In this document: positions 1-64,000 of the stretch, in pieces
Numbering within the stretch: the first letter of the stretch is position 1
Layout: every line of letters starts with the position of its first letter
DNA from: an uncultured bacterium
Lineage (GTDB): Bacteria; Bacillota; Clostridia; Lachnospirales; Lachnospiraceae
DNA: 64,000 nucleotides
Assembly (NCBI GenBank): GCA_947243845.1
Contig: CAMXIF010000005.1
Location: 1-64,000, forward strand
Direction: 5' to 3'
Position numbers and translations under genes: made by a program
The notes under the pieces: model-generated
The model's database searches: none
The model's input: the letters and a program-made list of their open reading frames with translations, nothing else
Told to the model about the DNA's origin: nothing

Positions 1-53
1 AGAACCGGATAGAATCCTTTCGTTTTAGGTGTCTATGCTGGCGGGGACAGGTC

Positions 54-317
54 ATGCCACTTATTATGCCTATAAAGGATTTACGCAATACAAACGAGGT
101 TTCTAATATCGCACACAAGGAACAGGAGCTTATTTTTATTATCAAAAACGGATATAGCGATTTGGTTGTGATGAGTAGTGAATTATACGATAAATTTGCA
201 AGAATGAATCGCATCGACCAGGCAATCTTCGAATCCGAGCAGGAAATTGCTAACGGAGCAGAAGCAGTTGACGCAGAAATAGTTTTTGCAGAATTGGAGA
301 AAAAACATTTTGGATAA
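54..317 (+). CDS. Phd/YefM-type antitoxin
   Basis: An 87-residue protein that reads as a type II antitoxin of the Phd/YefM/RelB kind. The N-terminus (MPIKDLRNTNEVS) is the usual start of the DNA-binding half, and the middle (IIKNGYSDLVVMS) is the conserved strand of this fold. The acidic C-terminus would wrap the toxin. It would normally neutralise the RelE/ParE toxin encoded immediately downstream, whose reading frame overlaps it by 8 bp, and repress their shared promoter. ATG at 54 was kept because a purine-rich GGGGACAGG precedes it; ATG at 66 is a possible alternative. The toxin partner is interrupted, so the antitoxin may now be an orphan. Family call is confident; the exact subfamily is not. 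Confidence 0.8.
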   Translation: MPLIMPIKDLRNTNEVSNIAHKEQELIFIIKNGYSDLVVMSSELYDKFARMNRIDQAIFESEQEIANGAEAVDAEIVFAELEKKHFG

Positions 318-612
318 ATACGAGGTAAAAGTCAACCCTAGAGCAATCCGTGAATTAGACCACATTTACGAATATATTGCAAATGAGAAATTGGCTCCTG
401 AAAATGCCAAAGGATAGGTAGACAGAATTAAGAAGTCTATTTTAAGCCTAGACACATTTCCACGGTCCCATCAAGAGCGTAACGAGGGCAGATATGCCGG
501 AAAAGGCTACCGTCAGTTACTGATTGATAATTATATCGCCATTTTCCGCATTGATGAACCATGCAAAACAGTTTATGTAGTAACAATACAATATCAAGGA
601 CGAAATCTATAA
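310..612 (+). pseudogene. RelE/ParE-family toxin interrupted by an amber codon
   Basis: Reading from TTG at 310, in the usual overlap with the antitoxin stop, gives a 100-codon RelE/ParE-like toxin that is complete except for a TAG at 415-417 (codon 36). Before the stop it reads YEVKVNPRAIRELDHIYEYI and continues in the same frame with VDRIKKSI, GYRQLLIDNYIAIFRID and VYVVTIQYQGRNL, all typical of the family. The interrupted residue sits where relatives usually have Gln or Lys, so a single CAG or AAG to TAG change explains it. It is missing from the ORF track because of this stop. Probably inactive. Readthrough cannot be excluded, but core genes here use TAG as a normal stop (dxs, prfC). Confidence 0.8.
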
Positions 613-655
613 AACAAGCACCAAATGACACTATAAATCATTTGGTGCTTGTTTT
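611..655 (+). terminator. Strong hairpin terminator after the toxin-antitoxin locus
   Basis: A perfect 18-bp inverted repeat (611-628 with 638-655) around a 9-nt loop starts at the toxin stop codon. One flank begins with AAAA and the other ends with TTTT, so it could work on both strands, serving both the toxin-antitoxin unit and the leftward small gene at 670-909. Confidence 0.8.
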
Positions 656-669
656 GACTTAAGAATTAT

Positions 670-909
670 TTACCATAGTTCCAACGAATCCTCCGCATCT
701 ATCCACATCTGCATAGTCCCGTCAAGATAAAGGCGAGCATACTCCACAGGGTTGTCTATTGCAAGGGCATTTAGCACACACTCTGAATTAGGTGTGGTCT
801 ATAGCCCTTCCTCTGCCTTTGCACAGTCAATCCGCAGAATATAGCCAGCATAAGTGCGTATATCAATGCTGTTGTGGTAAATGTTGTAATCTGCATATAT
901 TATGTTCAT
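670..909 (-). pseudogene. DUF6061-like small protein interrupted by an amber codon
   Basis: The minus strand from ATG at 907-909 reads an 80-codon frame broken once by TAG at 799-801 (codon 37). The first half (MNIIYADYNIYHNSIDIRTY, then ILRIDC) and the second (LNALAIDNPVEYARLYLDG) resemble the short DUF6061-type proteins often found on clostridial mobile elements; I am moderately sure of that name. The frame stays open on both sides of the stop, so this is a recent point mutation. An AGAGG lies upstream of the start. Function of the family is unknown. It is absent from the ORF track because of the stop. Confidence 0.6.
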
Positions 910-1190
910 CCTATCAATCCTCTGTTCTGTAATATCTAAAAAGCATTTCCATCAGTTCACACAGTCCATTTATATTGTGTTATACTTTGTTATGTGATTT
1001 TGCTTCCCTTGTTTTGCCCTTATGAGGGTTCGTAAAGCCTTGTGAAACGATATAACACAAGGTAATACATAAGGGAAAGCTCACTTACAGAAAGATAGTA
1101 TTTATAAAGGTTTGTCGAAAATATAATAATGAATTATAACAGGTAACAGAACCCTTAAATCATGTGCTTACACAACTGGAATATAGCGTT
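910..1190. other. AT-rich spacer without a recognisable gene
   Basis: Between the broken DUF6061-like gene and the deaminase I see no open frame with a ribosome binding site, no RNA gene and no convincing terminator. It looks like decayed mobile-element flank. Confidence 0.5.
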
Positions 1191-1688
1191 TTATTGGATA
1201 AGAGTTTTGACCCACTCTGCCAGTGGGCTGTCCCTGTGGATATCGATGTATCTCTTGAATAACGCCTTGCTTTCAGATTTTAAAATTCCCGATGTAATTT
1301 CCGGTAGACAAAAAGATGATGTAACGTGGTAATCATTCCAGGATTCCACAGCCCATTTAGCCGCACCATCGGAAGGTGCATCAAGTGAATAGTATACCTT
1401 GCCAACAAATGATGATATTGAAGCGCCCAAACACATCATACAAGGTTCTAAATTAGTGAACAATTCCATTTGCATCTTTTCTTTTGCATCAAATTTTTTC
1501 TGATTCAGTTCCATCAGCGCTTTTAACTCTGCGTGAACCAATAATCTATTATCTTCGCTTTCAGATGTATGACTTTGAGCAACTATTGTATCATTGTGGA
1601 ATATAATACAGGCTATCGGTAATTCATTTTTCTCTAATGCCTGCTCTGCCAGATCAATCACAAGTTTCATTTTCTCATCTAAATTCAT
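1191..1688 (-). CDS. Nucleoside/tRNA-adenosine deaminase-like protein (CDA fold)
   Basis: A 165-residue zinc deaminase of the cytidine-deaminase superfamily. The zinc and proton-shuttle motif HAE (in LLVHAELKAL) and the second zinc motif EPCMMCLGA are both intact, as in TadA, guanine deaminase and dCMP deaminase. The first strand, ELPIACIIFHND, is TadA-like, but the remainder (VYYSLDAPSDGAA and a C-terminal helical extension) is not classic TadA, so the substrate, free base/nucleoside or tRNA, is undecided. It stands alone in the accessory island on the minus strand with no operon partner. The ATG at 1688 has only a weak purine stretch upstream. Housekeeping TadA is probably encoded elsewhere. 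Confidence 0.75.
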   Translation of the reverse strand: MNLDEKMKLVIDLAEQALEKNELPIACIIFHNDTIVAQSHTSESEDNRLLVHAELKALMELNQKKFDAKEKMQMELFTNLEPCMMCLGASISSFVGKVYYSLDAPSDGAAKWAVESWNDYHVTSSFCLPEITSGILKSESKALFKRYIDIHRDSPLAEWVKTLIQ

Positions 1689-2002
1689 AGTTTCTAGTCC
1701 TCACTTACGCCACATGTCAAATTCCAATTTATCGATTTAAATATATCACATTTTTCAGATAATTGTGTGAATATTCTTATTTTTCAGAGTTAAATGGTTT
1801 TGGATACCATGATTATAAGGCATGTCGAATGTAAAAGTAGGGTATGCCTTTTTTAACGTTTTATGTCAAAATGTGGAAAATGGATTATGGATGCGATATG
1901 ATTAGAGTAAAGACAAACTGTATTCATAATGTTATTAAATGGATAGTTATCATTAAATAATTGTTTAATCAACATAAATTGCAATAATGGAGGTGGCTGT
2001 AT
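1689..2002. other. Intergenic region with one possible terminator
   Basis: A 314-bp AT-rich gap. An AAGGCAT...ATGCCTTTTTT inverted repeat (1817-1854) with a long loop could be a weak rightward terminator. The last 15 bases hold the GGAGG ribosome binding site of the next small gene. Nothing else is recognised. Confidence 0.4.
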
Positions 2003-2203
2003 ATGCTATATATTATTAAAAGAACAAAAGATTCATATTATTTAAGTTGTTTTGAAGAATATAAACAGATTATATTTACTCCTTTAAAGTCAGATGCATT
2101 ACAATTGCCTAAAAATATTGCTGAACCTTATGTACAAAAGTTAAAAGAAATAGAGTTTGATGAGTATATAATAATTCCAGAAAAAGATATAAAAATAGTT
2201 TGA
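2003..2203 (+). CDS. Small hypothetical protein (66 aa)
   Basis: A 66-residue ORF starting at ATG 2003 with a good GGAGGTGG ribosome binding site 6 bases upstream, which is the main reason to believe it is translated. The sequence is lysine- and isoleucine-rich (MLYIIKRTKDSYY at the start, EFDEYIIIPEKDIKIV at the end), with no signal peptide, transmembrane segment or motif I know. Base composition is more AT-rich than the chromosome backbone, consistent with the mobile island around it. Function unknown. Confidence 0.5.
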   Translation: MLYIIKRTKDSYYLSCFEEYKQIIFTPLKSDALQLPKNIAEPYVQKLKEIEFDEYIIIPEKDIKIV

Positions 2204-2479
2204 GCGGTTTTTATTGATTTGCTTTAAAGCGTAATAATGGAGTATAAAATCTCTTTATTAATTGTGCAATGGTATATGGTTAGATAAAATATTAAAATCC
2301 ATGTATACACAAATAATTGTAACTTTGGGTGGATGCATGTAATCATGTGTGGAGACTATTTAAGGAAAGGTCAAACCAAAGGATAAAATATAAGTTTTGT
2401 ATAGAATATGTTTTATATAACAAGCTAAAGTATCTGTTGCTTATACCTTAGAAAAGATATATCCGTCTTTTCTGATGTA
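2204..2479. other. AT-rich spacer, no gene seen
   Basis: No supported gene, RNA or terminator. The last few codons before 2480 are in frame with the integrase remnant (KDISVFSDV before the ATG), preceded by a TAG, so the decayed integrase extends slightly upstream. Confidence 0.4.
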
Positions 2480-2698
2480 ATGATTCTTCAAGCAAATCAT
2501 GAGCGTGGTCTTCATTCGCAGTATTTAATGCTTGATAAAGAGGGAAGCAGAATGCACAATTATGCAATCAATAATGTTTTGCGCCGCTTGAATCTGCTAT
2601 CAGTGCAAAGTTGCCTAACGTGTTCAAGCGTGTTCAAAACTAAAATGAAACAAAAAATAAAGAAACCTCGATATTTTCTAGGTTTCCTCACTCTTTAA
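2480..2698 (+). pseudogene. Tyrosine integrase remnant
   Basis: The first 38 or so codons look like an internal piece of a phage/ICE tyrosine recombinase (GLHSQYLMLDKEG and MHNYAINNVLRRLN, the stretch before the catalytic HxxR box in Lachnospiraceae elements). The homology then stops: the HxxR and Tyr boxes are missing, and the frame runs on through a GTGTTCAAAA-containing stretch and a terminator hairpin into the tRNA-derived repeat at 2703. It has no ribosome binding site. This is best read as an internally deleted integrase whose original 3' end lay next to the attachment site. Homology is judged by eye only. Confidence 0.55.
2655..2686 (-). terminator. Terminator copy next to the first tRNA-derived repeat
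   Basis: A GAAACCT/AGGTTTC hairpin with, on the minus strand, a T-rich tail (TTTATTTTTT). It resembles the terminator behind the real tRNA-Leu at 4120-4154, so element and chromosome carry related sequence at both junctions. Confidence 0.5.
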
Positions 2699-2702
2699 CC
2701 AA

Positions 2703-2722
2703 TGCGGAAGATGGGACTTGAA
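2703..2722 (+). repeat. Attachment-site repeat, left copy
   Basis: Twenty bases (TGCGGAAGATGGGACTTGAA) identical to the 3' end of tRNA-Leu at 4169-4188. The match ends exactly as the sequence leaves the tRNA, which is how integrase attachment sites in tRNA genes look. Together the copies bound a 1.47-kb segment. Confidence 0.75.
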
Positions 2723-2871
2723 GTATTGTTACTTTTAAAAATACTGAGAGAAAGGGGATTTCTGGCACATCATCCTTTCAGTGTAACCAAAATGTAACTG
2801 AATAGTTTCATTTTCATATTGAGAATAAATATTGTGTCGAAACATTACACAACAGGATTATCGGCTTGTGA

Positions 2872-2900
2872 TTGTTAAATTTGAGGCAGAGTAGTATAAT
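2872..2900 (+). promoter_or_regulatory. Sigma-A promoter for the 2945-4082 genes
   Basis: TTGTTA (2872-2877), a 17-bp spacer and a perfect TATAAT (2895-2900), 45 bp before the first start codon. Confidence 0.65.
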
Positions 2901-2944
2901 AAGGAAAAATGTAATCTGTTATATGAGTAATTAAAGGAGATGCT

Positions 2945-3382
2945 ATGGATAAGGAATTCTTTTGCCAATGGTTAAAAGGATTTGAGAATGGATTAGATGA
3001 AATGGATTCTGACAGCAGGAGTAGTCTGTTAAAACATTGTGCCAAATATTGTGCTGATACAGGTGTTTTACAGTCATATCTGAAACTGTATCGGACTGTG
3101 AACGGAGACCGCAATGAGTTTTATAACAGATTAGGCGAAATAGGTAATGTTCGTGGTGAGGTGGTAATACCTGATAAAGAATACTTGATCTATTTTCCGG
3201 AGTGTGTATGCGATATTCATACTGCTGGTGGTGTCAATACGCCTAATCTATGCGAATGCTCAAAGCAAAGTATTATTTATGTAGGAAAGAGCATATGGAA
3301 TAAAAGCGTATTCCATGTAGAACAAGTAGAAACCATTCTTTCTGGAGATGCAGAATGTAAATTCAGAATTAGATTTGATTAA
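2945..3382 (+). CDS. Cys-rich V4R/thiazoline-hydrolase-like protein
   Basis: A 145-residue soluble protein beginning at ATG 2945 behind AAAGGAG. It has several conserved-looking cysteines (CAKYC near residue 33, then CVCDIHTAGGVN and LCECSKQSI) and a C-terminus (VETILSGDAECKFRI) like the end of V4R and 4-vinyl-reductase-type domains and of clostridial proteins annotated as L-2-amino-thiazoline-4-carboxylic acid hydrolase or small DUFs. A metal or small-molecule binding role would fit the Cys/His clusters, but I cannot name a reaction. It is the first gene behind the promoter at 2872, 63 bp ahead of the MntA/HepT pair, and so is part of the cargo between the tRNA-derived repeats. Confidence 0.6.
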   Translation: MDKEFFCQWLKGFENGLDEMDSDSRSSLLKHCAKYCADTGVLQSYLKLYRTVNGDRNEFYNRLGEIGNVRGEVVIPDKEYLIYFPECVCDIHTAGGVNTPNLCECSKQSIIYVGKSIWNKSVFHVEQVETILSGDAECKFRIRFD

Positions 3383-3445
3383 AATTCACTGTTGAGGATG
3401 ATTCAATTATGTGAATAATAACCATAAATTCAGGGAGGTTGCAAA

Positions 3446-3742
3446 ATGCCTTATACAATAGAGGAGATCAGGGAAAAAGCAATGCCGATTGCAATTCACT
3501 ATGGTGTGGATGCACTTAGCCTTTTTGGCTCTTATGCCAGAGGTGAGGCAGATGAAAAAAGCGATTTGGATTTTTTAATACAAAAAGGCAGTATGAAAGG
3601 TCTGCTCTCGTATTGTGGAATGATTGCAGATTTGGAGGACACATTTCATTGTCATATAGATTTAGTAATAAAAAATGCAATTAAAGATAAGCAGTTTCTT
3701 GAAGAGATAGGTAAAGATGAGGTGAAACTCTATGAGAGGTAA
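3446..3742 (+). CDS. mntA: MntA-type nucleotidyltransferase antitoxin
   Basis: A 98-residue minimal nucleotidyltransferase. The active-site signature GSX10DXD is intact (GSYARG at its start, DLD at its end), with a third likely carboxylate in HIDLVI. In characterised MntA/HepT pairs this protein transfers AMP onto a tyrosine of the HEPN toxin and so neutralises it. ATG 3446 is preceded by GGGAGG. The stop overlaps the start of the HEPN gene by 11 bp, so the two are translationally coupled, as usual for the pair. Both domain signatures are complete, so the system is probably functional, unlike the broken toxin-antitoxin locus at 54-612. Confidence 0.85.
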   Translation: MPYTIEEIREKAMPIAIHYGVDALSLFGSYARGEADEKSDLDFLIQKGSMKGLLSYCGMIADLEDTFHCHIDLVIKNAIKDKQFLEEIGKDEVKLYER

Positions 3743-4082
3743 GAAGTCAGAGCAGATAGTACTTCAAAAAATGCTTCGGTATTGTGACGAAATAGCACAG
3801 ATTTTGAAAAAACATCGTTTTAATAGGGAAGAATTTGAGAATGATACGGAATTTCAATTTGCATGTGGAATGTGTATTATTCAGCTAGGGGAACTTGTTA
3901 CAGGATTAGATGATGATTTTGTTAAGAAATATTCAGATATTCCATGGCGGCAAATTAAAGGAATGCGTAATATTTACGCACACGATTATGATATGATCGA
4001 TAATGACATTATATGGGAAACGATAACAGAAGAAATCCCGGAACTTAAGAGAAAATTGCAGACAATATTTCAGACACTTTGA
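3732..4082 (+). CDS. hepT: HepT-type HEPN toxin (DUF86)
   Basis: A 116-residue all-helical HEPN protein. The RNase motif RX4HXY is present as RNIYAHDY near residue 77: Arg and His are the catalytic pair and Tyr is the residue AMPylated by MntA in studied systems. HepT proteins cut RNA (tRNA in one characterised case) when released from the antitoxin. The gene begins inside the last codons of mntA. It is the last gene before the tRNA-Leu terminator, placing the toxin-antitoxin pair at the junction of the integrated segment, a common place for stabilising modules. Confidence 0.85.
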   Translation: MRGKKSEQIVLQKMLRYCDEIAQILKKHRFNREEFENDTEFQFACGMCIIQLGELVTGLDDDFVKKYSDIPWRQIKGMRNIYAHDYDMIDNDIIWETITEEIPELKRKLQTIFQTL

Positions 4083-4119
4083 ACATAGTAGTGAATGTGT
4101 TCAAAATTTATGGGCGCAA

Positions 4120-4154
4120 ATAAAGAAGGAAACCCAGATTTCATCAAGGTTTCC
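4120..4154 (-). terminator. Terminator of tRNA-Leu(AAG)
   Basis: On the minus strand GGAAACC, a 13-nt loop and GGTTTCC are followed by TTCTTTAT, 15 bases past the tRNA 3' end. A rightward role for hepT is also possible. Confidence 0.6.
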
Positions 4155-4168
4155 TCCCCTTTTAGGAC

Positions 4169-4188
4169 TGCGGAAGATGGGACTTGAA
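4169..4188 (+). repeat. Attachment-site repeat, right copy (tRNA 3' end)
   Basis: The last 20 bases of tRNA-Leu(AAG), identical to 2703-2722. The segment between them carries the 2945 gene and mntA/hepT; the integrase remnant lies just outside the left copy. Confidence 0.75.
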
Positions 4189-4252
4189 CCCACACGATGA
4201 ACCCATCACTAGATCCTTAGTCTAGCCTGTCTGCCAATTCCAGCACTTCCGC
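4169..4252 (-). tRNA. tRNA-Leu, anticodon AAG
   Basis: The minus strand folds as a class II tRNA: acceptor GCGGAAG/CTTCCGC with discriminator A, D-arm with GG, anticodon stem CTAGA/TCTAG around the loop CTAAGGA, a long variable arm and a GGGTTCAAGTCCC T-arm. The anticodon is AAG, decoding CUU; A34 would need deamination to inosine to read more codons. Length is 84 nt, and CCA is not encoded. The 3' 20 bases are duplicated at 2703-2722, so this gene is an integration target. Confidence 0.92.
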
Positions 4253-4275
4253 ATACGTTACACAACGCATTTAAT

Positions 4276-4304
4276 ATAATACTGTTTAGAAAACCAAAAG
4301 TCAA
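4276..4304 (-). promoter_or_regulatory. Promoter of tRNA-Leu(AAG)
   Basis: On the minus strand TTGACT, 17 bp, TATTAT, ending about 24 bp before the first tRNA base. Confidence 0.65.
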
Positions 4305-4375
4305 GAGGTTTTTATAAAATCGGTAAAATAATTCGGCAATATTTCTGAAGAATATCCGGATGAATTTTAAAGCGG

Positions 4376-4406
4376 ATAACGGCAGCCATTGAGGGACTGC
4401 CGTTAT
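4376..4406 (-). terminator. Terminator of the sigma/DUF4179 operon
   Basis: A perfect 10-bp stem (ATAACGGCAG/CTGCCGTTAT) with an 11-nt loop, 20 bases after the DUF4179 gene stop. Confidence 0.7.
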
Positions 4407-4425
4407 TTTCTATTATGATAGTCGT

Positions 4426-5709
4426 TTAAAAATGCACTTCTGTTTTAAACAGTGAGCCTTCCGCAATCTTTTGGTCATTGCCTTTTAGTTCATCCATATA
4501 TTTCATATAATCACATACATATATATACACGGTATCTGTGTTTCTCCCATAAATAGAGTATACTTCTGCATTGGTGCCCTGGTTTTCCAGCCGTTTTCCG
4601 TCCGCGTCACAGATTACTACGATATAGTCGTATGGCCGAGCATCTTCCGGGAGGATTATCTGGGCCTTGATTTCGAAAGCTGTTTTTTCCACAGAGGCGA
4701 TTCCCACACCGTTTTCATTGGTCTTGTTGACTTGGATAATCTGGCTTCTGTTTTTGTTCATGGTAACATCAATGGCAAAATTCCAGGTGCCGGCATAGTG
4801 CTTTTTAATATGCTCATGGATGGTGAATACCTCTCCGCTTTCCGGATCTTCGATCTGCACTGCTTCACATTCCAGCAGAGTGCCATAAATATCGGAAATT
4901 TCCAGATAATAGGTAAACTGTTCAGGCAGCTGTTCTACTTGGCCTTCCCAGATTAGATCGGCATCTGTCTGTGCTGTTTCGAGATTTGTGGCATGTCCGC
5001 TTCTCATCAGGTCATTGTCCAGGGAGATTCTGATGATACCGGTAAAAGTATGGTCGTCCGCAAAGGTTCCTTCTATATAATACGGAGAGGGATATCCCGC
5101 TCCGGCTGGCCGGTCTTTTTTGGTAAGTCCCGGCACATTATAGTAGGAATTGGTGGTCAGGTACAGCCGGTCATAGTCCAGGATATAATCCTCCATATTT
5201 TTGGTCTTGATGAAGTCTGCGGGGAAGGCATCTTCATTTTCGATACATAAGGCCAGATACAGTGCCTGTGAAGTGCAGTTGGACTCTGAGATGGTAACGG
5301 TCAGTCCGTTGGAGGTCTGTACTAAGGAATTTGCCTGTGGCGACTGGAGTGATGTGGCCTCTGTGGGTTCTGACGAATGTGTCATGTTTTCATTCTGCGT
5401 CTGGGAGGTGTTATCCTTGCCGTAAATCTCTGCATCCTTATTATAGTCTCCCTTATAGCTGACTTTTTCCTGCACCATGGAGAAGATATGTCCTATAACA
5501 GGCAGTTTGGCAGCAATGGACGGATTGGAGACCAGGAGCGTGCCGACACACAGGATGATCAGTAGAACTGCGGCAATAGCGCCGTAGCGTGCCAGGACTT
5601 CATTTCGATGAAGCCGTTTTTTCTGGCGTATGCCTTCCGCGATTCCGGCTTTTACGACATTATTCAATTTTCGTGGGATGGGAATTGCATCAAATTTATC
5701 ATTTTGCAT
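4426..5709 (-). CDS. DUF4179 membrane protein, likely anti-sigma factor
   Basis: A 427-residue protein with a short cytoplasmic N-terminus (IPIPRKLNNVVKAGIAEG), one transmembrane segment at about 42-64 and a large extracellular part beginning with the DUF4179 stretch (KLPVIGHIFSMVQE, VSYKGDYNKDAEIYG). A Ser/Thr/Gln-rich linker follows, then beta-rich domains. This layout is typical of membrane anti-sigma factors paired with ECF-like sigma factors in Lachnospiraceae. The cytoplasmic part would bind the sigma factor encoded immediately upstream, whose gene overlaps this one by 11 bp, and the outer part would sense an envelope signal. The anti-sigma role is inferred from architecture and coupling; the signal is unknown. 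Confidence 0.75.
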   Translation of the reverse strand: MQNDKFDAIPIPRKLNNVVKAGIAEGIRQKKRLHRNEVLARYGAIAAVLLIILCVGTLLVSNPSIAAKLPVIGHIFSMVQEKVSYKGDYNKDAEIYGKDNTSQTQNENMTHSSEPTEATSLQSPQANSLVQTSNGLTVTISESNCTSQALYLALCIENEDAFPADFIKTKNMEDYILDYDRLYLTTNSYYNVPGLTKKDRPAGAGYPSPYYIEGTFADDHTFTGIIRISLDNDLMRSGHATNLETAQTDADLIWEGQVEQLPEQFTYYLEISDIYGTLLECEAVQIEDPESGEVFTIHEHIKKHYAGTWNFAIDVTMNKNRSQIIQVNKTNENGVGIASVEKTAFEIKAQIILPEDARPYDYIVVICDADGKRLENQGTNAEVYSIYGRNTDTVYIYVCDYMKYMDELKGNDQKIAEGSLFKTEVHF

Positions 5710-6244
5710 GGCGTTCTACCTCCTCTTTGCTGCAGCTGTCATCGGTCAGCCATTTGCGTAACTGTTTTTTGGCACGATACAGATCCGCTTTCACGCTTCC
5801 CTCCGGTATATCCATAATCTGTGCGATTTCTTTGATTTTTAATTCCTGAAAATAGAAGAGTATGACCACGGTTTTATATTGCTCTTTTAATGAGTCGATG
5901 GCATCATACAGATCTACTTTTTCCTCAATCAGATAATCAGTTGTACCTTTTTCAACATATTCATCCAGCGAAATGGTGGGGGCTTTTTTCTTGTCCTGCC
6001 AGATACAGTTGATTAGAATCCGTGTGAGCCAGGTTTTAAAGTGGTGGGGTTCTTTTAGCTTTTCGATGCCAATCATGGCTTTTGTCACACATTCTTGTAC
6101 GGCATCCAGGGCATCGGCTTCGTTTTTAACATATAGATAAGCAGTTTTGTACAGATAGACTTGGTATTTTGCGATTAATTCACCATAAGCGGACTTAGAG
6201 CCTTTGATTGCTTTTTTCACAAGCTTGATGGTATCCTCTTTCAT
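5699..6244 (-). CDS. ECF-type RNA polymerase sigma factor
   Basis: A 181-residue sigma-70 family protein with region 2 (AYGELIAKYQVYLYKTAY, then DALDAVQECVTKAM) and region 4 (YKTVVILFYFQELKIKEIAQ, PEGSVKADLYRAKKQLRKWL), and no regions 1 or 3. It would direct polymerase to a small envelope-stress-type regulon under control of the DUF4179 partner. The ORF track starts 101 codons too early; ATG at 6242-6244 follows AAGGAAGAG and begins the family-typical MKEDTIKLVKKAIKG. No conserved ECF promoter could be identified with confidence in the 300 bp upstream. Confidence 0.88.
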   Translation of the reverse strand: MKEDTIKLVKKAIKGSKSAYGELIAKYQVYLYKTAYLYVKNEADALDAVQECVTKAMIGIEKLKEPHHFKTWLTRILINCIWQDKKKAPTISLDEYVEKGTTDYLIEEKVDLYDAIDSLKEQYKTVVILFYFQELKIKEIAQIMDIPEGSVKADLYRAKKQLRKWLTDDSCSKEEVERHAK

Positions 6245-6549
6245 GGGAGTCTCTTCCTTTCGTATGATTTTGCCGGTGCGCGCGCTTATATTTCCGGTGT
6301 TACCAAATAAATTCCAAGGGAATTTACTTATGATATAGATTAGACTATTTTGAGGAGGAAAAGGTTGCAATCCTTTAAAGTTTTCTTTGGGTGCTGACGA
6401 CCAAGGGCCGAGACAGTGCCGTATGTCTGTCATGGACAATACTGGGAATCCATGATAGAATGAACCTGATATCATTATAGGACAAAAAGCTATATAGGGA
6501 ATATAATAAGGGCTGAAAATGGGTCTGTCACAGGGAAAGGGAGGCATGT
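6245..6549. other. Divergent intergenic region
   Basis: Separates the leftward sigma operon from the rightward hemerythrin gene. The right end holds the hemerythrin promoter. The rest, including a short CG-rich run near 6277, contains nothing else I can support. Confidence 0.4.
6479..6507 (+). promoter_or_regulatory. Sigma-A promoter of the hemerythrin gene
   Basis: AGGACA (4 of 6 to consensus), 17 bp, perfect TATAAT at 6502-6507, 42 bp before the start codon. Confidence 0.55.
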
Positions 6550-7359
6550 ATGTACAGGTTTACGCAGGATTGTCTGATTGGGGTTGAGGAGATTGATAAG
6601 GAGCATCAGGAACTGTTTAGAATCGTTAACGATGTGGAGGATTTACTTGCGAATGATATCAGGGAAGATAAATATGATGCAGTCGTTAAACTGCTCCGGG
6701 AACTTCAGGATTATTCGGAATATCATTTTCGTCATGAAGAAGAATACATGAAAAAGATCGGACATCCGGAATTGGAATTGCAGAAGAAGCAGCATGGGGA
6801 ATTTGCGGCTAAGATGAGTGAATTAGATGCCATTGTGGGTAATAGGCAGGAACATGAGTTATTGGATGAACTCATGCAGTATCTGGTCACTTGGCTGTTC
6901 CGTCACATTATTGGCAGTGACATGATGATTGGTAAGATGCCGCCGCATCAGGTGTGGGAGGAAAAGGAAGAGTATACTTATTCGGCACAGTACAGCACCG
7001 GCATTACCTTTATTGATGAGGAGCATAAGGAGTTGTTCCGTATCATCGGTGAGGTTCATCGGGCGATTGTGCATGACTATGTTCACGATAAGTATGATGA
7101 GATTGTGCGTCTGTTAGAAGAGTTAAAGAATTATACGAAATTCCATTTTGGTGATGAGGAAGAATATATGGCGGCCATTCATTATGAGGGTCTGGAGGCT
7201 CAGAAGAAGGCACATGATGCTTTTATCAGCCGGTTGGAAGAGATGGATTTGGAGTATGTGGACGATAATCAGCAAAAGACGCTGGAGGAACTTCTGGAAT
7301 TTCTGGTGGGATGGCTGGTGAATCATATCTTACATATGGATAAGAAGATTGGGGCATAA
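6550..7359 (+). CDS. Tandem bacteriohemerythrin
   Basis: A 269-residue protein made of two hemerythrin domains (about 1-130 and 140-269). Each keeps most diiron ligands: H19, H59, E63, H82, H119 and D124 in the first; H159, H199, E203, H222, H259 and D264 in the second. In both, the first His of the usual HxxxH pair is Gln (Q78, Q218). Hemerythrins bind O2 or buffer iron and oxygen; in an anaerobe they probably scavenge or sense oxygen. No signal peptide, so cytoplasmic. The ATG at 6550 is 6 bases behind GGGAGG; the ATG at 6546 is out of frame. Monocistronic. Confidence 0.9.
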   Translation: MYRFTQDCLIGVEEIDKEHQELFRIVNDVEDLLANDIREDKYDAVVKLLRELQDYSEYHFRHEEEYMKKIGHPELELQKKQHGEFAAKMSELDAIVGNRQEHELLDELMQYLVTWLFRHIIGSDMMIGKMPPHQVWEEKEEYTYSAQYSTGITFIDEEHKELFRIIGEVHRAIVHDYVHDKYDEIVRLLEELKNYTKFHFGDEEEYMAAIHYEGLEAQKKAHDAFISRLEEMDLEYVDDNQQKTLEELLEFLVGWLVNHILHMDKKIGA

Positions 7360-7410
7360 GGCCACCCAGATAAAAAAGATGCATAAAAGGTAAAAGATTG
7401 AAAAATGGGC

Positions 7411-7439
7411 TTGACATGTCTGCCAAAAGAAGATAAAAT
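7411..7439 (+). promoter_or_regulatory. Promoter of tRNA-Leu(CAG)
   Basis: Perfect TTGACA, 17 bp, TAAAAT, ending 11 bp before the tRNA. Confidence 0.75.
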
Positions 7440-7450
7440 AACATTTGTTC

Positions 7451-7534
7451 GCAGGAATGGCGGAATTGGCAGACGCGCACGGTTCAGGTCCGTGTGATAG
7501 CAATATCATGAGGGTTCAAGTCCCTTTTCCTGCA
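7451..7534 (+). tRNA. tRNA-Leu, anticodon CAG
   Basis: Class II tRNA of 84 nt without encoded CCA. Acceptor GCAGGAA/TTCCTGC plus A, anticodon stem CACGG/CCGTG around TTCAGGT (anticodon CAG, reads CUG), long variable arm, T-arm GGGTTCAAGTCCC. Confidence 0.95.
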
Positions 7535-7633
7535 CTTTAAAATCCCATAAAGCAGGAAGTTTGATTACGGTGTTTACGGAGTGTAAACAAACATTTTGTA
7601 TCGTTATTCATGTGATGGGAATATAAAGTAAAA

Positions 7634-7663
7634 AGATATCTGATGTTGTCAGGTATCTTTTTT
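7634..7663 (+). terminator. Rho-independent terminator after tRNA-Leu(CAG)
   Basis: A 10-bp stem AGATATCTGA/TCAGGTATCT with one G-U pair and loop TGTTG, running into TTTTTT. Confidence 0.75.
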
Positions 7664-7806
7664 GTTTTACCAAGTTTTTTATTTATAGTAAATATTGTAT
7701 CTTGAATGTTTCCTTTTATCACAGATACAAATTGTGTGTATGTATAAGACTGAATCCTAAATCGATAACTATATTGGCTGCTTTTTTATAAAACGTTTCG
7801 AAAGAA

Positions 7807-7835
7807 TTTACATTTCAGATATTGTATGGTAGAAT
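7807..7835 (+). promoter_or_regulatory. Promoter of the GerMN lipoprotein operon
   Basis: TTTACA, 17 bp, TAGAAT. A short direct repeat (AGATGATCTGGGA, twice) lies between it and the start codon and could matter for the leader. The rest of the 7535-7884 gap holds only the tRNA terminator. Confidence 0.55.
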
Positions 7836-7884
7836 AAACCCGATTTAGATGATCTGGGACTAAGATGATCTGGGAGGGGAAATT

Positions 7885-8478
7885 ATGAAAAAAGGGAAAT
7901 GGGCTGTATTTGTGCTCGCGTCAGTGTTTTGGTTGACGGCGTGTGGCCAAAGGATGGACAGCACTGTGACAACAGGGGAAATGGTCGTGCCGGAGATGTC
8001 TTCGGAAGATTTGCTGGTGGATTCCCTGGAATATTTATTGCGGGATGAGGATAAGCAGGAGGAAGATACCCAGGGAATGGAAGTGTCTGCAGATAGTGCG
8101 GATGGAGAGAATACAGCATCTGCGGAGTTTGTCGTTTATTACAGCAATGCTTCCTGTGATGGACTGGATTCTCAGGTGGAGCAGGCGTCTGAACTGACAC
8201 CGGATGCGCTGATTGCTGCGCTGGCAAGACATAACATTGTGTCTCTTGACACCAAGGTGCTCTCTTTTAGCGAGGAAGAGAACGAGGAGGGCAGGGTAAT
8301 ATACCTTGATCTTTCTGCGGGAATGAACCATTATTTGGAGACGATGACCAAGGAGGCAAAGGATATCATCATAGATTCTATTGCCAGTACATTTTTGGAG
8401 AATTACCAGGCGGATAGCATCCAGATTGAGGTCGGGGGAAAACCGCTGTATTCTTCTGTGACATTGGAAAAGGCATGA
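7885..8478 (+). CDS. GerMN-domain lipoprotein
   Basis: A 197-residue lipoprotein: basic start, hydrophobic segment and lipobox LTAC with the modified Cys at about residue 20. The C-terminal half (AEFVVYYSNASCDGL to IQIEVGGKPLYSS) reads as a single GerMN (sporulation/germination) domain with the typical ending. GerMN domains occur in spore germination lipoproteins and wall-associated proteins; this one has one copy rather than the two of B. subtilis GerM, so an envelope role outside sporulation is equally possible. ATG follows GGGAGGGG. The DUF4125 gene starts 18 bp downstream, suggesting an operon. Confidence 0.75.
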   Translation: MKKGKWAVFVLASVFWLTACGQRMDSTVTTGEMVVPEMSSEDLLVDSLEYLLRDEDKQEEDTQGMEVSADSADGENTASAEFVVYYSNASCDGLDSQVEQASELTPDALIAALARHNIVSLDTKVLSFSEEENEEGRVIYLDLSAGMNHYLETMTKEAKDIIIDSIASTFLENYQADSIQIEVGGKPLYSSVTLEKA

Positions 8479-8496
8479 TAGAAAGGAAGCGTTGCT

Positions 8497-9132
8497 GTGG
8501 ATAAGGTCAGTGAACGGGAACAGTTAATATTTGATATCGCGCAGACAGAGTGGGAGTTGTTTCAACAGGTATACAATACCGGTGGAAGGGCTTCCTGCCA
8601 GGATGATCCGGATACCTTTTTTAAGATGAGGATGAGCCAGTGGATGGTATACTCGGACGAGGTGCTGCTCAGCTACCGGGAGGATTGCGAGAATGCCTGC
8701 CGGGAGGGACGGAATGTTATCTTTGAAAAGTATGGCAGAATGATGGAGAGTACTTTCCCGGAGGAATATGAGGCAATCAGGGAACATCTGCCGGATGTTA
8801 CAGAGAAGCTGGACATCGTGGAGAAGATCGTGAAGATCAATCTGGAATGGGATGCAGAAATGATCAAGGAATATCCCAATCTCCGTAAGCGCGGCAGGGT
8901 TGCCACTACGGCAGAGGATGGTGTGATGGCAGGCTCTTCGATGGAGAGTTATCTGCGGGGAGAACTCTTAACCTATTCCGGAAAGACTTTGGAACTGGTC
9001 TGGAAAGAGACGAAAGATGCCTATGACAGGGGTGAGAGTCTGTTAAAGCAGACCATCGTCAATGAGACACTGTTCTACGGCTACAAGTCTTTAGAGGCGG
9101 CCGAGGCCAGATATGCCGAGGGCAATGAATGA
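8497..9132 (+). CDS. DUF4125 family protein
   Basis: A 211-residue cytoplasmic, helix-rich protein that I recognise as the DUF4125 type from its start (EREQLIFDIAQTEWELFQ), its length and the conserved QDDPDTFFKMRMSQ stretch. No catalytic motif is evident. The start is GTG at 8497, 7 bases after GAAAGGAAG; no ATG lies nearby. Probably cotranscribed with the lipoprotein before it and stopped by the hairpin at 9200. Function is unknown; DUF4125 genes often accompany other uncharacterised genes in gut Clostridia. Confidence 0.75.
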   Translation: MDKVSEREQLIFDIAQTEWELFQQVYNTGGRASCQDDPDTFFKMRMSQWMVYSDEVLLSYREDCENACREGRNVIFEKYGRMMESTFPEEYEAIREHLPDVTEKLDIVEKIVKINLEWDAEMIKEYPNLRKRGRVATTAEDGVMAGSSMESYLRGELLTYSGKTLELVWKETKDAYDRGESLLKQTIVNETLFYGYKSLEAAEARYAEGNE

Positions 9133-9187
9133 TTGCCGGCAAGAAGAAAGAGCACATCTGTGTATGAGACGGCTGTGCTGTGATATA

Positions 9188-9892
9188 TTAGAAATGCAGG
9201 CGTCTGCGCACTTCGTTGCGCAGGCGTTTTTTAACGAGAATCGTGACCAGGGCAAAGTCGATGATGGTACATACTGTCAGCACCACGGCCGACCAGGTGA
9301 TGTACATGGGCGCAAGGAGCATGTGACGGATCAGAAGTTCCAGGGCCACGCAGAATAGGGGTATCTGAATGAACAGACAGAGTGCTCCGGACAGGATTGT
9401 GAAAGGGAATTTGCGTGCCAGGAGTGTAAAAATCTCCATCAATATGGTGATGAGGGCGACAATGGGAAGCCCCAGCTGCCAGAACCATCTGTTGGAAGGA
9501 GTCAGGTACCCGATCATATACAGATAGACGGCCACGGCTACGCCGTCCGCCAGCAGGGAAATATAGACAGGTGTCTTGCTGTAGTAAACTGCCGGAAAAG
9601 TGAAGACAAACAGGCAGATACAGATACCAATTACTAAAAGAGACCAGAGCGAATTGTTAAATGCCAGCAGGTTTAAGAGCAGACAGGTAACACTGGTGGC
9701 GCTCAGTACGACTGAGAGTAAGATGCCCAGATCTTTCCTCTTTACTACCTCTACCTGGCCCTTTTTGACCGGATAAGGGGAGGGCGGGGTATCCTGACCT
9801 ATGGTTCTTGGATTGATGACGGGGGTGTGGCAAAGGGGGCATTCCCGCAGGGAGGCTTCCAGTTCCACACCGCAGTTTACGCAGTATGACAT
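9188..9892 (-). CDS. DUF6320 zinc-ribbon membrane protein
   Basis: A 234-residue protein with an N-terminal zinc ribbon (CVNCG at residue 4, CPLC at about 19), a linker, and six hydrophobic segments filling residues 55-215, ending in a basic tail. It matches the DUF6320 type often next to an acyltransferase, as here: the acyltransferase gene ends 67 bp upstream on the same strand. The ORF track start is too early; ATG at 9890-9892 follows AAAGGAA and places the zinc ribbon at the N-terminus. It may anchor or regulate the acyltransferase at the membrane, by context only. Its last codons also encode the terminator hairpin of the facing operon. Confidence 0.75.
   Translation of the reverse strand: MSYCVNCGVELEASLRECPLCHTPVINPRTIGQDTPPSPYPVKKGQVEVVKRKDLGILLSVVLSATSVTCLLLNLLAFNNSLWSLLVIGICICLFVFTFPAVYYSKTPVYISLLADGVAVAVYLYMIGYLTPSNRWFWQLGLPIVALITILMEIFTLLARKFPFTILSGALCLFIQIPLFCVALELLIRHMLLAPMYITWSAVVLTVCTIIDFALVTILVKKRLRNEVRRRLHF
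9200..9232 (+). terminator. Terminator of the GerMN-DUF4125 operon, inside the facing gene
   Basis: An 11-bp stem (two G-U pairs) GCGTCTGCGCA/TGCGCAGGCGT followed by TTTTTT, rightward. It lies wholly within the last 15 codons of the DUF6320 gene on the other strand. Confidence 0.75.
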
Positions 9893-9959
9893 GACTGATT
9901 CCTTTCTTATTTTTGAGATTGCTGAGATAGGCAATATCCAAGTCTGCGAAGCGGCTGCA

Positions 9960-11327
9960 TCAGGACAAATCGTGGGTGCGGTTGCTCTCAATCTTGACAT
10001 GGATGCCGTCCTGTACCAGTTTGCGGAAGAAATGCCGCTCCACATCGGCCTCGATAATGCTGCTGGCGAAGTTGATGGTCAGGATATCTTCAAAACTGAT
10101 GATGGCGCAGTTCGTGCGGGAGGAAAAAGGCTGGCCCATATAAATATCGAAGCGTTCGATATAGGGCTTCATATCTTCCGGTACCTGTAAAGCGCCCATA
10201 TTGGTGAGTCCGGCGGAAGAGTTTTTATCCTGCACTCTTGTGTAGAAAGTTTTTACGACCAGATCCTTGATAAAGAGCGGCACCACGCGTATCAAAAGGT
10301 TGTGCTGGGTGGCAGCATTGGTGGTGATATCGCCGCACAGGAATTTATCATTAATATAATAACGCATGAAATTGTGGACTTGTGTCACAATCTCCTCGAA
10401 GCTGTATTCGCCCAGACGGGGATCGATGGAAGGATATACCATGGTGATAAAGTTGCGCAGCGTTTTGGAAGGGAAGAAACGGCGCAGGTTTACCGGCATG
10501 GCGATGCGCACCGGGCGCAGCTTTAAATGAAATTCCTCGTTCTGTTTCAGCAGCAGGGCGTAGAGGAGTACGGCATTTAAATATTCTGTGATGGTGGCGC
10601 CGTATCGTTTGGCGACAGCCATCACTTCCTGTACCGACAGGACGCCGTCTATGATGTTCAGTGTGTAGAAGGGTTCCTTTGTTCCGCGTACACGATAGGT
10701 CTTCTCGGCGGGCCGGGGTGGTTTTACCTTTGCGGTAGCATAACGCATATAAGCGTCTTCCAATTCCCCGGGATTGGGCGCTTCCTCAAGATCCAGAACA
10801 AAACCGGAAGGTGAGATGGTATGTCCCTGCATGCCGAGGTATACGGCTGTCAGCGTCTGCAGCAGACACATACCGCCGGTGCCATCACCGAGACAGTGGT
10901 GTGCTTCCAGGGCAATATGGCGTCCATAATAGTATACCCTAATAAGATAACGATTGTTACCTTTAAAATGCATGGGCATACAGGGATTCTTGATATCTTC
11001 CCTTACATATGGTCCCGGCCTGTTATTGGGCTCCAAATAGCGCCAGAACAAGCCCTTCCTGATGGCCACTTTATAAGTGGGAAAGCGAGGCAGCGTCTTG
11101 TCCAGAGCTTTCTGCAGAAGCGCCGGATCTATCTCTTCCTTTAAAACAACAGACAGACGATAGACTGAGGAGAAGTCCCGCCGCTGTAAAGTGGGATAAA
11201 CAATAGCAGACAGATCCAGCTTGTACCAGACATCTTTTTTGTTTCGAACGGATTGTCTGGCAGATTGCTTATTGAATGGTGAGTTATTTTGGCTATTTTG
11301 TTTATTTGGAAATTTGTTTTGCGTCAT
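9960..11327 (-). CDS. WS/DGAT- or alcohol-acetyltransferase-like acyltransferase
   Basis: A 455-residue protein of the CoA-dependent acyltransferase (condensation-like) superfamily. The catalytic HHxxxDG is intact (EAHHCLGDGTGG, near residue 148), and the N-terminal half begins with VWYKLDLSAIVYPTL, typical of clostridial alcohol-acetyltransferase-like proteins. It should transfer an acyl group from CoA or a carrier to an alcohol or lipid; the substrate is unknown. About 30 Asn/Gln/Lys-rich residues precede the domain. The chosen ATG has no Shine-Dalgarno sequence: a 16-bp tandem duplication sits right upstream. DUF6320 follows on the same strand, and an alpha/beta hydrolase is divergent upstream, suggesting paired acyl transfer and ester cleavage. 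Confidence 0.75.
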   Translation of the reverse strand: MTQNKFPNKQNSQNNSPFNKQSARQSVRNKKDVWYKLDLSAIVYPTLQRRDFSSVYRLSVVLKEEIDPALLQKALDKTLPRFPTYKVAIRKGLFWRYLEPNNRPGPYVREDIKNPCMPMHFKGNNRYLIRVYYYGRHIALEAHHCLGDGTGGMCLLQTLTAVYLGMQGHTISPSGFVLDLEEAPNPGELEDAYMRYATAKVKPPRPAEKTYRVRGTKEPFYTLNIIDGVLSVQEVMAVAKRYGATITEYLNAVLLYALLLKQNEEFHLKLRPVRIAMPVNLRRFFPSKTLRNFITMVYPSIDPRLGEYSFEEIVTQVHNFMRYYINDKFLCGDITTNAATQHNLLIRVVPLFIKDLVVKTFYTRVQDKNSSAGLTNMGALQVPEDMKPYIERFDIYMGQPFSSRTNCAIISFEDILTINFASSIIEADVERHFFRKLVQDGIHVKIESNRTHDLS

Positions 11328-11358
11328 ACTTTATAATAAGGCTACTTTATAATAAGGC
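11327..11358. repeat. Tandem 16-bp duplication at the acyltransferase start
   Basis: TACTTTATAATAAGGC occurs twice back to back, the first copy touching the start codon of the leftward gene. Each copy also contains a TATAAT on the plus strand. Confidence 0.85.
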
Positions 11359-11524
11359 AAGATATAAAAAATAATCCCATTTTCAACAGTAACATTTAAA
11401 GTATAACACATATAAAGATATTTATGGTAAAATGTAAGCAGAATTAATAATATTTTATTTTTTATAATTTTTACCATTTCCGGCAGGATATGCGGTAAAA
11501 TCAGGAAGAAATCACGGAGGAACT

Positions 11525-12442
11525 ATGAGCAGAGCAGATAAGAAGAATGCGAACTTGATGAATCTGATCAAAAGAATGCACGGTGTGGTAGAGAATGTGG
11601 ATATTGAGAAACACCGTCAGTCGCAGGATTATTTTGGGGCGCTTCTTGGCAATAAGAAGGAAGTGATCGTGGAGGATTTAGAGATTGTCATAGAGCCGGA
11701 TGCAGGAAGGATCCTGCATGGAGAGTGGACTTATGTAAACCGAGCACATATGAAAAAATATGTGACCCTCTATTGTCATGGGGGCGGTTACTCTACGGGC
11801 AGCAGTCTCTATGCGAGAACGCTGACCACCAAACTGGCTACATCTACATCCATGGATGTACTCTGTTTTGACTACAGGCTTGCGCCGGAGCACCCGTATC
11901 CCGCAGCTTTGGAGGACGCCATGCAAGTATGGAATTATCTGATGCTTTTGGGTTATGGAGCCAGGGACGTTATTCTGGCGGGGGATTCTGCGGGCGGTAA
12001 CTTAGCGCTCTGTCTGGCTTTGCAGTTAAAGAGGGAGGGGCGTCTGATGCCTCGCGGTCTGGTGTTGATGTCACCGTGGACAGATCTTACGGTTTCCGGA
12101 AAGTCTCATATAACAAAGGCAGATATTGATCCGGTTTTGAATGCGGAGTATCTGGAACGGATGATCGTCAATTATGCAGAAGGACAGGATCTGACGAATC
12201 CTATGATATCACCGCTTTTTGGCGATTATGACGGGTTTCCGCCCACTTATATTCAGGTGGGGAATAATGAGATCTTGCAGGATGATGCGGTCATGCTTTA
12301 TAAAAAGCTATTGAAGGCCAATGTATCTGTCAAACTGGATATGTTCCGCGGTATGTGGCATGTGTTCCAGATGTCCCCATTTAAGACGGCTTATGAGGCT
12401 ATGGACAAGAATGCGGAATTTATTTATGATATCTGCCGGTAA
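11525..12442 (+). CDS. Alpha/beta hydrolase, HSL/esterase type
   Basis: A 305-residue esterase/lipase of the hormone-sensitive-lipase group. The oxyanion-hole motif HGGGY is near residue 86 and the nucleophile elbow GDSAGG near 157. The Asp and His of the triad are probably in LQDDAVM and GMWHVF. It cleaves short acyl esters in this family; the physiological substrate is unknown. Cytoplasmic, no signal peptide. ATG follows CGGAGG. Divergent from the acyltransferase, with a 197-bp AT-rich shared upstream region. Confidence 0.85.
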   Translation: MSRADKKNANLMNLIKRMHGVVENVDIEKHRQSQDYFGALLGNKKEVIVEDLEIVIEPDAGRILHGEWTYVNRAHMKKYVTLYCHGGGYSTGSSLYARTLTTKLATSTSMDVLCFDYRLAPEHPYPAALEDAMQVWNYLMLLGYGARDVILAGDSAGGNLALCLALQLKREGRLMPRGLVLMSPWTDLTVSGKSHITKADIDPVLNAEYLERMIVNYAEGQDLTNPMISPLFGDYDGFPPTYIQVGNNEILQDDAVMLYKKLLKANVSVKLDMFRGMWHVFQMSPFKTAYEAMDKNAEFIYDICR

Positions 12443-12478
12443 GGAAATTCCTTCGGAATATATTTGTTGCATAATTTT

Positions 12479-12501
12479 CCGGAATCGGAAAAGGATTCCG
12501 G
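12479..12501 (+). terminator. Weak hairpin between hydrolase and dgt
   Basis: A perfect 8-bp stem CCGGAATC/GATTCCGG with loop GGAAAAG, followed only by CGCTTTT, so termination would be partial. Confidence 0.4.
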
Positions 12502-12562
12502 CGCTTTTGGGCGAATAATAGTAGTAGACGGTTGTTTTTTGATAGAGAAGAAAGGCATACCT

Positions 12563-13567
12563 ATGAATATACGGGAAAGTTTGGAACAGTGGGAGAAAGA
12601 GTATCTAAGTCCCTTTGCCATGCTCAGTATGAATTCCAAGGGGAGGCTTAAGGAGGAGGAACAATGCGATATCCGGCCGGTGTTTCAAAGGGACAGGGAT
12701 CGGATCATACATAGTAAGTCGTTTCGGCGTCTGAAGGATAAGACGCAGGTGTTCCTGACGCCGGAGGGGGATCACTACAGAACCCGTCTGACGCATACCC
12801 TGGAAGTCAGCCAGACAGCCAGAACCATAGCAAAGGCTTTGCAGCTGAACGAGGATTTGGTGGAGGCGATCGCCTTAGGCCATGATTTGGGGCATACGCC
12901 CTTTGGACATGCCGGTGAGCGGGCGCTTGACCGGGTATGTCCCTATGGTTTCAAGCATAATGAGCAGAGTGTGCGGACGGTGGACATGCTGGAAAAGGAA
13001 GGAAGGGGCATCAATCTGACGCATGAAGTGCGGGATGGCATTCTGAATCATCAGACTTCCGGGATGCCTGCTACCTTGGAGGGAAAGATTGTCCGGCTGG
13101 CCGATAAGATTGCCTATATTCATCATGACATGGACGATGCGGTACGCGCCGGAATCTTAAAAGAGGCAGATGTGCCCCGGGAAATCGGTTCCTTGATCGG
13201 ATACAGCTGTGGGCAGCGCTTGGATTTCTTTATTCATAATATTGTGACGAACAGCCGGAATAAAAACGATGTCTGCATGTCGCCGGAAGTAGCGAAGGCG
13301 ATGCAGAAGATGCGGGAATTTATGTTCCGGAATGTCTATAAGAATCCCATCGCCAAGAGTGAAGAGGGGAAGGCGGAGAATCTGATCATCACTCTGTATG
13401 AGCACTATCTGGTGCATACGGAGAAACTCCCGAATTTCCTGTTTCAGCTTTTGGATGCGGGAGAACCGTTGGAAAAGATTGTATGTGACTACATCAGTTC
13501 CATGACAGATCGGTTTGCCATCGCGCAGTATCAGAAGATATTTATTCCGAAAACGTGGCATGGCTGA
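12563..13567 (+). CDS. dgt: dGTP triphosphohydrolase-like HD protein
   Basis: A 334-residue HD-domain phosphohydrolase. Metal ligands are in RLTHTLEVSQ and HDLGHTPFGH, the signature of dGTPase-like proteins, which cut dNTPs to nucleoside and triphosphate and control nucleotide pools. The ORF track start is 33 codons too early; ATG 12563 after AGAAAGG begins the conserved MNIRESLEQWEKEYLSP. The gene sits 27 bp ahead of dnaG, a conserved Clostridia arrangement with dnaG and sigA, so coexpression with replication genes is likely. Specificity for dGTP is not shown. Confidence 0.9.
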   Translation: MNIRESLEQWEKEYLSPFAMLSMNSKGRLKEEEQCDIRPVFQRDRDRIIHSKSFRRLKDKTQVFLTPEGDHYRTRLTHTLEVSQTARTIAKALQLNEDLVEAIALGHDLGHTPFGHAGERALDRVCPYGFKHNEQSVRTVDMLEKEGRGINLTHEVRDGILNHQTSGMPATLEGKIVRLADKIAYIHHDMDDAVRAGILKEADVPREIGSLIGYSCGQRLDFFIHNIVTNSRNKNDVCMSPEVAKAMQKMREFMFRNVYKNPIAKSEEGKAENLIITLYEHYLVHTEKLPNFLFQLLDAGEPLEKIVCDYISSMTDRFAIAQYQKIFIPKTWHG

Positions 13568-13594
13568 TGGATATTTATATTAGGAAGGGATAAG

Positions 13595-15367
13595 ATGCGT
13601 TATCCGGAAGAACTGATCGAAGAGATCAGAATGAAAAACGATATCGTGGAAGTAATTTCGGGCTATGTCCGGATGCAGAAGAAGGGAAGCAGCTATTTCG
13701 GGCTGTGCCCGTTTCATAATGAAAAATCACCTTCTTTTTCAGTATCTCCCGGCAAGCAGATGTATTATTGCTTCGGCTGCGGTGCGGGCGGCAATGTGAT
13801 CACTTTTTTGATGGAATATGAGAACGCCACTTTTCAGGAGGCAGTTAAAATGCTGGCTGACCGGGCCGGCGTATCTTTGCCGGAAGTGGAATACTCGGAG
13901 GAGATGCGAAGAAAGGAAGGCCGGCGGGCCAGACTTCTGGAAGTCAATAAGGAGGCGGCCAGATATTACTACTATCTGCTGCGCTCTGACAGAGGGAAGA
14001 TTGGGTACCGCTATCTGGCAGGCCGTGCGCTTTCAGACGAGACCATGAAAAAGTTTGGTTTGGGATACGCGGACGGTGCGGGCTCTGACCTGACAGCTTA
14101 CTTAAAGTCAAAGGGATACGCGGATGACCTGATCACGGAGTCAGGACTTACCGGTTTTGATGAGAAACGGGGTGTTCACGACAAGTTCTGGAACCGGGTC
14201 ATGTTTCCAATTCAGGATGCCAACCATAGGGTCATAGGATTTGGCGGCCGTGTTATGGGTGATGCCAAGCCCAAGTATTTAAATTCGCCGGAGACGGCAA
14301 TCTTTGATAAAAGCCGTAATCTGTACGGATTGAATTTTGCCAGGACTTCCCGGAAGGGCAACTTAATCTTATGTGAGGGTTATATGGATGTGATCGCCAT
14401 GCATCAGGCGGGCTTTACCCAGGCGGTGGCTTCGCTGGGGACTGCTTTTACGGCAGGGCAGGCGTCACTTTTAAAACGCTATGCGGATGAGGTGCTTCTG
14501 GCATATGACAGCGATGGAGCGGGCACTAATGCGGCGCTCCGGGCTATCGGCATACTGAGAGAAGCGGGAATACGAGGGCGTGTCATAGATATGAAACCCT
14601 ATAAGGATCCGGATGAATTTGTCAAGAATCTGGGGGCGGAAGCCTTTCAGGAGAGGATGGATCAGGCTCAGAATAGTTTCTTTTTTGAGCTGAAGATTCT
14701 GGAGCGGGATTATCAGATGGATGATCCGGAGTCCAAGACAGCGTTTCATCGGGAAATCGCCAAGAAGCTGTGCGGTTTCGAGGAAGAGGTGGAACGGGAG
14801 AATTATATAGAATCTGTGGCCAGGCATTATCATATCGGTTATGAGAATCTGCGAAAACTGGTGAGCAGTTATGCAGCCCGTACCGGGTTAGTCAAACCGG
14901 TGGAGAGACCGAAGAGTACGGTTTCTTCCAAGCCAAAACCACAGGATAATATCAAAAAGTCGCAGCGGCTCTTGCTGACCTGGATCGTGGAGGAACCGAA
15001 AGTGTATCCGAAGATAAAGCCTTATATTCGGGCACAGGATTTCACCGAGGAACTTTACAGACAGGTGGCGGACAGGCTGTTTGCAGGACTGGAGCAGGGC
15101 GATTTTAACCCGGCGTCCATTATCAGTGCCTTTGAGGAGGAAGAGGAACAGCGGGCGGTAGCAGAACTGTTCAATACGAAGCTGTCAGAACTTACCACAG
15201 ATCAGGAGCGGGAGAAGGCTTTCCGTGATATCGTGTATGCGGTGAAGAAGAACAGTTTTGATTATTATTCCGCCAGAATGGGTTCGGATATGGAGGCGTT
15301 AAATCAGGTAATTCAGGGTAAAAAAGAACTGGAAGAACTTAGCAAAACGCATATTTCCCTGCAATAA
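13595..15367 (+). CDS. dnaG: DNA primase
   Basis: A 590-residue DnaG, which makes the RNA primers for lagging-strand and origin replication with DnaB. The N-terminal CHC2 zinc finger has ligands C38, H41, C59 and C62. The catalytic core follows, with Toprim acidic motifs EGYMDVIA and LAYDSDGAG, then a C-terminal helicase-binding domain after a Lys/Pro/Ser linker near residue 450. The start follows AGGAAGGG. Length is normal for the family. Second gene of the dgt-dnaG-sigA-trmK block. Confidence 0.97.
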   Translation: MRYPEELIEEIRMKNDIVEVISGYVRMQKKGSSYFGLCPFHNEKSPSFSVSPGKQMYYCFGCGAGGNVITFLMEYENATFQEAVKMLADRAGVSLPEVEYSEEMRRKEGRRARLLEVNKEAARYYYYLLRSDRGKIGYRYLAGRALSDETMKKFGLGYADGAGSDLTAYLKSKGYADDLITESGLTGFDEKRGVHDKFWNRVMFPIQDANHRVIGFGGRVMGDAKPKYLNSPETAIFDKSRNLYGLNFARTSRKGNLILCEGYMDVIAMHQAGFTQAVASLGTAFTAGQASLLKRYADEVLLAYDSDGAGTNAALRAIGILREAGIRGRVIDMKPYKDPDEFVKNLGAEAFQERMDQAQNSFFFELKILERDYQMDDPESKTAFHREIAKKLCGFEEEVERENYIESVARHYHIGYENLRKLVSSYAARTGLVKPVERPKSTVSSKPKPQDNIKKSQRLLLTWIVEEPKVYPKIKPYIRAQDFTEELYRQVADRLFAGLEQGDFNPASIISAFEEEEEQRAVAELFNTKLSELTTDQEREKAFRDIVYAVKKNSFDYYSARMGSDMEALNQVIQGKKELEELSKTHISLQ

Positions 15368-15441
15368 GGGCAAGATAATCGAAAAAAGGCGTAAGTACAG
15401 AGAGTAACAGCAGTTGAAACATAGGAAGGATGGGCCAATTA

Positions 15442-16554
15442 ATGGACGAGAACGTACAGGCAAAGTTTGAGGAGCGCTTAAAAGAACTCCTGGCTATTGC
15501 AAAGAAGAAAAAGAACATTCTGGAATATCAGGAGATCAATGATTTTTTTGCGGACATGTCTTTGGAGGAAGAGCAGTTCGACAAGATTTTGGAGACGCTG
15601 GAACAGAATAGTGTGGATATCCTGCGCATCACCGAGGATGATGATGTGGACGATGAGGAGATCATTCTGACAGAAGAGGACGATGTGGATGTGGAGAACC
15701 TCGACCTGTCTGTGCCGGATGGTATCAGCATCGAGGATCCGGTCAGAATGTATCTGAAAGAGATTGGTAAGGTGCCGCTTTTAAGTGCAGAGGAAGAGAT
15801 TGAACTGGCCAAGAAGATGGAGATGGGCGATCTGGAATCCAAGCAGCGTCTTGCGGAGGCTAACTTACGTCTGGTGGTCAGCATTGCAAAGCGCTATGTG
15901 GGGCGCGGCATGCTCTTTTTGGACCTGATTCAGGAGGGAAATCTGGGATTGATCAAGGCGGTAGAAAAGTTTGATTACCGCAAGGGATATAAGTTCTCTA
16001 CTTATGCCACATGGTGGATCAGACAGGCTATCACCAGGGCTATTGCCGATCAGGCGCGGACCATCCGCATTCCCGTGCATATGGTGGAGACCATCAACAA
16101 GCTGATTCGCGTGAGCAGACAGCTTTTGCAGGAACTGGGAAGGGAACCTACTCCGGAGGAAATCGCAGAGCAGATGAATATGCCGGTGGAACGGGTGCGT
16201 GAGATTTTGAAGATATCTCAGGAGCCGGTATCTTTGGAGACGCCGATCGGAGAAGAGGAAGACAGTCATTTAGGGGACTTTATTCAGGATGACAATGTAC
16301 CGGTACCCGCGGATGCCGCCGCTTTCACGTTATTAAAGGAACAGCTGGTGGAGGTGCTTGGTACTTTGACGGAGCGGGAACAGAAGGTGTTAAGGCTGCG
16401 GTTCGGGTTGGATGATGGACGGGCACGGACGCTTGAGGAAGTGGGTAAGGAGTTTAATGTGACCCGTGAAAGGATCAGGCAGATTGAGGCTAAGGCGCTC
16501 CGGAAGCTGCGTCATCCCAGCAGAAGCCGTAAATTAAAGGATTATCTGGACTGA
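15442..16554 (+). CDS. rpoD: Primary sigma factor SigA (RpoD)
   Basis: A 370-residue housekeeping sigma factor. Region 1.2 is [17 protein letters not shown]; region 2 ([34 protein letters not shown]) recognises and melts the -10; region 3 is in the middle; region 4 ([20 protein letters not shown]) binds the -35. The acidic N-terminal stretch (residues 60-95) is typical of Clostridia. ATG 15442 is preferred over ATG 15430, because AGGAAGG directly abuts the latter and stands 12 bases before the former. The stop overlaps the trmK start by one base. Confidence 0.96.
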
Positions 16555-17300
16555 TGCGGTCGAAGAGATTGCAGACAGTGGCTGATATGGTGACCTGGGG
16601 AAATCGTGTCTGCGATGTGGGATGTGATCATGGATATGTTTCCATTTATCTGGTAAAGCAGGGCATCAGTCCAGGCGTTCTGGCCATGGATGTGCGAAAA
16701 GGGCCCCTTGGCGCAGCCAGGGAACATGTGGCGGAGCAGGATTTAGCAGACCGGATTGAGACAAGATTATCGGATGGTTTACATAACTATAATTCAGGAG
16801 AGGCACAGACTCTGGTCTGCGCCGGTATGGGCGGCAGACTGATGCGGCGGATTCTGGAGGAGGAGAAAGACAAGACAGATTCCTTCCGGGAATTGATATT
16901 GCAGCCCCAGTCTGAAATAGAAGAGTTCCGGCGGTTTTTGCGGGAGAATGCCTATCTGATTCAGGATGAGGAGATTCTGGAGGAAGACGGGAAATTTTAT
17001 CAGGTGATGCGGGCAGTAAACGGCAGGAGCGAAGAGGTTCTAAGGATCAGATGGAAGGCGGGGCAGCAGGAGCTGCCAGAAAAAGAGTTATGTAAACTTG
17101 AAGATCGCTATGGCCCTGTGAACTTAAATAAAAAAACAGATGTTTTTAAATCTTACCTGTCACGGGAGGAGCGGATTTACAGTGAGATTCTTGAGAATCT
17201 GCGCACAAACGGGCTGGCGGATGAGAAGAGAAAACTTAGGTTTGCGCAGATAGAAGCATTACTGCGGGATTGTCAGAAAGTGTTGGCATTATTATCATAA
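16554..17300 (+). CDS. trmK: tRNA (adenine-22-N1)-methyltransferase
   Basis: A 248-residue class I methyltransferase of the TrmK family, which makes m1A22 in tRNA with SAM. The SAM-binding motif I is DVGCDHGYVSIYL near residue 21, and the family motif CAGMGGRLMRRIL follows at about 83. The helical C-terminal part is present. It starts on the last base of sigA (TGATG), the conserved Firmicutes order, so it is translationally coupled to the sigma factor. Confidence 0.9.
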   Translation: MRSKRLQTVADMVTWGNRVCDVGCDHGYVSIYLVKQGISPGVLAMDVRKGPLGAAREHVAEQDLADRIETRLSDGLHNYNSGEAQTLVCAGMGGRLMRRILEEEKDKTDSFRELILQPQSEIEEFRRFLRENAYLIQDEEILEEDGKFYQVMRAVNGRSEEVLRIRWKAGQQELPEKELCKLEDRYGPVNLNKKTDVFKSYLSREERIYSEILENLRTNGLADEKRKLRFAQIEALLRDCQKVLALLS

Positions 17301-17336
17301 TACTATTAATTCCATGAATGGAAGGAGGACTTGCCT

Positions 17337-18992
17337 ATGGTTACTATCAAAATCAATGGAAAAGAGAGGCTTTATGAGGATGGCATCAAGTATGAGATCA
17401 TAGCGGAGGAGCATCAGAATGAGTATGTGAGTCAGATTGCCTTAGTGACGGTGAATGGCAAGATCCGGGAATTGATGAAACGCGTTGACAGGGATTGTGA
17501 ATTGGAGTTTATTACCTGTTCGGATCAGATTGGTCATAAGACATACGTAAGGACAGCGATCATGTTGATGCTGAAGGCAATCAAAGATGTGGCAGGTATG
17601 GAGGCGGCCGCCAATGTGAAGGTGGAGTTTGCTATTGGTGCAGGATATTATTGTGCATTCCGCAACGGTCTGTATCTGGATGAAAAGACCATTGAGAGAG
17701 TGAAGGAACGTATGGGTGAGTTGGTGGATATGGATCTTTTGGTGACCAAGAAAGCTTATCCGGCAGACGAAGCAGTGGCGCTTTTCAAAGAAAACGGTAT
17801 GATGGATAAGGTATCTTTATTCCGTTACCGCCGAAGCTCCAACATCAATGTTTATTGTATGGGTGATTATTATGATTATTTTTATGGTTATATGATGCCC
17901 AGCACCGGTTATATCAAAAACTTTGATCTCTTTGCCTATGAGGACGGCATCATCCTGCTTTTGCCGGAAAAGGAAGATCCGGAGACCCTGCCGGAGTTCG
18001 TGCCCAGGAAGAAACTGTTCCAGACACTGATGACTACAGGAGAGTGGGGTAAGGATATAGGGATTGATACGGTGGGAGATTTGAACGACCAGATCTGCCA
18101 GGGCAGTATCTCCGAAATGATTCATGTGCAGGAAGCTTTGCAGGAAAGGCGTATCAGTGAGATCGCCAGGGATATTGCAAGACGGGAGGGCGTGAAGTTT
18201 GTAATGATAGCCGGGCCTTCCTCATCGGGCAAGACTACCTTTTCCCACAGATTATCTGTTCAGCTGCGCACATATGGTTTAAGGCCGCATCCGATCGGGC
18301 TGGACAACTATTATCTGGATCATGATAAGACGCCTTTGGATGATGCGGGCAATCCGGATTTTGAGTGTCTGGAAGCCTTGGATGTAGAGCAGTTTAATAA
18401 AGATATGACAGATCTTCTCGCGGGTAAGGCGGTGCAGCTGCCGACTTTCAATTTTAAGACGGGCAAGAGAGAATACGGCGGCAAGGAGACGGTTCTTGGC
18501 AAGGGAGATATTCTTGTGATTGAGGGGATACACGGGCTCAACGAGAAAATGTCCTATTCCCTGCCGGCAGAAAGTAAATATAAGATATATATCAGTGCGC
18601 TGACTACGCTGAATGTGGATGAGCACAACAGGATTCCTACTACGGATAACAGACTGCTGCGCCGGATGGTGCGGGATGCCAGGACAAGAGGCACCTCGGC
18701 ACAGAGGACAATCGCCATGTGGTCATCAGTCAGACGGGGTGAAGAAAAATACATATTCCCCTTCCAGGAAGAGGCGGATGCCATGTTCAATTCGGCGATG
18801 CTTTATGAACTGGCTGTACTCAAACAGTATGCGGAACCCCTGCTTTTTAGTATAAAGAAAGGGGAACCGGGGTATTATGAGGCCAAGAGGCTCTTAAAGT
18901 TCCTTGAATATTTCCTGGGTGTCAGCAGTGAGGAACTGCCTAAAAATTCCCTTTGCAGGGAGTTCGTGGGCGGAAGCTGTTTTGATGTATAG
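17337..18992 (+). CDS. TGS/ThrRS-like domain fused to uridine kinase
   Basis: A 551-residue two-part protein. Residues 1-60 resemble a TGS domain, and 60-200 resemble the second additional domain of threonyl-tRNA synthetase (but without a clear HxxxH). From about 285 to the end it is a uridine kinase/phosphoribulokinase-type P-loop kinase with Walker A GPSSSGKT and the nucleoside-binding stretch IGLDNYYLD. Such fusions are common in Clostridia and annotated as nucleoside or uridine kinase; the role of the synthetase-like part is unknown. The track start (TTG 17331) is only 2 bases from GGAGG, so ATG 17337, 8 bases away, is chosen. Confidence 0.88.
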   Translation: MVTIKINGKERLYEDGIKYEIIAEEHQNEYVSQIALVTVNGKIRELMKRVDRDCELEFITCSDQIGHKTYVRTAIMLMLKAIKDVAGMEAAANVKVEFAIGAGYYCAFRNGLYLDEKTIERVKERMGELVDMDLLVTKKAYPADEAVALFKENGMMDKVSLFRYRRSSNINVYCMGDYYDYFYGYMMPSTGYIKNFDLFAYEDGIILLLPEKEDPETLPEFVPRKKLFQTLMTTGEWGKDIGIDTVGDLNDQICQGSISEMIHVQEALQERRISEIARDIARREGVKFVMIAGPSSSGKTTFSHRLSVQLRTYGLRPHPIGLDNYYLDHDKTPLDDAGNPDFECLEALDVEQFNKDMTDLLAGKAVQLPTFNFKTGKREYGGKETVLGKGDILVIEGIHGLNEKMSYSLPAESKYKIYISALTTLNVDEHNRIPTTDNRLLRRMVRDARTRGTSAQRTIAMWSSVRRGEEKYIFPFQEEADAMFNSAMLYELAVLKQYAEPLLFSIKKGEPGYYEAKRLLKFLEYFLGVSSEELPKNSLCREFVGGSCFDV

Positions 18993-19064
18993 GGCGAAGC
19001 CCGTGAACTCAGAAAGACGTAGGTTTTCTGAGCTGCACTGGGGTTATGATAAGGTTATGATAAG

Positions 19065-19474
19065 TAAGTAGAACAAATGATCGCGGCTGCACAGACGAAA
19101 GGGTGCAGGTGAGGAAAGTCCGGGCTTCACAGGGCAGGATGCCGGATAACGTCCGGTGGAGGCGACTCCAAGGCTAGTGCAACAGAAAAGAAACAGCCCC
19201 ACAGTTTTGCGCAGGCAATGCTGTGGTGAGGCCGCGAAGCGGTCTCGGGACTTCCACATTGGTGGAAGTTCACGGTTATGGTGGAATGGCAGTGTAAGAG
19301 ACTACCGCTGTCCCGGTAACGGGACAGGCTGTGTAAACCCCATCCGAAGCAAGACCAAATAGAAAGCGATAGGCCGGCCCGGCCTGCTTTCAGGTAGGTC
19401 GCTTGAGGTCTTTGGCAACAAAGATCCTAGATAGATGATCATTCGCGACATAACCCGGCTTATCGTTCTGCTTA
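19065..19474 (+). ncRNA. rnpB: RNase P RNA (class A)
   Basis: The catalytic RNA that matures tRNA 5' ends. The conserved 5' core GAGGAAAGTCCGGGCTTC lies at about 19111, GGTAACGGGACAG-type P10-P12 sequence follows, and the 3' core has AGATAGATGATCATTC and ACATAACCCGGCTTATCG. Ends were set by the P1 pairing TAAGTAGAAC with GTTCTGCTTA. Two TATGAT hexamers just upstream (19045, 19056) are possible -10 boxes. The ORFs in the track over this stretch are artefacts. Confidence 0.95.
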
Positions 19475-19553
19475 TTTACAGACAGATACAGAAAGTAGAA
19501 AGCGCAGGGCACAGGAAGCAGGAATTTCTTCTTCTGAAAGGAGGAGAAAGCGT

Positions 19554-19639
19554 ATGTTTCCTGTGCTCTTGCAATGAAAAGAAATGATAATGCGTCCAGT
19601 GGAGGAGCAGCTGCAGCATGCGGATCGCAGATGGTATGA
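19554..19639 (+). CDS. Two tiny coupled leader ORFs (7 and 21 aa)
   Basis: A strong AAAGGAGGAG precedes ATG 19554, which opens a 7-codon frame (MFPVLLQ). Its TGA overlaps, as ATGA, the start of a 21-residue frame (19574-19639, MKRNDNASSGG...), whose TGA again overlaps, as ATGA, the ATG at 19636 that begins the protease signal peptide. Both are too short for the ORF track. The chain suggests translational coupling or a leader that tunes protease expression; products may have no function of their own. Confidence 0.4.
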
Positions 19640-20427
19640 AGAATAAAATAGTATATGTTATTATATTTGCACTGTACATTTTCAGCAGGCCACAGATGGT
19701 GCAGGCCAAAGAACCTTCCCTGCCGCCCCATCTGATCCAGACTGTGAACGATCAGGACATTTATGAGGGACTGGTGGCTTTGGGGCTTCTGGAGTGTGAC
19801 ACACTTAAGGAAGAGGATCTCTTAGAAGCTTATGAAATGGTAAAAGATTGTGTAGTGCGGGTGAATATGGGGAACGCTTATGGCAGTGGCGTAATCTGGC
19901 ACTTTACCAATGATTCGGTGATTATTGCCACCAATAAGCATGTGTTGGAATATTGGGATGACATGCTGGGATTCCTGTATTTTTCAAAAGGATACTTTGT
20001 CAATGCAAGGGTGCTTGGCACTTCCGATGTATATGATGTGGGATTCCTTGTAGTGGACAGGGAAGAGATTGGTTATGAGGCGCTGGAGTCGCTGCGGCAT
20101 GTGAGTATTGATGCGGATATTTATGAGAATCTTTCAGCAGGTGATGCCATGTTCTGTGTGGGAGCCGGCAGGGAGATTGGCGATGCGGAGTATCATGAGG
20201 GTACCGTAGAAAATAAAATGAAGTATATAGAAGAGTTTAACAACGAAATGTTGTATGGATACAGCTACGCCAGGGCTGGTATGTCGGGCGGTGGTGTTTT
20301 TGACGGATATGGGCATTTTATCGGTATGCTTACCGGAGGAACACAAAGAAACGAGATTGCAGCAGTGCCGCTTCCCACTGTGGAACAGGCCTGGGAGGAA
20401 GTACTGGAGAGGAATACTCCAGAATGA
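19636..20427 (+). CDS. Secreted trypsin-like (S1) serine protease
   Basis: A 263-residue exported protease. The N-terminus MKNKIVYVIIFALYIFS is a signal peptide or anchor ending near VQAKE. The chymotrypsin-fold triad is visible as His in IATNKHVLEY, Asp in VYDVGFLVVD and Ser in GMSGGGVFD, with the oxyanion glycine present. The track starts at ATG 19618; I prefer 19636, which puts the signal peptide at the N-terminus and fits the ATGA coupling with the upstream leader. There is no PDZ domain, so it is simpler than HtrA. Its stop overlaps the next gene. Substrate unknown. Confidence 0.8.
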   Translation: MKNKIVYVIIFALYIFSRPQMVQAKEPSLPPHLIQTVNDQDIYEGLVALGLLECDTLKEEDLLEAYEMVKDCVVRVNMGNAYGSGVIWHFTNDSVIIATNKHVLEYWDDMLGFLYFSKGYFVNARVLGTSDVYDVGFLVVDREEIGYEALESLRHVSIDADIYENLSAGDAMFCVGAGREIGDAEYHEGTVENKMKYIEEFNNEMLYGYSYARAGMSGGGVFDGYGHFIGMLTGGTQRNEIAAVPLPTVEQAWEEVLERNTPE

Positions 20428-21449
20428 GGATGAGGATGGAACAGGGAGATAAGATCAGTTTTCAGGTAAAAGAACATGGGATTGTGCTGGCCGGCGGGAT
20501 TTTTGTCATAGGATTTGTCCTTTTTATCCTGGTGATGGGGCTTAGATACCCATCGGCGGGTGGAAACCGTCCGGTGTTTATAGTAACCTTGGCAGTCATG
20601 ATGACCTGTGGGATTCTTGTGTGTGTCATGTATTTTCATCGCCGCCTTGTAGTGGAGGAAATGAATATATGTTATGTTAACTTTTGCGGAAAACAAAAGA
20701 ACTTTTCCCTGAATGATATCGGATACTGCAAATTGGGATTATCTGGAAGTAAGAAGGAACCTCACGTGGAGTCTATCATAGTCTATGACTTGATGGGTGA
20801 AAAGTTATGTAAACTTGAAATAAACATGCCGGGCGCCAGGAAATTCTTGCAGTATATTGTGGATAATCAGATTCGGACAGAGTGGATGGAAGCCGGGAGA
20901 GAACCGTGCAGGGTCAGGGAACCGGAGATTATGGTCAAAACGATCTGTCAGGAAGAAATCAGCAGATATACGGAGAAGTTTTATGATATGATCAGTCCGG
21001 TTTTTACTGATTGGGAGAAGCGGTATCAGCGATTTGATGCATGCTGGGAGTTTGGTTTTGTGGAGTATGCACAGGGGGAGATTACGGCACAGAAAGATAT
21101 GTGGCAGTGGGAGAGCACAGTACAGTCAAAGGCCAAGGAGGAACTGCCGGAAGATTATATCTGCATTGTGGAGGTCTATTTAAAGAGAGGGGAAGAGTAT
21201 GTCATGAACCGAAAGGGGGCTGTGACAGGGTTTCTCATTCCTTATATTTGGCAGAACAAGTCCTATCAGGTTGGCGAGAACAGACGGATTCGTAAAATGG
21301 ATGAGGCCTGGCTGCTGGAGCGGCTTGCAGACCGTCTGCAGATGATGGCGGAGGAGCTTCCCAGACATTCCTATCATACACAGACACTTTCTTTGGGGCA
21401 TGAACTGCATAAAAGAGCAGGAAAGCTTCCGGAAGTGTCCCGAAAATGA
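20424..21449 (+). CDS. Membrane protein of unknown family, protease partner
   Basis: A 341-residue protein with two transmembrane helices in its first 75 residues (IVLAGGIFVIGFVLFILVMG and VFIVTLAVMMTCGILVCVMY) followed by a soluble part. The region after the helices (YVNFCGKQKNFSLNDIGYCK) has the feel of a membrane-associated PH-like fold; the rest has no motif I recognise. The start ATG overlaps the stop of the protease gene by 4 bp (ATGA), so the two are made together. It could be a regulator, anchor or substrate of the protease, but that is inference from coupling alone. Confidence 0.65.
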   Translation: MRMRMEQGDKISFQVKEHGIVLAGGIFVIGFVLFILVMGLRYPSAGGNRPVFIVTLAVMMTCGILVCVMYFHRRLVVEEMNICYVNFCGKQKNFSLNDIGYCKLGLSGSKKEPHVESIIVYDLMGEKLCKLEINMPGARKFLQYIVDNQIRTEWMEAGREPCRVREPEIMVKTICQEEISRYTEKFYDMISPVFTDWEKRYQRFDACWEFGFVEYAQGEITAQKDMWQWESTVQSKAKEELPEDYICIVEVYLKRGEEYVMNRKGAVTGFLIPYIWQNKSYQVGENRRIRKMDEAWLLERLADRLQMMAEELPRHSYHTQTLSLGHELHKRAGKLPEVSRK

Positions 21450-21569
21450 GGCAAAAGCAAATAAAGTAATGCAAAATCGAGGATATACCTTTATTATAAT
21501 ATGTGATAAAATAAATAAGATAGGTATTTTTAAACGGTTGTAGCAGATGGAGACAGAAAGGGGATTACC

Positions 21570-22445
21570 ATGGCATTATTTCAGATCAGTAATGAAAAAA
21601 TCACCATTCAGGTGGACAGTCTGGGGGCAGAGTTAAAGTCCTTGCAAAGTGTAGCACTGGGCAAAGAGTATATGTGGCAGGCTGATCCTGCCTATTGGAA
21701 GAGGACCTCACCGATTCTGTTTCCCTTTGTGGGCGGCCTGAAAAATGGTGTCTATCGGACAAAAGGCGGGGAATATCCCATGTGTCAGCATGGGTTTGCC
21801 AGGGATATGGAATTTCAGTTAAAAAGCCAGGTGGCCACAGAAATCTGGTTCCGGCTGGAATCCAATGAGGAGACACTTAGCAAATATCCGTATCCGTTTG
21901 TCTTGGAGATTGGTTATGAACTTGCAGGCTGTACGGTAGTGGTTAAATGGCGGGTGAAGAATCCGGGGCAGGAAACCATGTATTTTTCAATTGGCGGGCA
22001 TCCGGGCTTTCTGTGTCCCATTGATGAGGGCGGAAAGCAGACAGAGTATCAGATACTGTTTGACAGGAAGGATCAGGTGGTATCTTCCTGTATCGAGAAT
22101 GGCCTGGTAAACGGCCAGACAGATTTATATAGACTGCAGGATGGAAAACTTCCTATTACGGAGCATCTGTTTGATGGTGATGCGTTGGTCATTGAGAACC
22201 ACCAGGCCCAGAGTGTGGCGCTGGCGGGACCGGATGGGAAGGCATATCTGACGGTAGCATTTGATGCGCCCTTATTCGGCATCTGGTCACCGCCGGGTAA
22301 AAACGCTCCCTTTATTTGCATTGAACCCTGGTATGGCCGGTGCGACAGCGCAGATTTTGCCGGAGAATTGAAAGAACGTGAGTGGGAGCAGGAACTTGCG
22401 GCAGGCGCCGAATTTACCGCAGAATATAAAATCACAATCTCATAA
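21570..22445 (+). CDS. Aldose 1-epimerase family protein (LacX-like)
   Basis: A 291-residue galactose-mutarotase-fold protein. The LacX-type landmarks are present: WKRTSPILFPFVGGLKNG, the CQHGFARD His motif (about residue 73), SIGGHPGF and a C-terminal FICIEPWYGRCD with the general-base Glu. It probably interconverts anomers of a hexose or hexose phosphate; LacX itself sits in lactose operons, but no sugar genes are adjacent here. Start follows AAAGGGG. Cytoplasmic. An AT-rich 120-bp upstream region contains TATAAT-like sequence but no convincing -35. Confidence 0.85.
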   Translation: MALFQISNEKITIQVDSLGAELKSLQSVALGKEYMWQADPAYWKRTSPILFPFVGGLKNGVYRTKGGEYPMCQHGFARDMEFQLKSQVATEIWFRLESNEETLSKYPYPFVLEIGYELAGCTVVVKWRVKNPGQETMYFSIGGHPGFLCPIDEGGKQTEYQILFDRKDQVVSSCIENGLVNGQTDLYRLQDGKLPITEHLFDGDALVIENHQAQSVALAGPDGKAYLTVAFDAPLFGIWSPPGKNAPFICIEPWYGRCDSADFAGELKEREWEQELAAGAEFTAEYKITIS

Positions 22446-22464
22446 GAGACAAAGGAGGGAGTAT

Positions 22465-23163
22465 ATGGCACCAATAGTACAGTGTATGGGGGTGACTAAG
22501 ACCTACGGAAGAAAGATAGCCCTGAATCAGATTTATCTAAATCTGGAGCGCAGCAGGATAATCGGACTGCTGGGGCCTAATGGGAGCGGAAAGAGTACCC
22601 TCATTAAGATTATGAACGGACTGCTCAAACCAACAGCGGGAGATGTCCTGATCAATGGACAAAGACCGGGGATTGATACGAAATTCCGGATTTCCTATCT
22701 GCCGGAGCGGACCTATCTGAATCCGGGCATGAAAGTGATCGAAGTGGTGCATTATTTTCAGGACTTTTATCCCGATTTCCGGATGGACAGGGCTTATGAT
22801 ATGTTGTCGCGCTTACAGATTCAGCCCAACGAAAGGCTGAAGAATCTTTCCAAAGGCACAAAAGAAAAGGTGCAGCTGATCTTAGTTATGAGCAGGGATG
22901 CAGATCTGTATATCCTGGATGAACCCATTGCCGGCGTGGATCCGGCTTCCAGGGATTATATCCTGCACACTATCGTCAGCAACTATAACAGGAACGCTTC
23001 CATCCTTTTGTCCACCCATTTGATCTCGGATGTGGAGAATATACTGGATGAAGTGGTGTTTATTAAATATGGAAGCATCGTACTGCAGGCCGGCGCAGAG
23101 CAGATCAGGCAGAACGAGCACAAGTCTATAGACCGTTTCTTCAGGGAGGTGTTCGCATGTTAG
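22465..23163 (+). CDS. ABC transporter ATP-binding protein
   Basis: A 232-residue ABC ATPase with Walker A GPNGSGKS (about residue 38), a variant signature LSKGTKEKVQ (LSxGx), Walker B LYILDEP and the switch His in LSTHLI. It resembles the GntR-associated YtrB/BcrA exporters of Firmicutes. It powers the permease encoded downstream, which overlaps it by 7 bp. The track start is too early: ATG 22465 follows AAAGGAGGG and starts a normal ABC domain. Substrate unknown; the family includes antimicrobial peptide and lipid exporters. Confidence 0.9.
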   Translation: MAPIVQCMGVTKTYGRKIALNQIYLNLERSRIIGLLGPNGSGKSTLIKIMNGLLKPTAGDVLINGQRPGIDTKFRISYLPERTYLNPGMKVIEVVHYFQDFYPDFRMDRAYDMLSRLQIQPNERLKNLSKGTKEKVQLILVMSRDADLYILDEPIAGVDPASRDYILHTIVSNYNRNASILLSTHLISDVENILDEVVFIKYGSIVLQAGAEQIRQNEHKSIDRFFREVFAC

Positions 23164-23948
23164 GAAAATTGATGAAATATGAGTGCAAGGCCACCTGGAA
23201 ATTTCTGTGTATAGCCAATTTGATGATCGTGGTGATGACGATTATCGCAGATATCACCGTAAAACTGGATTTTTTTGCTTATGACCAAGACAACATGCTG
23301 CAGTTCATAGCGATAATGGTGATGGGAACCTATGTGCTGAGTATGTTTGCAATGGTGATTGGCGTGGCAATTTTTCTGGTGTATCGTTTTTATACATCTA
23401 CCTACAGTGACCAGGGCTATCTTTTACATACACTGCCGGTGGATAAGCATCATATCATTATTGCCAAAGTCCTGGTGAGTGCCCTGTGGATTATTCTGTG
23501 TGAGGCGGTTATGTATTTGTCTGTTATTGTGTTGATTGCATCGAATGGAGAGCTGCTTGAAACAATAACGGAGAGTCTGGATATGATTATATCTCTGGCG
23601 ATTGCCGAAGATGTGCAGTTGAAGGGACTTGCGATGGTCATGACACTAATTGCGCTTTTGTTTAATCTGTTTGCTAAGCTGCTGAAGGTGACGGCGTGTA
23701 TCTCTCTGGGTCAGCTTTCCGCGAACCATAAGCTGTTGTTCTCTGTGCTCTATTACTTTGGGATTTATGTGGTACAGAAAATCTTTACGGCGATTTATTT
23801 TGTCATCACAATTACGATGGTTCGGAATGACAGCTATGAGATGGAGTTGTACGGCTGGGAGAGCATGCTGGTGTCGGGCATCATATACAGTGTGGTGTTC
23901 TATCTGATCACCTGGTATGTGATGGATAAGAAGTTAAATTTAGAATAA
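23157..23948 (+). CDS. ABC-2 type transporter permease
   Basis: A 263-residue integral membrane protein with about six hydrophobic segments, beginning with the cytoplasmic MLGKLMKYECKATWKF typical of ABC-2 permeases of this group. It overlaps the ATPase gene and forms a two-gene exporter with it. There is no GntR regulator adjacent, unlike many relatives. Substrate not predictable. Confidence 0.8.
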   Translation: MLGKLMKYECKATWKFLCIANLMIVVMTIIADITVKLDFFAYDQDNMLQFIAIMVMGTYVLSMFAMVIGVAIFLVYRFYTSTYSDQGYLLHTLPVDKHHIIIAKVLVSALWIILCEAVMYLSVIVLIASNGELLETITESLDMIISLAIAEDVQLKGLAMVMTLIALLFNLFAKLLKVTACISLGQLSANHKLLFSVLYYFGIYVVQKIFTAIYFVITITMVRNDSYEMELYGWESMLVSGIIYSVVFYLITWYVMDKKLNLE

Positions 23949-24041
23949 AATGTGGCATTGTTATGGAACATAAAAGATGGTTCGGGATTCTTAGATGAAT
24001 CGTCTGAGATTTGAAAAAGGTATGAAAGGCAAGGTGTAATC

Positions 24042-25259
24042 ATGACAAAAATTGATATCGTCTCCGGATTCCTGGGAGCCGGCAAAACGACATTGATCAA
24101 AAAACTTTTAAAGGAGGCGCTGGCGGATACGAAAGTAGTGCTGATTGAGAACGAGTTCGGTGAGATCGGCATTGACGGTGGTTTCTTAAAAGAAGCAGGC
24201 ATTGAGATCAAGGAGATGAATTCAGGCTGTATCTGTTGTTCCCTGGTGGGTGATTTCGGCGCTTCCCTCAAAGAAGTCTTGGATACTTATTCGCCGGAAC
24301 GGATACTGATCGAACCTTCGGGTGTGGGGAAACTTTCCGATGTCATGAAAGCGGTACAGGATGCCATGGCAGACAGAGAGGTGGCGTTAAACAGCGCGGT
24401 AGCCGTGGTGGATGCCTGCAAATGTAAAATGTATATCAAGAATTTTGGTGAGTTTTTTATCAATCAGATTGAGCATGCTGGCACTATAGTCTTGAGCAGG
24501 ACAGATAAATTGAGTGAAGAGAAACTGGCGGCCTGTGTGGAGATGGTACGGGAGCATAATGCGAAAGCAACTATTATTACGACCCCTTGGGATGCGCTGG
24601 AGGGCCAGGATATCTTGGAGACTATTGAGGGCGCCAAGGATCTGGAGGCAGAGTTGATGCAGGAAGTGATGAGGAAGCATGAGGAGCATCATCACCATCA
24701 TCATGACGGGGAAGGTCATGAGTGCTGCCATCATGGGCATGAGGATCATGACCATGAGCATGAAGAAGGTCACGAGTGCCGCCATCATGAGCATGAGGAG
24801 CATGACCATGAGCATGAAGAAGAGCATGAGTGCTGCCATCACGGGCATGAGGACCATGACCATGAACATGATGAAGAAGGGCACGAGTGCTGTCATCATG
24901 AGCATGAGGAGCATGACCATGAGCATGAAGAAGGGCACGAGTGCTGTCATCATGACCATGCGGGACATCACCATCATCACGCGGACGAGATCTTCACAAG
25001 CTGGGGGCTTGAGACACCTTCAGTTTACAGCAAGGAGGAGATTGAGCATATTCTGGAAGAACTGGATAAGGAAGAGAAGTACGGTTTGGTGCTTCGAGCG
25101 AAAGGAATGGTGCCTTCTACAGATGGCGGCTGGATTTATTTTGACTATGTGCCGGAGGAGAGAAATGTCAGGAGCGGGAAGCCGGATGTGACAGGCAAAT
25201 TCTGTGTCATTGGTTCAAAGCTGAAAGAGGACAAACTGGCGGCTTTATTTCAGAAATAG
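24042..25259 (+). CDS. COG0523 (CobW/P47K) GTPase with His/Cys-rich repeat
   Basis: A 405-residue metal-chaperone GTPase. Walker A is GFLGAGKTT at residue 9, the metal-binding CXCC motif is intact (NSGCICCSL, about 65-73), and SRTDK corresponds to the NKxD guanine motif. Between the GTPase core and the CobW C-terminal domain lies a roughly 100-residue His/Glu/Cys repeat (about 212-312), able to bind many Zn, Ni or Co ions. The C-terminal domain ends normally. COG0523 proteins deliver metals such as Zn or Co to client proteins. The next gene is a second, divergent COG0523 protein 18 bp away. Metal identity is unknown; no Zur-like box was recognised upstream. Confidence 0.9.
   Translation: MTKIDIVSGFLGAGKTTLIKKLLKEALADTKVVLIENEFGEIGIDGGFLKEAGIEIKEMNSGCICCSLVGDFGASLKEVLDTYSPERILIEPSGVGKLSDVMKAVQDAMADREVALNSAVAVVDACKCKMYIKNFGEFFINQIEHAGTIVLSRTDKLSEEKLAACVEMVREHNAKATIITTPWDALEGQDILETIEGAKDLEAELMQEVMRKHEEHHHHHHDGEGHECCHHGHEDHDHEHEEGHECRHHEHEEHDHEHEEEHECCHHGHEDHDHEHDEEGHECCHHEHEEHDHEHEEGHECCHHDHAGHHHHHADEIFTSWGLETPSVYSKEEIEHILEELDKEEKYGLVLRAKGMVPSTDGGWIYFDYVPEERNVRSGKPDVTGKFCVIGSKLKEDKLAALFQK
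24714..24963 (+). repeat. Tandem 54-bp repeat encoding His/Cys units
   Basis: Four full units and one partial of an 18-codon repeat (GHECCHHGHEDHDHEHEE; one unit has an extra codon), inside the COG0523 gene. One unit has Arg in place of the second Cys. Preceded by a run of six His. The long Met-rich ORF on the opposite strand is only its shadow. Confidence 0.9.
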
Positions 25260-25277
25260 CAGGAAGGAAGTAATCGT

Positions 25278-26207
25278 ATGAAAACGGTCTATGTGATCAA
25301 CGGATTTTTGGAGAGTGGTAAAACAGAATTTATCACTTATACATTGGCACAGCCCTATTTTCAGATACGCGGTAAGACGCTGTTAATCCTCTGTGAGGAG
25401 GGAGAAAACGAATATGATGCCAATCTTCTGAAGCAGAGCAATACAGAACTGGTGCTGATAGAGGAAGAATCAGATTTTATTCCCAACAGACTGATTGAAT
25501 TGGAGAAGAAATATAAGCCGGAGCGTATTCTCATCGAATATAATGGCATGTGGAATTATAAGGAGATGAAACTGCCCTGGCACTGGAAGATAGAGCAGCA
25601 GATTACCACCATTGACGCTTCTACTTTTCCGATGTATTTCACCAATATGAAATCTCTGCTGGCAGAGCAGATTCGTAAGTCGGAACTGATTATTTTTAAT
25701 CGGTGTGATGGGATACAGGATCTTGGAAGTTATAAGCGCAATATCAAGGCCATCAATCCCAAGGCGGAGATTGTCTTTGAGGATGCCAATGGGGAGATCA
25801 ATGAGATTATGGAAGAGGACCTGCCTTATGACTTAAAGGCACCGGTCATTGAATTAGATAATGAGTGTTATGGTATTTGGTATCTGGACTCCCTGGATCA
25901 TTTGGAGCGTTATGAGGGTAAGACAATCCGCTTTGTGGCAATGGTTTTAAAGCCGGAACAGTTTCCCAGGGGGTATTTTGTGCCGGGACGTATGGCGATG
26001 ACCTGTTGTGCGGAAGATATGGCCTTTCTGGGATATGCCTGTGAGTATGAGAAAGCAGATTCCCTGCAGAATCAGCAGTGGGTGCAGGTAACGGCGAGGG
26101 TGGAGAAGGAATACTTTGCGGACTATCAGGGGGAAGGTCCGGTATTACATGCTGTCAGCGTGGAGCCGACCAAAGCCCCGAAAGAAGAGGTCATAAGTTT
26201 CGTGTGA
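25278..26207 (+). CDS. Divergent COG0523-like GTPase fused to a TIGR03943-like C-terminal domain
   Basis: A 309-residue protein. The N-terminal 190 residues are COG0523-like with Walker A GFLESGKTEF, but the CXCC metal motif is absent: the region around residue 55-70 reads NTELVLIEEESDF. The usual C-terminal CobW domain is missing. In its place residues 200-309 (FVAMVLKPEQF, GRMAMTCCAEDMAFLGY) resemble the C-terminal soluble domain of the YcgQ/TIGR03943 membrane-permease subunits, which often accompany COG0523 genes. It follows the His-rich COG0523 gene by 18 bp and overlaps the YlmH-like gene by one base. A role in metal handling with its neighbour is likely by context. Confidence 0.8.
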   Translation: MKTVYVINGFLESGKTEFITYTLAQPYFQIRGKTLLILCEEGENEYDANLLKQSNTELVLIEEESDFIPNRLIELEKKYKPERILIEYNGMWNYKEMKLPWHWKIEQQITTIDASTFPMYFTNMKSLLAEQIRKSELIIFNRCDGIQDLGSYKRNIKAINPKAEIVFEDANGEINEIMEEDLPYDLKAPVIELDNECYGIWYLDSLDHLERYEGKTIRFVAMVLKPEQFPRGYFVPGRMAMTCCAEDMAFLGYACEYEKADSLQNQQWVQVTARVEKEYFADYQGEGPVLHAVSVEPTKAPKEEVISFV

Positions 26208-26971
26208 TGGAAGCGGATAAGGATTTACAGCAGATCAAAAAACGCCTGTTAGAATTGGCCAAGCGTTCATACAGCCAGAGTGTTTATACGTTTACCCCGT
26301 TTCTGGGACTTTCTGAGCAGCAGGCTTATCATGAGATCAGCGGTCAGCTGTCTTATGCCGGATGCGGGATGGAGGGCGGAAGTCCTTTGAGCGAACGTAA
26401 GATGATTCGGTTTGGGAATGAGGAAAATCTTGGCTATGTGGAAGACTACCCCATACTTTGTCTGCGGATCGAACCCCTGCACCTGAAATTCGCAGAAAAT
26501 CTGACGCACAGGGACTTTTTGGGTGCAATCATGAATCTGGGGATTGAGAGAGATACGATAGGAGATATTTTTGTGCAGGAAAAGGCGGCATATCTGTTCT
26601 GCCAGGACACGATTGCGCCCTATTTGACTGCGCATCTTGAACAGGTGCGGCGGACCAGGGTGAGATGTCTTGCCTGTGATATACCAGAGCAGCTTGCAGT
26701 GCCTTCGCTGGAGAGCGTAACGGTGTCGGTGGCTTCCCCACGGATTGACGGGGTGATTTCCAAACTGTACAATATGGCGAGAAGCCAGAGTCAGGAACTG
26801 TTTGGAGCCGGTAAAATATTTATCAATGGAAGACTGACGGAGAGCGGCAGCTATCTGTTGAAACCTGGCGATGCGGTAACGGTACGAGGGTTTGGCAGAT
26901 TTATTTACAAAGGAGAGCAGGGCGAAACCCGCAAAGGTAAGCTGAGAATCTGTGTGGAAGTTTACCGTTAG
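26207..26971 (+). CDS. YlmH-like S4-domain RNA-binding protein
   Basis: A 254-residue protein with the YlmH layout: an N-terminal domain (PFLGLSEQQAYHEI), a central domain containing HRDFLGAIMNLGIERDTIGDI, and a C-terminal S4 RNA-binding domain (SPRIDGVISKLYNMARSQSQELFGAGKIFINGR in outline). YlmH usually lies in the cell-division cluster after sepF; recent work on B. subtilis YlmH links it to rescue of stalled ribosomes. Here it is instead joined to the COG0523 operon by a TGATG overlap. The track start is 43 codons too early; ATG 26207 starts the conserved protein. Confidence 0.88.
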   Translation: MEADKDLQQIKKRLLELAKRSYSQSVYTFTPFLGLSEQQAYHEISGQLSYAGCGMEGGSPLSERKMIRFGNEENLGYVEDYPILCLRIEPLHLKFAENLTHRDFLGAIMNLGIERDTIGDIFVQEKAAYLFCQDTIAPYLTAHLEQVRRTRVRCLACDIPEQLAVPSLESVTVSVASPRIDGVISKLYNMARSQSQELFGAGKIFINGRLTESGSYLLKPGDAVTVRGFGRFIYKGEQGETRKGKLRICVEVYR

Positions 26972-27000
26972 GTGTGTAGCTGCCGTAAGAGGTATATAGG

Positions 27001-27066
27001 TTTACATAAGTCATATACTCCTAATCAGTTTATTCAGTATGATGACAGAAGAATAAGTTTACATAA
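27001..27066 (+). repeat. Short spaced direct repeat GTTTACATAA
   Basis: Ten bases (G before each TTTACATAA) occur at 27000-27009 and 27057-27066 upstream of the CmpB-like gene. Could be regulatory sites or -35 elements; no clear promoter was found. Confidence 0.35.
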
Positions 27067-27085
27067 TATACGGGAGCATGGTTTG

Positions 27086-28009
27086 ATGTTTGGTTATAAT
27101 GGATTTCAGTGGTTGTTTTTCTTTTATATGTATTGCTTTTTTGGCTGGTGTTTTGAATCCACCTTTGTATCTTTAAAATCAAAGAAGCTGGTAAACAGAG
27201 GATTTATGCGGGGGCCGTTTCTTCCGCTTTATGGGAGCGGCGCAATTATGATGCTTGTGGTGTCGATGCCGTTTCGCGATAATGTCCTTTTAACATATAT
27301 AGCAGGTGTTATTGGTGCGACTGCACTGGAATATGTGACGGGCGTGGTGATGGAAGCGCTTTTTAAGATGAGATATTGGGATTACTCTAACAGACCCTTT
27401 AATTATCAGGGGTATATTTGTTTAAGATCTTCTGTAGTCTGGGGTTTCTTTACCATTTTAATGACTAGAGTGGTACATACGCCTATTGAACAAAAGGTAT
27501 TGTTGATACCAGGCCGTGTACTGTCCTGGGTGACAGTTCTTCTCACTATATATATCGTGGCGGACTTTACACTTTCTTTTAAGGCAGCTTTGGATTTGCG
27601 GGATATTCTGGTCAAGATTGAGAGGGCGAAGGAGGAACTGGAACGTATGCAGCGCCGTCTGGATGTGATTGTGGCTTTTAACAACGAGGAGAAGGAATGC
27701 AAGCGGCAGGAGAGGGAAGAACGCAGAGAACTTTGGATGAACGAGATTACGGATGCATTGGAACAGCGTTTTGCTGCGATTAAGGAAACCCTGTTAAGTG
27801 TGCCTTCCGCCTATGGGGAAAGTGTGAAAGAAGAGATTGCGGAACTACGTGGCAGGTTCAGTGAATATCTGGAACGGCAGAAAAATGAGACCAGGCTGTT
27901 GGATTTTTATAAAAGGGATATGATTCGGAACAATCCTACAATGGAATCCAGGACATATAAGAATGCATTTGAGGAATTGAAGAAGATTGCAAACAGTAAA
28001 AAGAAGTAG
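27086..28009 (+). CDS. CmpB-like putative ABC transporter permease with coiled-coil tail
   Basis: A 307-residue membrane protein of the family annotated as putative ABC transporter permease (ABC_trans_CmpB). The landmark N-terminus WLFFFYMYCFFGWCFES is followed by NRGFMRGPFLPLYG. About five transmembrane helices occupy residues 8-165. The last 135 residues are very charged and heptad-like (KIERAKEELERMQRRL and beyond), predicting a cytoplasmic coiled coil. No ATPase is adjacent, so transport is unproven. ATG 27086 is chosen over the track's GTG, 11 bases behind GGGAG. Confidence 0.75.
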   Translation: MFGYNGFQWLFFFYMYCFFGWCFESTFVSLKSKKLVNRGFMRGPFLPLYGSGAIMMLVVSMPFRDNVLLTYIAGVIGATALEYVTGVVMEALFKMRYWDYSNRPFNYQGYICLRSSVVWGFFTILMTRVVHTPIEQKVLLIPGRVLSWVTVLLTIYIVADFTLSFKAALDLRDILVKIERAKEELERMQRRLDVIVAFNNEEKECKRQEREERRELWMNEITDALEQRFAAIKETLLSVPSAYGESVKEEIAELRGRFSEYLERQKNETRLLDFYKRDMIRNNPTMESRTYKNAFEELKKIANSKKK

Positions 28010-28020
28010 GGAATAAACTG

Positions 28021-28057
28021 ACAGGACGCCTCCAATAGTTGGACAGCGTCCTGTTTT
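28021..28057. terminator. Bidirectional terminator between convergent genes
   Basis: A 9-bp stem ACAGGACGC/GCGTCCTGT enclosing a second small hairpin (TCCAA/TTGGA), followed by TTTT rightward. Serves the CmpB-like gene and possibly the PHP gene. Confidence 0.7.
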
Positions 28058-28889
28058 AATGCTCTTCTCCCAGTGGGATATAACGTGTCTTTTTATGTTT
28101 GGCGGCACGGATGGAATCCAGGATTTGGTCTTCCATCAGTTCCAGGTTGCGGGCTTTCCGGCGAAAAAGCGCCAGGAACTTATTATATACCCAGAAAGAA
28201 TAAACCAGTACATTGTTGACTTTTCCCAGTTTGGATTTGGTGGTATGGGTGTAGTGAAGTCCGCCAATCATAGTAGGCTTTTTGGCCCGGATATACGCTA
28301 TCAATTCTGTCTCCGAGGTAATATTTTCCTGTATAACAGTGTAGCCGAAGCCAGCGCAGTCCGGTTTGTGAGAGTCACTGCCGCCAAAACAGGGCAGGTC
28401 AAAACGAGCGGCCAGCGTCATGGCGCGCATGTTGGAATCAGCGTCCTCACAGGCATTGTATCCTTCTATAAAATCAAATTTGCGATAAATCTCATCTGAT
28501 ATATTACCGCGGAGCGTATTTTTGATGCTTAAGAATTTTTCTCCGCAGGGATGAGCCGGTCCCAGGATACCGCCGTAGAGATGTACAATCTCTATAAGAA
28601 GCAGCAGTGGCAGTCCCCTCAATTCCAGAATGGGGAGTTTGGCGCCTGTCGGCATGATGATCAGTATATGCCCGGCATTGATGGTATCATACTCAATTCC
28701 CTTTAATACAACGAAATCATCAGGCTTTTCAGCCAGTTTTTTATAATAGCGATAGGCTTTGTAGGAGTTGTGATCGGTGATCAGCATCCCCTGATAGCCC
28801 TTTTCTTTTAAGATAGCAATATTTTCTAACAGTTCCAGCTTGCCGTCCGGTGAGCCTTCCTTTGTGTGGCAATGCATGTCCAGTTTCAT
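28056..28889 (-). CDS. PHP-domain metal-dependent phosphoesterase
   Basis: A 277-residue PHP protein. The four metal-binding motifs are visible: HCHTKEGSPDG at the N-terminus, ITDHNS near residue 39, the PAHP stretch near 112 and the GSDSHKPDC stretch near 170. Members hydrolyse phosphoesters such as histidinol phosphate, nucleotides or polyphosphorylated metabolites; this one has no partner that names a substrate. The C-terminal 60 residues are basic. Single gene, divergent from spoIIIAA. Confidence 0.85.
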   Translation of the reverse strand: MKLDMHCHTKEGSPDGKLELLENIAILKEKGYQGMLITDHNSYKAYRYYKKLAEKPDDFVVLKGIEYDTINAGHILIIMPTGAKLPILELRGLPLLLLIEIVHLYGGILGPAHPCGEKFLSIKNTLRGNISDEIYRKFDFIEGYNACEDADSNMRAMTLAARFDLPCFGGSDSHKPDCAGFGYTVIQENITSETELIAYIRAKKPTMIGGLHYTHTTKSKLGKVNNVLVYSFWVYNKFLALFRRKARNLELMEDQILDSIRAAKHKKTRYIPLGEEH

Positions 28890-29017
28890 AAAATCCCTCT
28901 TCTATTCTGAATTGTCTCTACATATTTTACCCTCTTTTGCATGAAAATGCTACAGATTTTTTTTGTATCTTTTTTCCTGTATGGCATATTTTTAGAAAAA
29001 AGCAACTTGATTTTCAT

Positions 29018-29046
29018 GTCATAACCTGGACAAAGGTTCATATATT
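29018..29046 (+). promoter_or_regulatory. Sigma-E-type promoter of spoIIIA
   Basis: GTCATAA (29018-29024), 14 bp, CATATATT (29039-29046), close to the mother-cell sigma-E consensus, placing the start of transcription about 13 bp before spoIIIAA. Fits the known sigma-E control of the operon in B. subtilis. Confidence 0.55.
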
Positions 29047-29065
29047 GAGATAAGGGGGAATAGGA

Positions 29066-30013
29066 ATGCGCAGGGAAGAACTTTTACGTATGTTTCCGGA
29101 AAAGATGAGGCACCGGTGGCAGGAGACGGCGGATTTATGTGGCAGTCTGCAGGAAATAAGGTTTCGGGCTGGGCAGCCGGTGATTGTAGTTGTCGGAGGC
29201 AGGGAGAAGTTTGTGGATATGGAAGGGCGGATTGTGGACAGGCAGGATGCCGGAGCCAGAATCACGGGGCAGGAAATAGAAGAGATAATCCAGCATTTGT
29301 GCCAGTATTCACTCTATGCTTTTGCTGATGAGATCAGACAGGGATTTCTCACAATACAGGGCGGACACCGAGTGGGAATGGCAGGACAGGTTATCTTAGA
29401 AGATACAGGGCACATCAGAAATATAAAATACATACGTTATTTAAATATCCGTATTGCCAATCAAATAAAGGGGGCGGCAGATCCGGTACTTCCTTTCCTC
29501 TATGAGAAGGGCAGGGTGAACAATACGCTTCTGATTTCTCCGCCGGGAGGGGGTAAGACGACTATGCTGCGGGATATAATCAGGCAGATTTCGGACGGAA
29601 CGGTATACGGACAAGGTGTGAATGTCGGTGTTGTGGATGAGCGTTCAGAGATTGCGGGAAGTTATATGGGAATTCCGCAGAATGATGTGGGAAGCCGGAC
29701 GGATGTGCTGGACGGTTGTCCCAAGGCGGAAGGTATGATGATGTTGATCCGGTCGATGGCGCCACAGGTGATTGCCGTGGATGAACTGGGGAACAGCAGA
29801 GATATGGAGGCGCTGCAGATGGCGTGCAGCTGCGGTTGTAAATTGATGGCAACGATTCATGGCAGTTCTCTCTCAGAGATTCGGAATAAAAAGTACATGT
29901 GTTGTGTGATTGAGGAAGGGCAGTTTGACAGATACGTGGTATTAAAACGTGCAAATGGGAATTGTGTCATTGAAGGAGTCTATGACAGAGAAGGAAAACC
30001 ATGTATAAGATAG
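29066..30013 (+). CDS. spoIIIAA: Stage III sporulation protein AA (ATPase)
   Basis: A 315-residue secretion-type ATPase with Walker A PPGGGKTT (about residue 156) and a Walker B near VIAVDELGN. It powers the SpoIIIA-SpoIIQ channel that joins mother cell and forespore after engulfment. The N-terminal domain carries the family's GYCQYSLYAFADEIRQGFLT-like stretch (HLCQYSLYAFADEI). ATG follows a weak AGGGGGAA. It overlaps spoIIIAB by 13 bp and heads the eight-gene operon. Confidence 0.95.
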   Translation: MRREELLRMFPEKMRHRWQETADLCGSLQEIRFRAGQPVIVVVGGREKFVDMEGRIVDRQDAGARITGQEIEEIIQHLCQYSLYAFADEIRQGFLTIQGGHRVGMAGQVILEDTGHIRNIKYIRYLNIRIANQIKGAADPVLPFLYEKGRVNNTLLISPPGGGKTTMLRDIIRQISDGTVYGQGVNVGVVDERSEIAGSYMGIPQNDVGSRTDVLDGCPKAEGMMMLIRSMAPQVIAVDELGNSRDMEALQMACSCGCKLMATIHGSSLSEIRNKKYMCCVIEEGQFDRYVVLKRANGNCVIEGVYDREGKPCIR

Positions 30014-30519
30014 TGGGAATCTTCTGCATCCTGACTGGCTGTATGGGACTTGGCAGACTAAAAGTAAGGCAGGAGAAGGAACGGATCAGACATTTGCGGG
30101 AATTGATACGCATCATACGCAGGATGCAGGATGAAATCAGTTATGGAAAGCATACACTGCCAGAAATCTGCCTGATTCTTGTAGACAATGTAGACAGTTG
30201 TTATGCGCCCTATTTCAGAGAGATCCACAGGCAGGTGCTGCAAGGGGATGGGACAGGACTGAAGGAAGTCTGGGGAGAACAGATGGGAACATGTCTGCAA
30301 AATCTGCCCCTGCAGGAGGATGAAAGAGATATTATCCGTCAACTGCCGGCCTGCCTGGGTCTGCAGGAAGAGACGCGTCAGGCATTGGGGTTCGAGCAGG
30401 CTGTCAGATTGCTGTCCGGGAAATGTCAGAAGGCGGAAGAAACCTATGAGAATAAATCAAAAATGATACGCAGTGTCAGTATATTGGCAGGGTTGCTTTT
30501 ATCGATTCTGTTGTTATGA
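30001..30519 (+). CDS. spoIIIAB: Stage III sporulation protein AB
   Basis: A 172-residue protein with an N-terminal membrane helix, a helical cytoplasmic or membrane-proximal body similar to type II secretion GspF, and a C-terminal helix (VSILAGLLLSILLL). It is a membrane platform component of the SpoIIIA channel. Starts within the end of spoIIIAA. Confidence 0.92.
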   Translation: MYKIVGIFCILTGCMGLGRLKVRQEKERIRHLRELIRIIRRMQDEISYGKHTLPEICLILVDNVDSCYAPYFREIHRQVLQGDGTGLKEVWGEQMGTCLQNLPLQEDERDIIRQLPACLGLQEETRQALGFEQAVRLLSGKCQKAEETYENKSKMIRSVSILAGLLLSILLL

Positions 30520-30540
30520 GGAAACTGGTGAGGAGGATTC

Positions 30541-30735
30541 ATGAATATAAGTCTGATTTTCAAGATAGCGGCGGTAGGTATCTTGGTGACAATATTAAAT
30601 CAAGTTTTAAAGTATAGCGGCAGAGAGGAACATGCTTTTCTAATTAGCCTGGCAGGATTAATTCTTGTTTTAACTTGGATCATTCCTTATATTTATGACC
30701 TGTTTCTAATGGTGCAGGAATTGTTTGCCATGTAG
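30541..30735 (+). CDS. spoIIIAC: Stage III sporulation protein AC
   Basis: A 64-residue, two-helix membrane protein (IFKIAAVGILVTILNQVL and FLISLAGLILVLTWIIPYIY). Length and sequence match SpoIIIAC, part of the channel's membrane base. GAGGAGG precedes ATG 30541. Confidence 0.93.
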   Translation: MNISLIFKIAAVGILVTILNQVLKYSGREEHAFLISLAGLILVLTWIIPYIYDLFLMVQELFAM

Positions 30736-30760
30736 GGAAGGGTGAAGGACGAAAACTGAT

Positions 30761-31147
30761 ATGGATATGGTTAAGATTGGGCTGATAGGCATTGTGGGCG
30801 TGCTATTTGCGGTGTCTGTAAAAAGTTATAAGGCAGAGTATGGTATCTATATCGCTGTTGCCGTCTGCCTTATTATCTTGGAATATATCGTACGTTATTT
30901 TATAAATATATTGACAGGGATGGAGCAGATTCGGGGATATCTGAACGAGAACTATCAGTTTCTCGCACTGCTTTTAAAGGCTGTGGGGGCCACATATGCC
31001 TGTGAATTTTGTGCCGGCATCTGTAAAGATGCCGGATATGGAGGTGTTGCCGGACAAGTTGAGATGCTGGGGAAACTTTATATTCTTTCTGTGGGGATGC
31101 CAGTGCTTCTGGCTCTGATGGAAAATATACAGGCGCTTGCCGGGTGA
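30761..31147 (+). CDS. spoIIIAD: Stage III sporulation protein AD
   Basis: A 128-residue membrane protein with four hydrophobic segments and the family stretch YACEFCAGICKDAGYGGVA near residue 80. Channel membrane subunit, related in sequence to AC. Follows spoIIIAC by 25 bp. Confidence 0.93.
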   Translation: MDMVKIGLIGIVGVLFAVSVKSYKAEYGIYIAVAVCLIILEYIVRYFINILTGMEQIRGYLNENYQFLALLLKAVGATYACEFCAGICKDAGYGGVAGQVEMLGKLYILSVGMPVLLALMENIQALAG

Positions 31148-31161
31148 GGAGGTAAAGTCAT

Positions 31162-32226
31162 ATGGTGGAAGGAGGCGTTGTGTGGGATGAATTGGAGATG
31201 GACGCGGTTTCCATAGATTTGGGACAACTGTTCCCGGAATTTACCTTTGATGGCGAGGAAGTGTTCTCCTGTGTTATGCAGGGAAAGCTGTGGGATGCCC
31301 TAAAGCTGCTGGGAAATGGAATAACAGGTGCAATACAATATCAGAAAGAAGAACTGCAAATCCTGTTTTTGACCATTATTATTCTGGGGATTGCTGCGGC
31401 GCTTTTTTCTAATTTTGCAGACCTTTTCAAAGATCATCAGGTATCGGATCTGGCTTTTTATTTTGTCTATCTGCTATTGATAGCGGTGCTCCTTAAGTTT
31501 TTTGTGGAGGCAGCCGGTACGGTACAGGAGATTCTGCATGGTGTTACAGGCTTTATCCGGCTGTATATCCCTACCTATATGATTGTAGTGGGAAGTACTT
31601 CGGGTCTGGCCTCTGCTTCGGCATATTATCATTTGTTGTTGGTTGTAGTCTATTTTATAGAGTGGGGATATCTGTCGGTTCTTTTGCCGTTGGTCTACGG
31701 TTATGTGCTTCTGACGGTCATCAACGGTATCTGGATGGAAGAAAAGCTGGGACTCCTGCTGGAATTGATTGAGAAGGTGATAGGCGGTAGCATCAAGGTG
31801 ACACTGGGAATTATTACAGGATTCAGTCTTCTGCAGGCTATGATATCACCTGTTATAGATTCTTTGCAGTCAACGGCGCTTAAAAAGGCGATGTCAGCAA
31901 TACCCGGTATAGGAGGATTAACGGAGGGGATGTTTGAGATGGTGGTTGGATCCGCAGTGCTTGTCAAGAACAGTATTGGTATCTATATTACGCTGGTACT
32001 GATTGGCTTGTGCGGCATACCGATTTTGAAACTGACCCTGTTGTCCTGTGTGGTCAAACTGAGTGCGGCATTGATCGGCATAGTCAGTGACAAACGCATG
32101 ACGGGCTGTGCCAACCGGGTGGGCGATGGTCATTTGATGTTGTTAAAGATCGTGTTTGCTTCTGTAGGAATGTTTGTTATTCAGATAGCGATTATTACCT
32201 ATACGACAGGCAGATATATGATGTGA
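31162..32226 (+). CDS. spoIIIAE: Stage III sporulation protein AE
   Basis: A 354-residue polytopic membrane protein with about eight helices, including the landmark VGSTSGLASASAYYHLLLVVVYF in outline and the conserved IPGIGGLTEGMFEMVVGSAVLVKNSIG region. Largest membrane subunit of the channel. No clear signal peptide is present; the first 40 residues are acidic (VWDELEMDAVSIDLGQLFP). ATG 31162 overlaps its own best SD candidate, so GTG 31180 could be the true start. Confidence 0.92.
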   Translation: MVEGGVVWDELEMDAVSIDLGQLFPEFTFDGEEVFSCVMQGKLWDALKLLGNGITGAIQYQKEELQILFLTIIILGIAAALFSNFADLFKDHQVSDLAFYFVYLLLIAVLLKFFVEAAGTVQEILHGVTGFIRLYIPTYMIVVGSTSGLASASAYYHLLLVVVYFIEWGYLSVLLPLVYGYVLLTVINGIWMEEKLGLLLELIEKVIGGSIKVTLGIITGFSLLQAMISPVIDSLQSTALKKAMSAIPGIGGLTEGMFEMVVGSAVLVKNSIGIYITLVLIGLCGIPILKLTLLSCVVKLSAALIGIVSDKRMTGCANRVGDGHLMLLKIVFASVGMFVIQIAIITYTTGRYMM

Positions 32227-32289
32227 GGAAGAGGCGGCAGTTACGAAAAAGGAGTGGGCGGGAATGGCAGACGAGGAGAGGGGTAAGGT

Positions 32290-32883
32290 ATGATGCTTGA
32301 ATCTATCAGGGAAATAGGTCTCTTTATGATTGCCGCTCAGGCAGTCATACATTTTGCACCCGGCAGACAGTATGAAAAGTATATCAAATTAATATCAAGC
32401 GTTATAGTATTGTTTTTGTTTATACGACCCTTTATTGCCGCGCAGGATAAGTTGGAGATGGAGTGGCAGACAGGGATGGAGCAGATTTTGCAGAATTATG
32501 AGGCGGAAGATCTCTGGCAGGAGGCAGGCAGGAGCGCAGAGGATATGGCGTTGGAACAGTTGGAGCAGGAAATAAAATTTAGATTAGATCATGCCATTGC
32601 GGATGAGGCTTATTGTGTGAATATTGTATCGCTGGTATTTGAAGAGGGTGACAGCGCTCAAACAGGCGCGGAGGAGAGTGGATTACAGCTTGAAAAGGTG
32701 TCGGTTGTGATGGCGCCAAGAGGAGAAGAGACAATAACACCTGTTCTTGTAGAGGATATTGTGATTGGGAAGGAAGGCGGACAGGAAAAGGAAGAGACAG
32801 CTTTAAAGTATCAGGAGGTTTTTGCTGAAATTCTTGGTATCGTACCGGATGGCGTGGAGGTGACCTGTGTTGGAGGATGGTAA
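32290..32883 (+). CDS. spoIIIAF: Stage III sporulation protein AF
   Basis: A 197-residue protein with two N-terminal membrane helices (GLFMIAAQAVIHFAP, YIKLISSVIVLFLFIRPFI) and a soluble ring-building-motif-like C-terminal domain. A 9-codon frame (32264-32293) ends in an ATGA overlap with this start and could couple it to upstream translation. Overlaps spoIIIAG by 17 bp. Confidence 0.88.
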   Translation: MMLESIREIGLFMIAAQAVIHFAPGRQYEKYIKLISSVIVLFLFIRPFIAAQDKLEMEWQTGMEQILQNYEAEDLWQEAGRSAEDMALEQLEQEIKFRLDHAIADEAYCVNIVSLVFEEGDSAQTGAEESGLQLEKVSVVMAPRGEETITPVLVEDIVIGKEGGQEKEETALKYQEVFAEILGIVPDGVEVTCVGGW

Positions 32884-33484
32884 AAAGCTGTTTGAGAAGC
32901 TGACGGGTGGAAAGAAACTTCGTAAAGACCAGTGCCTGATCGTGATACTCCTGGGGATTCTTTTGTGCGTGATTTCTCTTCCTGTTGAAAAAAACACAAC
33001 AATGTCCGGTATATCGGACAATGAAAGTGATAAGATAGGCGAACAAAAACAGTCCGCCGTAGATGAACGGAGTGTAGATTACGTGGAGAACTGGGAGAAG
33101 AAGCTGGAGGAATCGCTTCTATATATAGAAGGAGCCGGCCAGGTGAAAGTTTTGATCACGCTGAAAGAATCAGAACAGAAAATACTGGCGAAGGATGGAA
33201 TGGAAGATAGTACGGAGACAGCGGAGGCAGATGCAGCAGGCGGCAGCCGCAGGACAGTGCAGAACAGGATAGAGAAAAAGACGATTTATACAATGGATGA
33301 GAAAGGGCGGGAGGTTCCCTATGTGGTCAAGACCATGATGCCGGAAGTGGAGGGTGTTGTGGTGATTGCACAGGGGGCAGACCAGCCGGAGGTACGCCAA
33401 AATATAATCGAAGCAATTCAGGTATTATTTGATATAGACATGAATAAAATAACAATAGTTAAGATGAAAAACAATAATCAGTGA
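32867..33484 (+). CDS. spoIIIAG: Stage III sporulation protein AG
   Basis: A 205-residue protein with one N-terminal membrane helix (QCLIVILLGILLCVISLPV) and a ring-forming domain interrupted by an acidic/Ala-rich insert (about 95-130), as in other SpoIIIAG, whose B. subtilis version forms a large ring in the intermembrane space. Start is GTG 32867 behind GGAGG. Confidence 0.92.
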   Translation: MLEDGKKLFEKLTGGKKLRKDQCLIVILLGILLCVISLPVEKNTTMSGISDNESDKIGEQKQSAVDERSVDYVENWEKKLEESLLYIEGAGQVKVLITLKESEQKILAKDGMEDSTETAEADAAGGSRRTVQNRIEKKTIYTMDEKGREVPYVVKTMMPEVEGVVVIAQGADQPEVRQNIIEAIQVLFDIDMNKITIVKMKNNNQ

Positions 33485-33497
33485 AGGGGAGAAGAAA

Positions 33498-34214
33498 TTG
33501 AAAAATATGATCAAGAAGAACCAAATGATGATCACGGCGCTTGCAATCATGATTGCGGTAGCAGGTTATTTGAATTTTGCAGGCACGAAGGTGACAGATG
33601 AAGAGATTATGTCCGTGAGCGGGACTGTTACCACAGATGGCGGTTCAGGTATTATCAGAACTGAGGAAGAGTCGGATTATTCAGCGCTGATGGATTTGTC
33701 AGAGGAAGATTTTGCGCAGGCTTCCGGTGACATTGAGAGCCTTGACGAGGATGTTACCATGGTGGACAGCGGTAATGTGGATGAAGAATTGGCTGAGGCG
33801 CTGGCAGAAGAGCAGATGGATGAAGTGCCGGGGGAGGCAGTGTTTACTTCGGCAGGCATGAATTCTGAATTATCTGGTGCGAAGCTGCAGAAGGAACAGA
33901 CCAGGGCACAGAACAAAGAGACGCTCCTAGAGATTATCAACAATGCGAATATCAGTGAGGCACAGAAGCAGGAAGCTGTCAATAATATGATTTCCATGAC
34001 GGATGTGGCGGAAAAGGAGACGGCGGCAGAAATTCTTCTGGAAGCCAAGGGTTTTAGTGATGCTGTGGTCAGCATTGATGGTGAAAGCGTGGATGTGGTG
34101 GTTAATACCGATGAACTCACAGAGGCGCAGCGTGCGCAGATTGAGGATATCGTAATCCGCAAGACCGGGGTTAGCGCGGACGCGGTTATCATCAGCACAG
34201 TGGATGCGGATTAG
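33498..34214 (+). CDS. spoIIIAH: Stage III sporulation protein AH
   Basis: A 238-residue protein with a membrane helix (MMITALAIMIAVAGYLNFAG) and an extracellular YscJ-like ring domain at the C-terminus (LLEAKGFSDAVVSIDGESVDVVV in outline). It pairs with the forespore protein SpoIIQ across the septum. An acidic linker of about 60 residues separates helix and domain. Start is TTG 33498, 6 bases after GGGGAG; the internal ATG 33507 is the alternative. Last gene of the operon. Confidence 0.93.
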   Translation: MKNMIKKNQMMITALAIMIAVAGYLNFAGTKVTDEEIMSVSGTVTTDGGSGIIRTEEESDYSALMDLSEEDFAQASGDIESLDEDVTMVDSGNVDEELAEALAEEQMDEVPGEAVFTSAGMNSELSGAKLQKEQTRAQNKETLLEIINNANISEAQKQEAVNNMISMTDVAEKETAAEILLEAKGFSDAVVSIDGESVDVVVNTDELTEAQRAQIEDIVIRKTGVSADAVIISTVDAD

Positions 34215-34260
34215 TGACACAAAAGCGATGGAAATGTCAGTGCGGTAACAAGTAGGTGCA

Positions 34261-34289
34261 TTGCAAATGATTTTATGGTACTATATATT
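34261..34289 (+). promoter_or_regulatory. Promoter of deoB
   Basis: TTGCAA, 17 bp, TATATT, 57 bp before the deoB start. Confidence 0.5.
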
Positions 34290-34346
34290 CGTATGGCATT
34301 TTGCGGCCTTATGGTACTGTAAGATCATAGGATATGGAGGCAAAAG

Positions 34347-35504
34347 ATGAAGAGAGTTTTTTTGATCGTATTAGATAGCTTTGGAATCGGAGAGATGGAG
34401 GATGCAGAGGCGTACGGGGATAAAGGAACGAATACCCTGCGGTCTGTGTCCTCAAGCTCTGCTTTTTCCATGCCCAATTTGGCGGCATTGGGACTTTTCA
34501 ATATAGACGGAGTTACCTGCAGAGAAGGCGTGCAGGCACCGCAGGCCAGAATTGCCCGTATGAAGGAGGCATCCAAAGGAAAGGATACCACCATAGGGCA
34601 TTGGGAGATTGCAGGTATCTTATCCTCCCAGCCGCTGCCCACCTATCCGGAAGGGTTTCCGGAGGAAATTCTGGCAGCGTTTAGACAGGCAACCGGGAGA
34701 GGTGTCCTGTGCAACAAACCTTATTCCGGCACGGAGGTAATCAGGGATTATGGTGATGAGCATGTGAGAACGGGTGACCTGATTGTTTATACTTCGGCGG
34801 ACAGCGTGTTTCAGATTGCGGCGCATGAGGACGTGGTGCCGGTGGAAACCCTGTATGAGTATTGTAAAATGGCGAGAGAAATCCTTCAGGGCAGACACGG
34901 AGTGGGGAGGGTGATTGCCAGGCCTTTTATCGGAGAAAATGGCAATTATACGAGAACTCCCAGAAGACATGATTTTTCTTTGGAACCGCCGGCTGTAACG
35001 ATGTTAGATCAGCTTAAGGACGCCGGCAGGGATGTGATATCTGTAGGGAAAATCAAGGATATTTTTGCGGGCAGAGGGATTACGGAAGCTGTCTATACGA
35101 AAGGAAATGAGGAGGGAATCGAAAGGACTCTGGAATATCTGGAACGGGATTTTGAGGGACTTTGCTTTGTCAATCTGGTAGATTATGATATGCTTTACGG
35201 ACATCGAAACGATGTTGACGGCTATGCCAGGGCGCTTACTTATTTTGACGAACAGCTTCTGGAGATGCTGCGCAGGCTGCGGGAAGATGATATTCTGATG
35301 ATCACGGCAGATCATGGTTGTGATCCGGGATATACGGTGTCAACAGATCATTCCAGGGAACATACGCCGTTTCTGATGTATGGAGAGAAGGTAACACCGG
35401 GTAATCTGGGCACCAGAGAGACTTTTGCAGATATTGGGGCAACGGTGCTTGCCTGTTTTGGAATAGAACCCAAATTTAGCGGAACATCTATGCTGGAAGC
35501 ATAA
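34347..35504 (+). CDS. deoB: Phosphopentomutase
   Basis: A 385-residue alkaline-phosphatase-superfamily enzyme that interconverts (deoxy)ribose 1- and 5-phosphates in nucleoside salvage. The metal motifs are VLDSFGIGEMEDAEAYGD at the start and ITADHGCDPG plus STDHSREHTP near the end; the phosphorylated Thr lies in GKDTTIGHWE. Start follows TGGAGG. It has its own promoter and is separated from other deo genes. Full family length. Confidence 0.96.
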   Translation: MKRVFLIVLDSFGIGEMEDAEAYGDKGTNTLRSVSSSSAFSMPNLAALGLFNIDGVTCREGVQAPQARIARMKEASKGKDTTIGHWEIAGILSSQPLPTYPEGFPEEILAAFRQATGRGVLCNKPYSGTEVIRDYGDEHVRTGDLIVYTSADSVFQIAAHEDVVPVETLYEYCKMAREILQGRHGVGRVIARPFIGENGNYTRTPRRHDFSLEPPAVTMLDQLKDAGRDVISVGKIKDIFAGRGITEAVYTKGNEEGIERTLEYLERDFEGLCFVNLVDYDMLYGHRNDVDGYARALTYFDEQLLEMLRRLREDDILMITADHGCDPGYTVSTDHSREHTPFLMYGEKVTPGNLGTRETFADIGATVLACFGIEPKFSGTSMLEA

Positions 35505-35520
35505 TCTGGAGGATAAAAAC

Positions 35521-37113
35521 GTGAGTAATTATGCGGACGAAATTAACAAAAGAAGAACTTTTGCGATCATATCGCACCCGGACGCGGGTAAGACAACCCT
35601 AACTGAGAAATTCCTGTTATATGGGGGCGCCATCAATCTGGCGGGCAGTGTCAAAGGCAAGGCCACAGCCAGACATGCCGTTTCGGACTGGATGGAGATA
35701 GAGAAGGAGAGAGGTATCTCTGTCACTTCCTCGGTGTTACAGTTCGAATATGGCGGTTTTTGCATCAACATTCTCGATACACCGGGACACCAGGACTTTT
35801 CGGAGGACACTTACAGAACACTGATGGCGGCGGATTCTGCGGTAATGGTTATAGATGCGTCCAAGGGTGTGGAAGCTCAGACGCGTAAGCTTTTTAAGGT
35901 ATGCGTGATGCGCCATATTCCTATCTTTACATTCATCAACAAGATGGACAGGGATGCCAATGATACATTTGAACTTTTGGACGATATCGAAAAGGAATTA
36001 GGGATTGCGACTTGTCCGATTAACTGGCCCATCGGTTCCGGTAAGAACTTTCAAGGTGTCTATGAGAGAGAGACCAAGTGTGTCATTACCTATTCGGATA
36101 CAGAGAAAGGCACAAAAGAGGGACATGCCACCAGAATTCCGGTCTCGGAGGAAGAAGCATTAAAAGCGCAGATCGGGGAAGCCAACATGGCGCAGCTTAT
36201 GGAGGAGATCGAACTTTTGGACGGCGCCAGTGCACCCTACGACCTTGGGCAGATTCAAGCCGGTGATCTGACTCCTGTATTTTTTGGTTCGGCGTTGACG
36301 AATTTTGGTGTGGAAATCTTTTTGCAGCACTTTCTGAAAATGACGACTACACCTCTTGCGCGTAAGGCGGATATTGGGCTGATCGATCCGGTGGAACATG
36401 ATTTTTCTGCCTTTGTCTTTAAGATTCAGGCTAATATGAATAAAGCACATCGTGACAGGATAGCCTTTATGAGGATTTGTTCCGGCAAGTTTGATGTGAC
36501 TGAGGAAGTACGGCATGTGCAGGGCGGGAAGGTGCTGCGCCTGTCCCAGCCGCAGCAGATTATGGCGGATGAGAGAAAGATTTTAAGCGAGGCTTATGCG
36601 GGGGATATCATCGGTGTGTTCGATCCGGGCATATTCTCTATCGGAGATACTATCTGTATGCCGAAGGAAGAGTTTGCCTACGAAGGAATCCCTACATTTG
36701 CACCGGAGCATTTTGCAAGAGTCAGGCAGATGGATACGATGAAGAGAAAACAGTTTGTCAAGGGAATTACGCAGATTGCACAGGAAGGCGCTATTCAGAT
36801 TTTTCAGGAGTTTAATACCGGTATGGAGGAGATTATAGTGGGTGTAGTCGGTGTATTGCAGTTTGATGTCCTCAAATACCGTCTGGAAAACGAATATAAT
36901 GTGGAGATTAAACTGGAGAATCTGCCCTATGAACATATCAGGTGGATTGAAAACAAGGAGATTGATCTGGACAAGCTGACAGGAACTTCCGATATGAAGA
37001 AGATTAAGGATTTGAAAGGGAATCCCCTCTTGTTGTTTGTCAATCCATGGAGTATTGGTATGACGCTGGATCGAAATGAAGGATTGGTTTTGTCGGAGTT
37101 TGGCAGGAATTAG
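35521..37113 (+). CDS. prfC: Peptide chain release factor 3
   Basis: A 530-residue translational GTPase that recycles RF1/RF2. G motifs: SHPDAGKTTLTEK (G1), DTPGHQDFSEDTYR (G3) and NKMDRD (G4), followed by RF3-type domains II and III. Start is GTG 35521 behind TGGAGG; 16 bp separate it from deoB, so they may be cotranscribed. Confidence 0.96.
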   Translation: MSNYADEINKRRTFAIISHPDAGKTTLTEKFLLYGGAINLAGSVKGKATARHAVSDWMEIEKERGISVTSSVLQFEYGGFCINILDTPGHQDFSEDTYRTLMAADSAVMVIDASKGVEAQTRKLFKVCVMRHIPIFTFINKMDRDANDTFELLDDIEKELGIATCPINWPIGSGKNFQGVYERETKCVITYSDTEKGTKEGHATRIPVSEEEALKAQIGEANMAQLMEEIELLDGASAPYDLGQIQAGDLTPVFFGSALTNFGVEIFLQHFLKMTTTPLARKADIGLIDPVEHDFSAFVFKIQANMNKAHRDRIAFMRICSGKFDVTEEVRHVQGGKVLRLSQPQQIMADERKILSEAYAGDIIGVFDPGIFSIGDTICMPKEEFAYEGIPTFAPEHFARVRQMDTMKRKQFVKGITQIAQEGAIQIFQEFNTGMEEIIVGVVGVLQFDVLKYRLENEYNVEIKLENLPYEHIRWIENKEIDLDKLTGTSDMKKIKDLKGNPLLLFVNPWSIGMTLDRNEGLVLSEFGRN

Positions 37114-37155
37114 AAGACGAGTTTGGGAAATCTGCTACAAGGAGAGCATAGGCTG

Positions 37156-38352
37156 ATGAGAAGGACAGGAGTATTATTAATAGGGATGTTGACGCTGATC
37201 GGTGCATTGGCCTATGCCTGGCATCGCCAGCCCCATGAGGTGAGTGATCTGTATCTGCAGGCTGATATGGGGGCGGAGCAGACAGAATATGAGAGTTCGG
37301 AACAGGTGATCCGCCAGGATGACGCACAGATTCAGGTGTCACTGGAAAACTGTTATGCCTATCAGATGCTGTCTGAGGAAGAACGGATTGTTTATCTGGA
37401 GATTCTGGATGCGCTGGTGAACTTCAGACAGGAAGTAAAGCTGTCCATTTTTGATAAAGAAAAGATTGCCCATATATTTCAGTGTGTGTTAAATGATCAT
37501 CCGGAAATTTTTTATGTGGATGGGTATAGCTATACGGAATATACATTGGGAGATGTGCTCAAAAAGGTAACTTTTACCGGAACGTACCATTTCACGCAGA
37601 GTGAAGTAGCCGAAAAGCAGACACAGATAGATAATTATGTAAACCAATGTCTGGCAGGAATGCCGAAGGATGCAAATGAGTATGAGAAGGTGAAATATAT
37701 ATATGAATATTTGATCCATCATACGGACTATGACGCTGCGGCGCAGGACAATCAGAATATCTGCTCCGTGTTTATTGAGGGCAGGTCTGTCTGCCAGGGA
37801 TATGCCAAGGCCACACAGTATCTGTTGAACCAGGCAGATATTTTTGCCACGCTGGTGCTGGGCAGGGTGATCGGCGGAGAGGGACATGCCTGGAATCTGG
37901 TGAGGATAGATGGGGAATACTATTATGTGGACGCCACCTGGGGTGACGCCTCTTATCAGGCAGTCGGCGGCAGGGGAAGTTATCCGGAAGAGAAGATACC
38001 GACCATTAATTATGATTATCTGTGTGTGACCACCAAACAGCTGGAACTGACACACACGTTGGACAATGTGGTGGATTTGCCGGAGTGTACCGCTCTGGAA
38101 GCAAATTATTATGTGCGGGAGGGCGTCTACTTTACGGAATGGGACGAGGAACGGCTGGAGCAGATTTTTGCTGATGGTTATGAGAAAGGAAATACTTATG
38201 TGACGTTGAAATGCGCTGATTATGAGACGTATCGACAAATGCAGACAGCGCTTATTTTGGAACAGGGGATTTTTCAGTATTTGGATTGTCCGGATGGTGC
38301 GGTGTCCTATACCGATAATGAGAAACAGTACAGTATGAGCTTCTGGCTTTAG
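37156..38352 (+). CDS. Membrane-anchored transglutaminase-like protein
   Basis: A 398-residue extracellular protein with an N-terminal hydrophobic segment (TGVLLIGMLTLIGALAYAW). The transglutaminase-like Cys-His-Asp triad is in SVCQGYAKA (about residue 215), GHAWNLV and VDATWGD. These domains act as cysteine proteases or amidases on wall or protein substrates. The C-terminal 90 residues form an extra domain without a known motif. The track start (TTG 37123) lacks an SD; ATG 37156 follows AAGGAG. It interrupts the usual contiguity of spoIIIA and asp23 together with deoB and prfC. Confidence 0.8.
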   Translation: MRRTGVLLIGMLTLIGALAYAWHRQPHEVSDLYLQADMGAEQTEYESSEQVIRQDDAQIQVSLENCYAYQMLSEEERIVYLEILDALVNFRQEVKLSIFDKEKIAHIFQCVLNDHPEIFYVDGYSYTEYTLGDVLKKVTFTGTYHFTQSEVAEKQTQIDNYVNQCLAGMPKDANEYEKVKYIYEYLIHHTDYDAAAQDNQNICSVFIEGRSVCQGYAKATQYLLNQADIFATLVLGRVIGGEGHAWNLVRIDGEYYYVDATWGDASYQAVGGRGSYPEEKIPTINYDYLCVTTKQLELTHTLDNVVDLPECTALEANYYVREGVYFTEWDEERLEQIFADGYEKGNTYVTLKCADYETYRQMQTALILEQGIFQYLDCPDGAVSYTDNEKQYSMSFWL

Positions 38353-38364
38353 ACGGAATAGGGC

Positions 38365-38393
38365 TAGGCAAAAAACAGAAATTTTGATATACT
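38365..38393 (+). promoter_or_regulatory. Promoter of the asp23-nusB operon
   Basis: TAGGCA, 17 bp, TATACT, about 35 bp before the asp23 start. Confidence 0.5.
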
Positions 38394-38427
38394 TAATCCA
38401 AATGAGAGAAAGGTATGGTTATTGCTT

Positions 38428-38814
38428 ATGGAACAGGAAACTACCAAAAATTCGTATGTGCTGAATGAAGATGAGAAATTCGGAACAGTTAAGATTGCCG
38501 ATGATGTGGTGGCTATGATCGCAGCCCTGGCAGCTACAGAGGTGGACGGAGTGGCAGCTATGGCAGGCAATATGACCAATGAACTGTTAAGCAGAGTCGG
38601 TGTCAAGAGTCTTTCTAAGGGCGCAAGAGTGGATGTGGCAAACAAGAAGGTTAAGGTGGAACTTGCCATTACCATGGAGTATGGATATAATATCCCGGCT
38701 ACCTGCCAGCGCGTACAGAACAGGGTGAAGGCGGCCATAGAGAACATGACGGGATTGGAAGTACTGGATGTGAATATTCGTATTGCAGGAATTAATGTGA
38801 CCAAAGATAAATAG
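38428..38814 (+). CDS. Asp23/Gls24 family envelope stress protein
   Basis: A 128-residue Asp23 protein with the signature FGTVKIADDVVAMIAALAATEVDGV (in outline) and GVKVEVANKKVKVELAI-like strands. In Clostridia this gene is fixed just upstream of nusB. Its cellular role is linked to the envelope but not biochemically defined. ATG 38428 is chosen; TTG 38422, which is better spaced from AAAGG, is an alternative adding two residues. Confidence 0.9.
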   Translation: MEQETTKNSYVLNEDEKFGTVKIADDVVAMIAALAATEVDGVAAMAGNMTNELLSRVGVKSLSKGARVDVANKKVKVELAITMEYGYNIPATCQRVQNRVKAAIENMTGLEVLDVNIRIAGINVTKDK

Positions 38815-38831
38815 GGCGGAGCTAAAAAGAT

Positions 38832-39227
38832 ATGAGCAGAAGAGAGTTGCGAGAGCAGATTTTTAAGCTGCTGTTTCGTGTGGAATTTAACAGGATGGAG
38901 GATATGCCGGAGCAGGAACAGCTCTTTTTTGAGGATGAACATGCGGCGCAGGAGGAAGATGCCGCTTATGTTTCCGATAAGTTCCGGAAGATTTCTGAGA
39001 AACTTTCAGAAATCGACAGCCAGTTAAACGAGAGGACGCAGGGGTGGGATACCACCAGGATGAGTAAAGTAGATCTGACGATCTTACGGCTTGGTGTCTA
39101 TGAAATCTGTTATGATGAAGACGTGCCTACGGGCGTGGCAATTAACGAGGCCGTGGAACTTGCCAAAAAATTCGGGCAGGATGCCTCGCCTGGATTTGTA
39201 AATGGTATTCTGGCCAAGTTTGCATAA
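38832..39227 (+). CDS. nusB: Transcription antitermination factor NusB
   Basis: A 131-residue all-helical NusB: MSRRELREQIFKLLFRVEF at the start and VAINEAVELAKKFGQDASPGFVNGILAKF at the end in outline. With NusE/S10 it binds boxA RNA and prevents termination in rRNA operons. A charged loop (EDEHAAQEEDAAY) is inserted near residue 40. Follows asp23 by 17 bp. Confidence 0.95.
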   Translation: MSRRELREQIFKLLFRVEFNRMEDMPEQEQLFFEDEHAAQEEDAAYVSDKFRKISEKLSEIDSQLNERTQGWDTTRMSKVDLTILRLGVYEICYDEDVPTGVAINEAVELAKKFGQDASPGFVNGILAKFA

Positions 39228-39240
39228 GGCAGGTACTGTT

Positions 39241-40485
39241 ATGCAGAATGTCTATACAGTTGCACAGGTCAATTCTTATATTAAAAATATGTTCACGCAG
39301 GATTTTATGTTGCAGTCGATTCGGGTTAAGGGAGAAGTCAGCAACTGCAAATATCATACCTCTGGACATATTTATTTTACATTAAAGGATATAAAAGGAT
39401 CTATAGCATGCGTTATGTTTGCTTCCTGCCGCAAAGGTCTGGCTTTTCGGCTGGCGGAAGGTCAGCAGGTGGTGGTTAACGGCAGCGTAGATGTCTATGA
39501 ACGGGACGGCAGATATCAGCTCTATGCCAGAGAGATTTCTCTGGATGGTGCAGGTGCCCTCTATGAACAGTATGAGCGTCTGAAGAGGGAACTGGAAGAG
39601 CGCGGGATGTTTGCAGCCCAGTATAAACAGCCTATCCCGCGCTATATCAGGACGCTCGGTGTGGTGACGGCATCCACAGGGGCGGCAGTGAGGGATATTA
39701 TCAATATTGCCAGCAGAAGAAATCCTTATGTACAGATTATTCTCTACCCGGCAATCGTGCAGGGGGAGGCGGCGGTTCCCAGTATTATAAACGGCATTCG
39801 TGCGCTGGAAAGACAAGGGGTGGATACGATCATTGTCGGCAGGGGCGGCGGTTCCATCGAAGACCTCTGGGCGTTCAATGAGGAAGCGGTGGCACAGGCT
39901 ATCTTTGATTGCAGTGTTCCTGTTATTTCGGCTGTCGGGCATGAGACAGATACGACCATAGCGGATTTTGTGGCAGATCTCAGGGCGCCGACTCCATCGG
40001 CAGCTGCCGAACTTGCGGTTTATGATATAGGACAACTGCAGGATAAACTGGATGAATACGCGTATACCATGAGACATCATCTGGACATTGTGATGCAGCG
40101 GGCGCGCAGAGAAGTGGAACAGTATCGGGCAAGATTAAAATACGTCAGTCCGGCGAATATGATCCGTATGAAAAGAACACAGGCGTTATTTTTAGAGGAA
40201 AGACTGCAGAAGGGCATGGAGAGGCAGTTGATCGACAGAAAGCACAGGCTTGCTCTCTATGCAGAGCAGATGAAGGGCCTCTCACCGCTGGATAAACTAT
40301 GCCAGGGGTATTCCTACGTTTCGGATGCAGGCGGCAGGACATTGTCTAGTGTGCAGCAGGCTGACGTGGGGGATCAGATTATAGTTTATGTGAAGGATGG
40401 ACAGATAAAAGCCGAAGTAACGGATACCGAGATGAGAGAACTTACAGAAAGCATAAATTGTGCTGCGGCAGATGAGGAAAACTGA
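39241..40485 (+). CDS. xseA: Exodeoxyribonuclease VII large subunit
   Basis: A 414-residue XseA: N-terminal OB fold (YTVAQVNSYIKNMF, GEVSNCKYHTSGHIYFTLKD in outline), catalytic middle with GRGGGSIEDLWAFN and SAVGHETDTTIADFVADLRAPTPSAAAE-like signature, then a long coiled coil. With XseB it degrades single-stranded DNA. ATG 39241 is chosen over the track's earlier start, which overlaps nusB. Confidence 0.95.
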   Translation: MQNVYTVAQVNSYIKNMFTQDFMLQSIRVKGEVSNCKYHTSGHIYFTLKDIKGSIACVMFASCRKGLAFRLAEGQQVVVNGSVDVYERDGRYQLYAREISLDGAGALYEQYERLKRELEERGMFAAQYKQPIPRYIRTLGVVTASTGAAVRDIINIASRRNPYVQIILYPAIVQGEAAVPSIINGIRALERQGVDTIIVGRGGGSIEDLWAFNEEAVAQAIFDCSVPVISAVGHETDTTIADFVADLRAPTPSAAAELAVYDIGQLQDKLDEYAYTMRHHLDIVMQRARREVEQYRARLKYVSPANMIRMKRTQALFLEERLQKGMERQLIDRKHRLALYAEQMKGLSPLDKLCQGYSYVSDAGGRTLSSVQQADVGDQIIVYVKDGQIKAEVTDTEMRELTESINCAAADEEN

Positions 40486-40508
40486 TTGCAGGATATATGG
40501 AGGTTGGC

Positions 40509-40748
40509 ATGAAGGATAAAGACACAATGGTACAGGAAGAACAAGAACGGCCGTTATCTTTAGAGGAGACTTTTGAGCAGATTGAGGAAGTGATTGCCCA
40601 TCTGGAGGCGGAAGAGATTACGCTGGAAGAGTCTTTTCAGGAGTATAACAGGGGAATGAAACTGTTGCAGCATTGTAATGCGACAATCGATCAGGTAGAA
40701 AAAAAGGTACTGCAGATTAATGAAGATGGTGGTTTAGATGAATTTTAA
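40509..40748 (+). CDS. xseB: Exodeoxyribonuclease VII small subunit
   Basis: A 79-residue helical protein with the XseB core LEETFEQIEEVIAHLEAEEITLEESFQEYNRGMKL in outline. Binds the XseA coiled coil. ATG 40509 is 7 bases behind GGAGG. Overlaps ispA by 11 bp. Confidence 0.93.
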   Translation: MKDKDTMVQEEQERPLSLEETFEQIEEVIAHLEAEEITLEESFQEYNRGMKLLQHCNATIDQVEKKVLQINEDGGLDEF

Positions 40749-41640
40749 GGAAGAAATGGAGCAAAAGGCGGAGCAGATTGAGGAGATGATCAGAGATCGT
40801 CTGCCCAGAGAAGAAGGATATCAGTGTACTGTGGCGGAGGCCATGAATTATGCCGCCCTGGGCAGTGGGAAGAGGCTGCGCCCCATGTTGATGGCGGAGA
40901 CTGCGGTTTTGTTTGGCGGTGCGGATGACAGACTGTCTCTCTTTATGATGGCCTTAGAGTGCATCCATACGTATTCACTGGTACATGATGATCTGCCGGC
41001 GATGGATGATGACGATTACCGCAGAGGCCGTAAGACCACGCATATCGTTTATGGAGAAGGTATGGCGGTGTTAGCGGGGGATGCGCTTTTGAATTATGCT
41101 TTTGAGACAGCCGCTGCTGCATTTGACGGCATATCAGAAGTGCAGGATTATCGAAGGACAGCGCGGGCGATGCAGATACTCGCAGGCAAGGCCGGTATCT
41201 ACGGTATGATCGGCGGACAATGCGCGGATCTTAAGGCGGAGGAACCGGGGGAGAGTGTAACCGAAGACATGCTTTTGTATATTCATGAGCATAAGACGGC
41301 GGCTCTGATCCAGGCAGCCATGATGATTGGCGCGGTATTGGCCGGGGCGGATGACATGGCAGTTTCACAGATTGAGAAGTGTGCTTACAATATCGGCATT
41401 GCCTTTCAGATTCAGGATGATATCTTGGATGTGACAAGCAGTCTGGAGGTATTGGGCAAGCCTGTGGGAAGCGATGAGAAAAACAATAAACTTACCTATG
41501 TGTCCATGCATGGCCTGGAGGAATCCAGGGAACAGGTAAAGGAACTTTCCAGGGAGGCGATTCAGATCTTGCAGTCATTCGGACAACGGAACCTCTTTTT
41601 GGAAGCGTTGGTGGAACAGTTGATCTACAGAGAAAAATAA
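40738..41640 (+). CDS. ispA: Polyprenyl synthetase (farnesyl/geranylgeranyl type)
   Basis: A 300-residue all-helical isoprenyl diphosphate synthase. The two Asp-rich Mg motifs are DDLPAMDDDDYRRG (first) and QIQDDILD (second); GSGKRLRPML is the substrate-binding start. It condenses IPP with DMAPP, probably to farnesyl diphosphate for undecaprenyl carriers. Next to dxs, which supplies the precursors. Confidence 0.94.
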   Translation: MNFKEEMEQKAEQIEEMIRDRLPREEGYQCTVAEAMNYAALGSGKRLRPMLMAETAVLFGGADDRLSLFMMALECIHTYSLVHDDLPAMDDDDYRRGRKTTHIVYGEGMAVLAGDALLNYAFETAAAAFDGISEVQDYRRTARAMQILAGKAGIYGMIGGQCADLKAEEPGESVTEDMLLYIHEHKTAALIQAAMMIGAVLAGADDMAVSQIEKCAYNIGIAFQIQDDILDVTSSLEVLGKPVGSDEKNNKLTYVSMHGLEESREQVKELSREAIQILQSFGQRNLFLEALVEQLIYREK

Positions 41641-41650
41641 GGGGCATACC

Positions 41651-43525
41651 ATGTTATTGGAAAAAATTGAACAGGCAAATGATATTAAGCAGATCGCACC
41701 GGAAGATTATGGTGTTTTGGCGGAGGAAATCAGGCAGTTCCTGATTCAGACCATCAGTGTGACAGGAGGTCATCTGGGATCCAATCTGGGGGCAGTGGAA
41801 CTGACAATGGCTTTGCATCTGTTCCTGGACTTGCCGGAAGATAAACTGATCTGGGATGTGGGACATCAGTCCTACACGCATAAGATTTTGACAGGCAGAA
41901 GGGATGGATTTGTTAATTTGCGCAAATTTGGCGGGATGAGCGGTTTCCCCAAACGCAAGGAGAGTGACTGTGATTGTTTTGATACGGGGCACAGTTCTAC
42001 TTCCATATCGGCAGGTCTTGGTATGGTGAAAGCCAGGGATCTTCAGGGCGGCAGTCAGACGATCGTATCTGTGATAGGGGATGGTTCTCTTACGGGCGGC
42101 ATGGCTTATGAGGCATTGAATAACGCTTCCCGTCTGGAGACTAATTTTATTATTGTGTTAAATGATAATAACATGTCTATATCCGAGAATGTGGGCGGTG
42201 TCTCGAAGTATCTGAACAATATCCGAACAGCGGATACCTATCTTGGCCTGAAGGAGGGAGTCTATAATTCTCTGCACGGTAAGTCCAAATACGGGGATAA
42301 AGTAGTATCCCAGATCAGGCGTGCCAAGAGCAGCTTCAAGCATCTCGTGGTGCCGGGGATGCTGTTTGAAGATATGGGAATCACGTATCTGGGACCGGTG
42401 GACGGTCACAATATTCCTGAGATGGTACATATGTTGAGGGAAGCTCGCAAAGTTAAGAAGGCGGTCATGGTTCATGTCATTACCCAGAAGGGCAGAGGAT
42501 ACGTGCCGGCGGAGCGGCATCCCGCCAGATTTCATGGGGCGGAGCCTTTCGATATAGAGACTGGTATTCCCAGTTCGCCCAGAACCAAGGCGAACTATAC
42601 AGATATTTTTTCCACAGTCATGTGTAAGCTGGGGCAGCGGGACGAAAAAGTGGTGGCGATCACGGCAGCCATGCCGGACGGTACGGGCCTGAAGCGTTTT
42701 CGAAATATGTACCCGGAACGATTCTTTGATGTGGGAATTGCGGAGGAACATGCAGTGACTTTTGCGGCAGGACTTGCGGCGGGAGGACTGAAACCCATAG
42801 TGGCCATTTATTCGTCTTTTCTGCAGCGTGCTTATGACCAGATTCTGCACGATGTATGTATCCAGAATCTTCCGGTGGTGTTCTGTATAGACCGGGCAGG
42901 TCTGGTGGGCAGTGATGGCGAGACGCATCAGGGCATTTTTGATCTGTCTTATCTGTCCTCCATACCGAATATGCATATTATGGCGCCCAAGAATAAATGG
43001 GAGCTTTCCGATATGATAAAGTTTGCGCTTGCGTTCGGCGGGCCGGTGGCGATCCGTTATCCCAGAGGGGAGGCCTTTGACGGCCTGAAAAATAATAGGG
43101 AGCCTATTGTATACGGAAAGAGTGAGGCCATTTATCAGGAGAAGGATATCATGCTCTTGGCGGTAGGCAGTATGGTGAAAGTAGCGCTGACTGTGCGGGA
43201 ACAGCTGATAGAGCAGGGGTATGCCTGTTCGCTGGTGAATGCCAGATTTGTGAAACCCATAGATGAAGAGATGATCAAAGAAGCCTGTAAGGGACATCGT
43301 CTGATTGTGACGATGGAGGAAAACGTGGCCAGCGGCGGTTATGGCGAGAAGGTTAGGGAATATGTGGATAACCTGGGCGTTTCCACGCAGGTGATCGGCA
43401 TTTCGATTCCGGACGAATATGTGGAACATGGCAATGTGGAACTGTTGAAGCAGGAGATTGGGATTGATGCCCGTTCAATTGTGGAAAAAGTCAGCAATAA
43501 ATATAAAACTTTGATGAATCAGTAG
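41651..43525 (+). CDS. dxs: 1-deoxy-D-xylulose-5-phosphate synthase
   Basis: A 624-residue TDP enzyme, first step of the MEP isoprenoid pathway (pyruvate plus glyceraldehyde 3-phosphate). TDP-binding motif GDGSLTGGMAYEALNNAS to NDNNMSIS, the catalytic His in GHQSYTHKILTGR, and the pyrimidine-domain Glu in GIAEEHAVTFAAG. Ends with TAG, confirming TAG as a normal stop here. 10 bp after ispA. Confidence 0.97.
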   Translation: MLLEKIEQANDIKQIAPEDYGVLAEEIRQFLIQTISVTGGHLGSNLGAVELTMALHLFLDLPEDKLIWDVGHQSYTHKILTGRRDGFVNLRKFGGMSGFPKRKESDCDCFDTGHSSTSISAGLGMVKARDLQGGSQTIVSVIGDGSLTGGMAYEALNNASRLETNFIIVLNDNNMSISENVGGVSKYLNNIRTADTYLGLKEGVYNSLHGKSKYGDKVVSQIRRAKSSFKHLVVPGMLFEDMGITYLGPVDGHNIPEMVHMLREARKVKKAVMVHVITQKGRGYVPAERHPARFHGAEPFDIETGIPSSPRTKANYTDIFSTVMCKLGQRDEKVVAITAAMPDGTGLKRFRNMYPERFFDVGIAEEHAVTFAAGLAAGGLKPIVAIYSSFLQRAYDQILHDVCIQNLPVVFCIDRAGLVGSDGETHQGIFDLSYLSSIPNMHIMAPKNKWELSDMIKFALAFGGPVAIRYPRGEAFDGLKNNREPIVYGKSEAIYQEKDIMLLAVGSMVKVALTVREQLIEQGYACSLVNARFVKPIDEEMIKEACKGHRLIVTMEENVASGGYGEKVREYVDNLGVSTQVIGISIPDEYVEHGNVELLKQEIGIDARSIVEKVSNKYKTLMNQ

Positions 43526-43531
43526 GGACTT

Positions 43532-44428
43532 ATGAAGGAAAGATTGGATGTGATTCTGGTCAGACAGGGCTATGCCCAGTCCAGAGAGAAGGCAAAAGCG
43601 TTACTCATGACAGGCAATGTCTTTGTAGACGGACAGCGGGAGGACAAGGCGGGCACCACGTTTGACGAGAGTAAGATACGGATTGAGGTGAAGGGAAATC
43701 CGCTGCCATATGTGAGCCGCGGCGGCTTGAAATTGGAGCGGGCACTCAGACAGTTTCCCATCATCCTGCAGGATAATGTGTGTATGGATATCGGTGCCTC
43801 CACAGGCGGGTTTACGGATTGTATGCTGCAAAACGGGGCGGCGAAAGTTTATGCCATCGATGTAGGACATGGACAACTGGACTGGAAACTGAGAAGCGAT
43901 GCCAGAGTGGTCTGTATGGAGAAAACAAATTTCAGGTATGTGACAGACCAAGACATCACGGAAACGATAGATTTTGCTTCGGTGGATGTCTCCTTTATTT
44001 CCCTGACTAAGATTTTGATTCCGGCCAAAAATCTGCTGCGTGCAAACGGACAGATGGTATGTCTTATAAAGCCACAGTTTGAGGCCGGCAGGGATAGAGT
44101 AGGCAAAAAGGGCGTGGTGCGGGATCCTGAAGTACACACAGAGGTGATACACAAAGTAATTGATTATGTGGATATAATCGGATTTGTGGTTGCAGGACTT
44201 ACCTATTCGCCGGTGAAAGGCCCCGAGGGAAATATAGAGTATCTTTTGTGGATAGAAAAGAGAGCAGAGATTCCGGAAACGGTTACCTCCATGACGGAAG
44301 CAGAAGCGCTTGGGGCGCTGCATACAGTCCTGACACAGGAGAACGGCATATCTCAGGAACAGGAGATGACAGAGCGTATCCGGCAGGTGGTGGCAGAAGC
44401 GCACGATAAGTTGGATGAGGCCAGATGA
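43532..44428 (+). CDS. TlyA family rRNA (cytidine-2'-O)-methyltransferase
   Basis: A 298-residue protein with an N-terminal S4 RNA-binding domain (MKERLDVILVRQGYAQSREK in outline) and an FtsJ-like methyltransferase domain (DIGASTGGFTDCML at about residue 87, KPQFEAGRD as motif). TlyA in mycobacteria 2'-O-methylates 16S and 23S rRNA. The gene is fixed between dxs and nadK in Clostridia. Starts 6 bp after dxs. Confidence 0.92.
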   Translation: MKERLDVILVRQGYAQSREKAKALLMTGNVFVDGQREDKAGTTFDESKIRIEVKGNPLPYVSRGGLKLERALRQFPIILQDNVCMDIGASTGGFTDCMLQNGAAKVYAIDVGHGQLDWKLRSDARVVCMEKTNFRYVTDQDITETIDFASVDVSFISLTKILIPAKNLLRANGQMVCLIKPQFEAGRDRVGKKGVVRDPEVHTEVIHKVIDYVDIIGFVVAGLTYSPVKGPEGNIEYLLWIEKRAEIPETVTSMTEAEALGALHTVLTQENGISQEQEMTERIRQVVAEAHDKLDEAR

Positions 44429-44431
44429 TTG

Positions 44432-45265
44432 ATGAAAAAGTTTTATCTGATCACCAATGAGGGGAAGGATCCCCAGGGTGATGTAACGAAAAGGATAGTA
44501 GAGTATATTGAGAGCCATGGCGGGGAGACATTTTGTGTCAAGAACGAGAAGCAGGCTCTTATGGATTGCGGGGATATGGCAGGCTGCGCATTGGTGCTGG
44601 GCGGAGACGGCACCATGCTCCGGGCGGCCCGGAATATGATGGGCAGCGATGTTCCGCTTATCGGTATCAATCTTGGCACGCTGGGATATCTGGCAGAAGT
44701 GGAGAGCGCCCATGTGGAAGAGGCTTTGGACAAATTGCTGCGGGATGACTTTATCAGGGAGAATCGTATGATGCTTTCCGGCAGGGTGGAGAATCGGGAG
44801 GGAGCCGAAGAGGATTACGCCCTGAATGACATTGTGATTTCACGCAGCGGCTCTTTGCAGATATTGACCTTCCATATTTTGGTGAACGGTCAATTCTTGA
44901 CCACTTATTGTGCAGATGGCATGATCGTGGCAACACCTACCGGCTCCACTGCCTATAATCTTTCGGCTGGGGGACCGATTGTGAAGCCGGGAGCGAAGAT
45001 GATTCTTCTGACACCGGTCTGTCCACATACGCTGAATACCAGAAGCATTGTGTTTGCACCGGAGGATGAGATTACAATCGAGATTCCACAGGGCAAGGAT
45101 GGCGGCCGGCAGAGTATGGAGGCTAATTTTGACGGCAGTCATAAGGTGGCATTGTATACCGGTGACAGAATTGTGGTGCGCAGGGCGGATAAGACCACAG
45201 GAATTTTAAAGTTGAATACGGAGAGTTTCCTTTCGGTACTCCATAAAAAAATCGGGGAAGGATGA
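44432..45265 (+). CDS. nadK: NAD kinase
   Basis: A 277-residue NAD kinase with the signature LGGDGTMLRAAR (about residue 52), NLGTLGYLAE and DGMIVATPTGSTAYNLSAGGP. It phosphorylates NAD to NADP. ATG 44432 is preferred to the TTG directly before it. Three bases separate it from tlyA, so coupling is likely. Confidence 0.95.
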   Translation: MKKFYLITNEGKDPQGDVTKRIVEYIESHGGETFCVKNEKQALMDCGDMAGCALVLGGDGTMLRAARNMMGSDVPLIGINLGTLGYLAEVESAHVEEALDKLLRDDFIRENRMMLSGRVENREGAEEDYALNDIVISRSGSLQILTFHILVNGQFLTTYCADGMIVATPTGSTAYNLSAGGPIVKPGAKMILLTPVCPHTLNTRSIVFAPEDEITIEIPQGKDGGRQSMEANFDGSHKVALYTGDRIVVRRADKTTGILKLNTESFLSVLHKKIGEG

Positions 45266-45284
45266 TAAGGGTTACGGCAAAGCG

Positions 45285-45737
45285 ATGAAAAAGGCAAGAC
45301 ATGAAAAGATTATAGAATTGATTTCCGGACATGAGATAGAGACGCAGGAAGAGTTGGTGGAACGCCTGCGGGGGAGCGGATACGAGGTCACACAGGCCAC
45401 TGTTTCCAGGGACATCAGGGAATTGAAACTCTCTAAGATTCCCAATGGGAAAGGACAGCAGAAATATGTGGCCTTTACCCAGGAGGAACCCCACCTGGGA
45501 GATAAGTACAGCAGGGTACTCAAGGAAGGGTATGTATCCATGGCTCTGGCCCAGAATCTTTTGGTCTTAAAGACGGTGTCCGGCATGGCGATGGCGGTTG
45601 CAGCCGCAGTGGACGCTTTGAAAATAGAGGAGATTGTGGGCTGTATTGCGGGAGACAACACGGTGATGATGGCCATGAGAAATGAGAAGGACGCGGAAGC
45701 GGTCATGGATAAGATCGGCCGTCTGGTAGCCCGCTGA
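45285..45737 (+). CDS. argR: Arginine repressor family regulator
   Basis: A 150-residue ArgR/AhrC: N-terminal winged helix (IETQEELVERLRGSGYEVTQATVSRDI in outline) and C-terminal hexamerisation and arginine-binding domain with GMAMAVAAAVDAL and GCIAGDNTVMMAMR. Represses arginine synthesis when arginine is abundant. The conserved position before recN is usual for Firmicutes. Confidence 0.95.
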   Translation: MKKARHEKIIELISGHEIETQEELVERLRGSGYEVTQATVSRDIRELKLSKIPNGKGQQKYVAFTQEEPHLGDKYSRVLKEGYVSMALAQNLLVLKTVSGMAMAVAAAVDALKIEEIVGCIAGDNTVMMAMRNEKDAEAVMDKIGRLVAR

Positions 45738-45770
45738 AGACAGAAAATATTCCAAGAAACGGGGATAAAA

Positions 45771-47453
45771 ATGTTACAGAGTTTACATGTGAAAAATCTG
45801 GCCCTGATTGATGAGACGGAAGTTTCATTTACAGAAGGTCTTAATATTTTGACTGGTGAGACCGGCGCCGGCAAATCTGTCATCATCGGTTCCATCAATC
45901 TTGCGCTGGGAGCCAAGGCGGATAAAGAGATGATACGATCCGGTGCGGAGTACGCTCTGGTGGAACTGACTTTTGAGGTGGAGAATGAGAGACAGTGCCG
46001 GGCGATACAGGAACTGGAACTTCCCTTAGAGGAAGGTCAGGTAATCATACAGAGAAAAATCATGCCAAACCGCAGTGTGTGCAAGGTGTGCGGGGAGACA
46101 GTGACAGCCAGACAACTCAAGCAGCTGGCGGAGATATTGATTGATATCCATGGTCAGCATGAGCATCAATCCCTGCTGCAGGCGGCCCGGCAGATGGAGA
46201 TTTTGGATGCCTATGCGGGAGAGGAACTGGAAGTGCATAAGACAGCGCTGAAAGAGCGTTACAGACAGTATAAAGAGGTGAGGGAAGAACTGCTTTCAAA
46301 CGCAGTGGACGAAGAGACACGCAGACGAGAGATATCTCTTGCCGAGTTCGAGTGTAAGGAGATTGCGGAGGCAGCCCTCACTGTGGGAGAGGATGAAGAG
46401 GTAGAGAAAGCCTACCAGAAAATGCTCTATGCCCAGAAGATCAGGGAAGCGACAGTGAACGTTCACGGCCTGTGCGGCTATGAGGATAATGGCATGGGAA
46501 GTTTGATGGGACGTGCTCTCAAAGAAATCCGCAGCGTGTCTGCCTATGATGATGCCTTGCAGGAATTTGAAAAGCAGCTTTTGGACATGGACGGCCTGCT
46601 CAATGACTATAACAGGGCGATAGCGGAGTACCTTTCCAATCTGGAATTTGACGCGCAGCTTTTTGACCAGACGGAAAGAAGACTCAATCTGCTCAATCAT
46701 TTAAAGTCAAAATATGGAAATACGGTGGAGGAGATTCTTGCCTATTATGAAAGGGCGCAGGAGGTCATTGCCAAATATCAAGATTACGATGCTTATCGGA
46801 TAGAACTATCAAGAAAAGCGGATACTTTATATCAGGAAGTTTTGACACTGTGCGGTGAAATTTCCAATATACGTATGCAAAATGCCGATACCTTATCGGA
46901 AGAAATGCGAAGTGCGCTTGAAGATTTGAATTTTGATCATGTTGCCTTTCAGATTCAGATATCGCCCAAGGAGGAGCGGCTGGGAGAAAACGGCTATGAT
47001 CAGGTCACTTTTCTGATTTCCACTAACACCGGAGAAGCCCTGAAAGAACTTACGCAGGTGGCCAGCGGCGGTGAACTGTCCCGTATCATGCTGGCACTTA
47101 AGACGGTGTTAGCTGATAAGGATGAGATCGAAACGCTGATATTTGACGAAATCGATACCGGAATCAGCGGCAGGACAGCCTGGAAAGTTTCAGAAAAAAT
47201 GGGAATTTTGGGAAGAGGTCATCAATTGATCTGTATTACGCATCTGCCGCAGATTGCGGCTATGGCAGATACCCACTTTTATATAGAAAAACAGGTGACG
47301 AACGACAGGGCGATCACCGATATACGAAGGCTGGAGGAGCGAGAGAGCGTGGAGGAACTTGCCAGGATGCTTGGCGGCGCGCAGATTACGGAGAATGTTT
47401 TGAAAAACGCTGAGGAAATGAAAGATTTGGCAAGAAAAACAAAACAATATTAA
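45771..47453 (+). CDS. recN: DNA repair protein RecN
   Basis: A 560-residue SMC-like protein acting early in double-strand break repair. Walker A GETGAGKS (about residue 31), a long coiled coil in the middle, the signature LTQVASGGELSRIMLAL and Walker B IFDEIDTGISG. No LexA-type box was seen upstream, so it may not be SOS-controlled here. Confidence 0.96.
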   Translation: MLQSLHVKNLALIDETEVSFTEGLNILTGETGAGKSVIIGSINLALGAKADKEMIRSGAEYALVELTFEVENERQCRAIQELELPLEEGQVIIQRKIMPNRSVCKVCGETVTARQLKQLAEILIDIHGQHEHQSLLQAARQMEILDAYAGEELEVHKTALKERYRQYKEVREELLSNAVDEETRRREISLAEFECKEIAEAALTVGEDEEVEKAYQKMLYAQKIREATVNVHGLCGYEDNGMGSLMGRALKEIRSVSAYDDALQEFEKQLLDMDGLLNDYNRAIAEYLSNLEFDAQLFDQTERRLNLLNHLKSKYGNTVEEILAYYERAQEVIAKYQDYDAYRIELSRKADTLYQEVLTLCGEISNIRMQNADTLSEEMRSALEDLNFDHVAFQIQISPKEERLGENGYDQVTFLISTNTGEALKELTQVASGGELSRIMLALKTVLADKDEIETLIFDEIDTGISGRTAWKVSEKMGILGRGHQLICITHLPQIAAMADTHFYIEKQVTNDRAITDIRRLEERESVEELARMLGGAQITENVLKNAEEMKDLARKTKQY

Positions 47454-47482
47454 ATTAAAAAATCGGATTTTTCATATACTAG

Positions 47483-47512
47483 AAAGGACATACTGTAATG
47501 TGTGTCCTTTTT
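47483..47512 (+). terminator. Terminator of the recN operon
   Basis: An 8-bp stem AAAGGACA/TGTCCTTT with a 12-nt loop, running into TTTTT. It covers the GTG start of the tracked spoIVB ORF, arguing for a later spoIVB start. Confidence 0.7.
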
Positions 47513-47547
47513 CTGTTAAGAAAATAGGAAAGACGAGGAATGGAAAG

Positions 47548-48882
47548 TTGAGCGATTTGATATATATGACCAAACAACAGGAAAAAAAATACAGAGGCTT
47601 TTTATATATTTTACTCATTGCCGGGGTGGCGGCACTGATCGTGACAATCTATTTTACCTATTGGGATAAGATTCCTTCCACCATCAAGATTCGAGCCGGC
47701 GTGGAACAGGAACTGGACTTTAGGGTTCCCGTATCCGGGGAGATTTACCGGATTCCAGAGGAGGCGGCGCAGGTATCTTCCGTGACAGAACTGGCGGATT
47801 CCGAGGTCGTGAAAGCGGAGGATGCGGCAAGAAGTATCCACGTGGATTTTGCACATACGGTCAAAGTCAGGGCAAATGCGATTGATACTTACCAGATGGA
47901 TCTGAAATTGTTCGGTGTTCTTCCTTATAAAAATGTGGATATCCAGGTAATCCAGGATAAAATGCTGATTCCTTCCGGCATCCCTATCGGTATTTATGTC
48001 AAGACCAACGGGGTTCTGGTGGTAGGTGTCGGAGAATTTGAGAACAGCAGCGGGGAAACGGTGTCGCCCGCCAAATATGCGCTGCAAAAGGGAGATTACA
48101 TTCTGGAAATTGACGGGGAAACGGTGGAAAACAAGAAGCAGCTGATCAGGCTGGTGGAGGAGTCTGAAGGAAAAGATATGGTGTTGACCATCAAGAGAAA
48201 TGATGAAATAACAGATGTTATGATAGAACCCGACATCAATAAGAGCAGCGAGTGGAAACTTGGTATATGGATACGGGACAATGCCCAGGGTATCGGAACC
48301 ATGACGTATGAGGGGACAGATCATACCTTCGGGGCACTGGGACACGGGATTAATGATGTGGATACTTCCATCCTGATGAATCTGGAGGAAGGTATGCTGT
48401 ATAAGACAGAGATTGTGGGTATCACCAGGGGAGCCAACGGCGCGCCGGGAGAATTGACGGGTTATATCGAATACGACAGCGATAACGTGATCGGGGAGAT
48501 TACCGAGAATACGGCGGAAGGCATCTTTGGAATCTGCGATGAGAGCCGTATGGAGAAATCTGGTTATGAGCCCATCCCCATTGCCTTAAAACAGGAGATT
48601 GAACTGGGACCAGCACAGATCATCTGTTCCGTTTCCGGGGAACCGGAGTTTTATGATGTGGAAATTGTGGAAGTCAATCTGGAACACGAAAACGTAAACC
48701 GGGGAATCGTCATCCGGGTGGCGGACGAGAAACTCCTGACGCTCACTGGTGGTATTATCCAAGGCATGAGCGGCAGTCCCATCATCCAGAACGGTAAACT
48801 GGTGGGAGCGGTGACCCACGTGCTGGTGAATGATTCCACTAAGGGGTATGGGATTTTTATTGAGGAGATGTTGACCCACTGA
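47548..48882 (+). CDS. spoIVB: SpoIVB sporulation signalling protease (S55)
   Basis: A 444-residue protease made in the forespore that triggers sigma-K (or equivalent) activation in the mother cell. A membrane helix (FLYILLIAGVAALIVTIYF) is followed by a PDZ domain (about 140-225) and the S55 peptidase domain with the nucleophile in GMSGSPIIQNGKLVGAVTH and the catalytic His in FGALGHGIND. The start is uncertain: TTG 47548 (behind GAGGAATGG) is chosen, ATG 47566 is the alternative, and the track's GTG lies inside the recN terminator. The full-length spo0A that usually follows in Clostridia is not here. Confidence 0.92.
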   Translation: MSDLIYMTKQQEKKYRGFLYILLIAGVAALIVTIYFTYWDKIPSTIKIRAGVEQELDFRVPVSGEIYRIPEEAAQVSSVTELADSEVVKAEDAARSIHVDFAHTVKVRANAIDTYQMDLKLFGVLPYKNVDIQVIQDKMLIPSGIPIGIYVKTNGVLVVGVGEFENSSGETVSPAKYALQKGDYILEIDGETVENKKQLIRLVEESEGKDMVLTIKRNDEITDVMIEPDINKSSEWKLGIWIRDNAQGIGTMTYEGTDHTFGALGHGINDVDTSILMNLEEGMLYKTEIVGITRGANGAPGELTGYIEYDSDNVIGEITENTAEGIFGICDESRMEKSGYEPIPIALKQEIELGPAQIICSVSGEPEFYDVEIVEVNLEHENVNRGIVIRVADEKLLTLTGGIIQGMSGSPIIQNGKLVGAVTHVLVNDSTKGYGIFIEEMLTH

Positions 48883-48901
48883 ATAAGGGAAATATTTCAT
48901 C

Positions 48902-48930
48902 TTTACAACAGAACGTATGTTTGATAACAT
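48902..48930 (+). promoter_or_regulatory. SOS promoter with LexA box between -35 and -10
   Basis: TTTACA (48902-48907), 17 bp, TAACAT (48925-48930). The spacer contains AGAACGTATGTTTG (48910-48923), a close match to the Firmicutes LexA/DinR box (CGAAC-N4-GTTCG type). LexA bound here would block polymerase directly. Confidence 0.8.
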
Positions 48931-48966
48931 GATATTACACCAAAGATCAGGAGGGAGGTGTAAGGA

Positions 48967-49266
48967 ATGGAAGAGAACGTGCAGACAGGCATCTTGATAG
49001 ATGGCCCGATTAATATACCGATTCAGATGATGTCTTTAACCGACCGTGACGGCAGGATGACGCCTCAATGGTTCCGCCTGGAGACGGAGAACCATGAGAT
49101 TCATATGTGCCGGATTGAGCAGGTAGTATCCCGTGGGGAAAAGAAGTGTGTGGGCGTGCGGGAGAAACAGTTTATCTGTAAGATCAGGATGGGAGAGGTA
49201 TGTAAGACTCTGGAAATGCGGTACAGTGTTGAGTCCCAGAAATGGCGGATCTTCCAGTTCCTGTAA
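48967..49266 (+). CDS. Unrecognised 99-aa protein, first gene of the SOS operon
   Basis: A 99-residue soluble protein with no signal peptide or transmembrane helix. It looks beta-rich (GPINIPIQMMSLTDRDGRM, then HMCRIEQVV and QFICKIRMGEV), has three Cys and many charged residues, and ends KWRIFQFL. I recognise no domain. A strong GGAGGGAGG ribosome binding site and the LexA-box promoter 37 bp upstream make it a real, damage-induced gene. dinB starts 2 bp after its stop, so the two are made together; it could be a polymerase accessory factor or SOS regulator, but this is only context. Confidence 0.8.
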   Translation: MEENVQTGILIDGPINIPIQMMSLTDRDGRMTPQWFRLETENHEIHMCRIEQVVSRGEKKCVGVREKQFICKIRMGEVCKTLEMRYSVESQKWRIFQFL

Positions 49267-49268
49267 GG

Positions 49269-50567
49269 ATGAGCAGGTATATATTTCATATTGATGTCAA
49301 CAGCGCCTTTCTCTCCTGGAGCGCGGCATACAGAGTGGAGGTGCTGGGCGAAAAGGAGGATATCAGGCAGATACCAAGCATTGTGGGCGGAGATCAGGAG
49401 AAGCGGCACGGTATTGTTCTTGCCAAAAGTACGCCGGCGAAGAAGTTCGGGATTCAGACAGGGGAACCTGTTGTGGCGGCAAAGAGAAAGTGTCCTGGCC
49501 TGGTCATCGTGCCGCCCGATTATGGCCTGTATGTCACTTGTTCTAGGGCCTTCATCAAGATCTTGCAGGAGTACAGTGACCAGGTGATTCAGTACAGCAT
49601 TGATGAAGCCTGGGTGGTGTTTGAGGGATTTGAGAAGCTGTATGGCCGTGACCAGATGGTAACGCTTGCCTATGAGTTGAAGGACAGAATCAGGGACGAA
49701 TTGGGATTTACGGTAAATGTGGGAATTTCCGATAATTTTCTGCTGGCCAAGACGGCAGGAGATTTTTCCAAACCAGACAAAGTACACACCCTTTTTCCGG
49801 ATGAGATAGAACAGAAAATGTGGCCGCTGCCAGTCTCAGACCTGTTTCTTTGCGGCCGGTCGACTATGGAAAAGCTGTACCGGCTGGGGATTCGGACCAT
49901 AGGGGAACTGGCCTGTGCGCAGGAAGGTATGATTCATGCCCATCTCAAAAAACACGGACAGACCATACAGCGATTTGCCAGAGGCGGTGATCTGGATCCT
50001 GACATGATTTTTCATGAGGAAAATAAGGGTTATGGGAACAGTCTGACTGCTCCGGTGGATATTGTGACGGAGGAATATGCCAGGCATTTACTGCTTTCTC
50101 TCAGTGAGACGGTAGGGGCGAGGCTTAGAAGTGACGGTGTGATGATCGGGGTGGTCAGCGTGCATCTTACAACCTGTGAATTTCAGCGTATGAATAAACA
50201 GATGCAATTGGATTCTCCCACAAATACCACGGAAGAGATTTATGAGGCGGCTTGTCAGATCCTGAAAAAGATGTGGAATGCAAAGATACCTGTCCGACAG
50301 ATTGGCGTACATACTTCGAAGGTACAGGAGGATGCCGCCAGACAGTACAGCATTTTTGACATGATGAAGGACGATAAGCGGGAGAAGTTGGAGCAGCTGG
50401 ACAGGACGATAGACCGGATCCGTGAGCGATATGGGGAGGACGCCGTGTTTCGTGCCAGTTTCCTGAAGAGCAATGTATCCCATATGAGCGGCGGGCTGAA
50501 TAAGGAAAGACGCAGCGGGGTAACACTGGGAATCGATGTGGAAGGAGAAAAGGTCAGGAATCTGTGA
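49269..50567 (+). CDS. Y-family DNA polymerase (DinB/UmuC type)
   Basis: A 432-residue translesion polymerase. Catalytic carboxylates are in IFHIDVNSAFLSW and YSIDEAWV; the helix-hairpin-helix (LYRLGIRTIGELA) and little-finger domain follow. The DVN start is typical of the Firmicutes clade of Y-family polymerases rather than E. coli DinB. ATG 49269 is chosen, 2 bp after the 99-aa gene; no separate SD is present, so translation probably depends on coupling. SOS-induced by position in the operon. Confidence 0.92.
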   Translation: MSRYIFHIDVNSAFLSWSAAYRVEVLGEKEDIRQIPSIVGGDQEKRHGIVLAKSTPAKKFGIQTGEPVVAAKRKCPGLVIVPPDYGLYVTCSRAFIKILQEYSDQVIQYSIDEAWVVFEGFEKLYGRDQMVTLAYELKDRIRDELGFTVNVGISDNFLLAKTAGDFSKPDKVHTLFPDEIEQKMWPLPVSDLFLCGRSTMEKLYRLGIRTIGELACAQEGMIHAHLKKHGQTIQRFARGGDLDPDMIFHEENKGYGNSLTAPVDIVTEEYARHLLLSLSETVGARLRSDGVMIGVVSVHLTTCEFQRMNKQMQLDSPTNTTEEIYEAACQILKKMWNAKIPVRQIGVHTSKVQEDAARQYSIFDMMKDDKREKLEQLDRTIDRIRERYGEDAVFRASFLKSNVSHMSGGLNKERRSGVTLGIDVEGEKVRNL

Positions 50568-50612
50568 GAAGTTGACAGGAATTTTGGTGGTGGGATTGGA
50601 GAAACATGTAAT

Positions 50613-51209
50613 ATGTGCGGAAGATTTTATATAGACGATGAGACGGCCAGGGAAATCGAAAGAATAGCCAGAAAGATTGATCATAAGACGGCGAAGATGG
50701 GAGATGTCCATCCTTCGGAGCCTGCATTGATTCTGCGGGCAGATCATGACGACATGGTGGCGGAAGTGCTTAGATGGGGGTATGAGTCCGCGAGGAAGAA
50801 TACCCTGATCTTTAATGCCAGAAGTGAGACTGTGAGGCAGCGGCCGATGTTTCGTTCTGATTATGAAACGCACCGCTGCCTGATACCAGCCGATAAATTT
50901 TATGAATGGAAAGATACGGGGGAAAGGAAGAAAGAGAAGTATGAATTCTTTGTACCGGAGAGGATTTTGTATCTGGCAGGTATTTACCATAAAGACCCGA
51001 ATGGAGACCGGTTTAGTATTCTCACCAAAGAGGCGGAAGCGTGTATGACCGGGATACACAGCCGCATGCCGCTGATACTTTATCAGGAGGATATGGAGGG
51101 ATGGCTGTTTTCGGAAGCGGAGGCCGGGAAGCTGCTTGGCAGACATTTTACGGATTTGCAGAGGAAGAAGAGCGAAACAGATGGATATCAGCAGATGAGT
51201 TTATTTTAG
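50613..51209 (+). CDS. SRAP (YedK/HMCES) abasic-site protein
   Basis: A 198-residue SOS-response-associated peptidase-fold protein. Cys2, exposed after Met removal (MCGRFYID), forms a covalent thiazolidine crosslink with abasic sites in single-stranded DNA in studied homologues. The other conserved elements are NARSE (about residue 70), KFYEW and the HSRMP His. It is 45 bp after the polymerase gene and shares the LexA-controlled promoter, fitting a role in shielding damage during translesion synthesis. Confidence 0.92.
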   Translation: MCGRFYIDDETAREIERIARKIDHKTAKMGDVHPSEPALILRADHDDMVAEVLRWGYESARKNTLIFNARSETVRQRPMFRSDYETHRCLIPADKFYEWKDTGERKKEKYEFFVPERILYLAGIYHKDPNGDRFSILTKEAEACMTGIHSRMPLILYQEDMEGWLFSEAEAGKLLGRHFTDLQRKKSETDGYQQMSLF

Positions 51210-51220
51210 AAAACAAGACT

Positions 51221-51264
51221 CCAAGAGAGCCGGGACAGCGTGTGATCTGTTCCGGCTCTCTTGG
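51221..51264. terminator. Long perfect palindrome after the SOS operon
   Basis: A 13-bp perfect stem CCAAGAGAGCCGG/CCGGCTCTCTTGG, extended by ACA/TGT. Very stable but without a T-tract rightward (ATGATAATG follows); the leftward side is T-rich. Confidence 0.55.
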
Positions 51265-51294
51265 ATGATAATGCGAAAAAATTTGGGTTGTGCC

Positions 51295-51324
51295 TTGTGT
51301 ACCGGTATAGATTGCGGCTATAAT
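51295..51324 (+). promoter_or_regulatory. Candidate promoter of the antiporter gene
   Basis: Perfect TATAAT at 51319-51324 with a weak TTGTGT 18 bp upstream, 28 bp before the start codon. Confidence 0.45.
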
Positions 51325-51352
51325 GATAAGAACAAAATACAGGGGGACAATT

Positions 51353-52726
51353 ATGGAAAACAAAACAGAACGATTGGAATTCAGACTGGGAACTTTCGGC
51401 AGACTGATACCGCTTTTTACAGCCGCGGCTGTGATTTTATGGGCGGCCTGCAGTCAGTCTAATGTGAATGGTTATGTGATAGCCTTCTTTGCGGCGCTGG
51501 TTGTGGGAGCGCTTTTTGCAAAGGATGACAAGTGTTACGGAGAGGCTATCGTTTATGGACTATGTAAACCAATGTTTGCAGTCATCGTGCTGGCAGTGAT
51601 GCTGGCGGCGGTTTCCGGCAAGCTGATCTCGGCAAGCGGCATGGTACAGACCATCGCCGGGTATGTGGTGGCGATCGGCTTTACAGGCAGGCTGTTTGTG
51701 GCGGCCGCCTTTCTGATTACCTGCCTTTTGGCATTTTCCACAGGCACATCGGTGGGGACTTATTTTGTGGTGATCCCCATCTTGTTTCCGGTGGGTGTTA
51801 TGGCAGGTGTGGCGCCGGAGTATATGATCGGAGCCATCGTGTCGGGAGCAGCTTTTGGTGATAATCTGGGGCCGATTTCCGATACAACGATTGCGTCATC
51901 TTCCACCCAGCATGCAGATCTGGGAACGGTGGTCAGGACCAGGATGCGCTACAGTATCCCGGCGGCGTTAGGGGCGCTTGTGCTGTTCCTGCTTTTTACA
52001 AAGGCAGGGAGCGCTGGGCTTGTTTTGGAGGGAGCAGGAGAGGCAGCGGTTCGTCCCTTGAGTCTGGTGATGCTGGTGGTGCCGATTACCATTGTGGTTT
52101 TGTGTCTGATGCGCAGGCATCTGATTGCGGCCCTGTCCTATGGCATCCTCACAGGGATTGCGGCAGGACTGATAAGCGGTATTTACACGGTGACGGATTT
52201 GGTGGCCTTTCCGGGAGGGTTTACCGTGACCGGCCTGGTGACGGAGGCCATAGGCGGAACGGCAGGTACGGTGGCTATGCTGATAGCGGTATTTGCCCTG
52301 CTTGGTGTGATGGAAAAGAGTGGATTGTTTGAGGATGTGGGGGCGCTCTTGCAGCGTTTTGCCAATAGTGAGCGGAGTACGGAGGCAACGATCGTGCTTT
52401 CCACGGGGATTCTCAGTATGATTACGGGTGTTATTTCTGTAGCAATCGTAGCGTTGGGCGATTTGGTGAATGAGATTGGAGAACAGGCAGGCGTAGATCG
52501 TTACCGCAGGGCTAACCTTTTGGACTGTACGGGATGTGTGTTCTGCTTTTTGGCGCCCTGGACCGTACATTGTGTGATACCGGCACAACAGGCGGCTCAG
52601 TTCGGTGATTCGTTTGCAGTGGCGCCGGCCCAGATTCCTTTGGTTAATTATTATTCCATCTGTATGCTGGTGATACTGGTGATTGCTATCGTTACCGGCT
52701 ATGGGAGGCGGTCTCCAAAAGCCTAG
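51353..52726 (+). CDS. NhaC-family Na+/H+ or organic-acid antiporter
   Basis: A 457-residue membrane protein with about eleven helices of the NhaC/MleN group. Landmarks: FSTGTSVGTYFVVIPILFP and GAAFGDNLGPISDTTIASSS, the ion-path motif of the family. Exchanges sodium for protons, or proton/malate for sodium/lactate in MleN; the substrate cannot be decided here. The track start is 10 codons early; ATG 51353 follows CAGGGGG. Single gene. Confidence 0.88.
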   Translation: MENKTERLEFRLGTFGRLIPLFTAAAVILWAACSQSNVNGYVIAFFAALVVGALFAKDDKCYGEAIVYGLCKPMFAVIVLAVMLAAVSGKLISASGMVQTIAGYVVAIGFTGRLFVAAAFLITCLLAFSTGTSVGTYFVVIPILFPVGVMAGVAPEYMIGAIVSGAAFGDNLGPISDTTIASSSTQHADLGTVVRTRMRYSIPAALGALVLFLLFTKAGSAGLVLEGAGEAAVRPLSLVMLVVPITIVVLCLMRRHLIAALSYGILTGIAAGLISGIYTVTDLVAFPGGFTVTGLVTEAIGGTAGTVAMLIAVFALLGVMEKSGLFEDVGALLQRFANSERSTEATIVLSTGILSMITGVISVAIVALGDLVNEIGEQAGVDRYRRANLLDCTGCVFCFLAPWTVHCVIPAQQAAQFGDSFAVAPAQIPLVNYYSICMLVILVIAIVTGYGRRSPKA

Positions 52727-52842
52727 TCATGCGATGCCTAAATATTCCCCAGACACCGACTATTGTTTATAATAATGGTGAGGTGAACATTGAGAAATTC
52801 CAGGGCAGCAAAGAAACGTGGTCTAAGGGTTTCTGAATATTC

Positions 52843-52873
52843 CAGAGAATGTTCCCAAAGCGAACATTCTCTG
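52843..52873. promoter_or_regulatory. Perfect palindrome upstream of the Spo0A-like gene
   Basis: A 12-bp inverted repeat CAGAGAATGTTC/GAACATTCTCTG around CCAAAGC, about 85 bp before the start codon. No T-run follows, so it may be an operator or RNA element rather than a terminator. The rest of the 230-bp gap shows no gene. Confidence 0.5.
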
Positions 52874-52956
52874 CACAGATTGTGGATGCCATATAAGAGA
52901 TTGTAACAATCCGTGCATGGAAGTAATACAGTAAAAGGGGAAAACGGAGGAAACAA

Positions 52957-53475
52957 ATGGAGACTTTAAATGTGACAGCAACGCGGGATCAGGAGCAGTT
53001 TTACAGGATCATAAATAATCTGATAAGTACGAATAAGGAGTTTCAGATCATGATCACGGTTCCTTCCGGTGAGATGAATCAGGAGGCGCCGGCGGTCATG
53101 CCGACAGTGACAGAGACCGTGGCCAGGGATCTGGAGAAGGACGTGACAGATATGATTCATGAAATTGGTGTCCCGGCGCATATCAAGGGATATCAGTATC
53201 TGCGGGAAGCCATCATGATGTCGGTAACGGATGTGGAGATGCTCGGCTCGATCACCAAGATTCTCTATCCTACCATTGCGAAGAAGTATCAGACCACACC
53301 CAGCCGGGTGGAACGTGCCATAAGGCATGCCATAGAGGTGGCCTGGTCCAGAGGCAGGATGGAAACGCTTGACGCGCTATTTGGCTACACGATTAATACA
53401 GGCAAGGGAAAGCCGACAAACTCAGAGTTTATTGCTCTAATTGCAGATAAAATCAGATTACAATATCGCCGTTAA
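52957..53475 (+). CDS. Spo0A C-terminal-domain protein without receiver
   Basis: A 172-residue protein whose last 110 residues are a highly conserved Spo0A DNA-binding domain: [51 protein letters not shown] in outline, and [19 protein letters not shown]. Helices that read the 0A box (TGTCGAA type) look intact. The phosphoacceptor receiver domain is absent; the first 60 residues are an unrelated short N-terminus ([19 protein letters not shown]). ATG 52957 follows CGGAGG, and no receiver-like frame lies upstream. It could bind 0A boxes constitutively, activating or competing with true Spo0A, which must be elsewhere. It is 105 bp ahead of glgA. Confidence 0.88.
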
Positions 53476-53495
53476 ATTTCAAAATAATCCTTTTA

Positions 53496-53524
53496 TTGCC
53501 ACGTAAAATATTGTATACTATGGT
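53496..53524 (+). promoter_or_regulatory. Candidate glgA promoter
   Basis: TTGCCA, 17 bp, TATGGT, 57 bp before glgA. The -10 is weak. Confidence 0.4.
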
Positions 53525-53580
53525 ATAAGAGATTTTGCGCTTACCTATGTGGGGTGGCAATTTATAACTGGAGGGTTATC

Positions 53581-55026
53581 ATGAAAAAAATCTTATTTGT
53601 TGCATCGGAGGGCGTACCTTTTATCAAGACAGGCGGGCTGGCGGATGTGGTCGGTTCTCTGCCGAAATGTATTGATAAGGAATATTTTGATGTGAGAGTC
53701 ATTCTTCCCAAGTATACCTGTATGAAGCAGGAGATGAAGGATAAACTCACATACAAGACACATTTTTATATGGATTTCCACTGGAAAGAAGAGTACGTGG
53801 GAATTCTGGAGGCTGAGGTAGACGGCGTGAAGTACTATTTCATTGACAATGAGAGTTACTTCAACGGTTTTCAGCCGTACAGCGACAACGCGCTGTTTGA
53901 GATAGAAAAGTATTCTTTCTTCTGTAAAGCGGCGCTGTGTATTCTGCCGGTGATCGATTTCAGGCCGGATCTGATTCACTGTCATGACTGGCAGACAGGT
54001 TTGATTCCGGTGTATTTGAAAGAGCGTTTCCAGGGGGGAGAGTTCTACAGAGGAATCAAGACGGCAATGACCATCCATAACCTGAAATTCCAGGGTAAGT
54101 GGAGTGTGAAAGAGGTTAAGGAGATCACAGGACTTCCCGGATATTTCTTTACGGCGGACAAACTGGAAGCATACAAGGATGCCAATCTCTTAAAGGGCGG
54201 TCTGGTGTATGCAGACGCGATCACCACAGTCAGCGATACTTATGCGGAAGAGATTAAGACAGCCTTCTATGGCGAGGGATTGAACGGTCTGTTATGTGCA
54301 AGGGCCGGAGATCTTCGCGGTATTGTGAACGGTATCGACTACGAGGAATTTAATCCGGAGACGGATAAAAATATTGAATTTAATTATAATGCGATTAATT
54401 TCCGCAAGGAGAAGATAAAGAACAAACGTGCCCTGCAGGCGGAACTGGGATTGAATCAGGACGACAAGACGATGCTGATAGGTATCGTGTCCAGACTCAC
54501 AGGGCAGAAGGGATTTGATCTGATCGCCTATGTGATGGACGAACTGTGTCGGGACAATGTGCAGATTGTGGTGCTGGGTACGGGTGAGGAACAGTATGAG
54601 AATATGTTCCGTCATTTTGACTGGAAGTATCATGGAAAGGTATCTGCGAATATATATTATTCGGATGCTCTTTCCCACAAGATTTATGCGGCCAGTGATG
54701 CATTCTTAATGCCGTCCTTATTTGAGCCCTGCGGTTTGAGTCAGTTGATGTCCCTGCGCTACGGCACGGTGCCGATCGTGCGTGAGACTGGCGGCCTGAA
54801 AGATACGGTACAGGCATATAATGAGTACGAGGGAAATGGAACGGGCTTTAGCTTTACCAATTATAATGCTCACGAAATGCTGGGGACGATTCGTTATGCG
54901 GAGCATATCTACTATGATAAGAAGCGTGAGTGGAATAAGATTGTAGACAGAGGCATGGCGGCAGATTTTTCCTGGCAGGTATCAGCGAGAAAATATCAGG
55001 AAATGTATGATTGGCTGATTGGATAA
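53581..55026 (+). CDS. glgA: Glycogen synthase (GT5)
   Basis: A 481-residue ADP-glucose glucosyltransferase that elongates alpha-1,4-glucan. The ADP-glucose-binding KTGGLADVVGSLPK is at residue 15, and the C-terminal SLFEPCGLSQL and ETGGLKDTV motifs are intact. ATG 53581 behind GGAGGG is chosen over the earlier track start. No other glycogen genes are adjacent, so it stands alone behind the Spo0A-like regulator. Confidence 0.95.
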   Translation: MKKILFVASEGVPFIKTGGLADVVGSLPKCIDKEYFDVRVILPKYTCMKQEMKDKLTYKTHFYMDFHWKEEYVGILEAEVDGVKYYFIDNESYFNGFQPYSDNALFEIEKYSFFCKAALCILPVIDFRPDLIHCHDWQTGLIPVYLKERFQGGEFYRGIKTAMTIHNLKFQGKWSVKEVKEITGLPGYFFTADKLEAYKDANLLKGGLVYADAITTVSDTYAEEIKTAFYGEGLNGLLCARAGDLRGIVNGIDYEEFNPETDKNIEFNYNAINFRKEKIKNKRALQAELGLNQDDKTMLIGIVSRLTGQKGFDLIAYVMDELCRDNVQIVVLGTGEEQYENMFRHFDWKYHGKVSANIYYSDALSHKIYAASDAFLMPSLFEPCGLSQLMSLRYGTVPIVRETGGLKDTVQAYNEYEGNGTGFSFTNYNAHEMLGTIRYAEHIYYDKKREWNKIVDRGMAADFSWQVSARKYQEMYDWLIG

Positions 55027-55048
55027 AAGAACAAAAAGATATTTGCGA

Positions 55049-55086
55049 AACGGAAATAATCCATGCAGATGGATTGTTTCCGTTTT
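55049..55086 (+). terminator. Terminator of glgA
   Basis: A 16-bp stem AACGGAAATAATCCAT/ATGGATTGTTTCCGTT with one wobble pair and loop GCAG, then TTTT. Confidence 0.85.
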
Positions 55087-55173
55087 GTGCGCATAGTTTG
55101 ACTTTTCGTTCCCGGAAGGGTATAATAAAACATACTTTCTGTCCTGGAAGGTTCTGGTAAAGAAGATGAAAAG

Positions 55174-57555
55174 ATGAATCGTGAAACGAAAATATTTTGG
55201 CGAAAAAACATACTTTTTCTGTTTGTAGTACTTTTTGCACTGACGGCTCTTATTACGATAGGTTTCTATACTTACATCAGAGTCAGTATAGGCGTAAACA
55301 GAGGAAGCATTGGGTACTGTATGCAGGATGAGAAGCTGGTGGTTTCATGGCAGACGGTATCTGATAAAAATAGATACCGCTTTTCACGATATGATGAAGG
55401 AACCGGAGAATACATCTTTTGCGGTGAATATGCCGATGGCAGGGCAGAGTTGACTGAGATAACACCGTACGAAGAACTGACATTAAAGATGCAGGGGGTA
55501 CGGGCAATTCAGGTATGCGGGTATGACCGGGAAATACTGGGGAAGCCGCGCATACTGACGGTAGTGCCGCAGAGACTGGACTGTCCGGTACTGACTAAAA
55601 CGGCGGATTTGGATAAAAAGTGTGTAAAGATCACATGGGATACAAAGCCGGGTGACAGGTACGAAATCTATCGCACCAACGAAGCAGGAATCTCAAAACT
55701 GTATACGGAGAGTGAAGCGGGCGAGATTGTATTCGACATGGAGGAACATGCGGAATTAGCTGGGAGAGAACAGGAAATAGGCGTTGCGGTTCGCACGGTA
55801 CGCCGTATGGATGATTACATGCTCTACAGCGTTATCTCTGATCCGATTGCGGTCAGCCGTGTGGATTTGATGGATGACGAGGTGCGCCTGACATATGAAG
55901 AAAATGGAGAACTGTGTTATATACTGAACTGGCAGGAAAGTAAGAGTGACCGGTATGAGTTGCAGGAATGGTCTTTTGAGACTGAGGAATGGATCAGCAG
56001 ACAGGTATATCAATGGTCAGATTCCTTGTCTTATGATACGGGACGGCTGCCTTCCGGCACGAAGGTGCGATTTCGTATCGTCACGGATAACGATGCCGGA
56101 TGGCGTGATGGGGAAGGGGTTACAGATGCGCTTTCTGAAGTGACGTTTCGAACCCGGACTTCGCCTGTCTACTGTACGGTCTGGCCGTTGACAGCGCTGG
56201 ATATTTCTGAGGATTCTGCCGGGGAGAATGTGACAGGGCAGGTGCCTGCCGGAACAACTCTATGTGTTCTGGAGGAGGCAGAAGGGCGCTTTCTGGTACG
56301 GTATGGAGAGCAGTACGGTTATATTGATTCCCAATATTGTCTGATCGATCTTGCGGAATATCTGGGAAATCTTTGTCAATATCATATTACGAACAGCTAT
56401 TCCTCTATTTTTCGGGTACATGGGTATGATATTCCTGAAGTGACGGATGGCGTGATAGCAGGATATGAAAATATTCATATGGGAGATGGCAGGATGCTGG
56501 TTCCCTATTTATATCCTTGTGCGCAGAGGCTGTATCAGGCAGCGCTTTGTGCGGAAGAGGATGGTTATATCCTGTGTATTTATGACGCCTTCCGTCCGAA
56601 CGAGGCGACCAGGTATCTTTATGATGCCACGGAAGTCATATTGGATCAGCCGGTTCCGGATACAGAGGGCGGGGAAGACGTAGAGGATGAAGAAGCGGTT
56701 GAGGATGCTGAGGCCGCAACGGAAGAAGCTGACAAAGCAGATATTGGAACGGAAGAAACGATAGAAGATGAAGAGGCCGCAGGGGACAAAGAGACAGAGG
56801 AGAAGGTGAAGCTGTTACTGGAGGAACTTGCGCCTGAATCGATAGAGAGTATAAGAGGATTGTCTGAAGAGGGATTGACGATATTTTATGTTTTCCCGCA
56901 GGAATCCTTGGCGTTCATAGGCGGTGCAATGCCTGAGAATCCGGATGAGGATGCTGCCGTGGACAGCGCGTCTGTGGTATCACTTCTGACACCGGAGGAT
57001 CTGCTTTTGCTGCAGGGGATGGCCGAAGGGGACATTCCGGTTCTAAAGGAGATGCCGTGGGAGGAAGTGTTGGTACTGAAACGGTATCTGGATCATACCA
57101 TGACCTATCGTGGGGTGATGACGGACAACAGGTTCCGGCTGGGCAGTTTTCTGGCACAGGCGGTATCTACTCATAACAGAGGGATTGCTTTGGATCTGAC
57201 TCTGGTCAGGGCAGCATCGGGGCAGGAACTTCAGATGCAGTCAGAGATGCATGATCTAAGCTGGTATTCCATCCCGGCACAAAACAATGAGAATGCCGAT
57301 CTTCTGGCATACTATATGGAAGGGGCAGGATATCATGGCATCTCATCGGAATGGTGGCATTTTCAGGATGATGAGACCAGGAATCGACTGCAGTTGGGCT
57401 ATATGGAGAAAGGAGTTTCTCCGGAAGGCTGGAAAAAGGATGCGCAGGGCTGGAGATATCGCCTGGCAGATGGCAGTTACTATTATACCGTTACGGTTAT
57501 GATAGATAATAAAGAATGTACTTTCAATGAGGGGGGCTATCTGGTTGAAAAGTAG
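55174..57555 (+). CDS. Membrane-anchored M15 (VanX/VanY-like) peptidase with acidic insertion
   Basis: A 793-residue surface protein. A membrane helix at about 11-34 is followed by FN3/Ig-like segments (about 40-335), an SH3-like segment (about 340-400) and an M15 metallopeptidase: DAFRP near residue 470, the zinc motif STHNRGIALD near 666 and SEWWHF near 725, as in D-Ala-D-Ala dipeptidases. Between DAFRP and the zinc motif lies an acidic insert of roughly 150 residues (about 493-643; EDVEDEEAVEDAEAATEEAD), absent from ordinary VanX-type enzymes. The C-terminus (GWKKDAQGWRYRLADGSYYY) is one wall-binding-like repeat. It should trim peptidoglycan peptides outside the cell. First gene of the surface locus. 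Confidence 0.8.
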   Translation: MNRETKIFWRKNILFLFVVLFALTALITIGFYTYIRVSIGVNRGSIGYCMQDEKLVVSWQTVSDKNRYRFSRYDEGTGEYIFCGEYADGRAELTEITPYEELTLKMQGVRAIQVCGYDREILGKPRILTVVPQRLDCPVLTKTADLDKKCVKITWDTKPGDRYEIYRTNEAGISKLYTESEAGEIVFDMEEHAELAGREQEIGVAVRTVRRMDDYMLYSVISDPIAVSRVDLMDDEVRLTYEENGELCYILNWQESKSDRYELQEWSFETEEWISRQVYQWSDSLSYDTGRLPSGTKVRFRIVTDNDAGWRDGEGVTDALSEVTFRTRTSPVYCTVWPLTALDISEDSAGENVTGQVPAGTTLCVLEEAEGRFLVRYGEQYGYIDSQYCLIDLAEYLGNLCQYHITNSYSSIFRVHGYDIPEVTDGVIAGYENIHMGDGRMLVPYLYPCAQRLYQAALCAEEDGYILCIYDAFRPNEATRYLYDATEVILDQPVPDTEGGEDVEDEEAVEDAEAATEEADKADIGTEETIEDEEAAGDKETEEKVKLLLEELAPESIESIRGLSEEGLTIFYVFPQESLAFIGGAMPENPDEDAAVDSASVVSLLTPEDLLLLQGMAEGDIPVLKEMPWEEVLVLKRYLDHTMTYRGVMTDNRFRLGSFLAQAVSTHNRGIALDLTLVRAASGQELQMQSEMHDLSWYSIPAQNNENADLLAYYMEGAGYHGISSEWWHFQDDETRNRLQLGYMEKGVSPEGWKKDAQGWRYRLADGSYYYTVTVMIDNKECTFNEGGYLVEK

Positions 57556-57582
57556 ATTCTGAAAAACAAAGGAGAAAACGAC

Positions 57583-58443
57583 ATGAAGAAGAATCGATTT
57601 TTAACAGCAATTTTATGCATGGGCCTGGTTTTTGGTACCGTGGCCATGCCTGTACAGGCGGCGCCCAAAGGCGGATTTGTGGCAACAGAAGAAGGCACCA
57701 AATGGCAGAACAGTGATGGGAGTTTGGCAATTAATACCTGGGTTGAAGCGAACGGGCACAAGTACCATACAGATGAGAACGGGGTGCTTCAGACAGGACT
57801 GATCAAGATAGATGAGCAGATCTTTTATTTCTATAATACAGGGGAAGCAGCCACTGGCTGGATCACATTGGGAGCGGACTGCTATTATTTCGATGCTAAT
57901 GGTGTAATGGCACAGAATACAGTCGTAAACGGCTGTACGGTGGGCGCCAATGGAAAGCTGCAGAAGGCGCTGGACGAAGAAGGGAAGGCTAAACAGACTG
58001 ACTTGGTGGCAGGCATTCTGGCATCGACTGTGACACCGGGTATGACAGAAGAAGAAAAACTGCTTGCATGTTATAACTACGTGATCAATGCCAGCGGTTA
58101 TAAGAGAACCTACGAGACACCGACAGCAGACTGGACTGGTCAGTTTGCCTGGGAAATTCTGTCCTCAGGGGAGGGCAACTGTTTCCGTTATGCGGCAGCT
58201 TATGCCAGCCTTGCCAAAGGACTGGGGTATGATGCGAGGGTAGCGACAGGATATATCGGCAACAGAAAAGGCGGCCTTTCTCCGCATGGCTGGACAGAGG
58301 TACGGATTGGCGATACCTGGTATATTTTTGATACGGAAATGCATGATGCCAAAAATGGCAAAAAGAATTATTTCTTTAAGACATATGAGACATATCCAAG
58401 CAAGCCGCTCAAAAAAGAGGCTGACTGGCCGGTATATTTTTAA
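57583..58443 (+). CDS. Secreted transglutaminase-like protein with wall-binding repeats
   Basis: A 286-residue exported protein: signal peptide ending near VQAAP, then choline-binding-type (CW) repeats at about 40-120 (GWITLGADCYYFDANGVM is one unit), then a transglutaminase-like domain with Cys in GEGNCFRYAA, His in SPHGWTEV and Asp in FDTEM. Likely a wall-attached cysteine peptidase or crosslinking enzyme. ATG follows AAAGGAGAA. It starts 27 bp after the M15 gene and shares the tail-repeat theme with it. Confidence 0.85.
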   Translation: MKKNRFLTAILCMGLVFGTVAMPVQAAPKGGFVATEEGTKWQNSDGSLAINTWVEANGHKYHTDENGVLQTGLIKIDEQIFYFYNTGEAATGWITLGADCYYFDANGVMAQNTVVNGCTVGANGKLQKALDEEGKAKQTDLVAGILASTVTPGMTEEEKLLACYNYVINASGYKRTYETPTADWTGQFAWEILSSGEGNCFRYAAAYASLAKGLGYDARVATGYIGNRKGGLSPHGWTEVRIGDTWYIFDTEMHDAKNGKKNYFFKTYETYPSKPLKKEADWPVYF

Positions 58444-58464
58444 GTGACAGGGAGAAGAGGATAG

Positions 58465-59859
58465 ATGGCGTTTAGTTCAATTCCCTTTTTGTGTGCTTTT
58501 TTTCCGGTGGTCATTATCTTATATTATCTGACACCTTCTGCTAAGCTGAAGAACTGCCTTCTGATTATGGTAAGCCTGCTATTTTATGCTTATGGAGAAG
58601 GCATATATGTTTTACTGATGCTGGCCTGTGTCTGCGTTAATTATCTGGCAGCCAGACTGATAGAACACAGTAATAAAGGGAAAAAGATACTGCTTCTTTT
58701 AGCAATTGTATTGAATCTGGGCGTACTTGGTATGTATAAGTACGCTGGCATGATTATAATGACAGTAAATCGGATTGCCGGTTCGGAGATTTCCGTACCG
58801 GCGTTCCATCTGCCGATAGGAATTTCGTTCTTTATATTCCAGGCGCTTTCTTATGTGGTGGATGTATACCGAAACAGGGTCAAAGCGGATAAAAGCCTGA
58901 TCAGGATTTTGCTTTATATTTCCTTTTTTCCACAGCTGATTGCCGGACCGATCATCAAATATCATGATATTTCGGGACAGCTTGACAGAAGGAAAGTATC
59001 TTTATCGCAGAGCTGTCAGGGACTCAGACGGTTCATCATCGGGTTATCTAAGAAAGTATTGATAGCCAATACGATGGGATTGACGGCAGATTATGTGTTT
59101 TCCCGGCCATATCATGAACTGGGGATGCTTTTGGCATGGGTTGGCGCAATAGCATATGTATTCCAGATTTATTTTGATTTCAGCGGTTATAGCGATATGG
59201 CCATAGGCATGGGTAAAATGTTCGGATTTCATTTTATGGAAAATTTCCGGTATCCTTATGCTGCCGGCAGTATCCAGGACTTCTGGAGAAGGTGGCATAT
59301 CTCACTTACCAGCTGGTTTCGGGAATATCTCTACATTCCTCTGGGAGGGAATAGAAAAGGGAAGACAAGAACCTGGCTCAACAGGCTGGTGGTATTTTTC
59401 TTTACGGGATTGTGGCATGGTGCCAGCTGGACCTTTGTGTTTTGGGGATTGTTTCACGGCATGTTTCTGACGCTGGAGACCGTTTTTCCAAAATTGACCA
59501 AAAAGATGGGCGTATTCCGCCATCTTTATGTGTTGGTAGTAGTCTGTACAGGTTTTGTTATCTTCCGGGCAGACACGATAGAACAGGCCTGGATGATGCT
59601 TGAAGTCATGTTCACGAAGACCGCATGGACGCCAGCGATAGAAGCAGCCGCTGCGAGCGTATGCAATCTGCTGTTTCTGGTGACACTGCCAGTGGCGGCT
59701 GTCTGTTCCATGCCTGTATTGGAACGGATCAAAAATACGCACCGGATGCAACCGATATGGGAGGGGGTATCCTATATGATCTCAATTCCGCTTCTGGCGG
59801 CTTGTATGGTGAGTCTTGCAGGCGGAACATATAATCCGTTTATCTATTTCAGATTTTGA
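58465..59859 (+). CDS. MBOAT O-acyltransferase (AlgI/DltB-like)
   Basis: A 464-residue polytopic membrane protein of the MBOAT family. Landmarks: FSSIPFLCAFFPVVIILYYL at the start, FFPQLIAGPII, YSDMAIGMGKMFGF, FWRRWHISLTSWFREYLYIPLGGN in outline, and the catalytic His in GLWHGASWTFVFWG. It moves acyl (usually acetyl) groups across the membrane onto a surface polymer. The DHHW protein downstream is the usual partner. 21 bp after the transglutaminase gene. Confidence 0.93.
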   Translation: MAFSSIPFLCAFFPVVIILYYLTPSAKLKNCLLIMVSLLFYAYGEGIYVLLMLACVCVNYLAARLIEHSNKGKKILLLLAIVLNLGVLGMYKYAGMIIMTVNRIAGSEISVPAFHLPIGISFFIFQALSYVVDVYRNRVKADKSLIRILLYISFFPQLIAGPIIKYHDISGQLDRRKVSLSQSCQGLRRFIIGLSKKVLIANTMGLTADYVFSRPYHELGMLLAWVGAIAYVFQIYFDFSGYSDMAIGMGKMFGFHFMENFRYPYAAGSIQDFWRRWHISLTSWFREYLYIPLGGNRKGKTRTWLNRLVVFFFTGLWHGASWTFVFWGLFHGMFLTLETVFPKLTKKMGVFRHLYVLVVVCTGFVIFRADTIEQAWMMLEVMFTKTAWTPAIEAAAASVCNLLFLVTLPVAAVCSMPVLERIKNTHRMQPIWEGVSYMISIPLLAACMVSLAGGTYNPFIYFRF

Positions 59860-59919
59860 CGGATGGTGATATGCGGATAAAGCAGGGCAGAAAATGGTTT
59901 ATACAGGCGGGTGTGAAGC

Positions 59920-62415
59920 GTGAAAAAAAGGAGCATAAAGGTTAAAAAGAAAATAGATTTTAACCCAAAGAAAATGAGCCGAAATAGAAAAATGAATAAG
60001 AAGGTTAACAGGATTATAACCGTTAACAAACATAAAAGGATTGCCAGGAATAAGAAGGATAAGAAATTATATGTATGGTTCTTGATGGGGGTACTTTGCC
60101 TGTTGGGAATTGGCGCTGTGCTTCTGACTTTTCTTCGTTCTAAACAGAAAGACGAACCGGTTGAGGACATTGATAACTTACCCTTGCCGGAGATTAAGAC
60201 CCAGACTGACGGGCAGGAGAAAGAAGTTCGGAGACTGGCAGAAGAGGAAAAGCAAGAGACAGTACAGGAGATACAGGAGAGAAAGAAGAAAAGATCAACA
60301 GGGGCAGCGGGAAGTGTCCTGTATCTTCTGTTGGTTCTGGGGATCTGCATTGTGCCGCTGCTGCTGTTTTGGCTAAGACCAGTGGAAACAACAGCGGAGA
60401 ACCGCACAATGGCAGTACTGCCTGAGATTTGGACAGCGGAAGGATTTAACTGGAATGTGTTGTCGGAAGCAGGCGCCTATTTTACAGACCACTTTTTCCT
60501 TCGGCAGGAAATGGTGTCGATCAATGCGGGGATCCGGTCGGAAGTTTTTGGCATATCCCCGGTGGAAGATGTGATTGTGGGGGAGAACGGGTGGCTGTAT
60601 TATGCGGCGACTCTGGATGATTATCAGCATAAAAACAGCATTTCGGAACGTATGTTATTTAATGCAGCGCATAACACGGCGTTGATGCAGGAGTATACAG
60701 AGGGATTGGGGAAAACGTTTGTTTTTACTATCGCTCCCAATAAAAATTCTCTTTATGACGAGAATATGCCAAAGAGGCTGCGGTATCAGGTGGCTGAGAA
60801 GAGCGATGCCCAGAGACTCTTGCCGTGGCTTGTCAGGGAGAATGTTAATTATGTAGATCTGTTTGCTCTATTTGAGGAGCAGGAGGAAACCTTATATTAT
60901 GCGAGGGATTCCCACTGGAATGAAAAGGGTGCGGTTATGGTCTATCATGCCCTTTTAGATGTCTGTGGAAAACAGCATGAGACTTTCGAAGGGGCCGAAC
61001 CGATACAAAACAAGGATTATTTCGGTGATCTGGGTGTGATGTTGTTTCCGGTGGGCGGAAGTCCGGAGGTACGCCTGCAATATCCGGTGGAGGATACCTG
61101 GTATTATGTGGAGGGTGAAAAGGCGGAAGATCAGTTTGTCCGCACGGCAAATGATAAGGGAGAAGGAAATCTCTTGATGTATCGGGATTCCTTTGGCAAT
61201 TCCCTGCTTCCTTATATGGCACAGACATTTTCACAGACGGTCTTTTCCAGACAGATGCCTTATGCCATGAGCGATCTTGTGACTTATGAGCCGGATATTC
61301 TGATTGTAGAAAAAGTAGAGAGACAGCTTCCTACCCTGGGTAAAGTGCCGCCTGTGATGGGCGCTCCAATCCGGGAAACAGAGAAAGCATTTGTTATGGC
61401 CAAGAGCACAGCAGCGACAGTGAACGTATCCAAAGAGGGCAGTTATTGGAAACTGGAAGGATTGGCGGATCCGGCCTACATGGATACGGACAGCCGTATT
61501 TATGTGGAGGTGGACGATGGCGGCGGTGCAAAACTGTACGAGGCTTTTTGTGTCAGCAGTGCAGATACAAAGGACGGCAGTACGAATGATTATGGATATA
61601 TTCTGTATGTTGCAGAAACACAAATAAGTGAAGATGTCTCTCAGATTCGGATTCGGGTGATAACGGAACAGGAAGAGGCAATGCAGGTTCTGCGGGAAAG
61701 TAAATTGTACGTCATACAGAATGGTACGGTTGATGGCTCGGTTAAGCTGGATCAGGAGGCCGCAGAGGCAGACAAAGACCAAGAGGAAGCTGTTAAAGAA
61801 AACAGTGAGGGAACCGATAAGGAAATTGACAGAGAAACCGGGACAGAAGGTGCCGCCGGAGCGTCTAAGACAGAAGCGGCAGCAGAGGCCGCAGGAGAAA
61901 CAACAGAAAAACAAGCGGTAAACGCCCAGAAAGCGGAAGAAATACAGACAGAGGCGGGAACCCAGGCGACACAAGGTCAGACGACAGGTACACAGCCGGT
62001 GCAAAGCAAGATAACGACAAAAGCACAGGCGACAGAGGCCCCAAAGGTGTCACAGGCTCAGCCAGAGTCACAAGCCCAGAAAGAGGCAGGGATCCAGCCA
62101 GAGTCACAAGTACAACAAGAGGCAGAACTCCAGCCAGGGTCACAAGTCCAGCAAGGGGCAGAGTTCCAGCCAGAGTCACAAGTCCAACAAGGGGCAGGGA
62201 TCCAGCCAGAGCCACAAGCTCAACGAGGGGCAGAGCTTCAACCAGAGCCACAAGTCCAGCAAGAGGCAGAAACCCAGGCCCAGACGGCAGTCCAACAGCA
62301 GACACAACAGACCGTTACCGAGGTGAGCCGTATTTATATGGAAGACTGTGGATCCGACAGCGGATATTGGGTGATAACTTATTCGGATGGTCATGTGGAA
62401 TATGTGGATGACTGA
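59920..62415 (+). CDS. DHHW/AlgJ-like acetylation partner with Gln-rich repeat tail
   Basis: An 831-residue protein. A very basic start (about 1-50) precedes one transmembrane helix (about 47-67), a charged linker, a second helix (about 130-150), then the DHHW/AlgX-AlgJ SGNH-like domain: FTDHFFLRQEMVSIN, the Asp/His motif YARDSHWNEKGA and the Ser motif MYRDSFGNSLLPY. Family members accept acyl groups from the MBOAT partner and put them on a polysaccharide. The last 250 residues are Ala/Glu/Gln/Thr-rich with six 12-residue repeats, ending in a short conserved tail (SDSGYWVITYSDGHVEYV). Start is GTG 59920 with a weak SD; ATG 59974 is possible. Confidence 0.85.
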   Translation: MKKRSIKVKKKIDFNPKKMSRNRKMNKKVNRIITVNKHKRIARNKKDKKLYVWFLMGVLCLLGIGAVLLTFLRSKQKDEPVEDIDNLPLPEIKTQTDGQEKEVRRLAEEEKQETVQEIQERKKKRSTGAAGSVLYLLLVLGICIVPLLLFWLRPVETTAENRTMAVLPEIWTAEGFNWNVLSEAGAYFTDHFFLRQEMVSINAGIRSEVFGISPVEDVIVGENGWLYYAATLDDYQHKNSISERMLFNAAHNTALMQEYTEGLGKTFVFTIAPNKNSLYDENMPKRLRYQVAEKSDAQRLLPWLVRENVNYVDLFALFEEQEETLYYARDSHWNEKGAVMVYHALLDVCGKQHETFEGAEPIQNKDYFGDLGVMLFPVGGSPEVRLQYPVEDTWYYVEGEKAEDQFVRTANDKGEGNLLMYRDSFGNSLLPYMAQTFSQTVFSRQMPYAMSDLVTYEPDILIVEKVERQLPTLGKVPPVMGAPIRETEKAFVMAKSTAATVNVSKEGSYWKLEGLADPAYMDTDSRIYVEVDDGGGAKLYEAFCVSSADTKDGSTNDYGYILYVAETQISEDVSQIRIRVITEQEEAMQVLRESKLYVIQNGTVDGSVKLDQEAAEADKDQEEAVKENSEGTDKEIDRETGTEGAAGASKTEAAAEAAGETTEKQAVNAQKAEEIQTEAGTQATQGQTTGTQPVQSKITTKAQATEAPKVSQAQPESQAQKEAGIQPESQVQQEAELQPGSQVQQGAEFQPESQVQQGAGIQPEPQAQRGAELQPEPQVQQEAETQAQTAVQQQTQQTVTEVSRIYMEDCGSDSGYWVITYSDGHVEYVDD
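62059..62274 (+). repeat. Six 36-bp tandem repeats in the DHHW gene
   Basis: Units encode variants of QPESQVQQGAGI. Codon-level similarity among units is high, so copy number may vary between strains. Confidence 0.9.
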
Positions 62416-62453
62416 TTAATAGATTAGAAAAAGGAAAGGAGCGGGGAGAACTG

Positions 62454-64000
62454 ATGGAACAGCCAAAGAAAAAAAATACGTTCGTGTTCCAGGCAGGTAT
62501 TCTGGCGGCAGCAGGTATGCTTGTCAAAGTGATCAGCCTGATTTACAGAAGTCCGCTCCTTAGTATCATTGGTATCGAGGGCAATGGCTATTACAGCGCG
62601 GCAATCAATATCTATACGATTATTCTGCTCATTTCTTCCTACAGCATTCCCTCGGCAATCTCCAAGGTGATTGCCCAGCGGCTGGCTTTTAAGGAATACC
62701 GCAATGCGCAGAGGGTTTTTGTCTGCGCGCTCCTTTATGTGTTGATTGTCGGAGGGACGGCTTCCATCCTGACCTTTGTGGGCGCGCCCTGGCTGGTGAA
62801 GGAGAATCCTAACGCGGTGGTGGCGCTTCGGGTTTTGTCTCCCACCATTTTTTTCTCTGGGTTCCTGGGCGTTTTGCGGGGGTATTTTCAGGCGCACAGT
62901 TCCATGCTGCATACTTCCATTTCCCAGGTGGTGGAACAGATTATGAACGCGGCCATCAGTATTCTGGCGGCCCGTTTTCTGATTAATATGGTGATAGATG
63001 CGGACAGCACCACCAGAGCAATCTATGGTTCGGCCGGCAGCGCGGTCGGAACCGGGGCAGGTGTGGTGACAGGACTTCTCTTTATGTTTGCCATGTACCG
63101 GCTGAACAGTAAGATTATCCATCGGCGGGTGGAGCGGGATCAGAGCTGGCACGAGGAAAGCTATCGGGAGATTTTTAAAGTCATTTTTACCATTGTCACG
63201 CCTTTTATCCTCAGTACTTTTATTTATAACTGTTCTACCGTTATAAACATGACGATTTATTATGATATCATGGATTTTAAGCATGTGGATGATGTGATCG
63301 CCTCCAATCATTATGGGATTTTTGCCACGCAGGCGATTGCGGTAGTCAATATACCGATCGCCATAGCTTCGGCCATGTCCTCAGCTATGATTCCCGGCGT
63401 CTCGGCTTCTTTTGCCCGGGGTGGTTTTGAGCAGACGCGCAGACAGGTCTCCAAGGCAATCCAGATGACGATGCTGATATCTATTCCGGCTATGGTTGGT
63501 ATGGCGGTGCTGCCCAAACCGATTATGCAGTTTATCTTTCCACAGAAGGAATCACTGGATATGGCGTCCGGCCTTCTGATGGCTTTGGCGGTAACAATCG
63601 TGCTCTACGGTCTTTCCACGTTGACCAATGCGGTGCTGCAGGGAATCGGCAAGGTGAATACGCCGGTGATTCATGCGGCTGTCGCGCTGGTGATACAGGT
63701 GGTCGGACTGGTTTTGCTTCTTTTTAAGACAGAGCTGGATCTCTATGCGCTTGCCTGTGCCAACATCATTTATTCGCTGGTGATGTGTCTGCTGAACCAG
63801 TGGTCAGTCAAAAGAAATCTGGACTATCGGCTGGATGTTATTAAAATCTTTATAAAGCCGCTTTTTGCGGCAGGTGTGATGGGAGCGGTGGCCTTTGGCG
63901 TCTATCATGGTCTGATACTCCTGATACCGGTCAGCAGGATTGTATTGCTTGTAGCAATCGGCGTGGGAGCCTGTGTCTATTTTGCCATTCTGCTTCTGAT
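62454..64000 (+). CDS. SpoVB/MurJ-type lipid-linked polysaccharide flippase (partial)
   Basis: An open frame of 515 codons running off the window, not in the ORF track. It begins MEQPKKKNTFVFQAGILAAAG, typical of SpoVB/YtgP-like MOP-superfamily exporters, and has GNGYYSAAINIYTIILLISSYSIPSAISK in outline plus many transmembrane helices. These proteins flip lipid-linked sugars to the outer face. ATG follows AAGGAAAGGAGCGGGGAG. Its place behind the MBOAT/DHHW pair suggests it supplies the polymer they modify, although MurJ- or SpoVB-type roles in peptidoglycan are equally possible. The 3' end is outside the window. Confidence 0.88.
   Translation, partial: MEQPKKKNTFVFQAGILAAAGMLVKVISLIYRSPLLSIIGIEGNGYYSAAINIYTIILLISSYSIPSAISKVIAQRLAFKEYRNAQRVFVCALLYVLIVGGTASILTFVGAPWLVKENPNAVVALRVLSPTIFFSGFLGVLRGYFQAHSSMLHTSISQVVEQIMNAAISILAARFLINMVIDADSTTRAIYGSAGSAVGTGAGVVTGLLFMFAMYRLNSKIIHRRVERDQSWHEESYREIFKVIFTIVTPFILSTFIYNCSTVINMTIYYDIMDFKHVDDVIASNHYGIFATQAIAVVNIPIAIASAMSSAMIPGVSASFARGGFEQTRRQVSKAIQMTMLISIPAMVGMAVLPKPIMQFIFPQKESLDMASGLLMALAVTIVLYGLSTLTNAVLQGIGKVNTPVIHAAVALVIQVVGLVLLLFKTELDLYALACANIIYSLVMCLLNQWSVKRNLDYRLDVIKIFIKPLFAAGVMGAVAFGVYHGLILLIPVSRIVLLVAIGVGACVYFAILLL

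Follow-up and report, generated by a model that had tools for sequence, protein, structure and literature searches.

A conserved pair of genes was identified in an uncultured Lachnospiraceae bacterium, in a stretch of 64,000 nucleotides (the window). The first gene encodes a COG0523-family GTPase with a histidine-rich store (P1), and the second a CXCC-less G3E GTPase fused to a DUF1980_C domain (P2). On the best reading, the two form a cytosolic chaperone and an acceptor GTPase, presumably for zinc, which would contact each other and serve putative client enzymes. Since a CXCC-less GTPase is also part of a clostridial membrane operon, the pair in the window looks like a soluble form. That it is a cytosolic, derived form of this zinc-handling membrane system is given an even chance.

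Features of P1 and P2

P1 has the G3E domain of COG0523 proteins (PF02492, 135.7 bits in Pfam), with both Walker A and Walker B (GFLGAGKT and EPSG) and the GCxCC metal motif in the form GCICC. The intact GTPase and GCICC motifs of the preliminary description were thus recovered, as were its roughly five His/Cys/Glu repeats, which consist of an 18-residue unit (HECxHHxHxxHDHEH) present five times. For the underlying array, Tandem Repeats Finder gave a period of 54 and 4.8 copies. The His-rich region comprises 110 residues, of which 44 are His, 9 Cys, and 30 Glu. The CobW_C score of P1 is 21.8 bits against a Pfam cut-off of 22, and the scores of P1 orthologs that are not His-rich (35.8 and 36.0) lie above it. 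The gene boundaries given in the preliminary description are correct (Table 1).

Table 1. Features of the gene pair and the adjoining gene (window positions)
Feature	Position	Strand	Residues and motifs	Basis or remark
P1, COG0523-family G3E GTPase, 405 aa	24042..25259	+	P-loop 9-16; GCICC 62-66; His-rich 206-315; CobW_C-like end 318-404	ORF, Pfam, motifs
54-bp tandem array in P1, encoding five His/Cys/Glu repeats	24711..24974	+		Tandem Repeats Finder, protein units
P2, CXCC-less G3E GTPase with DUF1980_C, 309 aa, without membrane helix	25278..26207	+		Pfam, NCBIfam, hydropathy, alignment
P2 GTPase domain	25278..25793	+	1-172; P-loop GFLESGKT; switch I E40/G42; ExNG (E87-G90); NRCD (141-144)	Motifs; fold like HypB/UreG/YjiA
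P2 DUF1980_C domain, predicted OB fold	25836..26204	+	187-309	Invariant R238, C243, C244, D247
ylmH-like gene (YlmH_RBD)	26207..26971	+		Start overlaps P2 stop by one base

P2 starts 18 bp downstream of P1 on the same (+) strand. It matches PF02492 at residues 4-166 (51 bits in Pfam) and PF21537 (DUF1980_C) at residues 175-303 (81.2 bits, cut-off 25.9), the latter with the R..CC..D motif. The match to TIGR03943 covers the C-terminal half only (profile positions 109-219 of 221) and its 74 bits lie below the cut-off of 88.8, i.e., P2 has neither a full-length equivalog score nor the N-terminal membrane region of this family. No hydrophobic segment was found in P2 by hydropathy (best 19-residue mean, 0.79). 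The domain search therefore bears out the suggested relation of the C-terminal part of P2 to TIGR03943, via DUF1980_C and the C-terminal half of TIGR03943, and the second protein indeed keeps a P-loop (GFLESGKT) and has no CXCC. The CXCC motif, stated to occur in all COG0523 members (PMC2770081), is likewise missing from 86 of the 86 fused proteins examined. P2 thus falls outside COG0523 by this motif and within the G3E superfamily by its P-loop, Walker B, and G3E fold.

The predicted structure of P2 (pLDDT 79) has HypB, UreG, and zinc-bound YjiA as the top fold matches of its GTPase half. The model of the C-terminal domain (pLDDT 78, pTM 0.76) matches OB folds such as Ten1, RPA, and SSB with modest TM-scores of 0.5-0.6, and in the full-length model the CC loop is of low confidence (pLDDT below 50 at residues 240-249). 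Comparison of P2 with the PDB by sequence gave chance antibody matches only.

To judge from the alignments, features of P1 and P2 are conserved far beyond chance, e.g., GRMAMTCCA and NGFLESGKT. The motifs NGFLESGKT, CEEGE.EY, EYNGMWN, FNRCD, and GRxAMTCCA.DM.FLG..C show no or almost no variation among relatives of P2. The guanine-specificity motif does vary, with NRCD as the commonest version and other forms common as well. Together with the loss of CXCC, this would agree with P2 being a regulatory pseudo-GTPase that merely controls P1. Fused and membrane forms alike, however, keep the P-loop residues G9, G14, K15, and T16, the switch residues E40 and G42, and E87-x-N-G, for which a dead GTPase would have no need, and such a purely regulatory role is regarded as quite unlikely. 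A conserved cysteine in switch I, C39, was considered as a substitute metal ligand and dropped, as its conservation among wider relatives does not reach the 85% used as the threshold for listing.

Linkage and distribution of the pair

A scan of GTDB contigs returned 385 relatives, and linkage was read on the best 80 of these. P1 lies upstream on the same strand in 80/80 and is directly adjacent to P2 in 79/80; this adjacency persists even at loci with divergent or different ABC, ylmH, and cmpB neighbors. Nearly all of the more distant fused loci also have P1 next door, with the order reversed in L130, L171-L173, and L175. The expected linkage of the two genes in relatives thus held and, as the TIGR03943 relation was found too, neither of the outcomes named beforehand as contrary (an unrelated C-terminal part, unlinked genes) was observed. 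Of 299 Lachnospiraceae genomes, almost every one of which represents a genus of its own, 271 have fused P2, which is full-length among the matches listed. A sample of 391 genomes spanning Clostridia contained 76 with full-length fused P2, and in a phylum sample it was found outside Clostridia in two genomes.

Several local variations were seen. Second copies of fused P2 with no COG0523 partner in the stretch examined are present at L177:4662-5597 and L179:4368-5303, and in two related genomes (L151, L156) an ORF of 129 aa, for which a family search gave no match, lies between P1 and P2. The ylmH-like gene that follows P2 in the window is probably co-transcribed with the pair; it is outside the conserved pair and variably present in relatives. 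Its identity is only 31-49% in most relatives versus at least 75% for P2, and it was undetected in several loci.

A dense His region is found in 62/62 P1 orthologs that accompany a fused P2 versus 0/12 that accompany the membrane system. The anticipated co-occurrence of the fused form with a His-rich COG0523 protein therefore holds, as one event: in the unrooted P1 tree, each trait shows a single change, and the two changes fall on one branch (support 95). Striking as it is, the coupling of store and fusion is a single evolutionary event, and the association of His-rich P1 with system type was rejected as independent evidence. A second, His-poor type of COG0523 protein (score of 60-80 against the P1 profile) partners other copies of fused P2 (L114, L131, L174, L178).

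Membrane-form relatives and origin of the fusion

The class-wide search also returned the GTPase and C-terminal domain halves as separate ORFs. Elsewhere in Clostridia, a membrane operon is found that encodes a COG0523 protein, a CXCC-less GTPase (alone or fused to ArsP_1), and a TIGR03943 protein with three predicted helices. Four separate genes are present at L126, namely, COG0523 (313 aa), CXCC-less GTPase (212 aa), ArsP_1 permease (332 aa, 199 bits), and TIGR03943 (245 aa, three hydrophobic helices), and a GTPase-permease fusion (509-596 aa) followed by TIGR03943 is present at L118-L121, L124, L128, and L135. In an unrooted tree, the CXCC-less GTPases stand apart from the CXCC partners, and 43 of these partners form one clade with a support of 100.

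Because the GTPase halves of the fused and membrane forms have ExNG in common, and their aligned DUF1980_C domains R..CC..D, P2 can be read as a fusion of parts of the membrane system. By these shared motifs it corresponds to a CXCC-less GTPase joined to a soluble TIGR03943 domain, with the permease and the helices gone. With the GTPase, permease, and TIGR03943 genes next to each other, P2 could have arisen by a single in-frame deletion. The trees are unrooted, and the membrane form is presumed to be ancestral to the fused form.

The preliminary description had regarded P2 as a possibly membrane-recruited partner, in which the fusion replaces a separate membrane-subunit gene. Membrane recruitment was not supported: the portion of TIGR03943 missing from P2, which has no hydrophobic segment, is exactly the membrane part, so that the soluble domain alone was kept. 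No further DUF1980_C gene was found in the window genome, and no ArsP_1 permease lies beside the pair as it would in a YcgR-YcgQ membrane system. It looks as if the permease and helices were lost, with nothing taking their place. Two tandem, half-length ArsP_1 ORFs (177 and 192 aa) are present in the window genome (G000), unlinked to the pair, at the end of contig C59 (L132:5635-6719). With these two ORFs in the same genome, a permease from another locus might still bring P2 to the membrane, forming the split membrane complex suggested earlier. This is considered very unlikely, given that the ORFs are unlinked tandem halves of about 180 residues at a contig end, that P2 has no membrane segment, and that no DUF1980 membrane part was found in the genome. 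In addition, genomes such as G243, G249, and G168 hold the membrane operon besides the fused pair, and the pair is therefore no simple stand-in for that operon.

In 11 of 13 cases, positive-inside charges predict an extracellular DUF1980_C domain for the membrane form. This fits badly with fusion to a cytosolic GTPase, since P2 necessarily has this domain in the cytosol. One explanation is an erroneous topology guess, and direct contact between the domain and the GTPase would then be suggested for the membrane form; the other is that the domain has taken on a new use.

Gene context and the metal handled

Zinc is the best guess for the metal of the pair. In one Lachnospiraceae locus (L181), a single run of genes encodes a FUR-family protein, ZnuA (315 bits), an ABC ATPase, ABC-3 (202 bits), COG0523, the GTPase-permease, and DUF1980, and the same genome carries a fused pair elsewhere (L097). 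Other membrane-form loci have ABC-3 and FUR genes in front (L124), a divergent FUR-family gene (L118, L119), or ABC-3 alongside (L129). Among fused pairs, znuA is divergent in L157, with the Fur-family-like box TGATAATCATTCTCA in between, and znuA and znuB lie downstream in L071.

In the window genome (95.7% complete), a ZIP transporter is present, and neither ZnuA nor an ABC-3 permease was found. Its only FUR-family gene adjoins a rubrerythrin-like gene, and by this neighbor the encoded protein looks PerR-like; the genome's own context therefore gives no inference of zinc. Correspondingly, the marks of a Zur regulon are missing here, with no box before P1 in the window and only the PerR-like FUR protein in the genome. 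No operator shared upstream of P1 was found across the loci, and most fused operons have no recognizable Zur box, the Fur-like boxes before P1 being scattered (L114, L157, L174). At L114 and L174, both with the His-poor COG0523 type, two Fur-type boxes lie upstream (TGAGAATAATTATCA and TGAGAATGATTCTCA), and at L131 a FUR-family gene lies alongside. DtxR/MntR-like inverted repeats (TTAGnnnnnnCTAA) occur 58-103 bp before P1 in L104, L113, and L116 and would suggest regulation by iron or manganese at those loci. A search of the window with Rfam gave tRNAs and RNase P only, with no riboswitch near the pair and no NiCo or cobalamin riboswitch. The RNase P RNA (bacterial class A, 311 bits) lies upstream of the region, at 19065-19478.

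The pair may instead serve another metal (nickel, cobalt, iron, or manganese), with P1 as a HypB-like His store and P2 helping to insert the metal into a core lachnospiral enzyme. The lack of Znu and Zur among the genes found in the window genome and the DtxR-like repeats agree with such a role, as do the His-rich G3E nickel stores known in HypB (PMC2770081). It is somewhat doubtful in view of the Zur/znu linkage of the membrane relatives, the znuA genes adjoining the fused pairs in L157 and L071, and the lack of NiCo and cobalamin riboswitches in the window.

Proposed mechanism

With zinc as the preferred metal, P1 would load zinc at GCICC, buffered by its own His-rich store, and would pair with P2, depending on GTP, through the face by which G3E proteins usually dimerize. 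HypB-class G3E proteins form nucleotide-dependent dimers, including the HypB dimer (reviewed in PMC9164220), and ZigA is homodimeric (PMC13339975). In the OB domain of P2, the CC-x-x-D loop might replace the missing CXCC, as an acceptor or client-docking site. GTP hydrolysis would then release the metal to a client enzyme, and stored zinc would be redistributed inside the cell rather than handled at the membrane. It is tentatively proposed, with the balance of probability leaning against it, that the pair works as a two-GTPase relay, in which the store-carrying COG0523 protein passes zinc to a CXCC-less partner, to be accepted there by an OB domain with CC-x-x-D that stems from a subunit of a membrane transporter. 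Such a relay may serve nearly all Lachnospiraceae as a zinc bank inside the cell. If it exists, the logic of the fusion would imply that the C-terminal domain of YcgQ works with a GTPase.

Relation to known systems

The COG0523, DUF1980, and ArsP_1 families are already known. In the literature searched, which excluded the main COG0523 review (Edmonds et al. 2021), no description of the fusion or of the two-GTPase unit was found, and TIGR03943, DUF1980, and COG3689 are practically absent from it. The present analysis ties CXCC-less G3E GTPases, COG0701/ArsP_1 permeases, and YcgQ/TIGR03943, which have little or no assigned function, into one putative metal-handling system with a zinc context. 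In a dominant gut family whose members can be without Znu and Zur, the pair belongs to the core, and it may thus bear on how zinc is held and shared there. Unlike the membrane form, the soluble form is open to purification and assay.

P1 resembles the COG0523 zinc metallochaperones (ZagA/YciC, ZigA, ZNG1, and YjiA) in its G3E domain, GCxCC, and His-rich insert, and apparently in its CobW_C-like end, and the GTPase half of P2 has the same fold (YjiA match). In contrast to these proteins, P1 almost always adjoins a CXCC-less G3E partner with an OB-like domain, and P2 does not have the defining CXCC. With the nickel chaperones HypB and UreG, the pair shares a His-rich store, a G3E GTPase, and the fold match; it differs in that no hydrogenase or urease context was seen, that each unit has two different G3E proteins, and that an OB-like domain is present rather than a maturation scaffold.

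The C-terminal domain of P2 is a DUF1980_C of the YcgQ type with the invariant R..CC..D, which connects the pair to the YcgR-YcgQ and ScfA-ScfB systems (COG0701 permease plus TIGR03943/DUF1980), as does the ArsP_1 permease found as a partner in the operons of relatives. Unlike these systems, the pair has no permease and no membrane helices, and its DUF1980_C is fused to a GTPase. Genes of the YcgR/YcgQ type matter for the fitness of group A Streptococcus, and their function has been reported as unknown (PMC5584981); the soluble fusion also raises a testable question about the topology of YcgQ/ScfB.

Follow-up and report, generated by a model that had tools for sequence, protein, structure and literature searches.

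The gene at 55174-57555 of the 64,000-nucleotide stretch of Lachnospiraceae DNA analyzed here (the window) most probably encodes a membrane-anchored M15D zinc peptidase of the cell wall that belongs to a surface-polymer acylation cassette, and whose insertion-tolerant loop between the two catalytic lobes has gained a docking or lid module, a reading to which we assign a probability of about 0.6. What the computation gives directly is a set of intact catalytic residues, a two-part insert, a link of hypervariable length, a selected module restricted to one clade, and the cassette itself. The peptidase gene with its protein features and the other three cassette genes described below lie on the forward strand.

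A VanX-type peptidase split by an insert

The open reading frame encodes 793 amino acids, modeled by AlphaFold2 with the family alignment (mean pLDDT 89.1), where the model is read as confidence (pLDDT) and secondary structure. The protein opens with an N-terminal membrane-anchor helix (55210-55278), with a hydrophobic core at residues ~13-35 and a predicted helix at 6-37. Three fibronectin type III-like (Fn3) domains follow (55309-56154; residues 46-327), matching titin and receptor Fn3 domains in a PDB profile comparison and Fn3 tandems in Foldseek (E = 2.8e-09), and then an SH3-like domain (56170-56349; residues 333-392), with a weak SH3_3 match at residues 350-388 (E = 0.008) and strands at pLDDT 96-98. 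The first part of the M15 domain, delimited by the family alignment, runs through the DAFRP helix (56350-56652; residues 393-493), while the C-terminus is a wall-binding-like tail (57412-57552; residues 747-793) that matches the choline-binding repeats of LytA and Cpl-1 in profile comparison against the PDB (E = 2.8e-07 to 9e-05). From the anchor helix, the positive N-terminal charge and the wall-binding-like parts, we infer that the catalytic domain is probably extracellular and wall-facing. The literature search found no description of M15 peptidases with Fn3 or SH3 domains.

In a comparison with the PDB, residues 446-480 align with VanX (1r44) residues 43-77, and residues 662-731 with its residues 111-186. 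Here, the substrate-side DAFRP motif (56584-56598; residues 471-475) aligns with DGYRP of VanX, placing R474 at R71, while the zinc-ligand motif STHNRGIALD (57166-57195; residues 665-674) places H667 and D674 at H116 and D123, and the EWWH motif (57349-57360; residues 726-729) places E726 at the catalytic E181 and H729 at the zinc ligand H184. These five residues, R474, H667, D674, E726, and H729, are invariant in the 72 aligned sequences, as is P475. The M15D signatures are all present: an SxHxxGxAxD motif with His and Asp zinc ligands, an ExxH motif with the catalytic Glu and third zinc ligand, and a substrate-side Arg in a D-x-[FY]-R-P motif. Pfam Peptidase_M15 (PF01427) matches at residues 663-733 with 53.1 bits against a cut-off of 27 (E = 4.7e-14), covering only the post-insert part of the domain because the insert splits it. 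The NCBIfam equivalog models for VanX and DdpX match below their cut-offs, and we therefore withhold both names, while the model for VanY-type M15B enzymes (PF02557) does not match this protein, its two matches in the genome being other genes. Judged by its sequence, the product is a VanX-type (M15D) zinc peptidase with putative D-Ala-D-Ala dipeptidase activity, in keeping with the first-pass annotation of the gene as an M15 peptidase.

That annotation had also described an acidic insertion of about 150 residues between the DAFRP and zinc motifs, where VanX/VanY enzymes have a short link. The extra material measures 148 amino acids (residues 494-641), and 194 residues separate DxFRP from SxHxxG, compared with 43 in VanX (R71 to S114 in 1r44). 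In the 77-member family alignment, essentially every row covers the flanks, while residues ~500-640 are occupied in 19-52% of rows. Relatives with links of fewer than 100 residues do exist (30 of 75). An assembly artifact is ruled out by the open frame and because two congeneric species, at 83% and 77% protein identity, carry the insert in separate assemblies, at 244 and 223 residues. The observation of an M15 peptidase split by an insert is thus confirmed.

A hypervariable link and a two-part insert

The search recovered 78 relatives in Clostridia, mostly from metagenome-assembled genomes, and the link could be measured in 75 sequences, the window protein included. Across these, the DxFRP-SxHxxG distance ranges from 51 to 298 residues, being at least 100 in 45, with the shortest links, of 51-56 residues, in nine. 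On a tree from a quick search, with SH-aLRT support only and the insert columns left out, there are at least six transitions from long to short links or the reverse. Such differences occur even within one assembly, where the sister sequences L008 and L017 have links of 210 and 53 residues, while in L024 a repeat-bearing M15 fragment and a complete short-link M15 (60 residues) flank one cassette. Many relatives, along with this cassette-adjacent paralog, lack the insert yet retain the full set of catalytic residues; the insert is therefore dispensable for the catalytic architecture. Net charge is negative in all 45 long links, which are richer than the rest in Asp and Glu (25% versus 16%) and in Pro (12% versus 4%). 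Tandem repeats within the links of L011 and L012 suggest that slippage may be one source of growth. The best explanation of these data is that the inter-lobe link of M15D enzymes is a surface loop open to insertions, to which acidic low-complexity sequence has been added, and from which it has been lost, on repeated occasions. As a separate observation, a copy on an Olsenella-labeled contig (Actinomycetota; L054) sits on a short branch to the Pelethomonas copy in L053, shares its link length of 163 residues, and may reflect a binning error or a recent transfer.

In the window protein, the insert has two distinct halves, as the first-pass annotation had proposed in describing a Glu/Asp-rich first part and a leucine-rich second part. 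The first is an acidic, disordered linker (56653-56784; residues 494-537), where 21 of 44 residues are Asp or Glu, residues 500-528 fall below pLDDT 50, and sister species differ by indels. The second is a helical module (56785-57096; residues 538-641), with helix blocks mostly at pLDDT 89-95 and a loop at residues 581-600 at 65-75. Structure prediction therefore gives a flexible linker followed by a folded module, and substitution rates agree. Compared with two sister species (three close species and short stretches in all), dN/dS is 0.35-0.55 over residues 494-545, with large indels, but 0.11-0.15 over residues 546-641, close to the 0.08-0.11 of the second part of the catalytic domain. The acidic half drifts, while the helical half is held by purifying selection. 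In other family members, the acidic half is swapped for unrelated acidic, often Pro-rich sequence.

The helical module is built from 11-residue units. Three tandem units, LAPESIESIRG, LSEEGLTIFYV, and FPQESLAFIGG (56827-56925; residues 552-584), coincide with predicted helices at 554-562, 565-573, and 576-583, and three more, LTPEDLLLLQG, MAEGDIPVLKE, and MPWEEVLVLKR (56986-57084; residues 605-637), with helices at 607-614, 620-625, and 629-641, such that each of the six units has one short helix in the AlphaFold2 model and the loop divides the two triplets. Hydrophobicity in this second half is significantly autocorrelated at lag 11 in the window protein (z = 3.3), as it is in L003, L004, L007, L011, L012, and L027 (z = 3.4-5.4), with weaker periodicity in L075, L005 (z = 1.6), and L006 (z = 1.3), and z of at most 1.7 in all insert-bearing members outside the module clade; the pooled z of 10.7 is inflated by shared ancestry. 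The ten complete module-bearing members form one Lachnospiraceae clade (SH-aLRT 98) and all keep the module, although this is a small sample of related sequences, two of which (L005 and L006) are weakly periodic. Modeled alone from these ten sequences, the module reaches a mean pLDDT of 69, a lower confidence than in the full model. A Pfam search with residues 538-641 gave no family over cut-off (best E = 0.025), Foldseek with the module against the PDB gave no match to a solved fold (best E = 3.5), and a scan of viral contigs gave no match. Across 392 genomes of the order, the module matched only the source genome and one other (a 917-residue frame, L027), and the literature search found no description of it. 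Foldseek with the whole model is uninformative on the insert, since the matches listed were all Fn3 tandems or multidomain chains of a similar kind.

The four-gene cassette

The peptidase gene heads a cassette of four genes (55027-62453), M15-transglutaminase-MBOAT-AlgX-like SGNH, between glgA and a gene for a Wzx/MurJ-type flippase. The second gene encodes a transglutaminase-like protein with choline-binding-type repeats (57583-58443; Pfam Transglut_core, E = 4.3e-17, and Choline_bind) and the third an MBOAT O-acyltransferase (58465-59859; PF03062, E = 9.9e-35), both conserved neighbors, while the fourth encodes an AlgX-like SGNH protein with a low-complexity E/Q-rich tail (59920-62415; Pfam ALGX, E = 9.3e-16). 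The adjacency of MBOAT and SGNH/AlgX-like genes is that of an MBOAT-SGNH acylation locus, and such pairs add acyl groups to envelope polymers, in Gram-positives also to secondary wall polysaccharides (PMC12148441). The gene order M15-transglutaminase-MBOAT-AlgX recurs in the repeat-bearing clade, while in Oscillospiraceae it is MBOAT-AlgX-transglutaminase-M15. No description of such a four-gene combination was found in the literature. The analysis delineates a gene set, recurring among gut Lachnospiraceae and Oscillospiraceae, that would bring together wall-peptide trimming and surface-polymer acylation.

Within the genus, the M15 gene is found in 3 of 77 genomes (one per species, several incomplete). 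The glgA-flippase interval of the window spans 7.4 kb and contains exactly the four cassette genes. In the four non-carriers checked as empty sites, the flippase gene starts within tens of bases of the glgA stop, across an uninterrupted junction. Gain of the cassette at this site, not loss, is the simpler reading. Inspection by eye of the cassette junctions (55027-62453) revealed no repeats and no integrase. A phage origin was rejected, as no phage record matched, as was a plasmid origin, for which the only match, at 27.8% over the SH3/M15 start, was from Enterococcus raffinosus.

Several observations accompany the cassette. The end of the AlgX-like gene contains a 36-bp tandem repeat of 6.1 copies (62059-62277), coding for the E/Q-rich tail, and the AlgX-like protein is 68-72% identical to the copies of two sister species, compared with 91-96% for the MBOAT protein. 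Genomes of the genus (L099-L106 and others) hold an unusually large set of 7-15 MBOAT O-acyltransferase matches each, which suggests extensive surface acylation in the genus. Elsewhere in the window, a 172-residue protein (52957-53475) lacks a receiver domain and consists of the DNA-binding domain that forms the C-terminus of Spo0A (PF08769, E = 8.5e-47), and spoIVB lies nearby (47566-48882). In the source genome and ten congeners, nearly all Spo0A_C matches fall in frames of 128-220 residues, and the sole frame long enough for a full Spo0A is a weaker match (G061:C5, 262 aa), suggesting that Spo0A in this genus may be receiver-less.

Proposed function, alternatives and related systems

The peptidase would most likely trim the D-amino-acid ends of wall peptides, a substrate suggested by its family and genomic context, and would do so near the site at which a surface polymer is acylated by the MBOAT and AlgX-like SGNH proteins, together with the transglutaminase. 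The inter-lobe link, after the DAFRP helix and before the zinc motif, would be a surface loop that tolerates insertion and that, in one Lachnospiraceae clade, also contains about six short helices in a folded array of 11-residue units. In the most likely arrangement, the helical module would serve next to the active-site cleft as a lid or docking domain, tethered flexibly by the acidic part.

The first-pass annotation had raised autoinhibition, and because the cleft of M15-type (LAS) peptidases is framed by two lobes, with the insert positioned between them, the module could cover the zinc cleft until wall tension, partner binding or cleavage of the acidic linker freed the enzyme. A lid is made plausible by the related LdcB, where a short loop obstructs the active site when it is empty and moves upon binding (PMC4087270). 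The module is also conserved and folded, and an acidic tether would permit its movement. The gating loop of LdcB sits after that enzyme's zinc motif, and so the insert occupies a different site. However, many members, as well as the neighboring paralog in L024, have identical catalytic residues and no insert, and most long-link members have a Pro/Glu-rich link with no module; we regard an autoinhibitory lid as unlikely.

The variability in link length (51-298 residues), with at least six switches, would fit the view that the insert in its entirety is low-complexity sequence that the enzyme tolerates, grown by slippage and serving no specific role, as would the tandem repeats in L011 and L012 and the expanded repetitive tail of the AlgX-like protein in the same species. 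Yet neutral growth leaves unexplained why the helical half is constrained almost like the catalytic half, is confidently folded in the full model and is kept in 10 of 10 clade members, and alone does not predict that every long link is net negative, and we regard it as improbable. The calcium-binding role suggested in the first-pass annotation draws on the high Asp and Glu content of residues 494-537, but is not supported: a search of the insert for EF-hand or RTX motifs (DxDxDG or GGxGxD) found none, and the acidic half is predicted to be disordered, with acidic residues that are not conserved between sister species, leaving this reading very improbable. In a bolder extension of the preferred reading, one that we consider doubtful, the 11-residue array would be an undescribed small alpha-repeat domain, grafted into the inter-lobe loop, that couples trimming to MBOAT-SGNH acylation by serving as a lid or docking arm, in a cassette moving between Clostridia.

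The insert marks one surface loop of VanX-type enzymes as a site that takes entire modules while the catalytic residues are retained, for which close relatives and neighboring paralogs without the insert provide natural controls. Compared with the D-Ala-D-Ala dipeptidases VanX and DdpX (MEROPS M15D, PF01427, 1r44), the zinc ligands, catalytic Glu and substrate-side Arg occur in the same order; however, VanX is a single domain of 202 residues, while the protein here adds a membrane anchor and Fn3, SH3-like and wall-binding-like parts. With the M15B enzymes LdcB, VanY, and VanXY it shares a probable cell-wall setting and a LAS-superfamily active site (PMC4087270), but its best family is PF01427, not the VanY family PF02557. 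Units of LTPEQ-type helical repeats, such as those of TAL effectors, start in the same way as those of the module (hydrophobic, then S/T/P, then E) and continue into one short helix, and L027 has a sub-threshold TAL_effector match (E = 0.1). In contrast, the module units are 11 residues long and match no family over cut-off and no fold, and we take the likeness as convergence. The cassette shares its pairing of an MBOAT with an AlgX-like SGNH protein with AlgIJX, PatA/PatB, PatA1B1, and CcsHI (PMC12148441), and differs from these known systems in that an M15 peptidase and a transglutaminase are linked with the pair.
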